Source: Bacteroidota bacterium
GTDB lineage: Bacteria; Bacteroidota; Bacteroidia; Flavobacteriales; Flavobacteriaceae
Reading direction: 5' to 3'
Assembly: GCA_029561105.1 (NCBI GenBank)
Contig: JAKQJQ010000223.1
Coordinates: 1-39,570 of the forward strand
Length of the DNA: 39,570 bases
A program made the translations under genes and the position numbers. Numbering within the stretch: the stretch's first letter is position 1; each line of letters starts with the position of its first letter. The notes under the pieces were generated by a model. The model was not told the origin of the DNA and searched no databases. It worked only from the letters and a program-made list of their open reading frames with translations. This document shows, in pieces, positions 1 to 39,570 of the stretch.

Positions 1-146
1 AATTTCGCACGGCCTTTGATGCCAAAGTGAAATTGAATCAGCCCTTGCTGGATTTGCCTTTCTGCGAGAAAAACGGCAGTGTCGTCATTTTGAAAACGGA
101 TGAGGATAAAATCATCCTCAATTTTTATTTCTTCCTGAGAACCCAT
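1..146 (-). CDS. N-terminus of a divergent gene, probable AraC-type regulator (partial)
   Basis: On the minus strand an ATG at 144-146 opens a reading frame that runs off the left edge of the window. It starts MGSQEEIKIEDDFILIRFQN and stays open for 48 codons. The fragment has no DNA-binding domain, so the sequence alone does not prove a function. From memory, flavobacterial AraC-family regulators encoded next to hemA begin in a very similar way, and that is the basis for the call. It is transcribed away from hemA and a promoter-like pair of boxes lies upstream of it. If the call is right, it may regulate heme synthesis, which is inference. Confidence 0.45.
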   Translation of the reverse strand, partial: MGSQEEIKIEDDFILIRFQNDDTAVFLAERQIQQGLIQFHFGIKGRAK

Positions 147-184
147 AGCGATATTTTTTCGTATCTATTTTTGAAACCATGCGT

Positions 185-218
185 CAAAGTTATTTAGAAT
201 TGTTCTATATAACACAAA
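185..218 (-). promoter_or_regulatory. Candidate Bacteroidota promoter for the divergent left-edge gene
   Basis: Read on the minus strand, TAACTTTG (192 to 185) fits the -7 consensus TAnnTTTG, and TTTG (218 to 215) lies 22 bp upstream as a -33 box. The spacing is a little longer than the usual 19-21 bp. Transcription would start about 30 nt before the ATG at 146. Confidence 0.4.
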
Positions 219-341
219 TCGAAGTGCTTGATTTCAGTACAAATTTAAAAGAAATTACGGGGTTTCCCTGAAATTAGATTAAAAAATCGCACAGCGTTAC
301 AAAAAGTCCTTTAAGCGTTACTTTTATAATAGCTATAATGA

Positions 342-349
342 TAATTTTG
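342..349 (+). promoter_or_regulatory. Candidate -7 box of the hem operon promoter
   Basis: TAATTTTG fits the Bacteroidota -7 consensus TAnnTTTG and sits 23 nt before the hemA start codon. No convincing TTTG -33 box is seen at 19-21 bp upstream, so this rests on the -7 box and its position only. Confidence 0.4.
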
Positions 350-372
350 TTTCGCTTTCTAGAAAGTACACT

Positions 373-1629
373 ATGGAAAAAACAATCGCTCCCAAACACC
401 AATACTTCTACGCTGTTGGCTTAAGCTATAAAAAAGCAGATGCCGAAACCCGAGGAAAATTCAGTCTCGATGCGGCAGCCAAAACCAAAGTATTGCAACA
501 GGCAAAGGCGGCAGGTATAGAAAGCCTGATAGTGACCTCTACTTGCAACCGCACAGAAATCTACGGATTTGCCGAGCATCCTTTTCAACTCATCACTTTA
601 ATTTGCGAACACAGCCAAGGCACGGTAGAATCGTTCCAGAATGTGGGCTACGTATACAAAAACCAAGAGGCGGTTAACCACATGTTTCGTGTTGGTACCG
701 GGCTCGACAGCCAAATCCTCGGCGATTTTGAAATCATTAGCCAACTTAAAAACAGCTTTAACGAATCCAAATCTTATGGGCTCGTGAATACTTTTATCGA
801 CAGGCTGATCAATGCGGTGATCCAGGCGAGTAAAAAAATCAAGAACGAGACAGAAATCAGTACCGGCGCCACGTCGGTTTCTTTTGCATCGGTGCAGTAC
901 ATCATCCGCAATGTTGAAAATATCGGATCCAAAAATATCCTGCTTTTCGGGACCGGGAAAATCGGGCGAAACACCTGCGAGAATCTCGTCAAACATACCA
1001 AGAATGAACACATCACCTTGATCAATCGCACCAAGGACAAGGCCGAAAGACTCGCCGGAAAACTCAACCTGATTGTCAAAGATTATTCGGAGCTGCACAT
1101 TGAATTGCAGAAAGCCGATGTGGTAATTGTGGCCACCGGCGCGCAAAATCCCACCATCGACAAGGCGATATTGAACCTCAAAAAGCCGTTGCTTATCCTG
1201 GATTTGTCTATCCCTAAAAACGTCAATGAAAACGTCAAGGAACTTAACGGCGTGACCTTGATCCACATGGACCACTTGTCACAAATGACAGACGAAACCC
1301 TCGAGAACCGCAAAAGGCACATTCCCGCAGCCGAAGCCATTATTGAGGAAATCAAGGACGAATTCTTTGCCTGGACCAAAGCGCGCAAATTTGCACCGAC
1401 CATCCATGCACTCAAGGAAAAACTCAACGCCATCAAGGTTTCTGAGCTCGATTTCCAAAGCAAGAAAATAGCCGACTTCAACGAAGCACAGGCCGAAATC
1501 ATCAGCAACCGCATCATCCAGAAAATCACGACGCATTTCGCCAACCACCTTAAAGATGACAGCACGATTGTGGACGAAAGCATCGAATGGATCGAGAAGG
1601 TATTCCAAATCGAACCTTCTATCAAATAA
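373..1629 (+). CDS. hemA: Glutamyl-tRNA reductase
   Basis: HemA reduces glutamyl-tRNA(Glu) with NADPH to glutamate-1-semialdehyde, the first committed step of C5-pathway heme synthesis in the cytoplasm. The 418-residue length is normal. The N-terminal catalytic domain holds TSTCNRTEIY with the nucleophilic Cys58. ILGDFEIISQLK (115-126) corresponds to the conserved ILGExQIxxQVK segment. The NADPH-binding loop is GTGKIG (193-198), and a C-terminal helical dimerisation domain follows. The ATG at 373 lies 23 nt after a -7-like box, which supports this start. It is the first gene of the hem cluster, 49 nt before hemC. HemA is often controlled by heme, but nothing in the sequence shows that here. 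Confidence 0.97.
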   Translation: MEKTIAPKHQYFYAVGLSYKKADAETRGKFSLDAAAKTKVLQQAKAAGIESLIVTSTCNRTEIYGFAEHPFQLITLICEHSQGTVESFQNVGYVYKNQEAVNHMFRVGTGLDSQILGDFEIISQLKNSFNESKSYGLVNTFIDRLINAVIQASKKIKNETEISTGATSVSFASVQYIIRNVENIGSKNILLFGTGKIGRNTCENLVKHTKNEHITLINRTKDKAERLAGKLNLIVKDYSELHIELQKADVVIVATGAQNPTIDKAILNLKKPLLILDLSIPKNVNENVKELNGVTLIHMDHLSQMTDETLENRKRHIPAAEAIIEEIKDEFFAWTKARKFAPTIHALKEKLNAIKVSELDFQSKKIADFNEAQAEIISNRIIQKITTHFANHLKDDSTIVDESIEWIEKVFQIEPSIK

Positions 1630-1678
1630 TAAAGACCTATCTTGGCCTTACAAGCAAACGCCTAACGAATTATAAGCT

Positions 1679-2605
1679 GTGGCAAACAAAACCATACGTA
1701 TAGGAACCCGCGACAGTGAATTGGCGCTTTGGCAAGCACATACCGTCGAAAAAAAGCTCAATGACTTGGGCTATCAGACACAAATTGTCGCCGTCAAATC
1801 GCAAGGCGATATCATTCTCGACAAGCCGCTTTACGAACTCGGGATCACCGGAATCTTTACCAAAACCCTCGACATCGCCATGATCAACGGCCAGGTCGAT
1901 ATCGCCGTTCACTCGTTAAAAGACGTACCCACCGCTTTACCTAAAGGTATCGTGCAGGCGGCTGTTTTAGAACGGGCCGATGTACGCGATATTTTGGTAC
2001 ACAAAGGCAACCTTGATTTCTTGTCTGATGCAGCTACTATCGCCACGGGAAGCCTCAGAAGGCAAGCACAATGGCTTCACCAATACCCAAGCCATAGTGT
2101 GGTTGATTTGCGCGGCAACGTAAACACCCGATTGCAAAAACTTGCCGACAGCGATTGGAACGGCGCCGTTTTCGCCGCAGCAGGGCTCGAGCGCATCAAC
2201 ATCACGCCAGAAAACCATATTGCGCTAGACTGGATGATTCCTGCGCCCGCGCAAGGCGCCATGGTCGTCGTGGCGATGGCCGAAGATGAATTCTGCCGCG
2301 AAGCTGCCAGCGAACTCAACGACATCGAAGCCGAGATCGCCACGTATATAGAAAGGCAATTCCTCAAAACCCTCGAAGGCGGCTGTACGGCACCAATAGG
2401 CGCTTTGGCCCAATTCATTGAAGACGACATCCTGTTCAAAGGCGCCCTATTTTCACTCGACGGAAAAGAAAAAATCTACGTAGAGAAACGCGTTCCCATC
2501 CAGGATTGGAAAAAACTCGGTTTCCATCTCGCGCATGAAATCCTGCAAAACGGTGGCGATGCGATCATGAAGGTGTTGCGCAGCGAACTTAGACCCAAAA
2601 CCTGA
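1679..2605 (+). CDS. hemC: Porphobilinogen deaminase (hydroxymethylbilane synthase)
   Basis: HemC joins four porphobilinogen molecules into hydroxymethylbilane in the cytoplasm. The protein has 308 residues, as usual for the family. Key elements are RIGTRDSELALWQA (7-20), the substrate-binding HSLKDVPT with the catalytic Asp82, the arginine-rich GSLRRQAQ and LRGNVNTRL segments, and LEGGCTAPIGA, where Cys236 would carry the dipyrromethane cofactor. The start is a GTG: the next in-frame ATG would remove the RIGTRDS motif, so GTG at 1679 is well supported. No clear Shine-Dalgarno precedes it. The stop overlaps the hemD start by one base (TGATG), which suggests translational coupling. Confidence 0.97.
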   Translation: MANKTIRIGTRDSELALWQAHTVEKKLNDLGYQTQIVAVKSQGDIILDKPLYELGITGIFTKTLDIAMINGQVDIAVHSLKDVPTALPKGIVQAAVLERADVRDILVHKGNLDFLSDAATIATGSLRRQAQWLHQYPSHSVVDLRGNVNTRLQKLADSDWNGAVFAAAGLERINITPENHIALDWMIPAPAQGAMVVVAMAEDEFCREAASELNDIEAEIATYIERQFLKTLEGGCTAPIGALAQFIEDDILFKGALFSLDGKEKIYVEKRVPIQDWKKLGFHLAHEILQNGGDAIMKVLRSELRPKT

Positions 2606-3306
2606 TGGAGAATCCAATCCGCATTTATTCGACCAAAAAACTATTGCCCAACCAACGGCAATATTTGCTCAATGCGGGTTTTGAAGTCACCGAAGCCGAT
2701 TTCATCACCGTATCGGCCAAATCATTTGTCTACAAAAACACCAACGACTATTTGATTTTTACCAGCCAGAACGCCGTAGAAAGTGTACTCAAAAACAAGA
2801 AACTCGACCAGATCAAAGCCATCAAGGCCTTTTGCGTAGGCGAGAAAACCAAACAGTTGCTCGAGCAAAACGGTTTTGAAGTGGTAGCGTCATCTGATTA
2901 TGCGGCCGAACTGGCCTCCATCCTCTGCAACCAATACGCCAAAAGCAGCTTTACGTTTTTTAGTGGCAATTTGCGCCGCGACATTTTACCCGACGCCATG
3001 CAGCTCGCCCAAATCAAGAACGACGAAATTGAGGTGTACCAAACCCTGCTCACACCGCATAAAAACGACACCTATTCAGACGGTATTTTGTTCTTTAGCC
3101 CATCGGCTGTCGAGAGTTACCTTAAAAAAAACAAGATTACGCAGGAAACCTGTTTCTGCATCGGCAAGGCTACAGCCGAACTCGCCGAACACGTCACCGA
3201 GAACATCCGCATCGCCAACCAGCCCACTATAGAAAATGTCATCATACAAACGATTAATTATTACAGTCAAAAGGCGAAAGGCGAAAGAGAAAAGACCGAT
3301 GACTGA
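2605..3306 (+). CDS. hemD: Uroporphyrinogen-III synthase
   Basis: HemD cyclises hydroxymethylbilane with inversion of ring D to give uroporphyrinogen III. The family is weakly conserved. Support comes from position right after hemC, length (233 residues) and typical segments such as DYLIFTSQNAVESVLKNKK near 49-67, FCVGEKTKQLLEQNGFEV and ILFFSPSAVESYL near 160-172. The gene starts inside the hemC stop codon. The last 13 residues (SQKAKGEREKTDD) are charged and encoded by five 7-bp repeat units (3265-3299), so the true catalytic domain ends near residue 220 and the tail looks like a repeat-derived extension. Confidence 0.9.
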   Translation: MENPIRIYSTKKLLPNQRQYLLNAGFEVTEADFITVSAKSFVYKNTNDYLIFTSQNAVESVLKNKKLDQIKAIKAFCVGEKTKQLLEQNGFEVVASSDYAAELASILCNQYAKSSFTFFSGNLRRDILPDAMQLAQIKNDEIEVYQTLLTPHKNDTYSDGILFFSPSAVESYLKKNKITQETCFCIGKATAELAEHVTENIRIANQPTIENVIIQTINYYSQKAKGEREKTDD

Positions 3307-3400
3307 CAATTCAACGATAACAATACAAAAATTAATAAACCAATAGAACAGATCGTCATCGCAAAGCAAGCCTTTGACTTTTGACCTTCGACTTTCGACT
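3265..3400. repeat. Inverted pair of 7-bp repeat arrays across the hemD-hemE junction
   Basis: The left arm has five units of the AGTCAAA / AGGCGAA type at 3265-3299, inside the 3' end of hemD. The right arm has four perfect-register units, TTTGACT, TTTGACC, TTCGACT, TTCGACT, at 3373-3400, ending exactly at the hemE ATG. The arms are roughly reverse complements, and the pairing continues inward as CGATGAC (3297-3303) and GTCATCG (3355-3361). The transcript could fold into a long hairpin between hemD and hemE. Related arrays occur at 26602-26637 and 28493-28520. Confidence 0.75.
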
Positions 3401-4423
3401 ATGAAAAACGACCTATTCCTAAAAGCCTTAAGAGGAGAAACCGTAGAGCGACCACCGGTGTGGATGATGCGCCAAGCCGGACGCTACCTGCCAGAATTCA
3501 TCGCCCTACGCGACAAATACGATTTTTTCACGCGTTGCCAAACGCCCGAACTCGCCGCCGAAATCACCGTGCAGCCCATCCGCCGTATAGCGCCCGACGC
3601 AGCGATTTTATTCTCAGACATCCTAGTGGTGCCACAGGCGATGGGTATAGAAGTGCTCATGAAAGAAAGTGTCGGGCCATTTTTACCCAACCCAATCCGT
3701 ACACCGCAGGACGTTGAAAAAGTCATCGTTCCCAACATTGACGAAACTTTGGGTTATGTCATGGACGCCATCAAACTCACCAAGCAAATGCTCAATGATG
3801 AGGTGCCGCTGATTGGTTTTGCAGGTTCGCCCTGGACGATTTTCTGTTACGCCGTAGAAGGCAAAGGCTCTAAAAGTTTTGATACCGCCAAAGGTTTCTG
3901 TTTTACGCATCCCGAAGCCGCACACGCGCTGCTCCAAAAAATCACCGATACGACGATCGCTTACCTCAAAAAGAAAGTAGAGGCCGGCGTGAATGCCGTG
4001 CAAATTTTCGATTCATGGGGCGGCATGTTATCGCCGGTGGATTATCAGGAATTTTCCTGGAAATATATCAACCAGATTGTCGAGGCACTCGCGCCGCATA
4101 CCCATGTGATCGTGTTTGGTAAAGGCTGTTGGTTTGCGCTGGGTGAAATGGGCAAATCCAAAGCGTCGGCGCTGGGTGTTGATTGGACTTGTTCGCCACG
4201 AAACGCACGTTATTTGTCGGGCGGGAACATTACTTTGCAGGGTAATTTTGATCCGTCAAGGTTGTTGTCACCAATCCCAACCATCAAAAAAATGGTGCAC
4301 CAGATGATCGACGAATTCGGCAAAGACAAATACATCGTAAACCTCGGGCATGGCATTTTGCCTAATATTCCCGTAGATCATGCTAAGGCATTCATTGATG
4401 CGGTGAAAGAATATAACAGTTGA
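3401..4423 (+). CDS. hemE: Uroporphyrinogen decarboxylase
   Basis: HemE removes four carboxyl groups from uroporphyrinogen III to give coproporphyrinogen III. The start at 3401 gives 340 residues and the normal beginning [11 protein letters not shown] longer frame from 3374 would translate the 7-bp repeats, so it is not used. Conserved motifs are [15 protein letters not shown] (18-32), with the arginines that bind the substrate carboxyls, [14 protein letters not shown] with the catalytic Asp, [28 protein letters not shown] and the C-terminal FNLGHGILP-type segment ([15 protein letters not shown]). The gene follows hemD after 94 nt filled by the repeat hairpin and is followed by a GC-rich intergenic element. 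Confidence 0.97.
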
Positions 4424-4442
4424 TAATTAACAATTCATAATT

Positions 4443-4509
4443 GGGCGTGCCCCTGCGGGTCAGGCTGTACGCGGTGCACGGCACCTTGCTGCCATCCTTC
4501 ACGCAAACC
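4443..4509. repeat. GC-rich intergenic element, possible interspersed repeat
   Basis: After the AT-rich hemE 3' flank, a GC-rich block starts GGGCGTGCCCCTGCGGGTCA and ends near CCTTCACGCAAACC. It has no open reading frame. From memory, similar blocks are scattered between genes in flavobacterial genomes, but only one copy lies in this window, so repeat status is not shown here. Confidence 0.4.
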
Positions 4510-4548
4510 CTTGTAAACTGGAGCTTATCGCTTTAACAAGGGATTTTT
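4508..4548 (+). terminator. Possible terminator hairpin after hemE
   Basis: CCCTTGT (4508-4514) and ACAAGGG (4536-4542) form a perfect 7-bp stem with a 21-nt loop, followed by ATTTTT. The long loop makes it weaker than a classical terminator. If it works, the GNAT gene and hemF would need their own promoter or readthrough. Confidence 0.4.
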
Positions 4549-4591
4549 CTGGGGAGTCACCAAATAAATCGCAAAGGCCAAAGAATCGACG

Positions 4592-5134
4592 ATGACTTTT
4601 AAGAACTTCAACATAGAAACCATACAAAGCATCCAACCCGAGGAATTCCACGCGTTGGTACAGCAAAATAAGGAGCATATCCAAAAGACTTTTCCTGTAA
4701 CTTTAACCAGTTGCAGCAATCTTGAAAATACAACTGATTTTATCGCCAGAAATATTGAGAAAGAACAAAATCGCGATGGGCACCATTTTTACTTGCGCCA
4801 CAATGAAACCGGGAACCTGATCGGTTATGTGTGCATCAAGAACGTGAACAAAACGATCCAAAAGTGTGAGCTCGCCTATTTCATCGATAAGGATTTTGAA
4901 GGCCAGGGCATTATTTCTGGCGCCGTATCGCAGACCCTCGATTTTTGTTTCAACGACCTGGCTATGAATAAAGTGTTCATCTGTACCTCGAAAGTAAACA
5001 CCGCGAGCCAGCGTATTGCCACCAAGCACGGTTTCCGTAAGGAAGGCTTACTACGCGAGGAATTTAAAAACGGCGACGCCATCCTTGAAGACATTGTTTA
5101 CTTTGGCTTGCTCAAATCAGAATACCAACCATGA
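4592..5134 (+). CDS. GNAT-family N-acetyltransferase (RimJ/RimL type)
   Basis: The 180-residue protein fits the acetyl-CoA-dependent GNAT fold of the RimJ/RimL group. Visible segments are GNLIGYVCIKNVN (about 75-87), CELAYFIDKDFEGQGIISGA (about 91-110), which carries the acetyl-CoA-binding region in a modified form (Q-G-I instead of Q/RxxGxG/A), and TSKVNTASQRIATKHGFRKEGLLRE, the typical C-terminal NxxSxxxxxKxGFxxEG signature. The substrate cannot be told from sequence: it may be a ribosomal protein N-terminus, another protein or a small molecule. Its last 4 nt overlap the hemF start (ATGA), so it is translated with hemF and is probably a fixed member of the cluster. Confidence 0.85.
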   Translation: MTFKNFNIETIQSIQPEEFHALVQQNKEHIQKTFPVTLTSCSNLENTTDFIARNIEKEQNRDGHHFYLRHNETGNLIGYVCIKNVNKTIQKCELAYFIDKDFEGQGIISGAVSQTLDFCFNDLAMNKVFICTSKVNTASQRIATKHGFRKEGLLREEFKNGDAILEDIVYFGLLKSEYQP

Positions 5135-6033
5135 AAGATCAATTTTACGACTACATCCAGCAGTTACAAGACCAAATCTGTAAAGGTTTAGAAGCCGCCG
5201 ATGGCCACGCCCAATTTCGCGAAGACCTTTGGCAACGCCCCGAAGGCGGCGGTGGTCGAACCCGCGTAATCGAGAATGGCCACGTAATCGAGAAAGGCGG
5301 CGTCAATATTTCTGCCGTCCATGGGAAATTACCCGAGGCCATGCAGAAAATGTTCAACGTGGGTGAAGCCGATTTCTTCGCGTGCGGACTCAGCCTGGTG
5401 ATCCATCCCAAAAACCCGATGGCGCCCACCGTGCATGCCAACTGGCGTTATTTTGAGATGTATGATGCAAACGGGAATATCATCAACCAATGGTTTGGCG
5501 GCGGGCAAGATTTGACGCCGTATTACTTGTTTGAGGATGACGCCACGCATTTCCACCAAACCTGTAAAACCGCCTGCGACCAACACAATCCCGAGTTTTA
5601 TCCCAAATACAAAAAGCAATGTGATGACTATTTCTGGAACGCGCACCGCCACGAAGCGCGCGGCATCGGCGGGTTGTTTTTTGACTATTGCAAAGCGACC
5701 GATACGATGACCATGCAGGACTGGTACCATTTCGTAACCCAGGTGGGTGACAGTTTCCTCGACGCATATCTGCCAATACTAAACAAAAGGAAACAATTGC
5801 CCTATACCGCCGCCCAACGCACCTGGCAGGAAATCCGTCGTGGGCGTTATGTAGAGTTCAACCTCGTACACGACAAAGGCACCTTGTTCGGCCTTAAAAC
5901 CAACGGCCGCATTGAAAGTATTTTAATGAGCTTGCCGCCGCATGTACAATGGGTTTACGATCACCATCCCGAAAAGGGCAGTGAAGAAGAGCGGTTAATA
6001 GCGGTCTTACAAACACCAAAACCATGGATCTAA
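5131..6033 (+). CDS. hemF: Oxygen-dependent coproporphyrinogen III oxidase
   Basis: HemF uses O2 to decarboxylate coproporphyrinogen III to protoporphyrinogen IX. The 300 residues match the family length. Conserved blocks include FREDLWQRPEGGGGRTRVIENG (about 28-49), HANWRYFEMYD, WFGGGQDLTPYYLFEDD, HRHEARGIGGLFFDY with the histidines near the active site, and the C-terminal RRGRYVEFNLVHDKGTLFGL. The presence of the oxygen-dependent enzyme points to an aerobic organism; whether an anaerobic HemN also exists cannot be seen here. It overlaps the GNAT gene by 4 nt and the DUF4421 gene by 10 nt. Confidence 0.97.
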   Translation: MKDQFYDYIQQLQDQICKGLEAADGHAQFREDLWQRPEGGGGRTRVIENGHVIEKGGVNISAVHGKLPEAMQKMFNVGEADFFACGLSLVIHPKNPMAPTVHANWRYFEMYDANGNIINQWFGGGQDLTPYYLFEDDATHFHQTCKTACDQHNPEFYPKYKKQCDDYFWNAHRHEARGIGGLFFDYCKATDTMTMQDWYHFVTQVGDSFLDAYLPILNKRKQLPYTAAQRTWQEIRRGRYVEFNLVHDKGTLFGLKTNGRIESILMSLPPHVQWVYDHHPEKGSEEERLIAVLQTPKPWI

Positions 6034-6983
6034 GGCACTTTATTCCCGTTATTTTGTTCGTAAGTATTCCTGCTTTTGCACAGGATTCAACTTATGTACG
6101 CAATATCGACGGCAAGTTATCGGTACAGGTATTCGCATTGAACACCTCAAACGATTTTGTTTTCGATTATGCCAATGACGGTTTGCAAGTCAACTTGATT
6201 CCCAATCAGAAAACCACTGTCAACATTGGCGTACAGTATGATATTGTCGCTTTCAGTTTTGGATTCGCGCCGCAGATTTTTGCCGACAATCGCGACAATA
6301 AAGGATCTAAGATGATGTCTTTTGCTACGGCTTTGTATCCGGGCCGGCTCATGCAAAAGCTGGAGTTTTTCTACCAACGCGGCATGACGCTCGAAAATGC
6401 GAACAACACAGCCGCCGCTATTTATCTGCCCAAACTCAAATCGATGAAGATTGGCGGAAGCACGTCGTACGTACTTAACCGCAATTTTTCATTTCGGGCC
6501 GTTACGCTACAGAACGCCAAGCAACTGCGCAGCCAGGGCAGTTTTGCACCCGGATTGTCGTACTATTATACCAACCTCGATGGCCGAGGTGAACCTTTAC
6601 TGGGCAGCCGTGCCTATTTCATAGATGTGGCCGCAGAGATGGCCTACCATTACAATTGGGTAATCGGCAGGAATTTCCTGCTGGCCTCGGGGATTTCATT
6701 GGGAGGAGGCGTAAGCTGGACCGTGGATGACGGCAACCGATATACCGCTGCCATGTATACCGGCGGTTTGATGCTCGCGCCCGGATACAACGCCGAACGT
6801 TGGTTTGCCGGCGCGCAAATCAGGGTGCATTACAACGGGCACGACTCCGAATCGGCCGTAACGGTTGGCGATGCGGTAGGTTATACCACGGCATTCGTAG
6901 GCTATCGTTTTGATGCGCCCACTCTTTTAGAGCAACAGAAAAACAAAATCAAAGACAAAATCAAAAATAAAATTAAGTCATAA
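6024..6983 (+). CDS. DUF4421-like outer-membrane or periplasmic protein
   Basis: This 319-residue protein starts MDLRHFIPVILFVSIPAFAQ, a signal peptide with a likely cut after Ala-Phe-Ala. The rest is rich in alternating hydrophobic and polar residues with aromatic ends (for example SYYYTNLDG, AYFIDVAAEMAYHYNW), as in outer-membrane beta-barrels. It ends in a lysine-rich repeat, KNKIKDKIKNKIKS. The layout matches DUF4421, whose function is unknown. The start overlaps hemF by 10 nt, and the stop overlaps hemB by 1 nt (TAATG), so it is locked into the heme operon. A role in porphyrin or heme handling at the envelope is possible but is inference. Confidence 0.75.
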   Translation: MDLRHFIPVILFVSIPAFAQDSTYVRNIDGKLSVQVFALNTSNDFVFDYANDGLQVNLIPNQKTTVNIGVQYDIVAFSFGFAPQIFADNRDNKGSKMMSFATALYPGRLMQKLEFFYQRGMTLENANNTAAAIYLPKLKSMKIGGSTSYVLNRNFSFRAVTLQNAKQLRSQGSFAPGLSYYYTNLDGRGEPLLGSRAYFIDVAAEMAYHYNWVIGRNFLLASGISLGGGVSWTVDDGNRYTAAMYTGGLMLAPGYNAERWFAGAQIRVHYNGHDSESAVTVGDAVGYTTAFVGYRFDAPTLLEQQKNKIKDKIKNKIKS

Positions 6984-7975
6984 TGTTCCCACTACACAGA
7001 AATAGAAGATTAAGAACCAACGAATCGATCCGTTCATTGGTGCGCGAAACCTCTTTGTCACCACAAGATTTCATGCTACCTATGTTTGTCGCCGAAGGAA
7101 AAGATGTTAAAGTAGCCATCCCGTCTATGCCGGGCATTTACCGTCACTCGCTCGATCATACCATCCGCGAGGTTAAGGAAGCTTGGGATTTGGGCATCCG
7201 CGCTGTAAATATTTATGTTAAAGTGTCGGAAAATCTCAAGGATAATACGGGGAAAGAAGCCTGGAATAAAGACGGGCTCATGCAGCAAACCATAAAAGCG
7301 ATCAAGGACGCCGTACCCGAAATGATTGTCATGCCAGACGTGGCGCTCGATCCTTATTCTGTATACGGACACGACGGCATCATTGAAAAAGGCTATGTCA
7401 TTAACGACGCCACGGTAGACGCGCTCACCAGAATGAGTCTTTCTCATGCTGAGGCGGGAGCCGATTTTGTCGCACCATCCGATATGATGGACGGACGCGT
7501 CTATGCCATCCGCAAAGCGCTCGAAGAAAACGGCCACCACAACGTGGGCATCATGAGTTACGCTGCCAAATACGCGTCGGCTTTTTACGGGCCGTTTCGC
7601 GATGCGCTCGATTCGGCACCGGTGGATGCGACCAATATTCCCAAGGACAAAAAAACCTACCAGATGGATTACGCGAACCGAATAGAAGCCATCCGCGAAG
7701 CCTTAGACGATGTGGCCGAAGGCGCCGATATCGTTATGGTCAAACCCGGAATTGCGTATTTAGACATCGTGCGCGAGGTAAAAAATGCAGTAAATGTCCC
7801 GGTCTCAGTGTACCATGTTTCGGGAGAATATGCCATGATTAAGGCGGCTGCCGAACGCGGTTGGCTCGACCACGATCGCATTATGATTGAACAATTAATG
7901 TGTATCAAACGCGCAGGCGCCAGCATTATTTCTACCTATTTTGCCAAAGAGGCTTCGGTGTTTTTGAACAAATAG
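6983..7975 (+). CDS. hemB: Delta-aminolevulinic acid dehydratase (porphobilinogen synthase)
   Basis: HemB condenses two 5-aminolevulinate molecules to porphobilinogen. The protein has 330 residues. The two Schiff-base lysines are visible: Lys196 in MSYAAKYASAFYGPFRDAL and Lys254 in VMVKPGIAYLDIV. The metal-binding stretch reads DVALDPYSVYGHDG (119-132). It has Asp where zinc enzymes have Cys (DVCLCxYTxHGHCG), so this is a magnesium-type enzyme. It closes the hem cluster although it acts before hemC in the pathway. About 150 nt of non-coding DNA follow before the cytochrome gene. Confidence 0.97.
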   Translation: MFPLHRNRRLRTNESIRSLVRETSLSPQDFMLPMFVAEGKDVKVAIPSMPGIYRHSLDHTIREVKEAWDLGIRAVNIYVKVSENLKDNTGKEAWNKDGLMQQTIKAIKDAVPEMIVMPDVALDPYSVYGHDGIIEKGYVINDATVDALTRMSLSHAEAGADFVAPSDMMDGRVYAIRKALEENGHHNVGIMSYAAKYASAFYGPFRDALDSAPVDATNIPKDKKTYQMDYANRIEAIREALDDVAEGADIVMVKPGIAYLDIVREVKNAVNVPVSVYHVSGEYAMIKAAAERGWLDHDRIMIEQLMCIKRAGASIISTYFAKEASVFLNK

Positions 7976-8125
7976 TTTTTTTTGAAGATTTTCTGCAGCG
8001 GAGGTATCGGATGGAATGTTAACTTGCCTCTGGGGAGGGGAGGCTGTGGTCCCTAACAAATTTAATCCGAATCGATATGCAGAATTTCTGGAATATTTAT
8101 TAAAAAATTTCAATACCAAATTCAA

Positions 8126-8509
8126 ATGAAACCACTGGTGATAATATTATTGTTGGTAATTTTTTCTGCATCCTGCGGGAAGTCAGAAAAAAAAGAATCT
8201 AATCCACCCGGTCCCGTGAGCCAAAAGCAAACACCCGAAAATCTTGGCAAGGAAATTTTTGAAGGGAAAGGCAATTGCGTGGCCTGCCACCAACCCAACC
8301 AAAAAGTAGTGGGTCCTTCGATCCAACAGATTGCCAGCGTGTACAAAGAACAAAAGGGCAATCTGGTCGCATTTCTTAAGGAAGAGAGCGAACCAATTGT
8401 GGATCCGTCACAATATACTGTGATGAAGGCTAATTTTGCCATCACCAAAGCCATGTCAGGTGAGGAACTCGAAGCATTGGAATCCTACATTTACAGTTTC
8501 AAAAAATAA
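8126..8509 (+). CDS. Lipoprotein c-type cytochrome
   Basis: The 127-residue protein begins with a lipoprotein signal, MKPLVIILLLVIFSASCGKS, in which Cys17 would be lipid-modified. After a flexible linker comes a single-heme cytochrome c domain. The heme-binding motif is CVACH (Cys51, Cys54, His55), and Met100 or Met110 is the likely sixth ligand. VVGPSIQQIASVYK and the C-terminal LEALESYIYSFKK are typical of class I cytochromes. It should face the periplasm and carry electrons in respiration. It uses the heme made by the preceding cluster, but no promoter was identified and co-transcription with hemB is unproved. Confidence 0.9.
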   Translation: MKPLVIILLLVIFSASCGKSEKKESNPPGPVSQKQTPENLGKEIFEGKGNCVACHQPNQKVVGPSIQQIASVYKEQKGNLVAFLKEESEPIVDPSQYTVMKANFAITKAMSGEELEALESYIYSFKK

Positions 8510-8513
8510 TCGG

Positions 8514-8738
8514 CTAATTATTGGCTTTATTGAGCGTATACACGCCACCCCCGAAAAGCACGACGGCTAACCCGATATACAAGAAACCTTTCATTTTGCC
8601 GGATTCGTTCGACACATCGAATTTCATACCGAGGAAATTAAACGATTCGGTGTTGGCCATTACAGTGTTGATCCCGATGTATGCAATTGCCAGCGCGGCA
8701 ACAATCAAAACGATAGCGATAATTTTTGAAGTATTCAT
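8514..8738 (-). CDS. Small two-helix membrane protein
   Basis: The 74-residue protein has two hydrophobic helices (about 5-26 and 50-68) separated by a polar loop, FNFLGMKFDVSNESGKMKG. It is encoded convergent to the cytochrome gene, with only 4 nt between the stops. The layout resembles DUF3185-like small membrane proteins, but that is a weak match from memory. No function can be assigned. Confidence 0.65.
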   Translation of the reverse strand: MNTSKIIAIVLIVAALAIAYIGINTVMANTESFNFLGMKFDVSNESGKMKGFLYIGLAVVLFGGGVYTLNKANN

Positions 8739-8864
8739 ATTGTGTTTTGTTTTTATCTAAATTAAGCAAAGCGCGGTGCCGGCTTTTACGGGAATTCGAG
8801 ATTTTCTATGAATATATCCGCACACTTGTTTGCTGCTTTTTTGCCGAATCGCTACATTTATCCC

Positions 8865-9335
8865 ATGGAAACCGCCTATATTACAACTCCGCTTGGAACC
8901 GCCAGAATTACCGGAGATGCCAATGGCATCAGCGAAATCTCTATTCTCACCGAAGGCAACCTTTCCGAAAAAATCCCGGCTACCTTAAAAGAACCGGCGC
9001 AACAACTGCAGGAATATTTCGATGGCAATCGCACCCAATTCGATTTTAAGATCAACCCGCAAGGCACCGATTTCCAACAGAAAGTATGGCAGGAATTGCT
9101 ACAAATCCCTTTCGGAAAAACGGTCTCTTACATGGACATCACCAAAAAACTCGGCGATGTCAAGGCCATTCGTGCCGTGGCTTCGGCCAACGGTAAAAAC
9201 CCATTGTGGATTGTGGTTCCCTGCCATCGTGTCATCGGCACCGACGGTTCGCTCACCGGATATGCCGGCGGTTTGTGGCGCAAGAAATGGCTGCTCGAAC
9301 ACGAAAGCCCGACGGCGCAGCAAAGCCTTTTCTGA
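8865..9335 (+). CDS. ogt: Methylated-DNA--protein-cysteine methyltransferase
   Basis: Ogt repairs O6-methylguanine by moving the alkyl group to its own cysteine. With the start at ATG 8865 the protein has 156 residues and begins METAYITTPLG, as family members do. A frame from 8808 would add 19 residues (MNISAHLFAAFLPNRYIYP) not expected in the family. The C-terminal domain holds TDFQQKVWQELLQIPFGKT, the helix-turn-helix region with RAVASANGKNP, and the active-site IVVPCHRVI with Cys120. The short N-terminal domain and the absence of an AraC-like Ada part make it Ogt/MGMT rather than Ada. Confidence 0.95.
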   Translation: METAYITTPLGTARITGDANGISEISILTEGNLSEKIPATLKEPAQQLQEYFDGNRTQFDFKINPQGTDFQQKVWQELLQIPFGKTVSYMDITKKLGDVKAIRAVASANGKNPLWIVVPCHRVIGTDGSLTGYAGGLWRKKWLLEHESPTAQQSLF

Positions 9336-9388
9336 GAAATCGAATCGGGATGATTTTTCACTAAATTCGTATTCCACAAACAGACAAT

Positions 9389-10543
9389 ATGAAAGTCCTT
9401 AAAAAAATCCTGATTTGGTTCGTTGCCATTTTCGCGGTACTTATCGCGTTGCTCTACCTTTTCAAAGTCGATTACCTCATTACCGCAGTGCGCAAGATTT
9501 ATTTCAACGGTCATGTCACCGCTTTCCTTGACGATTACAAGGAGTTCGAAAACCGCACGATTCCCAAAAGCCACACGCCCCAGCCTTGGCCGCTCGCTAC
9601 CACTTACAATAAGGTCAAACCTACCGAAACCCTTGAAAAATGGCATAAGGATTTAGGCACTGTGGCATTCCTGGTGATTAAAAATGACAGTCTTTGGAGC
9701 GAGAGTTATTATGACGGCTATGACAAAGATTCTAAATCCAATTCGTTTTCTATGGCCAAGAGCGTGGTTTCGGCAGCGCTCGGCAAAGCCATTTCACAAG
9801 GCAAGATCAAAAGCCTGGATCAGTTGGTGTCTGATTTTTATCCGCAGTTCAAGCAGGGAAAGTCGGCAGCGATGGCTGTGGGTGATTTGTCTTCTATGGC
9901 TTCGGGCCTGGATTGGGATGAGTCTTACTACAGCCCGTTTTCGATTACCACCCGCGCCTACTTTGATGAACACCTCGACCAGGTAATCCTGAGCCAGAAA
10001 GGCATAGAAGATCCGGGAAAATCATATAAATATTTGAGCGGCAATACCCAACTGCTGGCCATGGTCATTGAAAAAGCCACAGGAAAAAGCCTTGCCGACT
10101 ACGTTTGGGAAAATTTCTGGCAACCCATGGGGGCCGAAAATCCAGCGCTCTGGCAAACCGACCGCAAAGATGGCGTCGTGAAGGCGTATTGCTGCATTGC
10201 CAGCAACGCCCGTGATTTTGCGCGTTTTGGGAAACTCTATGAGCATTATGGCAACTGGAACGGGCAGCAGATTCTGGACAGTGCCTTTGTCGCCAAATCT
10301 ATTGTACCGCGGTTTACCGATTCTCCGCAATACGGTTATGGATTCTGGCTATCTGAGTACCAAGGCAAAAAGGTGTTTTACATGCGCGGCCACTTGGGGC
10401 AGTACGTCATTGTGATTCCGCAGGACAAACTTATCATTGTAAGGCTTGGCGCGATGAAAAGCGTAGGCGGAAAACCACACAGCGATGACTTTTTTGTGTG
10501 GATAGACGAAGCCTACAAGATGCTAACACCAACCCATTTGTAA
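9389..10543 (+). CDS. Membrane-anchored serine hydrolase, beta-lactamase class C / PBP4* family
   Basis: The 384-residue protein has one N-terminal hydrophobic segment (about 7-26) that serves as an uncleaved anchor or signal. The catalytic domain follows. SMAK (121-124) gives the nucleophile Ser121 and Lys124, YLSGN (215-219) stands for the YxN element, and HLG (335-337) for the third box. The family includes esterases, D-aminopeptidases and carboxypeptidases as well as class C beta-lactamases. The YxSGN form with GNTQLLAMVIEKATGKS is common in non-lactamase members, so antibiotic resistance should not be assumed. Its stop overlaps the start of the LuxR-type gene (TAATG), so the two are translationally coupled. 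Confidence 0.85.
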   Translation: MKVLKKILIWFVAIFAVLIALLYLFKVDYLITAVRKIYFNGHVTAFLDDYKEFENRTIPKSHTPQPWPLATTYNKVKPTETLEKWHKDLGTVAFLVIKNDSLWSESYYDGYDKDSKSNSFSMAKSVVSAALGKAISQGKIKSLDQLVSDFYPQFKQGKSAAMAVGDLSSMASGLDWDESYYSPFSITTRAYFDEHLDQVILSQKGIEDPGKSYKYLSGNTQLLAMVIEKATGKSLADYVWENFWQPMGAENPALWQTDRKDGVVKAYCCIASNARDFARFGKLYEHYGNWNGQQILDSAFVAKSIVPRFTDSPQYGYGFWLSEYQGKKVFYMRGHLGQYVIVIPQDKLIIVRLGAMKSVGGKPHSDDFFVWIDEAYKMLTPTHL

Positions 10544-10995
10544 TGATTCGGGCAGCCAAATACAGACACCTATTTTGGTACGGTCTCGGCCTTTCTGCCT
10601 TATTGTTTTTGTTGCGTTGGCTGCAATGGAAGCTGATTATCGTAACCTATGCCATCGATATTTACATCGCACTCATTGCCTGCCTGTTTACCGGACTGGG
10701 CATCTGGATTGCGCTCAAGATCACCAACCCCAAAACGCTGGTCGTAGAAAAGCAGGTTTACATCTCGGAATTCTCCATCAATCAATTGGCGCTAGAAAAA
10801 TTAAGCCTCCGTCCGCGCGAATTCGAGGTGCTGCAACTGCTTTCGCAAGGACTCAGCAATGCAGAAATCGGCGAACGCCTGTTCATTTCGTTAAGTACTG
10901 TAAAAACCCATATTTCTGGGTTGTTCGATAAGCTCGAAGTCAAGAGCCGGACACAAGCCATTGACAAAGCAAAAAAACTCGGGATTATCGCGTAG
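10543..10995 (+). CDS. Membrane-anchored LuxR-type transcription factor
   Basis: With the start at 10543, inside the hydrolase stop, the protein has 150 residues. Two transmembrane helices (about 9-27 and 37-59) are followed by a LuxR/NarL DNA-binding domain (about 85-145) with LSLRPREFEVLQLLSQGLSN and the recognition part IGERLFISLSTVKTHISGLFDKL. There is no receiver or ligand domain. A regulator that stays in the membrane while its helix-turn-helix faces the cytoplasm is implied. The likely targets are close by: a palindrome and promoter sit just before the next gene (DUF4199). A longer in-frame start at 10498 would lie inside the hydrolase gene and is less likely. Confidence 0.85.
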   Translation: MIRAAKYRHLFWYGLGLSALLFLLRWLQWKLIIVTYAIDIYIALIACLFTGLGIWIALKITNPKTLVVEKQVYISEFSINQLALEKLSLRPREFEVLQLLSQGLSNAEIGERLFISLSTVKTHISGLFDKLEVKSRTQAIDKAKKLGIIA

Positions 10996-11030
10996 TACCA
11001 TAGTATGATTGCAGCGGGTGGGCTCAAATT

Positions 11031-11044
11031 CATACTAAAGTATG
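11031..11044. promoter_or_regulatory. Candidate operator palindrome before the DUF4199 gene
   Basis: CATACTAAAGTATG is a perfect 14-bp palindrome, 24 bp upstream of a good -7 box. A related half, TAGTATGA, lies at 11001-11008. The neighbouring LuxR-type protein is the natural candidate to bind it, which is inference. Confidence 0.45.
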
Positions 11045-11068
11045 ACCGGTTTTAGACATTCGCCGGTT

Positions 11069-11076
11069 TAAATTTG
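11069..11076 (+). promoter_or_regulatory. Candidate -7 box of the DUF4199 gene
   Basis: TAAATTTG fits TAnnTTTG exactly and lies 26 nt before the chosen ATG at 11103. Its presence argues against the GTG at 11076 being the start. Confidence 0.5.
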
Positions 11077-11102
11077 TGTCATCAACCTTAAAAAACCTTG
11101 AC

Positions 11103-11648
11103 ATGAAAAAAAGCATCCTTACCTACGGACTCATTATGGGCGCCATTATCGCCATTGAAATGGTCATCGGAATTTCTATCTGTTACAAAAACCAGAACTA
11201 CGAGCCCAGCGAAATTATAGGCTACCTGTCTATGATTGTGGTGTCTTCCCTGATATTTATCGGGGTACGCAATTACCGCAACAAATACCAGGACGGCGTG
11301 ATCACGTTTGCAACCGCTTTCAAACTCGGCGTGGGGATTGCCTTTGTGGCGGCGACGGTCTACGTGGTCACCTGGCTCATTTACTACTATTGCTTCATTC
11401 CTGATTTTATGGAGAAATACACCGCGCACATGCTCGAACTTGCGGCCAAACACGGTGACAGTGCAGCAGAAATTGCCGAGAAAACCAGCCAGATGAAAAG
11501 CATGGCCGATATGTACAAAAATCCGTTGTTCGTGGTTTTGTTTACCTATGCCGAGATTTTCCCCATCGGACTCGTGGTGTCACTAATTACTGCGTTGATC
11601 TTAAAGCGCAAATCCAATACGCCAGACCAATCTGCAACGGCAATTTAG
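11103..11648 (+). CDS. DUF4199 family integral membrane protein
   Basis: This 181-residue protein begins MKKSILTYGLIMGAIIAIEM. It has four hydrophobic helices (about 5-24, 34-54, 68-92 and 137-160), a conserved YRNKYQDGVITFATAFKLGVGIAF stretch in the middle, and a long loop with methionine-rich helices (LELAAKHGDSAAEIAEKTSQMKSMADMYK). This is the DUF4199 pattern, frequent in Bacteroidota and of unknown function. The start at 11103 is chosen because the promoter box ends at 11076. It follows the membrane-bound LuxR-type gene on the same strand, and a palindrome in the gap suggests regulation by it. Confidence 0.85.
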   Translation: MKKSILTYGLIMGAIIAIEMVIGISICYKNQNYEPSEIIGYLSMIVVSSLIFIGVRNYRNKYQDGVITFATAFKLGVGIAFVAATVYVVTWLIYYYCFIPDFMEKYTAHMLELAAKHGDSAAEIAEKTSQMKSMADMYKNPLFVVLFTYAEIFPIGLVVSLITALILKRKSNTPDQSATAI

Positions 11649-11710
11649 ATTTTTATCATTTTTCACGCGATTCGGAAGAAATAACAACATTTCATCGATT
11701 ACAATCGGAG

Positions 11711-12862
11711 ATGCGTCACGAGACGCTTACTTTTGCATCCAAACATATATACCATGCAAAAAAAAGAAGTATTATTCAAACCGCCTGCGCGGAGGTAAAT
11801 GGTTTTTCTGAACTGTACCACAAGCTGCAGCGTAAAGTCTCATTAACCGGAAAGAGCCAAAGCACCTCAATCAATTATGCGCGGCATCTGGCCAAAGCGG
11901 CCATCCATTTCAATGCGCTGCCCACGGCGCTAGACGAAGAACAAGTCAACGCTTACTTGTATTACCTGCAGCAAACCCACAAATCGGCATCTGATTCTTA
12001 TTTTAAATTTACCGTCTACGGATTTCGGTTTATGTATCGGATGGAAGGCCTTGAGGACCAATATTTGCAACTTCCTTCGATCAAACGCGAAAAAAAACTT
12101 CCCGTTGTCTTGAGTCGCGAAGAAACCAGGCGCTTGCTTGCTGCTCCCAAGTTGCTCAAACACCGCGTGCTGTTCGGGCTGCTTTATGGCTGCGGTTTGC
12201 GTTGTTTTGAGGCGCGCAATATTCAATTGCCGGACATTGACTTTGATCGAAAAATGCTCCATGTACGCCAAGGAAAAGGCAAGAAGGATCGTTACGTACC
12301 CATAGGCCGGGCACTATGCCAATGGCTCAACGACTATATCGGCGTTAAAAGCAATAACGTTTGGCTTTTTAATGGTCGGCCGAATGGTCGGGCAGGTGGA
12401 GATTTTGATGCGCGTTACTCTCAACGGGGAATCCAATGGGTTGTGAAACACGCTGCCAAACAAGCTGGGATTGTTAAAAATGTGTCAGCACACACCTTGC
12501 GACACTCCTTTGCCACACATTTGCTCGAGGACGGACTCGATATCGTGAGCATTAAGGAATTATTGGGCCATTCCCGCATCGAGACTACATTGATTTACCT
12601 ACATGTCGCGCATTACGATAGGGTTAAAACCTACAGCCCGCTAGACACACTTTACAGCGGAGTGGTGTCGGGGCGCGCAGTCAGAAGCACGATGATTCCC
12701 CATGCTATTGAATTGCCATCGCCGCCAATGAGACTTAATCCGGTTCTTGATTCCGAAAATGCCGCTGCCCAAACTCCCTGTGATTGTGTGGCACAATGGG
12801 TTTGCTGTAATAAAACATTCACGATTTACTGTGAGACAACGCCAACAGAACAGCTGCCGTAA
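11711..12862 (+). CDS. Tyrosine recombinase / site-specific integrase
   Basis: The 383-residue frame has a SAM-like core-binding domain (about 30-115, SQSTSINYARHLAKAAIHFN) and a tyrosine recombinase catalytic domain. All six catalytic positions are present: Arg164 (CGLRCFEARN), Lys189 (QGKGKKDRYVP), His261 and Arg264 (HTLRHSFATHLL), His287 (LLGHS) and Tyr296 (TTLIYLHV). The usual end, YSPLDTLY, is at about 308-315. The 65 further residues, Cys-rich at the end, are not typical. The start is unsure: a -7-like box TACTTTTG (11728-11735) lies inside the frame. Such integrases often accompany IS91-like transposons in Bacteroidota, but no transposase follows. Confidence 0.85.
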   Translation: MRHETLTFASKHIYHAKKRSIIQTACAEVNGFSELYHKLQRKVSLTGKSQSTSINYARHLAKAAIHFNALPTALDEEQVNAYLYYLQQTHKSASDSYFKFTVYGFRFMYRMEGLEDQYLQLPSIKREKKLPVVLSREETRRLLAAPKLLKHRVLFGLLYGCGLRCFEARNIQLPDIDFDRKMLHVRQGKGKKDRYVPIGRALCQWLNDYIGVKSNNVWLFNGRPNGRAGGDFDARYSQRGIQWVVKHAAKQAGIVKNVSAHTLRHSFATHLLEDGLDIVSIKELLGHSRIETTLIYLHVAHYDRVKTYSPLDTLYSGVVSGRAVRSTMIPHAIELPSPPMRLNPVLDSENAAAQTPCDCVAQWVCCNKTFTIYCETTPTEQLP

Positions 12863-12948
12863 TTTTTGATTGTCCTCCAAAAGCGACCGATTGAAAAAAA
12901 TGCTAACTTGCAGCCAATAAAAGCCAGTATTCATTTAATTTAAACGCC

Positions 12949-13662
12949 ATGATTGAAAAAATCCAACTGGGGAATATCCTTTTCCTCGACATTGAAACCG
13001 TCCCCGAACAAGAAAACTACGCCGGGCTTGATGCTGAAACCCAATCACTTTGGGAAGCCAAAACCCAATACCAGCGTCGTGACGAGTACACTCCCGAAGA
13101 TTTTTACGAGCGCGCCGGCATCTGGGCCGAGTTTGGTAAGATTGTGTGTATTTCTGCCGGTTATTTTACGCTCAAGGGCGATATCCGGCACTTTCGCGTA
13201 ACCTCTTTTTTTGGTGCCGAAAAGCAAATCCTACAAGATTTCTCGAATCTTTTAAACAACCACTTTGGCCAAGCACAACACCTCTTGTGCGGTCACAACG
13301 CCAAGGAGTTCGATATCCCGTTTATTGCCAGGCGGATGATTATCCACAACTTGCCATTACCTGGAAAGCTCAATCTTTTTGGGAAAAAGCCTTGGGAAGT
13401 CCCACATCTCGACACGCTTGAGCTCTGGAAATTTGGAGATTACAAACACTACACCTCACTTAAGTTACTCACCAAAATCCTTGGCATTCCATCCTCCAAA
13501 GGCGATATAGATGGCGGCCAGGTGGCCCATGTTTTTTACATAGAGAAAGACATAGACCGCATTGTAACCTATTGCGAGAAAGACGTCATCGCTACGGCAC
13601 AGATTTTCCTTCGCTTGCGTCGTGAGGATTTGCTCGACGAGGCCGAGATTATTCATATTTAA
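12949..13662 (+). CDS. PolB-like 3'-5' exonuclease
   Basis: The 237-residue protein is a DEDD-type exonuclease of the group related to the proofreading domain of DNA polymerase B. ExoI is LFLDIETVP (Asp14, Glu16), ExoII is LLCGHNAKEFDIPFIARR with the second catalytic Asp, and ExoIII is IVTYCEKDVIATAQIFLRL (YxxxD). No polymerase domain is attached. A role in DNA repair or nucleic-acid turnover is likely, but the exact substrate is unknown. It has its own terminator directly after the stop. Confidence 0.88.
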   Translation: MIEKIQLGNILFLDIETVPEQENYAGLDAETQSLWEAKTQYQRRDEYTPEDFYERAGIWAEFGKIVCISAGYFTLKGDIRHFRVTSFFGAEKQILQDFSNLLNNHFGQAQHLLCGHNAKEFDIPFIARRMIIHNLPLPGKLNLFGKKPWEVPHLDTLELWKFGDYKHYTSLKLLTKILGIPSSKGDIDGGQVAHVFYIEKDIDRIVTYCEKDVIATAQIFLRLRREDLLDEAEIIHI

Positions 13663-13663
13663 A

Positions 13664-13690
13664 AAAAGCCTCCCAAATAAGGAGGCTTTT
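13664..13690. terminator. Bidirectional terminator
   Basis: AAAAGCCTCC (13664-13673) and GGAGGCTTTT (13681-13690) form a perfect 10-bp stem with a 7-nt loop. A-runs and T-runs lie on both sides, so it can end transcription of the exonuclease gene and of the convergent protease gene. Confidence 0.9.
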
Positions 13691-13699
13691 GTCTGTTGG

Positions 13700-16687
13700 T
13701 TATTTTTGCAGTACAATCTTTTGCACCGTCTGTTCCTTGCCGTTGTTTGTAGAAAGGAAATATACGCCGTCCTGCAAATGATCTAACAACAAACTTTCAT
13801 TGACAGCAGCTGCGGTTTTTGATAGGATTTCCCTGCCTTGCATATCGTTTAAGGAAAGCACCGTGTTGGCTGGCGGAGGGTTTGAAAACCGTATTTCCAA
13901 CAAGCCTTTAGTAGGGTTAGGGCTTACGCTGAACCCTGATTTTTGCACCGACTCAGTACCCAAAGGTTGCACCGTACACACATCGAGCCTTACGAAATTG
14001 ACCACACCGTTATCGGTGCCCACCACGTTGTCTCGTACATACACCGACCAATAGCCAATGGCTGGCTTGTTGTTGAAATAGGTCATGGACTGGAAAGGCT
14101 TAATCACTCCTGTAATCGCGGGTGCCGAGGCATTGCAAGTGAGGGCTGCGCCGGTATCATCTACTGTGTAATTCAAGTCTGCGATTCCCTGGCAAGCGCC
14201 GTCAAATAATGTAATTTGCGGAAAACCAAGTGAAAACGGTCCCTCTAGGATTATTTTCAAATCGGCCACGTTGGTGTGTGACACATTGAGCGCTACATTG
14301 AGGTCGCCCACGGTAATGTCGTCGGTCACTTCAATCTGCAGGATGGCATTTGCCGTGGTAAACTGACTGTCGAGTGCGGCATTGAGGTAATCGTCGGGCT
14401 CATAATGGAAATTGCAGTTGAGCTGTCCGGTTTCGAATGTGAAAACCGTGGCGTTTGTACCTTCGCCACAATTATTCTTCGGGAAAACCCTCCAATAGTA
14501 TGTCGAGGCTTCATTGAGGTTGGTCAATGAATAGTCGGCAAAGTCTGTGTAGGCATCTGCGATAAGGTCTGTAAAATTGGCATCAGTGGCTACCTGGATA
14601 TGAAAACCATCGGCATTGTCAATTGATTCCCAACTAAACTGCAGATTGGGTGAAACACCTTGCTGGTTGTTGGCTGGAGCTACGAGCGGCACATTGACAA
14701 AATCCACACTGGATATGGTCAGGTTTACGAATCGTGTTTCTGTTTCTGTTCCATTGTCTCCAGTAATGGCGATGGCATAGGTACCCGGAATCGCCGCGGC
14801 GAGGTTGGACACTGTAATCGAAAACTGCCCCGGACTGCTCAGTGATGGTGTGCTAAAATTAGCAATCGCACCATTGGGCAATCCGCTCGCGCTAAAGTTG
14901 ACCGGCGTCGGGTTTGAACTGTTGAAATTGAATGTGTAGGTGGCGTTTTGGTCTAAACAAACCGTTTGGTCTTCAGAAGTAGGAACAATTGAAAAGGCAG
15001 ATGAAAGACCGGTAACAATAAAAGCAAACGGTTGCGGCCCGCCTTGTAAAGTCCCTTTGTGCGATACAGTAATGGTATAAGTGCCTGCCGGAACGTCGAT
15101 ATTGATTCTTTCTACATTGTCTACCGCATTGTCTTCTGTACGTATGGCTACAAGATTGGCTGCGCTTTGCAACTTCCAGGGATAGTAAGTCGTGCCATCT
15201 TTGGAGATGCGGATGTCCAGGTCGTTGACCAAAGCCGGAGTAGTGCTGTTGAGCACGCCATCTACCCACGCGCCAGGCAAGTCGGTCCAGCAAATTGAAG
15301 CGAGCAACGGGGTTACACCGTCTGAAACCGCGGTAAAGGTAAAAGTCTCGCCCTGTGCTAAAGTTTTCTCAGAAATCCACGATTGCAACCCATTTCCAGA
15401 AATGGCCTGTGCTGCTTTTTTGGCATTGAGCACACCCCAACCCCAAATCGCATCAGGACCTGTTCGGCCACGATCATCGGCGGTATGGCAGGCCAACCCT
15501 TTTAAGGTGGCGGCGCGCATGAAATGATTGTTGACATTGTTGTAGTGCTGCTGTAAAAGCAATAGCGTTCCCATGACGTTGGGCGATGCCATTGAGGTTC
15601 CCGAAAGCGATCCGTAAGAAGTGTCGCTGTCGTCGGTAGTCGAGAACAATCCGCTGCCGTTTCCGGCAATATCTGGTTTGATGCGTCGGTCATCGGTTGG
15701 ACCTTCGCTGCTGCCAGAATTGATAGACACGCTGACCAAATCGCCCGAAGCGTTGATATTGGCGTCCTGGCAATTGGCTACGACCAGATTGTTTTTGGCG
15801 CATTTGTTTCCGGTAAGTTTGTCATAACCCGCGGTAAGCGGCGCGGGATTGGTGCTGTTGCCGTCGTTTCCGGCCGATGCGACCATGAGGTAATACGGTA
15901 CAGAATAAGACAATTGATCCCAGGAAAGGGCTTCGCCAGAATAGGCGCCCATGTACCAGTTGCCCGGCGCACTGTTTACAGGGATTCCGTAAGAATGATT
16001 GGAGAGCAAAAGCCCGTCGCGCGCTTCTTCAAGTACTTCAGACAGGTCAGCGTTCCAATCGAAGGTTTTCACCGTTGAAAGTGGCGCCATGCCTTTTGCA
16101 TTGGCAGAAACGCCCGTAGCGCCTACAGTTCCACTTACGTGTGTGGCGTGGAAACTGTTGTTGTTGAGATTGGTGATTCCATCGCCGATAATCATGCGTC
16201 CGCCGAATTCCTGATGGGAAACCCTAACCGGGCCGCCGTCCCAAACGCCCGAAAACATATTTTGTCCGTCAAGGTTTAAGCCCAAAAGGCCTCCAGAATT
16301 CAAGGTGTTGGCGCGGGTGGTTTTGGCAGCGTTGACGTTGTCTAGTGCGTAGTAAATCGGTTTGCCGTCCTTAGAAACGGCCATAAGTTCGTCGAATCCT
16401 CCATTTGGATTGGGCCTGTAAACCGGCCAGTTGTTTTGTTTGGCTGCAGCAAGCGCAATGGCTTTTTCGGTCTTGGCTTTGGCCTTGAACTGCTGGCTTA
16501 GCTTTTCTATTTTGGCCTGGTCGTAGGTTTTGGCAATCTGCATTCTTTGTTTTTCGGTCTGTGCCGAAGCGGTAAAAATCGCCAACGAGAAAAATGCGGC
16601 GAATACCAATGGTAAAGCAGGAGTAGGTTTCGATTTCACGAATCTGGGTTTTAAAAAATTTTTCAAATATAAACAATTGGTTGTCAC
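13700..16687 (-). CDS. Secreted subtilase with P-domain and type IX sorting domain
   Basis: The 995-residue protein is a serine protease of family S8 sent out by the type IX system. A signal peptide ends near SLAIFTASAQ (about 33-43). The catalytic triad is Asp150 (GVWDGG), His180 (SFHATHVSGTVG) and Ser365 (LSGTSMASPN), with the oxyanion Asn274 (ASAGNDG). Downstream are a beta-rich region, a fibronectin type III-like domain (about 668-752), a proprotein-convertase P-domain (about 770-905, ending IGYWSVYVRDNVVGTDNG) and the C-terminal sorting domain (about 917-995, starting FSVSPNPTKGLLEI). Family members degrade external protein. The start is uncertain: the signal peptide is preceded by some 22 residues, and an internal GTG at Val17 is an alternative. 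Confidence 0.93.
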   Translation of the reverse strand: MTTNCLYLKNFLKPRFVKSKPTPALPLVFAAFFSLAIFTASAQTEKQRMQIAKTYDQAKIEKLSQQFKAKAKTEKAIALAAAKQNNWPVYRPNPNGGFDELMAVSKDGKPIYYALDNVNAAKTTRANTLNSGGLLGLNLDGQNMFSGVWDGGPVRVSHQEFGGRMIIGDGITNLNNNSFHATHVSGTVGATGVSANAKGMAPLSTVKTFDWNADLSEVLEEARDGLLLSNHSYGIPVNSAPGNWYMGAYSGEALSWDQLSYSVPYYLMVASAGNDGNSTNPAPLTAGYDKLTGNKCAKNNLVVANCQDANINASGDLVSVSINSGSSEGPTDDRRIKPDIAGNGSGLFSTTDDSDTSYGSLSGTSMASPNVMGTLLLLQQHYNNVNNHFMRAATLKGLACHTADDRGRTGPDAIWGWGVLNAKKAAQAISGNGLQSWISEKTLAQGETFTFTAVSDGVTPLLASICWTDLPGAWVDGVLNSTTPALVNDLDIRISKDGTTYYPWKLQSAANLVAIRTEDNAVDNVERINIDVPAGTYTITVSHKGTLQGGPQPFAFIVTGLSSAFSIVPTSEDQTVCLDQNATYTFNFNSSNPTPVNFSASGLPNGAIANFSTPSLSSPGQFSITVSNLAAAIPGTYAIAITGDNGTETETRFVNLTISSVDFVNVPLVAPANNQQGVSPNLQFSWESIDNADGFHIQVATDANFTDLIADAYTDFADYSLTNLNEASTYYWRVFPKNNCGEGTNATVFTFETGQLNCNFHYEPDDYLNAALDSQFTTANAILQIEVTDDITVGDLNVALNVSHTNVADLKIILEGPFSLGFPQITLFDGACQGIADLNYTVDDTGAALTCNASAPAITGVIKPFQSMTYFNNKPAIGYWSVYVRDNVVGTDNGVVNFVRLDVCTVQPLGTESVQKSGFSVSPNPTKGLLEIRFSNPPPANTVLSLNDMQGREILSKTAAAVNESLLLDHLQDGVYFLSTNNGKEQTVQKIVLQK

Positions 16688-16792
16688 TAAATAATAAACA
16701 ACTGTGAAAGTCTGAGCCCGAAATTGCCGGTGTAGTTGGGATTTGAAATTTTAGTATGGGAAATTATCTTATTTTTACAAAAACATCCTCTT

Positions 16793-18232
16793 ATGGTATT
16801 AAGCAGATTCTGGCTCGCAATTTTCGTTTCTTCGATTGTTTTTATCGTCGTGAGTTTATTTACTTCCAAGGCTTATTCTGTCGATTATGTCCTTAACGGA
16901 AAAAAAGATGATCCTGTACTGGTCTCCGAGAAATACCTCCACCAAATGCCTGTGTTCATCAAAGACAGTATCGATAAGGCACCCGAAAAAACGATTGTAA
17001 TCAACAAGGACCAGACCAATCCCGACACTACTTACGTCTATAAAAACCAAACCGTCAAAGTGTACAGCGGCGTGCAGAAAGCCGATGGGCTATTGCCTAC
17101 TTGCAAAAGCACACTGTTAGATCTGATCCTGCCGCTTATTGCATATTTGACTTTCTTTTGCGGGCTCATGCAGCTCATGATCGACTCGGGCGCGTCAGAG
17201 AAACTCGCCAGGAAATTGAGTCCGGTATTCACCAAAGTGTTTCCCACGGTACCCAAGGGCCATGAATCGATTTCGTATATGACCTTGAATTTTGCTGCCA
17301 ATTTCCTCGGGCTCGATTCGGCTGCCACGCCATTTGGGCTTAAGGCGATGCAGAGTTTGCAGGAAATCAACCCCGAGAAAGACCGCGCGAGTGATGCCCA
17401 AATTATGTTCATGTGTTTGCACGCAGCCGGTCTTACATTGATTCCAACGTCTATAATTGGTTATCGCGCCGCAGAAAACGCCACCAACCCGGCCGATGTG
17501 ATGTTGCCCTGTATCATCACATCATTTATCGGGACGATTGCTGCCTTTATTGTGGTGGGTATCCGCCAACGCGTGAATTTTAAAAGTGCTTCACTAGTCG
17601 TGGCGCTCATGGCGATGGTTGGCGCGATATTCGGTTTGCTGTTTTACATCAACAGCCTGGATTTGATTGCCAAGAATTCGTTTACGGGGAACCTTTCGGG
17701 CTTGATGCTCATTGCCATCATTGCCACGACGCTGGTATTCTCGTTTATCAATGAAAAGAAATTTACAGCCAAAGACACGACCATATTTGATTCGTTCGTA
17801 ACCGGCGCCAACAACGGTGCAAAAACCGGCGTGATGATTTTTCCTTATGTTTTGGGGATGCTGGTCGCGATTTCGTTTTTCCGCAACAGCGGGCTGTTCG
17901 AGATATTGAGCAACGGCATTTCGTTTGCCTTTTCTAATATTGGGGTGAGTAAGGAAATTACCGATTCGCTTCCCGTGGCCATGCTCAGGCCTTTCAGCTC
18001 AAGCGGTTCACGCGGTTTTATGATAGACGCGATGCGCAATTTTGGCCCCGATTCGTTAACCGCAAGATTGAGTTGTATTTTCCAGTGTAGTGCCGAAACC
18101 ACGTTTTATGTGATTGCGGTGTATTTTGGATCGGTCAACATCAAGAACACCAGGTACACGTTAGGCGCTATGCTGCTCGTGGATTTGATCTGCGTGATTG
18201 CTGCGATTTTCGTAGCCGGTTGGTTTTTTTAA
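16793..18232 (+). CDS. Nucleoside recognition (Gate) membrane protein, SpmA-SpmB fusion type
   Basis: The chosen start MVLSRFWLAIFVSS gives 479 residues. After one N-terminal helix comes a soluble loop (about 30-110), then two halves of hydrophobic helices. The first half holds STLLDLILPLIAYLTFFCGLMQLMIDSGASEKLARKL-type sequence, as in spore maturation protein A. The second, with FDSFVTGANNGAKTGVMIFPYVLGMLVAISFFRNSG, resembles SpmB. Both belong to the Gate (nucleoside recognition) family. Non-sporulating Bacteroidota carry such fusions; the transported substrate is unknown. The longer frame from 16736 adds 19 residues that overlap the likely promoter zone. It ends 4 nt inside the convergent neighbour. 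Confidence 0.85.
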   Translation: MVLSRFWLAIFVSSIVFIVVSLFTSKAYSVDYVLNGKKDDPVLVSEKYLHQMPVFIKDSIDKAPEKTIVINKDQTNPDTTYVYKNQTVKVYSGVQKADGLLPTCKSTLLDLILPLIAYLTFFCGLMQLMIDSGASEKLARKLSPVFTKVFPTVPKGHESISYMTLNFAANFLGLDSAATPFGLKAMQSLQEINPEKDRASDAQIMFMCLHAAGLTLIPTSIIGYRAAENATNPADVMLPCIITSFIGTIAAFIVVGIRQRVNFKSASLVVALMAMVGAIFGLLFYINSLDLIAKNSFTGNLSGLMLIAIIATTLVFSFINEKKFTAKDTTIFDSFVTGANNGAKTGVMIFPYVLGMLVAISFFRNSGLFEILSNGISFAFSNIGVSKEITDSLPVAMLRPFSSSGSRGFMIDAMRNFGPDSLTARLSCIFQCSAETTFYVIAVYFGSVNIKNTRYTLGAMLLVDLICVIAAIFVAGWFF

Positions 18233-19113
18233 TCGACGATTAATTTGGCGGATTTGACAAGCTGGCCGTCTTCAAAAAGCTCGGCGAGATACAATCCACG
18301 GCTGAGGTTTTCGCGATTGACAGTAAATAATTTTCCGTTGAGGTTATACATTTCTCTCACCAATTGACCCTGTAAATTGTAGAGTTTGAAGTTTCCGTTT
18401 TCGAGCGCCTTGGTCGCCTTGATTGTCAATTCGGTATTGACTGGATTTGGCGTGAATGTAATGTCGGGATTTGTGTAAGATTCGGTTGTAGTGGCGAGCA
18501 TCTGGGCACAGTATTCTTCATTGCCAAGGATGTGCTTGTCGTTTTGGTATACGCAACCGGTACTGATCATGACGCCGCCGCTCGCCGACAAGAAACTGTA
18601 CATATTATGGATCGGATTGAACGGATGCTTGTTCGTACCGACGCCTTCAATCCAGATTTGTTTTACGTTGTAGCGTTGGTTATACGGGCTCAGCAGGGTA
18701 ATCATTTTTCGCGGGCCGTCATTGACCATTACTTCTCCAACCCTGGCTGTCCAGGTACGGCCATATTGAAAGATGGTATCGCCGGTTTCCAGGCTGTAGT
18801 CGTAGAGCAGCATGTCAACCCCGTCGACAATCTTATATACTTTTCTTTCGGCAACATCTTCGCGCAAGTAAACCATAGTTACGAATTGCGTGTTGTTGTC
18901 AAAACGCGGATCGATGTACGCGACATAGGTATGATTGCCGATCACTTGCTCGCCCTGTGATACGATGGTACGCGTAATGGTCGGCCTACAGCACGAAACG
19001 GTATTGCTAATCACCCAAGAGGTGTTGTTGAGTAGCGGATGGTATTCCTGTGCAGAAAGGGCCGTGAAGCAGTTACAAAAAAATGCGATACAGAAAAGTA
19101 GTTTTGTTCTCAT
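18229..19113 (-). CDS. Type IX-secreted protein, paralog 1 of a tandem pair
   Basis: The start at 19113 gives 294 residues beginning MRTKLLFCIAFFCNCFTALSAQ, a clear signal peptide. The longer frame from 19239 would add 42 residues of upstream DNA including the promoter. The mature part starts EYHPLLNNTSWVIS and has no recognised catalytic motif. The last 80 residues form a type IX sorting domain (FTPNPVNTELTI ... GLYLAELFEDGQLVKSAKLI). It is closely similar along its whole length to the next gene, for example in VYLREDVAxxKVYK and WIEGVGTxxHPF. Function is unknown. The stop overlaps the stop of the convergent Gate protein gene by 4 nt. Confidence 0.85.
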   Translation of the reverse strand: MRTKLLFCIAFFCNCFTALSAQEYHPLLNNTSWVISNTVSCCRPTITRTIVSQGEQVIGNHTYVAYIDPRFDNNTQFVTMVYLREDVAERKVYKIVDGVDMLLYDYSLETGDTIFQYGRTWTARVGEVMVNDGPRKMITLLSPYNQRYNVKQIWIEGVGTNKHPFNPIHNMYSFLSASGGVMISTGCVYQNDKHILGNEEYCAQMLATTTESYTNPDITFTPNPVNTELTIKATKALENGNFKLYNLQGQLVREMYNLNGKLFTVNRENLSRGLYLAELFEDGQLVKSAKLIVD

Positions 19114-19155
19114 CGTGGATGTCATAAAGGAAAAGGCGACTGGCCTTAGGTTGAA

Positions 19156-19184
19156 CAATATTACGACACAGCGGTTTACGAACC
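19156..19184 (-). promoter_or_regulatory. Candidate promoter of paralog 1, conserved with paralog 2
   Basis: On the minus strand, GGTTCG, 15 nt, TAATATTG lies 43 nt before the ATG. The same arrangement and spacing, GGTTGG, 15 nt, TAATATTG, precedes paralog 2. TAATATTG is one base off the TAnnTTTG box. Confidence 0.45.
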
Positions 19185-19202
19185 TTTTTTTTGTCTGCAA
19201 CA

Positions 19203-19236
19203 AACCCGAAAAAACGTTAAAACGCATTTTCGGGTT
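19203..19236 (-). terminator. Hairpin after paralog 2, possible terminator
   Basis: AACCCGAAAA (19203-19212) and TTTTCGGGTT (19227-19236) are perfect 10-bp arms around a 14-nt loop, 37 nt after the stop of paralog 2. The T-run is part of the stem, so efficiency is uncertain. A near-copy of one arm and loop also occurs upstream of paralog 2 (about 20259-20283). Confidence 0.5.
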
Positions 19237-19272
19237 CAAGTCAAAAGGGTTTTTGTGTGATTCGAAGTTAGC

Positions 19273-20160
19273 TTAGTCGATGACGAGTTTAGCGGTTTTG
19301 AGGAGTTTGCCGTTTTCGAACAATTGGCCGAGATACAATCCGCTGCCTAGGTTTTCACGGTTGATCGTCGCTTTATTTCCATTGATGTTTTCTACTTTTT
19401 TTACCAAACGACCTTGTACATCAAATAGTTGGAAGCTGGCATTTTGCAACGCCGTTTCTGAAGAAATTGTCATTTCGGTTGCAAAAGGATTCGGCGCGAA
19501 AACAATTTGCTTAACCACTGCCGTTTGTGATTGGGTAGCCAAAGTACTCGTCGGTGTGCAATTGGCGTTGCCAAAAACATGTTCTCCATTCTGAAAACTG
19601 CAACGCGTACGGATTTGGTATCCGCCGCCGCTCGAAGCCACGGCACGCATGTTATAATCAGGGTAGAACGGGTGTGCGGTCGTGCCCACGCCTTCAATCC
19701 AAGTCATCTTCAAGGTTTCTTCGTGATACAATTCTACGCTGCGAAGTGTGATTCTTTTACGCATGCCCCCGTTTACGGCAATCTGGTCTATGGTCGCGGT
19801 AAACGTAAATCCGTATTGAGAAATGGTATCGTCGTTTTGAAGACTGAAATCATAAAGCAATACATCGATGCCATCAACCCATTTGTAAACTTTTTGCGTC
19901 GCAACGTCTTCACGCAAATAAACGGTGCTGATGTTGTTATTGGCCTCGGCAAACGGATCGTTGAATACAGTGTAAGTATAGGAACCGATTACCGTTGGTG
20001 TTCCTTCTTCAATGTTGCGCAATTCCGCTGGACGGCAGCAAGCAACTAAGTCATTGATGACCCACGAAGAATTATTTAAGAATGGATGGTAATCTTGAGC
20101 CGAAACAGTTCCGAAAAATGCCACGAGGAAAGTAGCCACAAGCAGAAATTTTGCTTTCAT
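19273..20160 (-). CDS. Type IX-secreted protein, paralog 2 of a tandem pair
   Basis: The 295-residue protein starts MKAKFLLVATFLVAFFGTVSAQ (signal peptide), then DYHPFLNNSSWVINDLVACCRP. It is the upstream member of a tandem pair and aligns end to end with its neighbour. Shared features include an N-terminal NNxSWVI, a CCRP cysteine pair, VYLREDVAxxKVYKxVDGxDxLLYD, WIEGVGTxxHPF and a type IX sorting domain (VFAPNPFATEMTISS ... GLYLGQLFENGKLLKTAKLVID). No enzyme motif is seen, so the role outside the cell is unknown. Confidence 0.87.
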   Translation of the reverse strand: MKAKFLLVATFLVAFFGTVSAQDYHPFLNNSSWVINDLVACCRPAELRNIEEGTPTVIGSYTYTVFNDPFAEANNNISTVYLREDVATQKVYKWVDGIDVLLYDFSLQNDDTISQYGFTFTATIDQIAVNGGMRKRITLRSVELYHEETLKMTWIEGVGTTAHPFYPDYNMRAVASSGGGYQIRTRCSFQNGEHVFGNANCTPTSTLATQSQTAVVKQIVFAPNPFATEMTISSETALQNASFQLFDVQGRLVKKVENINGNKATINRENLGSGLYLGQLFENGKLLKTAKLVID

Positions 20161-20209
20161 GATGGTAGGTTTTAAAGGTTTAAAATAGACTTGGGATCTA
20201 ATAATGAAG

Positions 20210-20238
20210 CAATATTACAGTCACAGGAAATACCAACC
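20210..20238 (-). promoter_or_regulatory. Candidate promoter of paralog 2
   Basis: On the minus strand, GGTTGG, 15 nt, TAATATTG lies about 50 nt before the ATG, matching the arrangement in front of paralog 1. It supports duplication of gene plus promoter. Confidence 0.45.
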
Positions 20239-20354
20239 GCATTTTTTCTGTAACTAACCTGAAAAAACGTTGAAAGGCATTTTTTTAATTTGCAAAGCCA
20301 AAAACGTGGCGCATTTTGCCATAATTCCTAACTTAGCTACAACCAAAAAAAGAT

Positions 20355-20807
20355 ATGGAAACCAATATTTTTAATGCAGCCGCCAACCAAAGCCTGCTCG
20401 AAAGATTCGAAAAACTCACTGCCGAGTCGCCGGCGTTATGGGGAAAAATGAACGCCGCACAAATGGTCTTGCATTGCCAAAAACCACTTGACGTGGCCCA
20501 AGGCAAGCTCATCATTAAAGGCGGTCTGCTAGGGTTCCTGTTCGGAAAATTGGCCAAGAACAGTTTTATAAAGAACAAAGGATTTGGTAAAAATTCGCCC
20601 ACGGCACCCGAGTTCAAAATCACCGGTACGCCCGATTTCGAGCAAGAGAAACGAACCTTAACCGATACCATTGCAAAATTTGGCGAACTCGGTCCATCGG
20701 TCATCGCCAATAGAAAGCACCCTTTTTTTGGTGAAATGACCGATGCAGAATGGGGCACCTTGCATTACGTGCATCTCGACCACCATCTCAAACAATTTGG
20801 AGCATAA
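20355..20807 (+). CDS. DUF1569 (DinB-like) protein
   Basis: The 150-residue protein matches the DUF1569 layout, a branch of the DinB/YfiT four-helix fold. Typical parts are an N-terminal helix with WGKMNAAQMVLHCQKPLDVA, where the His is one of the family's metal-ligand positions, and the C-terminal HPFFGEMTDAEWGTLHYVHLDHHLKQFG with further histidines. DinB-fold proteins often bind a metal and some are thiol-dependent transferases; this one's reaction is not known. It stands alone between divergent and convergent neighbours and is closed by a terminator. Confidence 0.85.
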   Translation: METNIFNAAANQSLLERFEKLTAESPALWGKMNAAQMVLHCQKPLDVAQGKLIIKGGLLGFLFGKLAKNSFIKNKGFGKNSPTAPEFKITGTPDFEQEKRTLTDTIAKFGELGPSVIANRKHPFFGEMTDAEWGTLHYVHLDHHLKQFGA

Positions 20808-20810
20808 AAA

Positions 20811-20838
20811 AAGCCGCATCGTCTACCGATTGCGGCTT
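20811..20838. terminator. Terminator between convergent genes
   Basis: AAGCCGCATCG (20811-20821) pairs with CGATTGCGGCTT (20827-20838) with one bulged base. It is flanked by A- and T-rich runs, so it can serve both the DUF1569 gene and scoB. Confidence 0.85.
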
Positions 20839-20856
20839 ATTTTATAGGTTTTGCCT

Positions 20857-21513
20857 TTATCCGATTTTCATCTCCGGAATTTCTGCTTCAATAATCAACT
20901 CGGCTTCCGTAGATGCGATGATATGCTCCACCGAAACACCAGGTGCGCGTTCAAGCAGTTTGAAACCTTTGGGCGTCACTTCCATCACAGCAAGTTCGGT
21001 CACGACTTTTTTCACACAACCTACTCCGGTTAAAGGCAACGTACATCTTTTAAGGATTTTTGATTCGCCGGCCTTGTTCACGTGCATCATGGCCACAATG
21101 ATATTTTCGGCCGAAGCTACCAAGTCCATTGCGCCGCCCATGCCTTTGACCATTTTTCCGGGGATTTTCCAATTGGCAATGTCGCCGTTTTCGGCTACTT
21201 CCATCGCGCCAAGAATGGTTAGGTCTACGTGTTGGCTGCGGATCATACCAAAACTAAAAGCCGAGTCAAAGAAACTCGCGCCGGGCAACGTGGTGATGGT
21301 TTGTTTTCCGGCGTTGATGATGTCGGCATCTTCTTCGCCCTCAAAAGGGAAAGGTCCCATGCCTAGTACGCCGTTTTCGCTCTGGAATTCCACCGAAATA
21401 TCAGTCCTTACATAATTGGCCACGAGCGTGGGAATCCCGATGCCGAGATTTACATAATAGCCGTCCTTTACTTCTTTGGCGATGCGTTTTGCGATTTCTT
21501 CTTTTCCTAACAT
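20857..21513 (-). CDS. scoB: 3-oxoacid CoA-transferase, subunit B
   Basis: Together with subunit A this enzyme moves CoA between succinyl-CoA and acetoacetate or another 3-oxoacid. The 218 residues start MLGKEEIAKRIAKEVKDGYY. The catalytic glutamate is Glu46 in the conserved SENG of VEFQSENGVLGMGP, and GKMVKGMGGAMDLV is another family signature. It is the second gene of a two-gene operon, 51 nt after scoA. The sequence cannot distinguish succinyl-CoA:acetoacetate transferase from close homologs acting on 3-oxoadipate. Confidence 0.93.
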   Translation of the reverse strand: MLGKEEIAKRIAKEVKDGYYVNLGIGIPTLVANYVRTDISVEFQSENGVLGMGPFPFEGEEDADIINAGKQTITTLPGASFFDSAFSFGMIRSQHVDLTILGAMEVAENGDIANWKIPGKMVKGMGGAMDLVASAENIIVAMMHVNKAGESKILKRCTLPLTGVGCVKKVVTELAVMEVTPKGFKLLERAPGVSVEHIIASTEAELIIEAEIPEMKIG

Positions 21514-21564
21514 GGTTTATTGGATATTGCTGTAAGTGACAAGCTTTAAGCTAAAAACTTATGA

Positions 21565-22263
21565 CTACTTTTTTCTAACTGTTCTCTGTTCAATTCGCTT
21601 CTCAAATTTCTCCCCTTTAAAAATCCGTTGCACCAAAATCCCCGGAATGTGGATTTGGTTTGGGTCGAGGCTACCTACGGGCAACAATTCCTCCACTTCG
21701 GCAATCGTGATTTTACCGGCTCCGGCCATCGGGGCGTTGAAATTACGCGCGGTTCCTTTAAAGATGAGGTTCCCGGCTTCATCGCCTTTCCAGGCTTTGA
21801 CAATCGCAAAATCGGCTTTATAGGCGTGTTCTAAAATGTGCATCTTGCCATTGAATTCGCGCGACTCTTTACCTTCGGCCACTTCTGTACCAAAACCCGC
21901 AGGCGTAAAAAATGCTGGGATTCCGGCTTGTGCAGCGCGACATTTTTCGGCAAGTGTCCCTTGCGGGGTAAGTTCTACCTCGAGTTCGCCCGAGAGCATC
22001 TGGCGTTCAAATTCGGCATTCTCGCCCACATAAGACGAAATCATTTTCTTAATCTGGCGTTTTTGCAGGAGCAATCCAAGGCCAAAATCATCCACACCGG
22101 CGTTGTTGGAAATGCAGGTTAAATTGGTGACATCTTTTTTTACAAGTTCGGCAATCGAATTCTCGGGAATACCACAAAGCCCGAATCCACCGAGCATGAT
22201 GGTCATGCCGTCTTCGATTCCGGCAAGCGCTTCCTGTACAGATTTTACTTTTTTGTTGATCAT
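21565..22263 (-). CDS. scoA: 3-oxoacid CoA-transferase, subunit A
   Basis: The 232-residue protein is the CoA-binding partner of subunit B. It has the glycine-rich signature [15 protein letters not shown] (22-36) and [21 protein letters not shown], both typical of subunit A, and later [28 protein letters not shown]. It is transcribed first in the pair. Upstream lies a palindromic repeat element (22284-22384), which separates it from the preceding minus-strand gene. The enzyme would serve ketone-body or amino-acid breakdown. Confidence 0.93.
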
Positions 22264-22283
22264 TTGTTCTGGTATGATTGGCC

Positions 22284-22384
22284 TAGCCCCGATAGTAGTG
22301 GAAATCCTTTTTATTGCGTTTTGTCATTCCGACGTAAGGAGGAATCTCGCAATAAAAAGATTGCAACGGATAGCGGGATTGGCT
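22284..22384. repeat. Nested palindromic intergenic element, copy A
   Basis: Outer arms TAGCCCCGATAGTAGTGG and the matching CAACGGATAGCGGGATTGGCT enclose inner arms (CCTTTTTATTGCG / CGCAATAAAAAG) and a core GTCATTCCGACG ... GGAGGAATCTC. Related copies are at 29687-29761 and, in the other orientation, 34569-34726. It has no reading frame. Confidence 0.8.
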
Positions 22385-22389
22385 TCTAA

Positions 22390-24684
22390 TTACAATTCAA
22401 ATTCATCGGTGCTTTGCTCAAACTCGGTTTCGGTCGTGTCCTTCACCGGCACCCAGCAATCCACTTTTATCGACAGATTCTTTGGTCTTTCAAAATCCGA
22501 TTTAGAAACGTTAAGCGTTTTATCGGCGTAACACTTTTTCATAAAGATTCCCCAGATGGGTAACGCTGCTGTCGCGCCCTGTCCATAAGTGATGCCCTTG
22601 AAACGCGACGAGCGGTCTTCGCAGCCCACCCAAACGCCGGTGCACAAATTAGGCACCATTCCCATGAACCAACCGTCTGATTGGTTTTGCGTCGTCCCGG
22701 TTTTGCCGGCAATCGGGTTGGTAAACATATACGGATAACCAGATACCCTGTTGTAGCCGTGTCCACCGCCTTGTGTACGCAAACGCGCACCTGAGCCACT
22801 TTCGGTAACGCCTTCAAGCAGTTTAATTACCGCAAAAGCGATGTCTTTGTTGAGTACGTCGTGTGATTCGGGCGACGGTTCGTAAATCACCACGCCGTTC
22901 TTGTCCTCAATCCTGGTGATGAATTGTGGCTTCATGTAAACCCCTTCGTTGGCAAAGGTGCTGTAAGCGGCTACCATATCCTGCACGGTGATTTCTACGG
23001 CACCTAGCGCGATAGAAGGTTGCGCAGGAATCTCAGACTTCACACCGAGTTTGTGCGTGAGTTCTACCACCGCTTCCGGCCCGGTCTTGTCTATGAGTTT
23101 GGCCGATACCGTATTGATCGACAAGGCAAGTGCTTTTTTGAGTGTCACCATGCCGCGGTATTCGCCGTTGGAGTTTTGTGGTGTCCAGGTTTCGGTGACG
23201 TTGTGTCGGCCTTTCGGGATTGTAAACGGCGAATCGATGATCGAATCACAGGGCGACATATTGAGCTGCTCAATCGCCGTGGCATAAACGAACGGCTTGA
23301 ATGTCGAACCTACCTGACGCGCGCCTTGCCCCACGTGATCGTACTGGAAATATTTGTAATTGTCACCGCCCACCCAAACTTTGATGTGCCCGGTTGAGGG
23401 TTCCATAGCCATTACGCCCGATTGCAGGAATCCTTTGTAATACCTAATCGAATCGGTTGGGGTCATCACGGTGTCGCGTTCGCCTTTCCAGGTGAAAATT
23501 TTCATTTTGGTCTTGATGCCAAACGATTTGATGATGTCGCTTTCGCTTTTGTCCTGTGCGGCCATTTCTTTCCAGCGGCCAGAATTTTTCATGGCCTGCA
23601 TCATGAGTTTTTGGGTTTCGGCCTCATTGAGCCTTACAAAAGGCGCATTCTTATTGGTTTTCTTTTCGCTGTCGAGCTCCTGTTGCAGGTTTTCAAGGTG
23701 TTGGGCCACGGCTTCTTCAGCATATTGTTGCATGCGCGAATCGATGGTCACATAGATTTTGAGCCCGTCCTTGTAAACGTCGTATTCTGAGCCGTCGGGT
23801 TTTTTATTGTCTTTGGTCCATTTCTTCATGAAGTCACGCAGGTATTCGCGAAAATAGGTGGCGATTCCGTCGGTGTGGCTTTCGGGGTGAAAGTTGAGCA
23901 CGATGGGTTTTTTCTCGAGTGCGAGTTTGGTCTGCTCGTTGAGAAACCCGTTTTTCTCCATCTGTTTTAAAACCACGTTGCGGCGTTTGGTTACTTTCTC
24001 AAGCCTTTTTACGGGATTGAATAGCGACGGGTTTTTGAGCATGCCGACCAGCATCGCGCCTTCTTCTATGGTGAGATCTCTCGGTTCCTTGCCAAAATAC
24101 ACGTTTGCCGCCGAGCGGATGCCCACAGCCGTATTCACGAAATCGGCTTTGTTGAGGTACATGGCAATGATTTCATTTTTGGTGTATTGCCTTTCGAGTC
24201 GGATGGCGATGATCCATTCTTTTGCTTTTTGCACGATCCGCAACAGAAAGAATTTCGATCCTTCGCCATGGAATAGCAATTTGGCCAATTGTTGGGTGAG
24301 TGTACTCGCGCCACCACTGGTCCCAAGGCTTAGGGCGGCACGCATGGTTCCTCGTCCGTCAATACCAGAGTGTTCGTAGAACCGTTCGTCTTCTGTGGCA
24401 ACCAAGGCATCTACCAAATGTTTTGGGAGATCCGAGTATTTGACCATCGTACGGTTCTCATTGTAGAATTTTCCGAGTGTCACACCATCTGAGGAAATGA
24501 TCTCGGTGGCCAGGTTCGAATCGGGGTTCTCGAGGTCTTCAAACGAAGGCATCGCACCAAAAACGCCCCAGGAGGCCAGGATGAAAAAAAGAAAAATTCC
24601 GGCCATTCCGTAAAGGAAAATGCGCCAGAATTTATTGCGGTAATATTTGATGTCTTTCTCTGATTGATTTTTTTGAACTGCCAT
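22390..24684 (-). CDS. Penicillin-binding protein 1A (bifunctional peptidoglycan synthase)
   Basis: The 764-residue protein polymerises and cross-links peptidoglycan at the inner membrane. A short cytoplasmic tail is followed by one transmembrane helix (about 21-42). The GT51 glycosyltransferase domain has ATEDERFYEHSGID with catalytic Glu98, GGASTLTQQLAKLLF and KAKEWIIAIRLERQYTKNEI. The transpeptidase domain has the SxxK box at Ser460-Lys463 (GSTFKPFVY), SIN at 522-524 and KTG at 661-663 (AGKTGTTQNQSDGWFMG). All three penicillin-binding boxes are intact. Only 2 nt separate it from gldH upstream, so the two are probably co-transcribed with ricT. Confidence 0.95.
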   Translation of the reverse strand: MAVQKNQSEKDIKYYRNKFWRIFLYGMAGIFLFFILASWGVFGAMPSFEDLENPDSNLATEIISSDGVTLGKFYNENRTMVKYSDLPKHLVDALVATEDERFYEHSGIDGRGTMRAALSLGTSGGASTLTQQLAKLLFHGEGSKFFLLRIVQKAKEWIIAIRLERQYTKNEIIAMYLNKADFVNTAVGIRSAANVYFGKEPRDLTIEEGAMLVGMLKNPSLFNPVKRLEKVTKRRNVVLKQMEKNGFLNEQTKLALEKKPIVLNFHPESHTDGIATYFREYLRDFMKKWTKDNKKPDGSEYDVYKDGLKIYVTIDSRMQQYAEEAVAQHLENLQQELDSEKKTNKNAPFVRLNEAETQKLMMQAMKNSGRWKEMAAQDKSESDIIKSFGIKTKMKIFTWKGERDTVMTPTDSIRYYKGFLQSGVMAMEPSTGHIKVWVGGDNYKYFQYDHVGQGARQVGSTFKPFVYATAIEQLNMSPCDSIIDSPFTIPKGRHNVTETWTPQNSNGEYRGMVTLKKALALSINTVSAKLIDKTGPEAVVELTHKLGVKSEIPAQPSIALGAVEITVQDMVAAYSTFANEGVYMKPQFITRIEDKNGVVIYEPSPESHDVLNKDIAFAVIKLLEGVTESGSGARLRTQGGGHGYNRVSGYPYMFTNPIAGKTGTTQNQSDGWFMGMVPNLCTGVWVGCEDRSSRFKGITYGQGATAALPIWGIFMKKCYADKTLNVSKSDFERPKNLSIKVDCWVPVKDTTETEFEQSTDEFEL

Positions 24685-24686
24685 GG

Positions 24687-25169
24687 CTAATCTGTTTTTT
24701 CTATTCTAAAACCTACCTCGGTGATGCCGTCTAATTTTTGTACGCCCACGACCTTTCCGGTTTGGCGAACCGCTTGCCTGATGTGTACCTTGTAAAGGCC
24801 TTCCTTGAAACTGACTTTTTCCTTGTATATAAGTTTGTTGTCCTTGACATCGGTAAAACCGTCACCCAAAAGGCTGCCGTCGGGGTTGGCCATTTGGTAT
24901 TCAAGTGTGTCTACTTTGGTCACTTTGTTGGGTTCTTCCATGGCCACAATCACAAACAAATTGTTGTACGGGTAATCACTATTGTCACGGATGTTTAAAA
25001 ACAGGTTGTATTGTTTTTTGGTGTCCAGTTTTGGCAATTCAAAACTCACAACACTGTCTTTGTCCCAGCTTTTTCCCACGGCGTGGTATTCGTCAAAAAC
25101 CCTTTTCTTGTCGCAGGACAATAGTGCCGCCGCGATTACCAAAAGGAGCAAACTACTTCTTAGGCTCAT
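24687..25169 (-). CDS. gldH: Gliding motility lipoprotein GldH
   Basis: The chosen start at 25169 gives 160 residues beginning MSLRSSLLLLVIAAALLSCD, a lipoprotein signal with the lipid-modified Cys19. A longer frame from 25310 lies inside ricT and is not used. The rest, with KQYNLFLNIRDNSDYPYNNLFVIV, matches GldH. In Flavobacterium GldH is needed for gliding and for type IX secretion, and acts in the cell envelope. That fits the several type IX substrates in this window. It overlaps the end of ricT by 17 nt and is followed at once by the PBP1A gene. Confidence 0.9.
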   Translation of the reverse strand: MSLRSSLLLLVIAAALLSCDKKRVFDEYHAVGKSWDKDSVVSFELPKLDTKKQYNLFLNIRDNSDYPYNNLFVIVAMEEPNKVTKVDTLEYQMANPDGSLLGDGFTDVKDNKLIYKEKVSFKEGLYKVHIRQAVRQTGKVVGVQKLDGITEVGFRIEKTD

Positions 25170-26535
25170 TTCTGTCTCTGTTGTTGTTTGGTCTGTTTCG
25201 GTTGCGGTTTCGGTTAGCGTTGTTGGGCTTACGATCTGGATTGGCAGCGTTGGGTTCACCACTGCGCGTTGCGGTCGCATTTGGTGTCGCGCCCGAATCG
25301 CCTCCGCCACGCGGGTTATTGTTCGCAGACTGGTTCTGGCTTTTGGGCTGAATCAGATTGGGATTGGGCCTTGCAGGCTGATTGCCACCCGCAGCTACAC
25401 CTTCGCCTTGCGGTTTGCGTTTCTTTTTCTTGTTCTTTTTCTTAGGCTGGTCAAAACGCGTGAGGCTTTCCTGGCCCATGGCGTTGTTGAAATCCTTTTC
25501 GGGTTCGGCTAGGGTTTCTACGGCGTAATCCTCAAGTGCCGAGACCTTGTTTTTGAGTTTGTTCTCGGCTATAATTTCCTTGACCTGCTCTATCTTGAGC
25601 AAATGCCAATGCGCATAATTGTCTGTGTAGGCAAACCACATGAGACCTTTGAAGATGTCTTGCTTCTGGCAAACGGCGGTGCCTTTTTCTGTTTGCAACT
25701 TGGTGTCGAAATCGGGGAAACCCTGTAAGGCATCCATGTAAGTGTCGAGTTCGTAATTGAGGCAGCATTTGAGTTTGCCGCATTGTCCGGCCAATTTCTG
25801 CGGATTGAGCGACAACTGTTGGTAACGCGCCGCCGATGTGTTCACGCTCCTAAAGTCGGTAAGCCAGGTAGAGCAACACAATTCGCGTCCGCACGAGCCA
25901 ATTCCGCCCAAGCGCGCCGCTTCCTGACGAAAACCAACCTGCTTCATTTCTATCCTCGTGGAGAATTCCTTTGCGAAATCCTTGATCAGTAAACGAAAAT
26001 CGATACGGTCGTTGGCGGTATAGTAAAACGTAGCTTTCGATCCGTCGCCCTGGAATTCGATGTCCGAAATCTTCATTTCGAGCTTGTGGGCAATGGCGAG
26101 TTCACGCGCGCGCACTTTCATCGGCTCTTCTTTATCCCTCGCATTAGACCAGATGTCGATGTCTTTTTGCGAGGCTTTGCGATACACTTTGGCGATATCG
26201 TTCCCGTTTGGATTCGCTCCTTTTTTCTTCATTTGGATTTTGACGAGTTCACCGGTTAGGGTTACAATGCCAATGTCGTGTCCCGGAGAAGCTTCGGTGG
26301 CTACGATGTCGCCAATGCTCAAGGTGAGTTTCTCGACGTTGCGGTAAAACTCCTTGCGGCCGTTTTTAAATCGCACCTCAATACAATCAAAAGGCGCTTC
26401 TCCCGTAGGCAAGGCCATATTAGAAAGCCAGTCAAAAATCGTTAGTTTGTTGCAGCTGTCGGTGCCGCAGCTCCCATTATTCTTACAACCCTTAGGCGCA
26501 CCGCCATCAGAAGTTGAGCAACTTGTACATGCCAT
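25153..26535 (-). CDS. ricT: RicT-like PSP1 domain protein (YaaT family)
   Basis: The start MACTSC at 26535 gives 460 residues. The N-terminus has five cysteines in the first 28 residues (Cys3, 6, 17, 23, 28). The PSP1 domain covers about 50-290 and contains GSCGRELCCSTWL (Cys215, 220, 221) and GQCGKLKCCLNYE (Cys252, 257, 258). In Bacillus the RicA/F/T complex binds Fe-S clusters and affects RNA processing by RNase Y. The last 95 residues are low complexity and basic (KKKNKKKKRKPQGEG ... NRNRNRNRPNNNRDRN), perhaps RNA-binding. The longer frame from 26622 would translate a 7-bp repeat array. gldH starts inside its 3' end. Confidence 0.9.
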   Translation of the reverse strand: MACTSCSTSDGGAPKGCKNNGSCGTDSCNKLTIFDWLSNMALPTGEAPFDCIEVRFKNGRKEFYRNVEKLTLSIGDIVATEASPGHDIGIVTLTGELVKIQMKKKGANPNGNDIAKVYRKASQKDIDIWSNARDKEEPMKVRARELAIAHKLEMKISDIEFQGDGSKATFYYTANDRIDFRLLIKDFAKEFSTRIEMKQVGFRQEAARLGGIGSCGRELCCSTWLTDFRSVNTSAARYQQLSLNPQKLAGQCGKLKCCLNYELDTYMDALQGFPDFDTKLQTEKGTAVCQKQDIFKGLMWFAYTDNYAHWHLLKIEQVKEIIAENKLKNKVSALEDYAVETLAEPEKDFNNAMGQESLTRFDQPKKKNKKKKRKPQGEGVAAGGNQPARPNPNLIQPKSQNQSANNNPRGGGDSGATPNATATRSGEPNAANPDRKPNNANRNRNRNRPNNNRDRNEPKK

Positions 26536-26601
26536 GATATAGGTAGTGCCGCGTTGGCGGCTTAAGTTCTTAAAACGTTTTGTGCGTAAAGATAGTATAA
26601 T

Positions 26602-26637
26602 AGTCGTAAAGTCAAAAGTCAAAAGCCGAAAGACTAC
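26602..26637. repeat. 7-bp repeat array upstream of ricT
   Basis: AGTC-type units start at 26602, 26610, 26617, 26624 and 26631: AGTCGTAA, AGTCAAA, AGTCAAA, AGCCGAA, AGACTAC. Same family as at the hemD-hemE junction and inside trhO. It lies in the probable 5' untranslated region of ricT. Confidence 0.7.
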
Positions 26638-26707
26638 GATAAGAAGAAAGCGGGTTTAAATTCGATGAAAAGGGGTTGTTTTAAGAGCAAGTGTACCGGC
26701 ACAAAAG

Positions 26708-26938
26708 TCAGGTTTCTTTCACCGAAATGATTTTGACCGGACATGCTTTTGCGGCCAGTTCGGCGTTAGCGGTTAAGGTGTGATCATGCGATTTCAGCGT
26801 AAAAAAACCTTTGGCATCGCGCGATTGCAACAGTACCGATTTACCATCTTTCTTAGACATCCTAAACAGTTCAGGCGACATCTCAACGCAGTAATTGCAG
26901 CCGATACACTTGTCGCGTTGCAACGTAATGACTAGCAT
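26708..26938 (-). CDS. Single-cluster [4Fe-4S] ferredoxin
   Basis: The 76-residue protein has CIGCNYC (Cys11, Cys14, Cys17) and a distant ACPV cysteine near residue 66. These four ligands fit one [4Fe-4S] cluster, the DcrA/ferredoxin type found in many bacteria. Its start overlaps the trhP stop by one base (TGATG), so the two are translated together. It is a plausible electron donor for the Fe-S enzyme TrhP, though that is inference from gene order only. Confidence 0.88.
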   Translation of the reverse strand: MLVITLQRDKCIGCNYCVEMSPELFRMSKKDGKSVLLQSRDAKGFFTLKSHDHTLTANAELAAKACPVKIISVKET

Positions 26939-28179
26939 CAGGCTTCGACGATTTTGTAAAGTTTATCAGAAAGCCTGATGCGAAAAGGAAGTTTCAACGT
27001 ACAATGGTCACCTTTGGTCGCTTTGTCAGCAATCTGGTCATTGACAAACATTTCATCGATGACCAACTCTTGCGCGCCGGTATTTGGTCCCGTGATCAGG
27101 ATTTTGTCGCCGGCTTTGATGTCGTAGGCCTCAATCTTGAACTGTCCGATGTTGGCTTTGGGGAAATAATGCGTGCCTTTGCCCACATACACTTTTTTCT
27201 GTGTGGCCAACGAGCCGGGAACAGCGCTCCATTCACCAAGTTCTTGCCCGAGGTAGTAACCAGACCAGAATCCTCGGTTGTAAACGGTGGCGAGTGCTTC
27301 CATCCAAATGGCGACTTTTTCCTTAGAGAAAGTGCCGTCGTAATAACTGTCAATCGCGTCGCGGTAGGTTTTCACAACCGTCGCCACGTATTCGGGCGCT
27401 CGGCCACGGCCTTCTATTTTTAAGACCTGTATGCCCGAATCGATGACCTGGTCAAGGAAATCAAGTGTACACAAATCTTTGGGCGACATCAGGTATTCGT
27501 TGTCTACCTCAATCTCAAAGCCACTTTCCTGGTCTATGACGGTGTATTTCTTTCTGCAATTCTGCTTGCAGGCACCGCGGTTCGCCGACGAATTGTGCGA
27601 ATGCAAACTCAGGTAACATTTGCCCGAAACGGCCATGCACAGCGCGCCGTGCCCAAAGATTTCAATCTCCACCAGATTCCCGTTTGGCCCTTTGATGTCC
27701 TCGCGGGCAATCTGCTCGGTAATGCTCTTGACTTGTCGAAGGCTGAGTTCGCGGCTCAAAACCATCGTGTCGGCAAACAGGCTGTAGAACCTAATGGTCT
27801 CGATGTTGGTGATGTTGAGCTGGGTAGAAATATGCACCTCGATCCCCAGTTGGCGCGCCATGGCGATAACCGCTTGATCTGACGCAATGACCGCGGTAAT
27901 GTTGGCGTCTTTTGCTTTGGTGAGCAAGGTTTTGACCACAGAAAGGTCATGGTCGTAAATGATGGTATTGAGCGTGAGGTAGGTGCGGATGCTTTTGTTT
28001 CCGCAGCGACGGGCAATCTCTGGCAAATCGGCGATAGTGAAATTGACGGTCGAACGCGCGCGCATGTTGAGTTGCTCGACACCAAAATAAACCGAATCGG
28101 CACCATTGTCTATCGCGGCCTGAAGCGACTCAAAGTCACCCGCAGGTGCCATGAGCTCTATCTTGTTAGTGACTGTCAT
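26938..28179 (-). CDS. trhP: Peptidase U32 family tRNA uridine-34 hydroxylation protein TrhP
   Basis: This 413-residue protein belongs to the U32 family, in the YegQ/TrhP branch that makes 5-hydroxyuridine at tRNA position 34 with prephenate. The core is a TIM barrel: ELMAPAGDFESLQAAIDNGADSVYFG (about 8-33), STQLNITN, EIEIFGHGALC and GKCYLS. Cys181, Cys188, Cys204 and Cys237 match the spacing of the four cluster-binding cysteines known from UbiU, and Cys208 is an extra one. Residues 328-413 form the U32 C-terminal beta domain. Start and stop each overlap a neighbour by one base. Assignment to TrhP rather than another U32 branch rests on length and on trhO next door. Confidence 0.88.
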   Translation of the reverse strand: MTVTNKIELMAPAGDFESLQAAIDNGADSVYFGVEQLNMRARSTVNFTIADLPEIARRCGNKSIRTYLTLNTIIYDHDLSVVKTLLTKAKDANITAVIASDQAVIAMARQLGIEVHISTQLNITNIETIRFYSLFADTMVLSRELSLRQVKSITEQIAREDIKGPNGNLVEIEIFGHGALCMAVSGKCYLSLHSHNSSANRGACKQNCRKKYTVIDQESGFEIEVDNEYLMSPKDLCTLDFLDQVIDSGIQVLKIEGRGRAPEYVATVVKTYRDAIDSYYDGTFSKEKVAIWMEALATVYNRGFWSGYYLGQELGEWSAVPGSLATQKKVYVGKGTHYFPKANIGQFKIEAYDIKAGDKILITGPNTGAQELVIDEMFVNDQIADKATKGDHCTLKLPFRIRLSDKLYKIVEA

Positions 28180-29558
28180 CAGGATATGATTTTGTAGAGT
28201 TTGTCTGAAAGGCGGATGCGGAATGGCAGTTTGAACGAAACCGTTTGGCCGGTTGTAGCGGTAGCCGACGGTGCATCATCGACAAAAAGCTCGTCCAATG
28301 TCATGGTTTGTTCGCCGGTCGTAACGCCTTTGATCAGGATTTGATCGCCGGTTTTGATCGCATCCGATTCGATATAAAACTGCCCGATTTGGGCTTTAGC
28401 AAAATAATGGATGGCTTTCCCAATCAACATTTTTTGGATTTTTGGCTCTTGCACTTTGGTTCTTTTTTCGAGCGTAGAAGTGGTTCTAACCGTTTGACTT
28501 TCGACTTTCGACTTTTGACTATTTGCCGCATTCTTATAAGTCAACACTTCAGACTTTCCTTTCTTAAATATTTTGTTGCCGTTTTTAATGCCGCGTCGGA
28601 TGGCTTTCTGCTCTTCTTCGGGCAAGTGGATGATGTCGACACAAGCCGTAGAACAGCAGCCTTCCATTGCAGTGGCGCAGTTTTCACATTGGATGAACAG
28701 CAAATGGCAGCCTTCGTTGGCGCAATTGGTATGCAAATCGCAAGGTTGGCCGCATTGGTGGCAGTTCGAGACGATATCATCTGTGATGCGTTCGCCGAGT
28801 CGGTGGTCAAAAACGAAATTCTTGCCGATGAATTTGCTTTGCAATCCTTGCTCTTTGACCTGGCGCGTGTATTCTATGATGCCGCCTTCGAGCTGGTAGA
28901 CGTTCTCGAAACCTTTGTGCTTGAAATAGGCGGACGCTTTCTCACAACGGATGCCGCCCGTACAATACATCAATAATTTTTTATCCTGTTTGTGCTCGGC
29001 AAGCTGCTCTTCGATGATGGGCAAGCTTTCGCGGAAAGTGTCCACGTCGGGTTTGATGGCGTTTGTAAAATGACCGATTTCACTTTCGTAGTGGTTGCGC
29101 ATGTCTACGACAATCGTGTTGGGATCTTCGAGCAAATCATTGAATTCCTTGGCCTTTAAATGAATCCCGATATTGGTAGGATCGAAAGAATCATCGTTGA
29201 GCCCGTCGGCGACAATCTTATCGCGCACTTTTATGGTGAGTTTGAGGAACGAAAAATCATCGTGCTCTACGGCAATGTTGAGCCTGATGCCTCGCATAAA
29301 ATCGTATTGCTCGATGGTGTCCTTGAACGCGTAGAAATGGTCGGCAGGCAAGGACAATTGCGCGTTGATGCCTTCGTGGGCCACGTAAATCCTACCCAAA
29401 ACCTCAAGTGGGTTCCAGGCCAGGAATAATTCGTTTCTGAATTGGGTGGGATTTTGGATTTGCGCATAAGCATAGAAAGACAACGTAAGGCGTTGTTTTC
29501 CGGCGTCATCGATCATGACGGCTCTTTCTTCTGCGCTCAAAGTGTTGTACAGTTGCAT
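28179..29558 (-). CDS. trhO: TrhO-type tRNA uridine-34 hydroxylase with an added U32-like C-terminal domain
   Basis: Residues 1-340 match TrhO (YceA), the rhodanese-type enzyme that makes 5-hydroxyuridine at tRNA U34 with O2. Visible parts are YVAHEGINAQLSLP (58-71), the rhodanese loop MYCTGGIRCEKASAYF with Cys199, and a Cys-rich zinc-like region (Cys266-305). TrhO normally ends near residue 350. Here a linker (341-375), partly coded by 7-bp repeats, leads to residues 376-459. These are closely similar to the last 86 residues of TrhP: both share GKxxHYFxKAxIGQF and LPFRIRLSDKLYKI. It is the first gene of the trhO-trhP-ferredoxin operon. Confidence 0.9.
   Translation of the reverse strand: MQLYNTLSAEERAVMIDDAGKQRLTLSFYAYAQIQNPTQFRNELFLAWNPLEVLGRIYVAHEGINAQLSLPADHFYAFKDTIEQYDFMRGIRLNIAVEHDDFSFLKLTIKVRDKIVADGLNDDSFDPTNIGIHLKAKEFNDLLEDPNTIVVDMRNHYESEIGHFTNAIKPDVDTFRESLPIIEEQLAEHKQDKKLLMYCTGGIRCEKASAYFKHKGFENVYQLEGGIIEYTRQVKEQGLQSKFIGKNFVFDHRLGERITDDIVSNCHQCGQPCDLHTNCANEGCHLLFIQCENCATAMEGCCSTACVDIIHLPEEEQKAIRRGIKNGNKIFKKGKSEVLTYKNAANSQKSKVESQTVRTTSTLEKRTKVQEPKIQKMLIGKAIHYFAKAQIGQFYIESDAIKTGDQILIKGVTTGEQTMTLDELFVDDAPSATATTGQTVSFKLPFRIRLSDKLYKIIS
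28493..28520. repeat. 7-bp repeat array inside trhO
   Basis: Four perfect-register units, TTTGACT, TTCGACT, TTCGACT, TTTGACT, lie within the coding region. On the coding strand they give part of NSQKSKVESQT (residues 346-356), exactly in the linker between the TrhO part and the added domain. Confidence 0.85.
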
Positions 29559-29686
29559 GCTATAAACAGTTTAAGGTGAGGAGTATTTTACTTCATACGT
29601 TTGGCCTTCGCCTGACGTGGCGCAAAAGTAACGAAAAGGATGGAAATTGCAAATGTTTGACAGCTGCTATCGTAAAACGCAAAACC

Positions 29687-29761
29687 TAGCCCTGATGACA
29701 GTGGCGTCCTTTTGTTTTTTTCTTTAAAAAACAAAAGACACAACGCACAGCAGGATTGGCT
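29687..29761. repeat. Nested palindromic intergenic element, copy B
   Basis: It starts TAGCCCTGATGACAGTGG and ends CAGCAGGATTGGCT, like the ends of copy A at 22284-22384, but lacks the GTCATTCCGACG core. In the middle CTTTTGTTTTTT (29709-29720) and AAAAAACAAAAG (29726-29737) make a perfect 12-bp hairpin with a 5-nt loop. Confidence 0.7.
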
Positions 29762-29771
29762 CCCAATAAAA

Positions 29772-29795
29772 AAGCCACAACTTTCGATGTGGCTT
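29772..29795 (-). terminator. Terminator of the bacilliredoxin gene
   Basis: AAGCCACA (29772-29779) and TGTGGCTT (29788-29795) form a perfect 8-bp stem with an 8-nt loop. On the minus strand a run of T follows, 20 nt after the stop, as in Rho-independent terminators. Confidence 0.85.
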
Positions 29796-29814
29796 GATTG
29801 GCATTTTATGCAGT

Positions 29815-30225
29815 TTAGCAAAAATCGTTGAATGCGTCTTTTAAGTTGTCGGCGATGAGCTCTGCCGGACGCCCTTCAATGTGATGGCGCTCGAGCATGT
29901 GTACCAATTCACCATCCTTGAACAACGCGATACACGGTGATGACGGCGGAAACGGGAACATTGATTGTCTCGCAGCATCTACGGCCTCTTTGTCTACACC
30001 GGCAAAAACCGTAGCCAAATGGTCTGGTTTTTTAAGGTTTTCTAAACTCATTCTGGCGCCCGGGCGTGCATTTCTGGCGGCGCAACCGCATACCGAATTC
30101 ACAACCAGTAAGGTGGTGCCCGGTTTGGCAAGCGCATTTTCTACGGCACCGGCGCTGTATAATTCTTCGAAACCCGCATCAGCCAGTTCGGCACGCATGG
30201 GGATTACCATTTCTTCTGGATACAT
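29815..30225 (-). CDS. BrxA/BrxB-type bacilliredoxin
   Basis: The 136-residue protein has a thioredoxin-like fold with the CGC motif in VVNSVCGCAARNARP (Cys46, Cys48), and the segment FPPSSPCIALFKDGELVHMLERHHIEG typical of the YphP/YqiW family. Bacilliredoxins remove bacillithiol from mixed disulfides with proteins in the cytoplasm. Its presence suggests that this organism makes bacillithiol, as many flavobacteria do. It is a single gene with its own terminator. Confidence 0.9.
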   Translation of the reverse strand: MYPEEMVIPMRAELADAGFEELYSAGAVENALAKPGTTLLVVNSVCGCAARNARPGARMSLENLKKPDHLATVFAGVDKEAVDAARQSMFPFPPSSPCIALFKDGELVHMLERHHIEGRPAELIADNLKDAFNDFC

Positions 30226-30335
30226 ATTCTTTTGCTTTAGGTTAATTTTTGAGCGGTAAAGTTACAAAGAAAAATGGGCTGCCAAGTTGGGGCAATCATA
30301 AAGATTTGTTATCGCCAACTTTTTTTGGGCGATGG

Positions 30336-32606
30336 TTACGGCAACTTGTAACGCAGCCCCAAAAATCCACGGATTCCCTGGTTGGGTGCATAAATATACG
30401 TCGTGTCGAAAGTAAGTCCAAAAGGATTCAGAGGTGTTGCCAATACCTGGCCGTTTGCGCCGTAAGCAACGTTTTTGTCAAATGGGTCCTGGCTGCGCGC
30501 AATCAGGAATGGGTTGTTTTTCATGGGTGTAAAGTCGAGCAGGTTCTTCACGCCGGTAAACAGCTCGAAATCTCTAAAACCGTGATAGGTGAACTGTATG
30601 TTTTGCAGGCTGTACCATGGCGAATCCGGGCTGCGCGGATCAAGCGCTCCCAAAAGTGGCAACTTCATTGGGCTGTAGAGGTTTCCGGTGTAATCGATAC
30701 TCAATTTGATGGCATCGATTTTATAGGAAACAGACCAGGTTCCGGTGAATTTTTCGGTGAGCAGTTGGCGTTCGCGGCGGCCGTTTTCTACGGTATAAAC
30801 ATCCATATAGGTGGCGCCTGCAATAACTTTAATACCATTGCGGAAGTTGACATCTAAGTTTGCTGTAATGCCCTGACTGATTGAATAGCCATCGAGGTTG
30901 TCGTAAATAATCTTATTGGGATCGCGGGTGTAATCGGCAATGATCTTGTTGCTGAAACGCGTATAAAAAAGCGAGGTCTCGAGATTGACGATTGTGCCGT
31001 TGCCTACATACATCTTGTTCAGGTAATTCAGGTTGGCATTTATCGTTTTTTCTGGCCGCAGCGCACTTTGGATCACCACTTCGCGCGATCCGGTGAGCGC
31101 CGCATGGTCTTCGGTAAAAAGATTCACCACACGAAAGCCCGTTCCCGCATTGAGCCGCAGGATATTGTTGTCATTAATTTTGTATTTGTGCGCGAGGCGA
31201 GGCGTTAGAATATTCCCGTGGATCGAATTGTAATCATACCGCAAACCCAAAAGCAGCAGGTGTTTTTTCCCCAGTCCGATTTCATCCTGGATGAAAATTC
31301 CGGGCAACCAAGTTTTTTTGGCGTGGTTGCGGTTTCCCGATGCAGTTGCGGGTGTATTGTCATCGTAATAAGTGTAACGCGACGCGAAGCCAGAAAGCAA
31401 ATCGTGGCGTTTGATTTTTTTGTCCCAGGTAAGTTGCACGAAACCCACTTTTTGGTTGGCGAGGTAAGCCGTTGTGCCGTATCGGCTGTCCTGGAAATGG
31501 AGGTTGCCCGAAAACGACAGCATTAATTTTTCGTAGGTCGGCATTTGGTAATTCCCGAATATTTCGCCGCGTTTGGTGTAAATACTTTCCCCGTAAATGA
31601 CATCGCCGCCGCGGTATTTTTTTCCCCAACGGATATCGCCGCCCCAACGGTCTTCGTACATGCCGCGCAGGCCGATGTTAAAAACCCTGTTGTTTTTCCT
31701 GTTGAAGCTCACTTTGTGGAAGATTGAAATCCGATCCTGTAAGCTAAGGTCGGTAAACCCATCCTTGTCATTATCGATGACCTCACTGTTCCTGAAATAG
31801 TTGACACCAATCAAGGCATCTCCGATTTTTCCCAAATGGTATTTCAGCCCCAAATCGGTGTTGGTCTCGAGCCAACTCGTCATAAGAAATTCGGCCGAAA
31901 GTTGTGGTGCGGTAAACGGCGTTTTGGTGATGATGTTGATGAGTCCGCCCATGGCTTCACTTCCGTATAAAGAAGACGCAGGGCCTTTTACGATTTCTAT
32001 TCTTTCTACGAGCGAATTGGGTATGCCCGAAAGCCCGTAAACCGTAGAAAGACTACTCACTATGGGCATGCCGTCAATAAGCACAGCGGTATAAGGGCCT
32101 TCGAGCCCGTTGATGTGGATGTCACCCGTGTTGCATACGCCACAATTGAGTTGCGGCCTTACGCCGTTGACATTTTGCAGCGCATCGAAAATATTGGGAA
32201 CCGGATTTTTTTTAAAGAATGTGGGGCTGTACACTTCTACCGGGACCGGACTTTCCATTCGCCTAACCGATTTTAAGGTTCCCGAAACCACGATTTCGTT
32301 GAGTGTGTTTGCGTTGGATTGAAGTTTCAGGTCGAGTACCACTGGGGTGTTTGCGATTCGTATGGTTCTTTCAATATTTTCGTATCCGGGCGCGTTGACA
32401 GCTAGTTGGTGGTTGCCCGTCGTTAAACTCGAAAAGGTATAATTGCCCAGGCTGTCTGTTTGGGTTTTGTATAGTCGGTCTATGACCACGAGGATTTGGC
32501 TTATCGGCCGACCATCGTGGGATATGATTCCTGAAAGCGAGATTTGGTTTTGCGAAAATCCCGTAGAGGACAGCATCATAAAATAAAAAACAAAACGATT
32601 TTTCAT
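30336..32606 (-). CDS. TonB-dependent receptor, probably for a metal or metal complex
   Basis: The start at 32606 gives 756 residues with the signal peptide MKNRFVFYFMMLSSTGFSQ; the longer frame runs back through the promoter. A carboxypeptidase-regulatory-like domain (about 22-100, ISLSGIISHDGRPIS) precedes the plug, which has the pattern LNCGVCNTGDIHINGLEG, VLIDGMP, IVKGPASSLYGSEAMGG. The 22-strand barrel ends in LGLRYKLP. The ligand is not given by sequence. The gene is divergent from an Nramp transporter, close to a metal-dependent repressor, and has a possible operator over its promoter, so iron or manganese is the best guess. It transports across the outer membrane. Confidence 0.9.
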   Translation of the reverse strand: MKNRFVFYFMMLSSTGFSQNQISLSGIISHDGRPISQILVVIDRLYKTQTDSLGNYTFSSLTTGNHQLAVNAPGYENIERTIRIANTPVVLDLKLQSNANTLNEIVVSGTLKSVRRMESPVPVEVYSPTFFKKNPVPNIFDALQNVNGVRPQLNCGVCNTGDIHINGLEGPYTAVLIDGMPIVSSLSTVYGLSGIPNSLVERIEIVKGPASSLYGSEAMGGLINIITKTPFTAPQLSAEFLMTSWLETNTDLGLKYHLGKIGDALIGVNYFRNSEVIDNDKDGFTDLSLQDRISIFHKVSFNRKNNRVFNIGLRGMYEDRWGGDIRWGKKYRGGDVIYGESIYTKRGEIFGNYQMPTYEKLMLSFSGNLHFQDSRYGTTAYLANQKVGFVQLTWDKKIKRHDLLSGFASRYTYYDDNTPATASGNRNHAKKTWLPGIFIQDEIGLGKKHLLLLGLRYDYNSIHGNILTPRLAHKYKINDNNILRLNAGTGFRVVNLFTEDHAALTGSREVVIQSALRPEKTINANLNYLNKMYVGNGTIVNLETSLFYTRFSNKIIADYTRDPNKIIYDNLDGYSISQGITANLDVNFRNGIKVIAGATYMDVYTVENGRRERQLLTEKFTGTWSVSYKIDAIKLSIDYTGNLYSPMKLPLLGALDPRSPDSPWYSLQNIQFTYHGFRDFELFTGVKNLLDFTPMKNNPFLIARSQDPFDKNVAYGANGQVLATPLNPFGLTFDTTYIYAPNQGIRGFLGLRYKLP

Positions 32607-32621
32607 TAGAGTAAATAAAAT

Positions 32622-32658
32622 TTTAGACAAAACTAAATTTTTTATTTCATTAATCAAA
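32622..32658 (-). promoter_or_regulatory. Receptor promoter with overlapping palindromic operator
   Basis: On the minus strand TTTG (32658-32655), 19 bp, TAGTTTTG (32635-32628) is an ideal Bacteroidota promoter. The palindrome TTTAG-6 nt-CTAAA (32622-32637) lies across the -7 box. It is a candidate site for the DtxR-type repressor at 34769, which is inference. Confidence 0.6.
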
Positions 32659-32668
32659 TTTCAAATTT

Positions 32669-32676
32669 TATATTTG
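32669..32676 (+). promoter_or_regulatory. Candidate -7 box of mntH
   Basis: TATATTTG fits TAnnTTTG exactly, 15 nt before the ATG at 32692. It shows that the TTG at 32674, inside this box, is not the start codon. Confidence 0.55.
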
Positions 32677-32691
32677 TTTAAAATTGGGACT

Positions 32692-34560
32692 ATGAGCAAA
32701 TCTTTAGAAGAGGTACACGAGTCGGTTGCTACCCAGAATAAAACCACGGTGTTCAGGAAAATTCTCGCCTTTTTTGGTCCGGCTTATCTGGTGAGCGTGG
32801 GCTATATGGACCCTGGAAACTGGGCCACCGATATCGCTGGCGGAAGCCAATTCGGTTACGCCTTATTGTGGGTGCTTTTGATGAGCAATATGATGGCGCT
32901 GCTGCTGCAAAGCCTCAGTGCGCGCTTGGGCATCGTTACGCAGCGTGATTTGGCGCAGGCTTCGCGCGAAACGTATTCTAAATTCATCAACTACATTTTG
33001 TATTTCCTGGCCGAAATTGCCATCGCCGCCTGTGACCTGGCCGAAGTCCTGGGAATGGCGATTGGGATCAACCTGTTGTTTGACATCCCGCTTATTGAAG
33101 GCGTGATGATTACCGTACTCGACACTTTTCTTTTATTGTTCCTGATCAACAAAGGCATCCGTAAGATGGAAGCTTTCATCATCACTTTAGTGAGCATCAT
33201 TGGGATCTCCTTTATTTTCGAGATGATTTTTGCCGAACCCGAAATGGGCAAAGTCGTTGCCGGACTCATCCCGTCTATGCCCAACAGCGCGGCGCTGTAC
33301 ATCGCCATCGGAATCATCGGCGCCACGGTGATGCCACACAATTTATACCTGCATTCGTCGCTGGTGCAGACGCGCAAATTCGACCGCAGCAAAGCGGGTA
33401 TCAAACAAGCGCTCAAATACAACCTCATTGACAGCACCATCGCCCTGAATCTCGCTTTTTTTGTCAACGCCGCCATCCTGATTTTGGCCGCCGCCACCTT
33501 TTACAAAAACGGAATGTTTGAAGTGGCCGAAATTCAGGATGCGCACCAGTTCCTACAACCGTTGCTGGGCACCAAATGGGCGCCCATACTATTTGCCGTG
33601 GCGCTGATTGCCGCAGGGCAAAGCTCTACAGTGACCGGTACGCTTGCCGGACAGATCATCATGGAAGGTTATCTCAACCTGCGCATCCAACCTTGGGTAA
33701 GGAGAATCTTAACCCGATTGATTGCGATTGTCCCTGCCGTGATCGTGATATCGTATTTCGGAGAAAGCGTCACGGGAAAACTCTTGATTTTGAGCCAGGT
33801 GATCCTTTCGCTGCAACTGGGTTTTGCCATTATCCCGCTAATCCACTTTGTGAGCGACAAATCCAAAATGGACGGGTTCGAGATTGGACGCCTTACCAGA
33901 ATCGCTGCCTGGACCATCGCCTCGATTATCGTTACGCTCAATGCCAAGTTGGTTTTTGATGAAATCAACGGCTGGCTCGACACTTCAGAAAACCCGATGG
34001 TATTGTGGTTGACGGTCGTTCCGCTTGCGGGAGGATTCTTGATTTTATTGTTGTACATCGTATTCAAGCCATTTTTCACAGAGGAAAAACCATCCATAGC
34101 GAACCATTCACCACACCACTTTGCGCTCAAATTTTCAACCGGAAATTACCACAAGAAACACATTGCCGTCACGGTAGATTTTTCTGAGGCCGATGAAAAA
34201 GCGCTGCAACACGCCATCGATTTGGGAGGGAAAGACGCCCACTACACCCTGATTCATGTCGTGGAAACCGTGGGCGCGATTGTTTACGGCAGCAGTATCA
34301 AAGACCATGAAACCACGGTAGACGAGCAATTGCTTTATGAATATACCCGTTTGTTGTCAGACAAAGGCTTTTCGGTACAAACCCAACTCGGTTTTGGCAA
34401 ACCCGGAAAGGCCATCGCAAAAATCATCAATGAAGGCCAGTTCGATCTGCTCATTATGGGCACACACGGTCACGGCAATTTCAAGGATTTGATTTTCGGA
34501 ACCACTGTTGGCAGCGTACGTCACGCGGTTTCTATACCTTTGTTTATTATTAAGAATTAA
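32692..34560 (+). CDS. mntH: Nramp divalent metal transporter with C-terminal universal stress domain
   Basis: The start at 32692 gives 622 residues. Residues 20-460 are an Nramp (MntH) proton-coupled Mn2+/Fe2+ importer with 11 or so helices. The metal-binding motifs are intact: DPGN at 40-43 (VGYMDPGNWATD) and MPHN at 214-217 (ATVMPHNLYLHS). Residues 488-622 form a universal stress protein domain with the nucleotide-binding pattern GTHGHG, 9 residues, GT (Gly590, Gly593, Gly603). Nramp-Usp fusions are known in Bacteroidota; the Usp part may tune transport. It is divergent from the TonB receptor, with the repressor gene downstream on the same strand. Confidence 0.94.
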   Translation: MSKSLEEVHESVATQNKTTVFRKILAFFGPAYLVSVGYMDPGNWATDIAGGSQFGYALLWVLLMSNMMALLLQSLSARLGIVTQRDLAQASRETYSKFINYILYFLAEIAIAACDLAEVLGMAIGINLLFDIPLIEGVMITVLDTFLLLFLINKGIRKMEAFIITLVSIIGISFIFEMIFAEPEMGKVVAGLIPSMPNSAALYIAIGIIGATVMPHNLYLHSSLVQTRKFDRSKAGIKQALKYNLIDSTIALNLAFFVNAAILILAAATFYKNGMFEVAEIQDAHQFLQPLLGTKWAPILFAVALIAAGQSSTVTGTLAGQIIMEGYLNLRIQPWVRRILTRLIAIVPAVIVISYFGESVTGKLLILSQVILSLQLGFAIIPLIHFVSDKSKMDGFEIGRLTRIAAWTIASIIVTLNAKLVFDEINGWLDTSENPMVLWLTVVPLAGGFLILLLYIVFKPFFTEEKPSIANHSPHHFALKFSTGNYHKKHIAVTVDFSEADEKALQHAIDLGGKDAHYTLIHVVETVGAIVYGSSIKDHETTVDEQLLYEYTRLLSDKGFSVQTQLGFGKPGKAIAKIINEGQFDLLIMGTHGHGNFKDLIFGTTVGSVRHAVSIPLFIIKN

Positions 34561-34568
34561 TTTTTAGG

Positions 34569-34726
34569 AGCTAATCCCGCTATACGTTGCAATCTTTTTT
34601 GCTCACATTCCCTTCCAGCACTTTTTGTCATTGCTTCGCCAGTTCGGCTAACGCCTCGGGTCCGACGCAGGAGGAATCTCATAGGGCAACAGCAAAAAAG
34701 GATTTCCACTGCTATCGGGGCTAGCT
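34569..34726. repeat. Nested palindromic intergenic element, copy C
   Basis: It begins AGCTAATCCCGCTATACG and ends CTGCTATCGGGGCTAGC, the reverse complement of copy A's arms. Inner arms GCAATCTTTTTTGC and GCAAAAAAGGATTT enclose a longer core from GTCATTGCTTCGCCAG to GGAGGAATCTC. The core has the same orientation as in copy A although the arms are reversed. Confidence 0.8.
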
Positions 34727-34768
34727 TTCACCCTGAACCTTTCACCCTTAAACCCTGTAACCTTTAAA
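34725..34768 (+). repeat. Degenerate tandem repeat directly before the mntR start codon
   Basis: Three diverged units, CTTTCACCCTGAAC, CTTTCACCCTTAAAC and CCTGTAACCTTTAAA, fill 34725-34768 and end at the ATG. The setting is like the 7-bp array that abuts the hemE start. Confidence 0.6.
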
Positions 34769-35422
34769 ATGACCCTCTCAGAAGAAAATTACCTCAAAAC
34801 CGTCTACCATCTCACCGGCGTATCCGACGGCGAAGTGAGCACCAACGCCATTGCCGAGATGATCGAGACCAAAGCCTCGTCGGTGACCGATATGCTCAAG
34901 AAACTTGCCGAGAAAGGCCTGGTCAACTACAAGAAATACCAAGGCGTTTCACTCACCGATAGCGGCAGGTTGTCGGCCAAGATGATTGTGCGCAAACACC
35001 GGTTGTGGGAAGTGTTTCTTGTGGAGAAGCTCGATTTTGCCTGGGATGAGGTACATGACATCGCCGAGCAGCTCGAGCACATCAAATCAGAACAGCTCAT
35101 CAACAAACTCGATGATTTCCTGGGAAATCCTACCCAGGATCCGCACGGAGACCCGATTCCCGACCGTCATGGCAAGATTGCCAAAACCGAGAAAATGCTG
35201 TTATCAGAACTCCTGAAGGACCAAAGCGGTTTGTGTGTGGGCGTCAAGGATTCGTCTGCCGAATTTTTAAAATACCTCGACAAGAACCAGATTGCGTTGG
35301 GCTCGCGGATTGAAGTGGTGTTAAAAGAAGATTTTGATGCGTCGATGAAAATCAGGGTAGGGACAAACGAGATTGTGATTTCGAGTAAAATCGCGGGCAA
35401 TCTTTTTGTGAAGAAGGTTTGA
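34769..35422 (+). CDS. DtxR/MntR-family metal-dependent transcriptional repressor
   Basis: The 217-residue protein has an N-terminal winged helix (MTLSEENYLKTVYHLTG ... TKASSVTDMLKKLAEKGLV), a dimerisation/metal-binding domain (VRKHRLWEVFLVEKLDFAWDEVHDIAEQLEHIKSEQ-type helices, then DPHGDPIPD) and a C-terminal SH3-like domain. It would bind Mn2+ or Fe2+ and repress metal uptake genes. The likely targets are near: the receptor/mntH promoter region and feoA. Sequence alone does not tell manganese from iron preference. It is downstream of mntH, with a palindromic repeat and a short repeat array between them. Confidence 0.93.
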   Translation: MTLSEENYLKTVYHLTGVSDGEVSTNAIAEMIETKASSVTDMLKKLAEKGLVNYKKYQGVSLTDSGRLSAKMIVRKHRLWEVFLVEKLDFAWDEVHDIAEQLEHIKSEQLINKLDDFLGNPTQDPHGDPIPDRHGKIAKTEKMLLSELLKDQSGLCVGVKDSSAEFLKYLDKNQIALGSRIEVVLKEDFDASMKIRVGTNEIVISSKIAGNLFVKKV

Positions 35423-35439
35423 GATGCGTAACTTTCGCT

Positions 35440-35838
35440 ATGAAAAAATTATTCCCACTACTATTTTTGCTGCTAAGCCTGACGATTTCGGCACAAACTA
35501 CGGCAGAAAAAATCCACTACAAAACCATCACCCAAACCGAATGTGTCAAAAAGAAAGGCTACCGTTTGGTCTTGAAACAAGTGGTTTCGGACTCGCGTTG
35601 CCCAGAAGGCGTGACTTGCGTTTGGGCAGGCGAAGTCAGTTTTGTAGTATCGGTATACAAGGATAAAAAATTTGTGGAAGATGTTACTTTCTCGTCTGCC
35701 AACCGCGAGCAAAACCTCGAACTGTTTTCAAAATATCTGGGAAAGAAAGTGACCTCAGTCGGTGTTTTACCTTACCCGAAACAGGGCGTTAGTGTAGACC
35801 CGAAAAGTTATGTTTTAAAAATCGGTTACACCCGATAG
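35440..35838 (+). CDS. Small secreted protein with a CPEGVTCVWAGE motif
   Basis: The start at 35440 gives 132 residues with the signal peptide MKKLFPLLFLLLSLTISAQ. A longer frame from 35419 would overlap the repressor gene. The mature part is beta-rich and contains DSRCPEGVTCVWAGEVSF, a conserved-looking motif with two cysteines. Similar small periplasmic proteins occur in Bacteroidota, but I do not know a function. Only 17 nt separate it from the repressor, so it is probably co-transcribed and could have a link to metals. Confidence 0.8.
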   Translation: MKKLFPLLFLLLSLTISAQTTAEKIHYKTITQTECVKKKGYRLVLKQVVSDSRCPEGVTCVWAGEVSFVVSVYKDKKFVEDVTFSSANREQNLELFSKYLGKKVTSVGVLPYPKQGVSVDPKSYVLKIGYTR

Positions 35839-35854
35839 TTGGCAATCCCACTGA

Positions 35855-35977
35855 TCAGTGGCAACCGCAATCGCCTTCTCCACAATTTTTTTCGTTCTTC
35901 TTTTTCCAAAGAAATTTGCGTACCAAAAAGAAAATGGCGGCCGCTAAAATAATATAAGCGAGAATTTCCTGTACCAT
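35855..35977 (-). CDS. FeoB-associated Cys-rich membrane protein
   Basis: The 40-residue protein starts MVQEILAYIILAAAIFFLVR, one transmembrane helix, then a lysine patch and the end KNCGEGDCGCH with three cysteines and a His. This is the FeoB-associated Cys-rich type (FeoC-like in position, not in fold). It overlaps the feoB stop by one base (TAATG). The Cys tail may bind iron or a cluster on the cytoplasmic side. An upstream in-frame start at 36103 would lie inside feoB and is not used. Confidence 0.88.
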   Translation of the reverse strand: MVQEILAYIILAAAIFFLVRKFLWKKKNEKNCGEGDCGCH

Positions 35978-38079
35978 TATTTTAGGATTTGATAAGTGAC
36001 CAGCGCCACGAGATACGCCAAGCCGCTCATCAAAACCAACTGGGTGGCAGGCCATTTCCAGCTGTTGGTTTCTTTTTTGGTGATGGCCAAAGTACTGGCG
36101 CATTGCATCGCGAAAGCATAAAACAGCAAAAGGGAAATTCCGGTGGCGAAATTGAATACCTTTTGCCCAGTGTCGGGATGTATTTCTGTTTGCATCTTAT
36201 TTTTGATGGTGTTTTCGTTGTCGGTATCGCCCACGCTGTAAATGGTAGCCAGAGTTCCTACAAATACTTCGCGCGCCGCAAACGAACTGATCAGCGCAAT
36301 ACCGATTTTCCAGTCGTAACCCAAAGGTGCAATCGCGGGCTCAATGGCTTTTCCCATGATTCCGATATAAGAGTTTTCTAGCTTTTGCGAGGCGACGGCA
36401 TTTTCAAAATCGGTGGCCGACAAAGGCTCCGAAAGGTGCTGCGCAGCTACGATCTGATCGGCATGATGGAACGCATTTCCGGGGCCGCTCGACGCCAGAA
36501 ACCACAATACGATCGAGATGGCAAGGATGATTTTACCCGCGCCCCAAACAAAGGCCTTTGTTTTCTCGAGCACATTGAGCGATACGTTCTTGAACATCGG
36601 CAATTTATAACCCGGCATTTCCACGACAAAATACGTCTTGCCATTGATTTTTAGGATTTTGTTGAGGAGGTAAGCCGCCACAATCGCCGTCCCAAAACCG
36701 ATGAGGTAGAGCAGCATCAAGGTCAAACCCTGCAGGTTCAGGATGCCCAACACGCGTTTTTCGGGAATAACCAAGGCAATGATGATGGCGTACACGGGCA
36801 ATCGGGCAGAGCAGGTCGTGAATGGCGTAACCAGTATGGTAATGAGACGCTCTTTCCAGTTTTCAATGTTTCGGGTGGCCATGATGGCCGGAATGGCGCA
36901 GGCCGTACCCGAAATCAGCGGCACCACACTTTTGCCTGACAGCCCAAAACGGCGCATGATTTTGTCCATGAGGAAAACCACGCGGCTCATGTAACCGCTT
37001 TCTTCGAGCATAGAAATGAACAGGAATAAAAACGCAATCTGCGGGATGAAAATGACAATACCTCCAATTCCCGGAATGATGCCCTGCGCAATCAAATCGG
37101 TGAGTACGCCGGCCGGCAAATGTTGTGCGGCCAGCGTACTCAGGGAAGCAAACGTACTGTCTATAAAATCCATGGGTACGGCAGACCATGAAAAGATCGA
37201 TTGAAAAATCACAAACAGTATCGCAAAGAAAATGGCGTAGCCCCAAACTTTATGCGTGAGGATTCGGTCGAGTTGTATCCTAAAATCTTTGGCTGTCGCA
37301 AGGTTTATTTTTTGTCCGTCTTTCAAGACCTCATTGATGAATTGATACCGTTTGATGGTTTCCTTTTGCTGGATTTTTTTGAGTTCGGTCTGTGATCTGG
37401 TGTAGGAGTTCCTTATTTCGTTTCGGTCTAGTTGCGCGAAATTGACATCCTGGGTGATGACCAGCCAAAGTTTGTAGAGCAATTGGTTGGGAAAGGTTTT
37501 GCGAAGGCGGTTGAAATATTCGGGATCTATAATCGATGCGTTAAGACAGGGTTCGGTAGGTAGCGATTGATACGCGACAATAAGTTTCTTCAATTCGTCA
37601 ATGCCGGTTCCCTTGCGCGAGCTAATTACCGCAATTTTGGTTTTGAGCTGCGCTTCGAGGTAAGGCACATCGAGCGAAATACCTTTGGCGCCCATACGGT
37701 CGGCCATATTGATGACCAATATCGTTGGGATCTCGAGGTCTTTGATTTGCGTGAAAAGCAATAAGTTGCGCTTGAGGTTTTCTACGTCGGCGACAACGAG
37801 AACGACATCGGGATAGAGTTTGTCGTTTTTATTGAGCAGCATTTCAATCACGACATTTTCATCGATTGAACTCGCATTGAGGCTGTAAGTTCCGGGTAAA
37901 TCCAGGATGTTGGCCTTAATGTTATAGGGCAGTTTGCAAAATCCGATTTTTTTCTCGACGGTAATTCCCGGATAATTGCCCACCTGTTGGTTGAGCCCGG
38001 TCAATTGATTGAAAACAGAGGTCTTTCCCGTATTCGGGTTGCCAATCAATGCCACATTGATGTTCTTGGTGCTGGTCAT
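35977..38079 (-). CDS. feoB: Ferrous iron transporter B
   Basis: FeoB imports Fe2+ across the inner membrane. The 700 residues have an N-terminal G domain with G1 GNPNTGKTS (13-21), NYPGIT (35-40, G2), DLPG (60-63, G3) and NMAD (124-127, G4), then a helical GDI-like part (about 165-260). The membrane part has the two Gate regions, including VVPLISGTACAIPAIMATRNIENW and SFAAREVFVGTLATIYSVG. It lies in the operon feoA-feoB-Cys-rich gene and overlaps feoA by 4 nt (ATGA) and the next gene by 1 nt. Confidence 0.96.
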   Translation of the reverse strand: MTSTKNINVALIGNPNTGKTSVFNQLTGLNQQVGNYPGITVEKKIGFCKLPYNIKANILDLPGTYSLNASSIDENVVIEMLLNKNDKLYPDVVLVVADVENLKRNLLLFTQIKDLEIPTILVINMADRMGAKGISLDVPYLEAQLKTKIAVISSRKGTGIDELKKLIVAYQSLPTEPCLNASIIDPEYFNRLRKTFPNQLLYKLWLVITQDVNFAQLDRNEIRNSYTRSQTELKKIQQKETIKRYQFINEVLKDGQKINLATAKDFRIQLDRILTHKVWGYAIFFAILFVIFQSIFSWSAVPMDFIDSTFASLSTLAAQHLPAGVLTDLIAQGIIPGIGGIVIFIPQIAFLFLFISMLEESGYMSRVVFLMDKIMRRFGLSGKSVVPLISGTACAIPAIMATRNIENWKERLITILVTPFTTCSARLPVYAIIIALVIPEKRVLGILNLQGLTLMLLYLIGFGTAIVAAYLLNKILKINGKTYFVVEMPGYKLPMFKNVSLNVLEKTKAFVWGAGKIILAISIVLWFLASSGPGNAFHHADQIVAAQHLSEPLSATDFENAVASQKLENSYIGIMGKAIEPAIAPLGYDWKIGIALISSFAAREVFVGTLATIYSVGDTDNENTIKNKMQTEIHPDTGQKVFNFATGISLLLFYAFAMQCASTLAITKKETNSWKWPATQLVLMSGLAYLVALVTYQILK

Positions 38080-38318
38080 TGAAGCGTGATGGTTAAGGGA
38101 TCGATTGCTATTTCACGCGCGGTTTCTAAACGGATGGCCAAATGCGAGCCATTGATGTTGAGGTAAAGCGGATCGCCCAAAGGCGCAACCTGCAAGACTT
38201 CTACGAGGTTTCCCGGCAAACAACCCATCTCAAGCAATTTGAGTGGAATGGCCTCGACGTCAAAATCCCTGATGACGGCTTTCTCCCCTTTTTTTAAACT
38301 GGCAATGGTTTGGCGCAA
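38076..38318 (-). CDS. feoA: Ferrous iron transport protein A
   Basis: The 80-residue SH3-like protein has LEMGCLPGNLVEVLQVAPLGDPL and YLNINGSHLAIRLETAREI, the typical FeoA pattern. It is the first gene of the feo operon and its stop overlaps the feoB start. FeoA acts at the membrane with FeoB. The region before it has a -7 box inside a palindrome, so it is likely to be metal-regulated. Confidence 0.94.
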   Translation of the reverse strand: MRQTIASLKKGEKAVIRDFDVEAIPLKLLEMGCLPGNLVEVLQVAPLGDPLYLNINGSHLAIRLETAREIAIDPLTITLQ

Positions 38319-38325
38319 CGCTTAT

Positions 38326-38353
38326 TTAGATTGAATTAAGATTACAAATCTAA
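38326..38353 (-). promoter_or_regulatory. Candidate feo promoter with overlapping palindrome
   Basis: On the minus strand TAGATTTG (38352-38345) fits TAnnTTTG. It lies in the inverted repeats TTAGATT (38326-38332) / AATCTAA (38347-38353) and AGATT-ACA-AATCT (38339-38351). The string TTAGnTTTGT is shared with the receptor promoter. No clear -33 box. Confidence 0.5.
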
Positions 38354-38379
38354 GGATAAAAAAGCAATCTTACCGCGAT

Positions 38380-39051
38380 TTATTGGTCTTCTTTACAAAG
38401 GAATTCAATATCGGCGATTAGCTTTTCAATTTCTTCTTTTTTGGTGCCGTCGTAAAATCCGCGCACGCGCCTTTTGGCATCTACAAGAACGAAATTTTCG
38501 GTGTGTACCATGTCGTACAATTCAGACGGTTTACCCATTTTTACGGCAAGGTAAGACTTTCTGGCAAGCGCGTAAATTTGTTTTTTATCACCGGTCACGA
38601 GGTTCCATTTGGCGTCATTTACGCCGTGTTTCAGGGCATAAGCTTTGAGTACCGGAACGCTGTCTATTTCTGGTGTCACCGAATGTGAAAGCAGCATTAC
38701 CTTTGGATTGTTCACGATTGCCTTTTGCACCTCGACTAAATTCGTCGTCATTTTTGGGCAGATCGAGCCGCAGGTGGTAAAGAAAAAATCGGCCACATAA
38801 ATTTTGCCTTCGTAATCTTTTTGCGTGATGGTTTTGCCGTTTTGGTTGACCAGTGAAAAGTTAGCAATTGTGTGGTATTTGCGCACGTATTGTACGGTGC
38901 TGTCTACGAGTTCGGGATTCACATCGGCAGGGTTAAAAATCGGAAGCGTCTTTTTTGGCTTGAGTACCGTATAAAACAGTGAAATGGCAACCGCAGCAAT
39001 CACACCCATCGTAAGAAAGAAAATCCGGTATTTTTTAAAAAAGTGTAGCAT
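38380..39051 (-). CDS. SCO1/SenC-family copper protein
   Basis: With the start at 39051 the protein has 223 residues, beginning MLHFFKKYRIFFLTMGVIAA, an N-terminal membrane anchor. The longer frame from 39297 would run into the divergent peptidase gene. The thioredoxin-like domain has the copper-binding TTCGSICPKM (CxxxC) and the later His in MVHTENFVLVD. SCO proteins deliver copper to, or reduce thiols of, the CuA site of cytochrome oxidase in the periplasm. It follows the metal uptake genes but is a separate unit, 61 nt upstream of feoA on the same strand. Confidence 0.9.
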   Translation of the reverse strand: MLHFFKKYRIFFLTMGVIAAVAISLFYTVLKPKKTLPIFNPADVNPELVDSTVQYVRKYHTIANFSLVNQNGKTITQKDYEGKIYVADFFFTTCGSICPKMTTNLVEVQKAIVNNPKVMLLSHSVTPEIDSVPVLKAYALKHGVNDAKWNLVTGDKKQIYALARKSYLAVKMGKPSELYDMVHTENFVLVDAKRRVRGFYDGTKKEEIEKLIADIEFLCKEDQ

Positions 39052-39162
39052 TGTGTTGGCCTCTTTAGGCGCTGCAAAAATACGAAACCAGTCTGTTTTA
39101 TTTTCTGTTTTACACAACTTTAATTGGCGCGAAAGTGTAACAAGTTTTAAAAGTATTTGTCT

Positions 39163-39170
39163 TAGTTTTG
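39163..39170 (+). promoter_or_regulatory. Candidate -7 box of the M13 peptidase gene
   Basis: TAGTTTTG fits TAnnTTTG exactly, 23 nt before the ATG at 39194. No clear -33 box at the expected distance. Confidence 0.45.
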
Positions 39171-39193
39171 TCGCATCACCAAAAAAACTAAAA

Positions 39194-39570
39194 ATGAAAA
39201 TCGTAAAGAGAGAATGGCTCTTCGTGCTTGTGTTGCTCGTTGGATTCAACATGCAGGCGCAAGACATCAAAAAAGAACCGGGCATCAACATTGCCAATAT
39301 GGATAAAAGCGCGAGCCCGAGGAATGACTTCTACAAGTTTGTCAACGGAAGCTGGCTCAACGAAACCAAAATCCCCGACGACAAAACCTCATGGGGAAGC
39401 GGCATGGAGCTCTTCGAGAAAACCAATAAGGACGTGATGGCTATCCTAAAAGACGCCGCACAAAAGCAAACCTACAAGCCAGGAACCGACCAAAGCAAAG
39501 CCATAAACCTGTTCAAGTCGGTGATCGATACCGTAGCGCGTGACCAACAAGGCATGCAGCCGCTAAAACC
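39194..39570 (+). CDS. M13-family metallopeptidase, N-terminal part
   Basis: The frame starts at ATG 39194 and runs off the right edge after 125 codons. It has a signal peptide (MKIVKREWLFVLVLLVGFNM, cut near MQAQ) and the N-terminal part of the neprilysin/PepO family: NMDKSASPRNDFYKFVNGSWLNETKIPDDKTSWGS, with the conserved PxxDFYxYxNGxWL and IPxDxxxWG patterns. The zinc site (HExxH) lies beyond the window. The product would be a secreted oligopeptidase, divergent from the SCO gene. Confidence 0.9.
   Translation, partial: MKIVKREWLFVLVLLVGFNMQAQDIKKEPGINIANMDKSASPRNDFYKFVNGSWLNETKIPDDKTSWGSGMELFEKTNKDVMAILKDAAQKQTYKPGTDQSKAINLFKSVIDTVARDQQGMQPLK

Follow-up and report, generated by a model that had tools for sequence, protein, structure and literature searches.

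Stenotrophomonas maltophilia has an MntR-regulated module of mntH and a TonB receptor, in which the receptor adjoins mntR and mntH, carries a CxxC motif (CQNC) in its plug and is followed by a thioredoxin-fold gene; the predicted MntR box is a 25-bp palindrome between the -10 and -35 elements (PMC13217887). In the Bacteroidota, MntR of Porphyromonas gingivalis is a DtxR-family manganese regulator with two FeoA domains that binds at the promoter of the manganese transporter FeoB2; the promoter of FB1, an iron transporter, is not bound (PMC4805248). In Riemerella anatipestifer the Fur box is ATTTAGAATTATTCTAAAT, with gel shifts (PMC5609570), its half-sites being TTTAGA and TCTAAA (PMC5609570, PMC10986502); a classical Fur box is also cited for this organism (PMC7976709). 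Its feoAB operon is Fur-regulated, rising 4-5 fold without fur and also rising in 1 mM Mn (PMC10434265). DR2539 of Deinococcus radiodurans is a DtxR-family repressor of mntH that acts via an inverted repeat (PMC3327659). In the openly licensed literature, as far as it is accessible, we found no described MntR box for the Flavobacteriaceae.

The window, i.e. the whole 39,570-nt stretch of DNA analysed here, is from a member of the Flavobacteriaceae, in the same order as Riemerella but not in the same family (Weeksellaceae), and in a different phylum from Deinococcus. Bacteroidota-type promoters have a -7 box of consensus TAnnTTTG and a -33 element of consensus TTTG. The features that concern us are the following.

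30336-32606, minus strand: TonB-dependent receptor with CxxC (C155, C158) in the plug (Pfam, alignment)
32622-32637, unstranded: predicted MntR operator TTTAGACAAAACTAAA, TTTAG-N6-CTAAA (conserved in 120/127 loci; matrix score 22.9)
32628-32635, minus strand: receptor -7 box TAGTTTTG, within the predicted operator (sequence and consensus)
32655-32658, minus strand: receptor -33 element TTTG, 19 bp from the -7 box (sequence and consensus)
32669-32676, plus strand: mntH -7 box TATATTTG, 31 bp beyond the predicted operator (sequence)
32692-34560, plus strand: mntH, Nramp transporter with universal stress protein domain (Pfam, NCBIfam NF001923, over cut-off)
34769-35422, plus strand: mntR, DtxR-family repressor with one FeoA domain (Pfam; best NCBIfam match MntR, below cut-off)
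35977-38079, minus strand: feoB (Pfam and TIGR00437, over cut-off)
38076-38318, minus strand: feoA, TTG start (Pfam FeoA; list of open reading frames)
38322-38343, unstranded: conserved feo element TTATTTAGATTGAATTAAGATT (minus strand AATCTTAATTCAATCTAAATAA), probable Fur site (65/68 feoA promoters; all four MntR-less drafts)
38345-38352, minus strand: feoAB -7 box TAGATTTG, the portion resembling the receptor string (sequence and consensus)

The initial annotation placed a DtxR-type repressor between the receptor and feo promoters, and a DtxR-family gene is indeed located there, at 34769-35422. Its product contains the DNA-binding (PF01325) and metal-binding/dimerisation (PF02742) domains of the family over the Pfam cut-off. 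The best NCBIfam match is the MntR equivalog NF047407, at 153.6 bits against a cut-off of 350. The protein is also related in sequence to 8pvt, a putative iron-dependent repressor that we take to be DR2539. Manganese-type DtxR proteins bind metal through an Asp in the first helix and then a Glu-x-x-Glu-His motif. Over the 127 loci, E-x-x-E-H is present in 126; the first-helix ligand position is Asn in 121 and Asp in six. The ligand roles are described in part for P. gingivalis MntR, where Cys108 is a ligand (PMC4805248); this is Glu in the window protein, which also has one FeoA domain rather than two.

The string reported upstream of the receptor, TTTAGTTTTGTCTAAAA, is present on the minus strand at 32621-32637. 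It contains a perfect palindrome of 16 bp, with two 5-bp arms and a 6-bp spacer, and overlaps the -7 box TAGTTTTG (32628-32635), which fits TAnnTTTG. The site is thus shorter than the S. maltophilia box, and in the window it lies over the -7 box. The predicted operator is also placed to control mntH, which the initial annotation had overlooked. At 120 of 127 loci, TTTAG-N6-CTAAA lies less than 200 nt from the gene that opens the mntH/mntR unit, although these loci are related and partly redundant, perhaps including the same species twice, and give 85 distinct 22-mers. It is likewise present upstream of 27 of 29 receptor matches and 18 of 22 mntH genes. Spacers of 7 and 8 each occur once at these units, and no other variant is found between 2 and 11. 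The box is kept with either mntH or mntR as first gene, and also where there is no divergent receptor (e.g. L058 and L047). The exact box is missing from seven units (L088-L091, L257, L258 and L261); two of these, L257 among them, carry it with one mismatch. In 102 of the 117 box-containing loci where an mnt -7 box was found, it lies 24-32 bp beyond the operator. This conservation lends strong support to the proposal of an operator over the receptor -7 box with the adjacent DtxR-type protein as its natural regulator, and the most plausible reading of the 32622-32637 palindrome is that it serves as box for the MntR of the window (34769-35422).

A scoring matrix was built from the 85 distinct MntR boxes. 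The site between receptor and mntH scores 22.9, and true sites score 15.5-29.8 when each is left out in turn. The bare TTTAG-N6-CTAAA pattern occurs seven times in the source genome, and the narrower pattern TTTAGNYWWRNCTAAA is no commoner than its backward control across 41 genomes of the same genus (1 vs 1 in the source genome); the box stands above chance because it is conserved in place, not because it is rare. Nine one-mismatch boxes accompany the exact site in the source genome, six within predicted open reading frames and three intergenic; none was accepted as an MntR target, and the intergenic three are not beside an obvious metal gene. Seventeen loci with further exact boxes in relatives (L152-L168) were examined among the matches listed. 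About 11 of these boxes fall within predicted open reading frames, two (L156, L168) lie in terminator-like repeats, and L164 and L167 represent the canonical locus itself. Among the matches listed, L152 and L159 stand out as credible additional targets.

Could the palindrome simply be a chance property of the AT-rich surroundings of a -7 box? The genome-wide frequency of the bare pattern and the control counts for the narrower one are in keeping with this, as is the presence of TAnnTTTG within the box on the receptor strand in 59 of 120 cases. However, the other 61 boxes retain both arms without TAnnTTTG on that strand, so that coverage of the -7 box is not general, and shuffled sequences upstream of receptor, mntH and mntR give 0.05 exact matches per set or fewer. 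We regard a chance origin as extremely unlikely. It is somewhat less improbable, but still quite unlikely, that the box is genuine and read by another regulator such as Fur, with MntR a bystander. In its favour, TTTAG and CTAAA are also the half-sites of the Riemerella Fur consensus, there separated by 7 bp, and the source genome has one Fur-family gene. Against this, the box has a 6-bp spacer, and 120 of 127 loci have it at their mntR and mntH units. Moreover, no MntR is detectable in four draft genomes of the same genus (88-92% complete), and in G026, the only one with a readable mntH upstream region and so the single informative genome, mntH is kept and there is no MntR box within 150 nt of it. 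The best receptor matches in all four drafts are only 24-26% identical.

The initial annotation proposed instead that one DtxR-type operator is common to the receptor and feo promoters, lying over the -7 box of each. The feo string CCTTAGATTTGTAATCTTAA is present on the minus strand at 38336-38355 and overlaps the -7 box TAGATTTG (38345-38352), which like that of the receptor fits TAnnTTTG. It is not the same palindrome, as the feo string pairs AGATT with AATCT around 3 bp, a different geometry. The shared TTAGnTTTGT is mostly -7 consensus, and among the 68 feoA promoters (from those of the 127 loci with a FeoA hit) it is present only in that of the window. The feo palindrome itself occurs in just two of the 68 (the window and L046), so conservation fails on this side, and TTTAG-Nk-CTAAA with k = 2-11 occurs in none. 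What is conserved is AxTCTAAATAA, in 65 of 68; a -7 box is recognised in 62 of 68 (the basis of the TGA-N6-TCA count). With the MntR matrix the best position at the window feo promoter scores -0.1 and coincides with this neighbouring element (38322-38343). No feoA promoter scores above 6.4 compared with at least 15.5 for true boxes, a gap widened by training the matrix on exact arms. The feo elements do score above the 95th percentile of shuffled sequences (median -0.7 vs -1.6) because one TCTAAA half-site is in common, so MntR may bind weakly at feo; at a spacer of 6 the left arm is one mismatch off in 11 of 66. But the element is retained in all four MntR-less drafts. Promoter conservation, matrix scores and these drafts together speak against the common operator, which we reject as proposed and consider quite unlikely. 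In the feo string we see instead a -7 box next to which, by coincidence, another element lies.

That element resembles the Riemerella Fur box. Sixty-four of 66 feo elements match the Riemerella 19-mer at 13-16 positions, six of which the alignment sets in advance; 13% of random controls sharing that fixed TCTAAA reach 13 positions. One half-site is perfect and the other degenerate. The single Fur-family gene of the source genome is over the Pfam cut-off, and NCBIfam matches it best to ferric uptake regulator, at a score below cut-off. We conclude that feoAB is most likely under a separate operator bound by Fur. A loose Fur-like pattern occurs 19 times on the two strands of the source genome, versus five for the backward control. 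Over seven genomes such counts are mixed relative to the control, with a 17-bp Fur-like palindrome clearly above it in one (G022, 20 vs 11); the genome-wide signal is thus mixed, and a regulon is not claimed. Isolated Fur-like matches precede TonB receptors (L192, L197, L215) and, at L169, a DUF4856/imelysin operon; we treat them as anecdotal.

The receptor resembles that of S. maltophilia in having a CxxC in its plug; the window protein has CGVC at the place aligned to CQNC, the CQNC motif itself being absent, and shares ~25% identity with the CQNC lineage. The box-associated receptors comprise 113 open reading frames including duplicates, or 79 that are distinct by plug core; all 79 contain CxxC in the plug, and in 15 it is CQNC or CQTC. 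The L255 receptor carries CNVC, and L256 is the rear fragment of a receptor with a broken frame, in which CNIC is present. Among 20 box-less receptors (21 entries minus L256) only L257 has the motif. The motif is not exclusive to MntR-regulated receptors: of ten receptor loci from MntR-less genomes, the four at L360, L361, L362 and L366, none of them from the genus, carry CQNC without a box, and the remaining six, including all five from the same genus, lack CxxC. Where the sequence extends far enough (85 box-associated receptors, duplicates retained), a thioredoxin-fold gene like that following the S. maltophilia receptor (PMC13217887) is present behind 40. None lies behind the window receptor, where there is a bacilliredoxin-type gene instead.

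We think it highly probable that the locus contains two adjacent metal circuits, MntR acting at the receptor/mntH box and a separate feoAB operator probably serving Fur. That MntR binds, responds to manganese and represses, and that Fur governs feo, is what we infer. In this scheme MntR, probably in its Mn(II)-bound form, would bind TTTAG-N6-CTAAA in the divergent promoter. On the receptor side it would cover the -7 box, and RNA polymerase would therefore be blocked. On the mntH-mntR side it would sit next to the -33 region, with 31 bp between it and the downstream -7 box. Since one operator serves the divergent promoter, outer- and inner-membrane manganese uptake and mntR itself would be closed together when manganese is sufficient. 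The feoAB operator would be located around the transcription start, and most likely be occupied by Fur. The predicted targets here, mntH and the receptor, differ from the FeoB2 target of P. gingivalis MntR (PMC4805248).

That the predicted MntR box and the predicted Fur box have nearly the same half-site raises a question of specificity. Tentatively, and with less belief than disbelief, we suggest that in the Flavobacteriaceae the unrelated MntR and Fur may share the half-site TTTAGA/TCTAAA and be separated mainly by one base of spacing, N6 denoting manganese and N7 iron, and that the manganese arm may drive a TonB receptor with CxxC in its plug, a type seen in two distant receptor lineages, which would act as a gate dedicated to manganese at the outer membrane. 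The manganese and iron circuits can be told apart within a locus where both adjoin. Like the MntR-regulated receptor of Stenotrophomonas, the box-associated receptors carry Cys-x-x-Cys in the plug, and they are a candidate class of outer-membrane manganese receptor. Overall, the analysis provides a concrete predicted operator and a small predicted manganese regulon for a large environmental family.

Genes of the window are arranged as follows.

29815-30225: bacilliredoxin-type gene, following the receptor gene
30336-32606, minus strand: TonB-dependent receptor
32692-34560, plus strand: mntH, Nramp with a universal stress protein domain
34769-35422, plus strand: MntR-like DtxR repressor carrying a single FeoA domain
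35440-35838: small protein with neither a Pfam nor an NCBIfam match
35855-38318, minus strand: FeoB-associated Cys-rich protein, feoB and feoA (TTG start)
also in the window: SCO1/SenC gene

The apparent TTG start codon of feoA (38316-38318) is found in many relatives too. The contig derives from a 3.7 Mb draft genome with one DtxR homologue and one Fur-family gene. The closest named relatives of the repressor, among the best matches listed, are from Flavobacterium, on which basis the source is taken to be Flavobacterium-like. The nearest solved structures are those of DtxR-family regulators (5zr4, 8pvt, ScaR and SloR). Of 127 MntR sequences, 126 contain E-x-x-E-H. Residue 7, a metal-ligand position in the first helix, is Asn in 121 of the 127 and Asp in six; both relatives aligned with the repressor have Asp there.

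The initial annotation proposed that the receptor and feo promoters share a palindrome over their -7 boxes that is read by this repressor. Both strings are found exactly where it placed them (32621-32637 and 38336-38355, minus strand). That of the receptor spans the -7 box TAGTTTTG and forms a perfect TTTAG-N6-CTAAA palindrome between the receptor and mntH. TTTG lies 19 bp upstream of TAGTTTTG, making a good -7/-33 pair by the consensus for these elements. The feo string includes the -7 box TAGATTTG.

Across the window and 46 loci of relatives, 27 of 29 receptor matches, 18 of 22 mntH genes and 25 of 47 mntR genes have the exact palindrome upstream; dinucleotide shuffles gave at most 0.05 exact matches per set. 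The two receptors lacking it are distant matches (25-28% identical), the mntH genes lacking it are second genes behind mntR, and the mntR genes lacking it are either second genes behind mntH or belong to loci from other families (L088-L091). The set was enlarged to 127 loci with 80 further ones from named records, mostly labelled Flavobacteriaceae, scoring the first gene of every mntH/mntR unit for a box within 200 nt. The box with a spacer of 6 is present in 120 of these. A spacer of 7 and one of 8 were each seen a single time, and no first gene showed any remaining length between 2 and 11. The seven units without an exact box are L088-L091, L257, L258 and L261, with a single mismatch in L257 and L261. 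The box also stands at loci with no divergent receptor (L047, L058). The consensus in the mnt orientation is TTTAG-(A/G)-C-W-W-R-N-CTAAA-AA. In 59 of the 120, TAnnTTTG falls within the box on the receptor strand, and the -7 box in the mnt direction starts 24-32 bp past it in 102 of the 117 loci where one was found. A genome-wide scan, the route the initial annotation envisaged to other metal genes, found the pattern no commoner than its backward control, so the case rests on place and conservation. From these we predict a new operator, for a regulator of known kind; a search of open-licence papers found no MntR or DtxR box in Flavobacteriaceae.

Boxes of the same type were also seen between divergent genes in relatives, at L159:4002 (a di-haem oxidoreductase/Rieske/porin-like operon facing DUF6660 and an RND pump) and at L152:4000 (a Rieske protein with neighbours resembling those of L159).

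At feo the palindrome is not conserved. TTTAG-Nk-CTAAA (k = 2-11) occurs in none of 68 feoA promoters, and the feo palindrome of the initial annotation is confined to the window and one relative (L046). The TTAGnTTTGT shared by the two strings consists largely of the -7 consensus TAnnTTTG, and occurs in only one of the 68, that of the window. AxTCTAAATAA is present in 65 of the 68, usually as TTCAATCTAAATAAG in Flavobacterium, located between the -7 box and the start codon. The receptor/mntH half of the original observation is right, and stronger than sequence alone could reveal; at feo, a -7 box adjoins a different conserved element.

A matrix built from 85 distinct boxes gave scores of 15.5-29.8 for true sites (left-one-out; 22.9 for the window receptor/mntH site) and -14.9 to 6.4 for feoA promoters (-0.1 for the window), a gap inflated by training on exact arms. 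The feoA median (-0.7) exceeds the 95th percentile of shuffles (-1.6) because the TCTAAA half-site is common to the feo element and the box; weak binding of MntR at feo is possible. We note that 24 of 62 feoA promoters (e.g. L060, L080 and L222) have a TGA-N6-TCA palindrome (e.g. TGATAATTATCA) upstream of the -7 box, always at the same distance; it is absent from the window promoter. Placed near -40, the palindrome resembles an FNR/CRP-type activator site.

The feo element is probably a Fur site. In Riemerella anatipestifer, of the same order as the window source, PMC5609570 gives the Fur box as ATTTAGAATTATTCTAAAT, with gel shifts, and PMC10986502 gives one nearly identical; the classical Fur box is cited in PMC7976709, so the literature for this species is not uniform. 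When the 66 feo elements that could be aligned on TCTAAA are compared with the Riemerella box, 64 match the 19-mer at 13-16 positions, six of them fixed by the alignment; 13% of random sequences given the same TCTAAA reach 13. Against the assignment, a 17-bp Fur-like palindrome was clearly above control in just one of seven genomes. Loss of fur in R. anatipestifer raised feoAB 4- to 5-fold, and 1 mM MnCl2 also raised it (PMC10434265), the opposite of Mn-dependent repression. In genome G036 a feo-type element (TTTTAATTCAATCTAAATAAA, at L169:1736) was also seen; it precedes an operon of DUF4856 and imelysin genes that lies downstream of mntR.

No MntR was detected in four of 36 same-genus relatives (G014, G026, G028 and G035, drafts 88-92% complete). 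All four keep the feo element, which is therefore separable from MntR. Their best-scoring receptor matches are 24-26% identical. G026 has mntH with no mntR within 16 kb around it and no box in the 150 nt upstream; mntH of G028 is too close to a contig end for a box to be judged, and in G014 and G035 mntH was not found in the stretch read. Co-loss of the box with MntR is thus supported by one informative promoter.

In the receptors themselves, a CxxC near residue 155 is present in 79 of 79 distinct box-associated receptors (113 ORFs including duplicates) and in one of 20 box-less receptors of the same loci, that of L257, whose box has one mismatch; because the loci were collected around mntR or motifs, the association applies within this collection. 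All 27 aligned receptors, from two lineages about 25% identical, have both C155 and C158, which an AlphaFold model (mean pLDDT 80.4, 62 in this block) places in the loop joining plug strands 149-153 and 161-165. In 40 of 85 loci the gene immediately after the receptor encodes a thioredoxin-fold protein (e.g. L167:6374-6835). One lineage (15 of 79) has CQNC or CQTC; CQNC is also the signature of an MntR-regulated Stenotrophomonas receptor (PMC13217887). Of ten receptor matches in MntR-less genomes, four were CQNC receptors without a box, all of them in other families; one such receptor (L360, in MntR-less G037) neighbours a gene whose weak resemblance to Nramp falls below family cut-offs. Cysteine is an unusual ligand for Mn, so the cargo could be either Mn itself or a chelate.

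PgMntR bound the promoter of its Mn transporter but did not bind that of FB1, an iron transporter (PMC4805248). Such selectivity is consistent with the split between Mn and Fe circuits proposed here.
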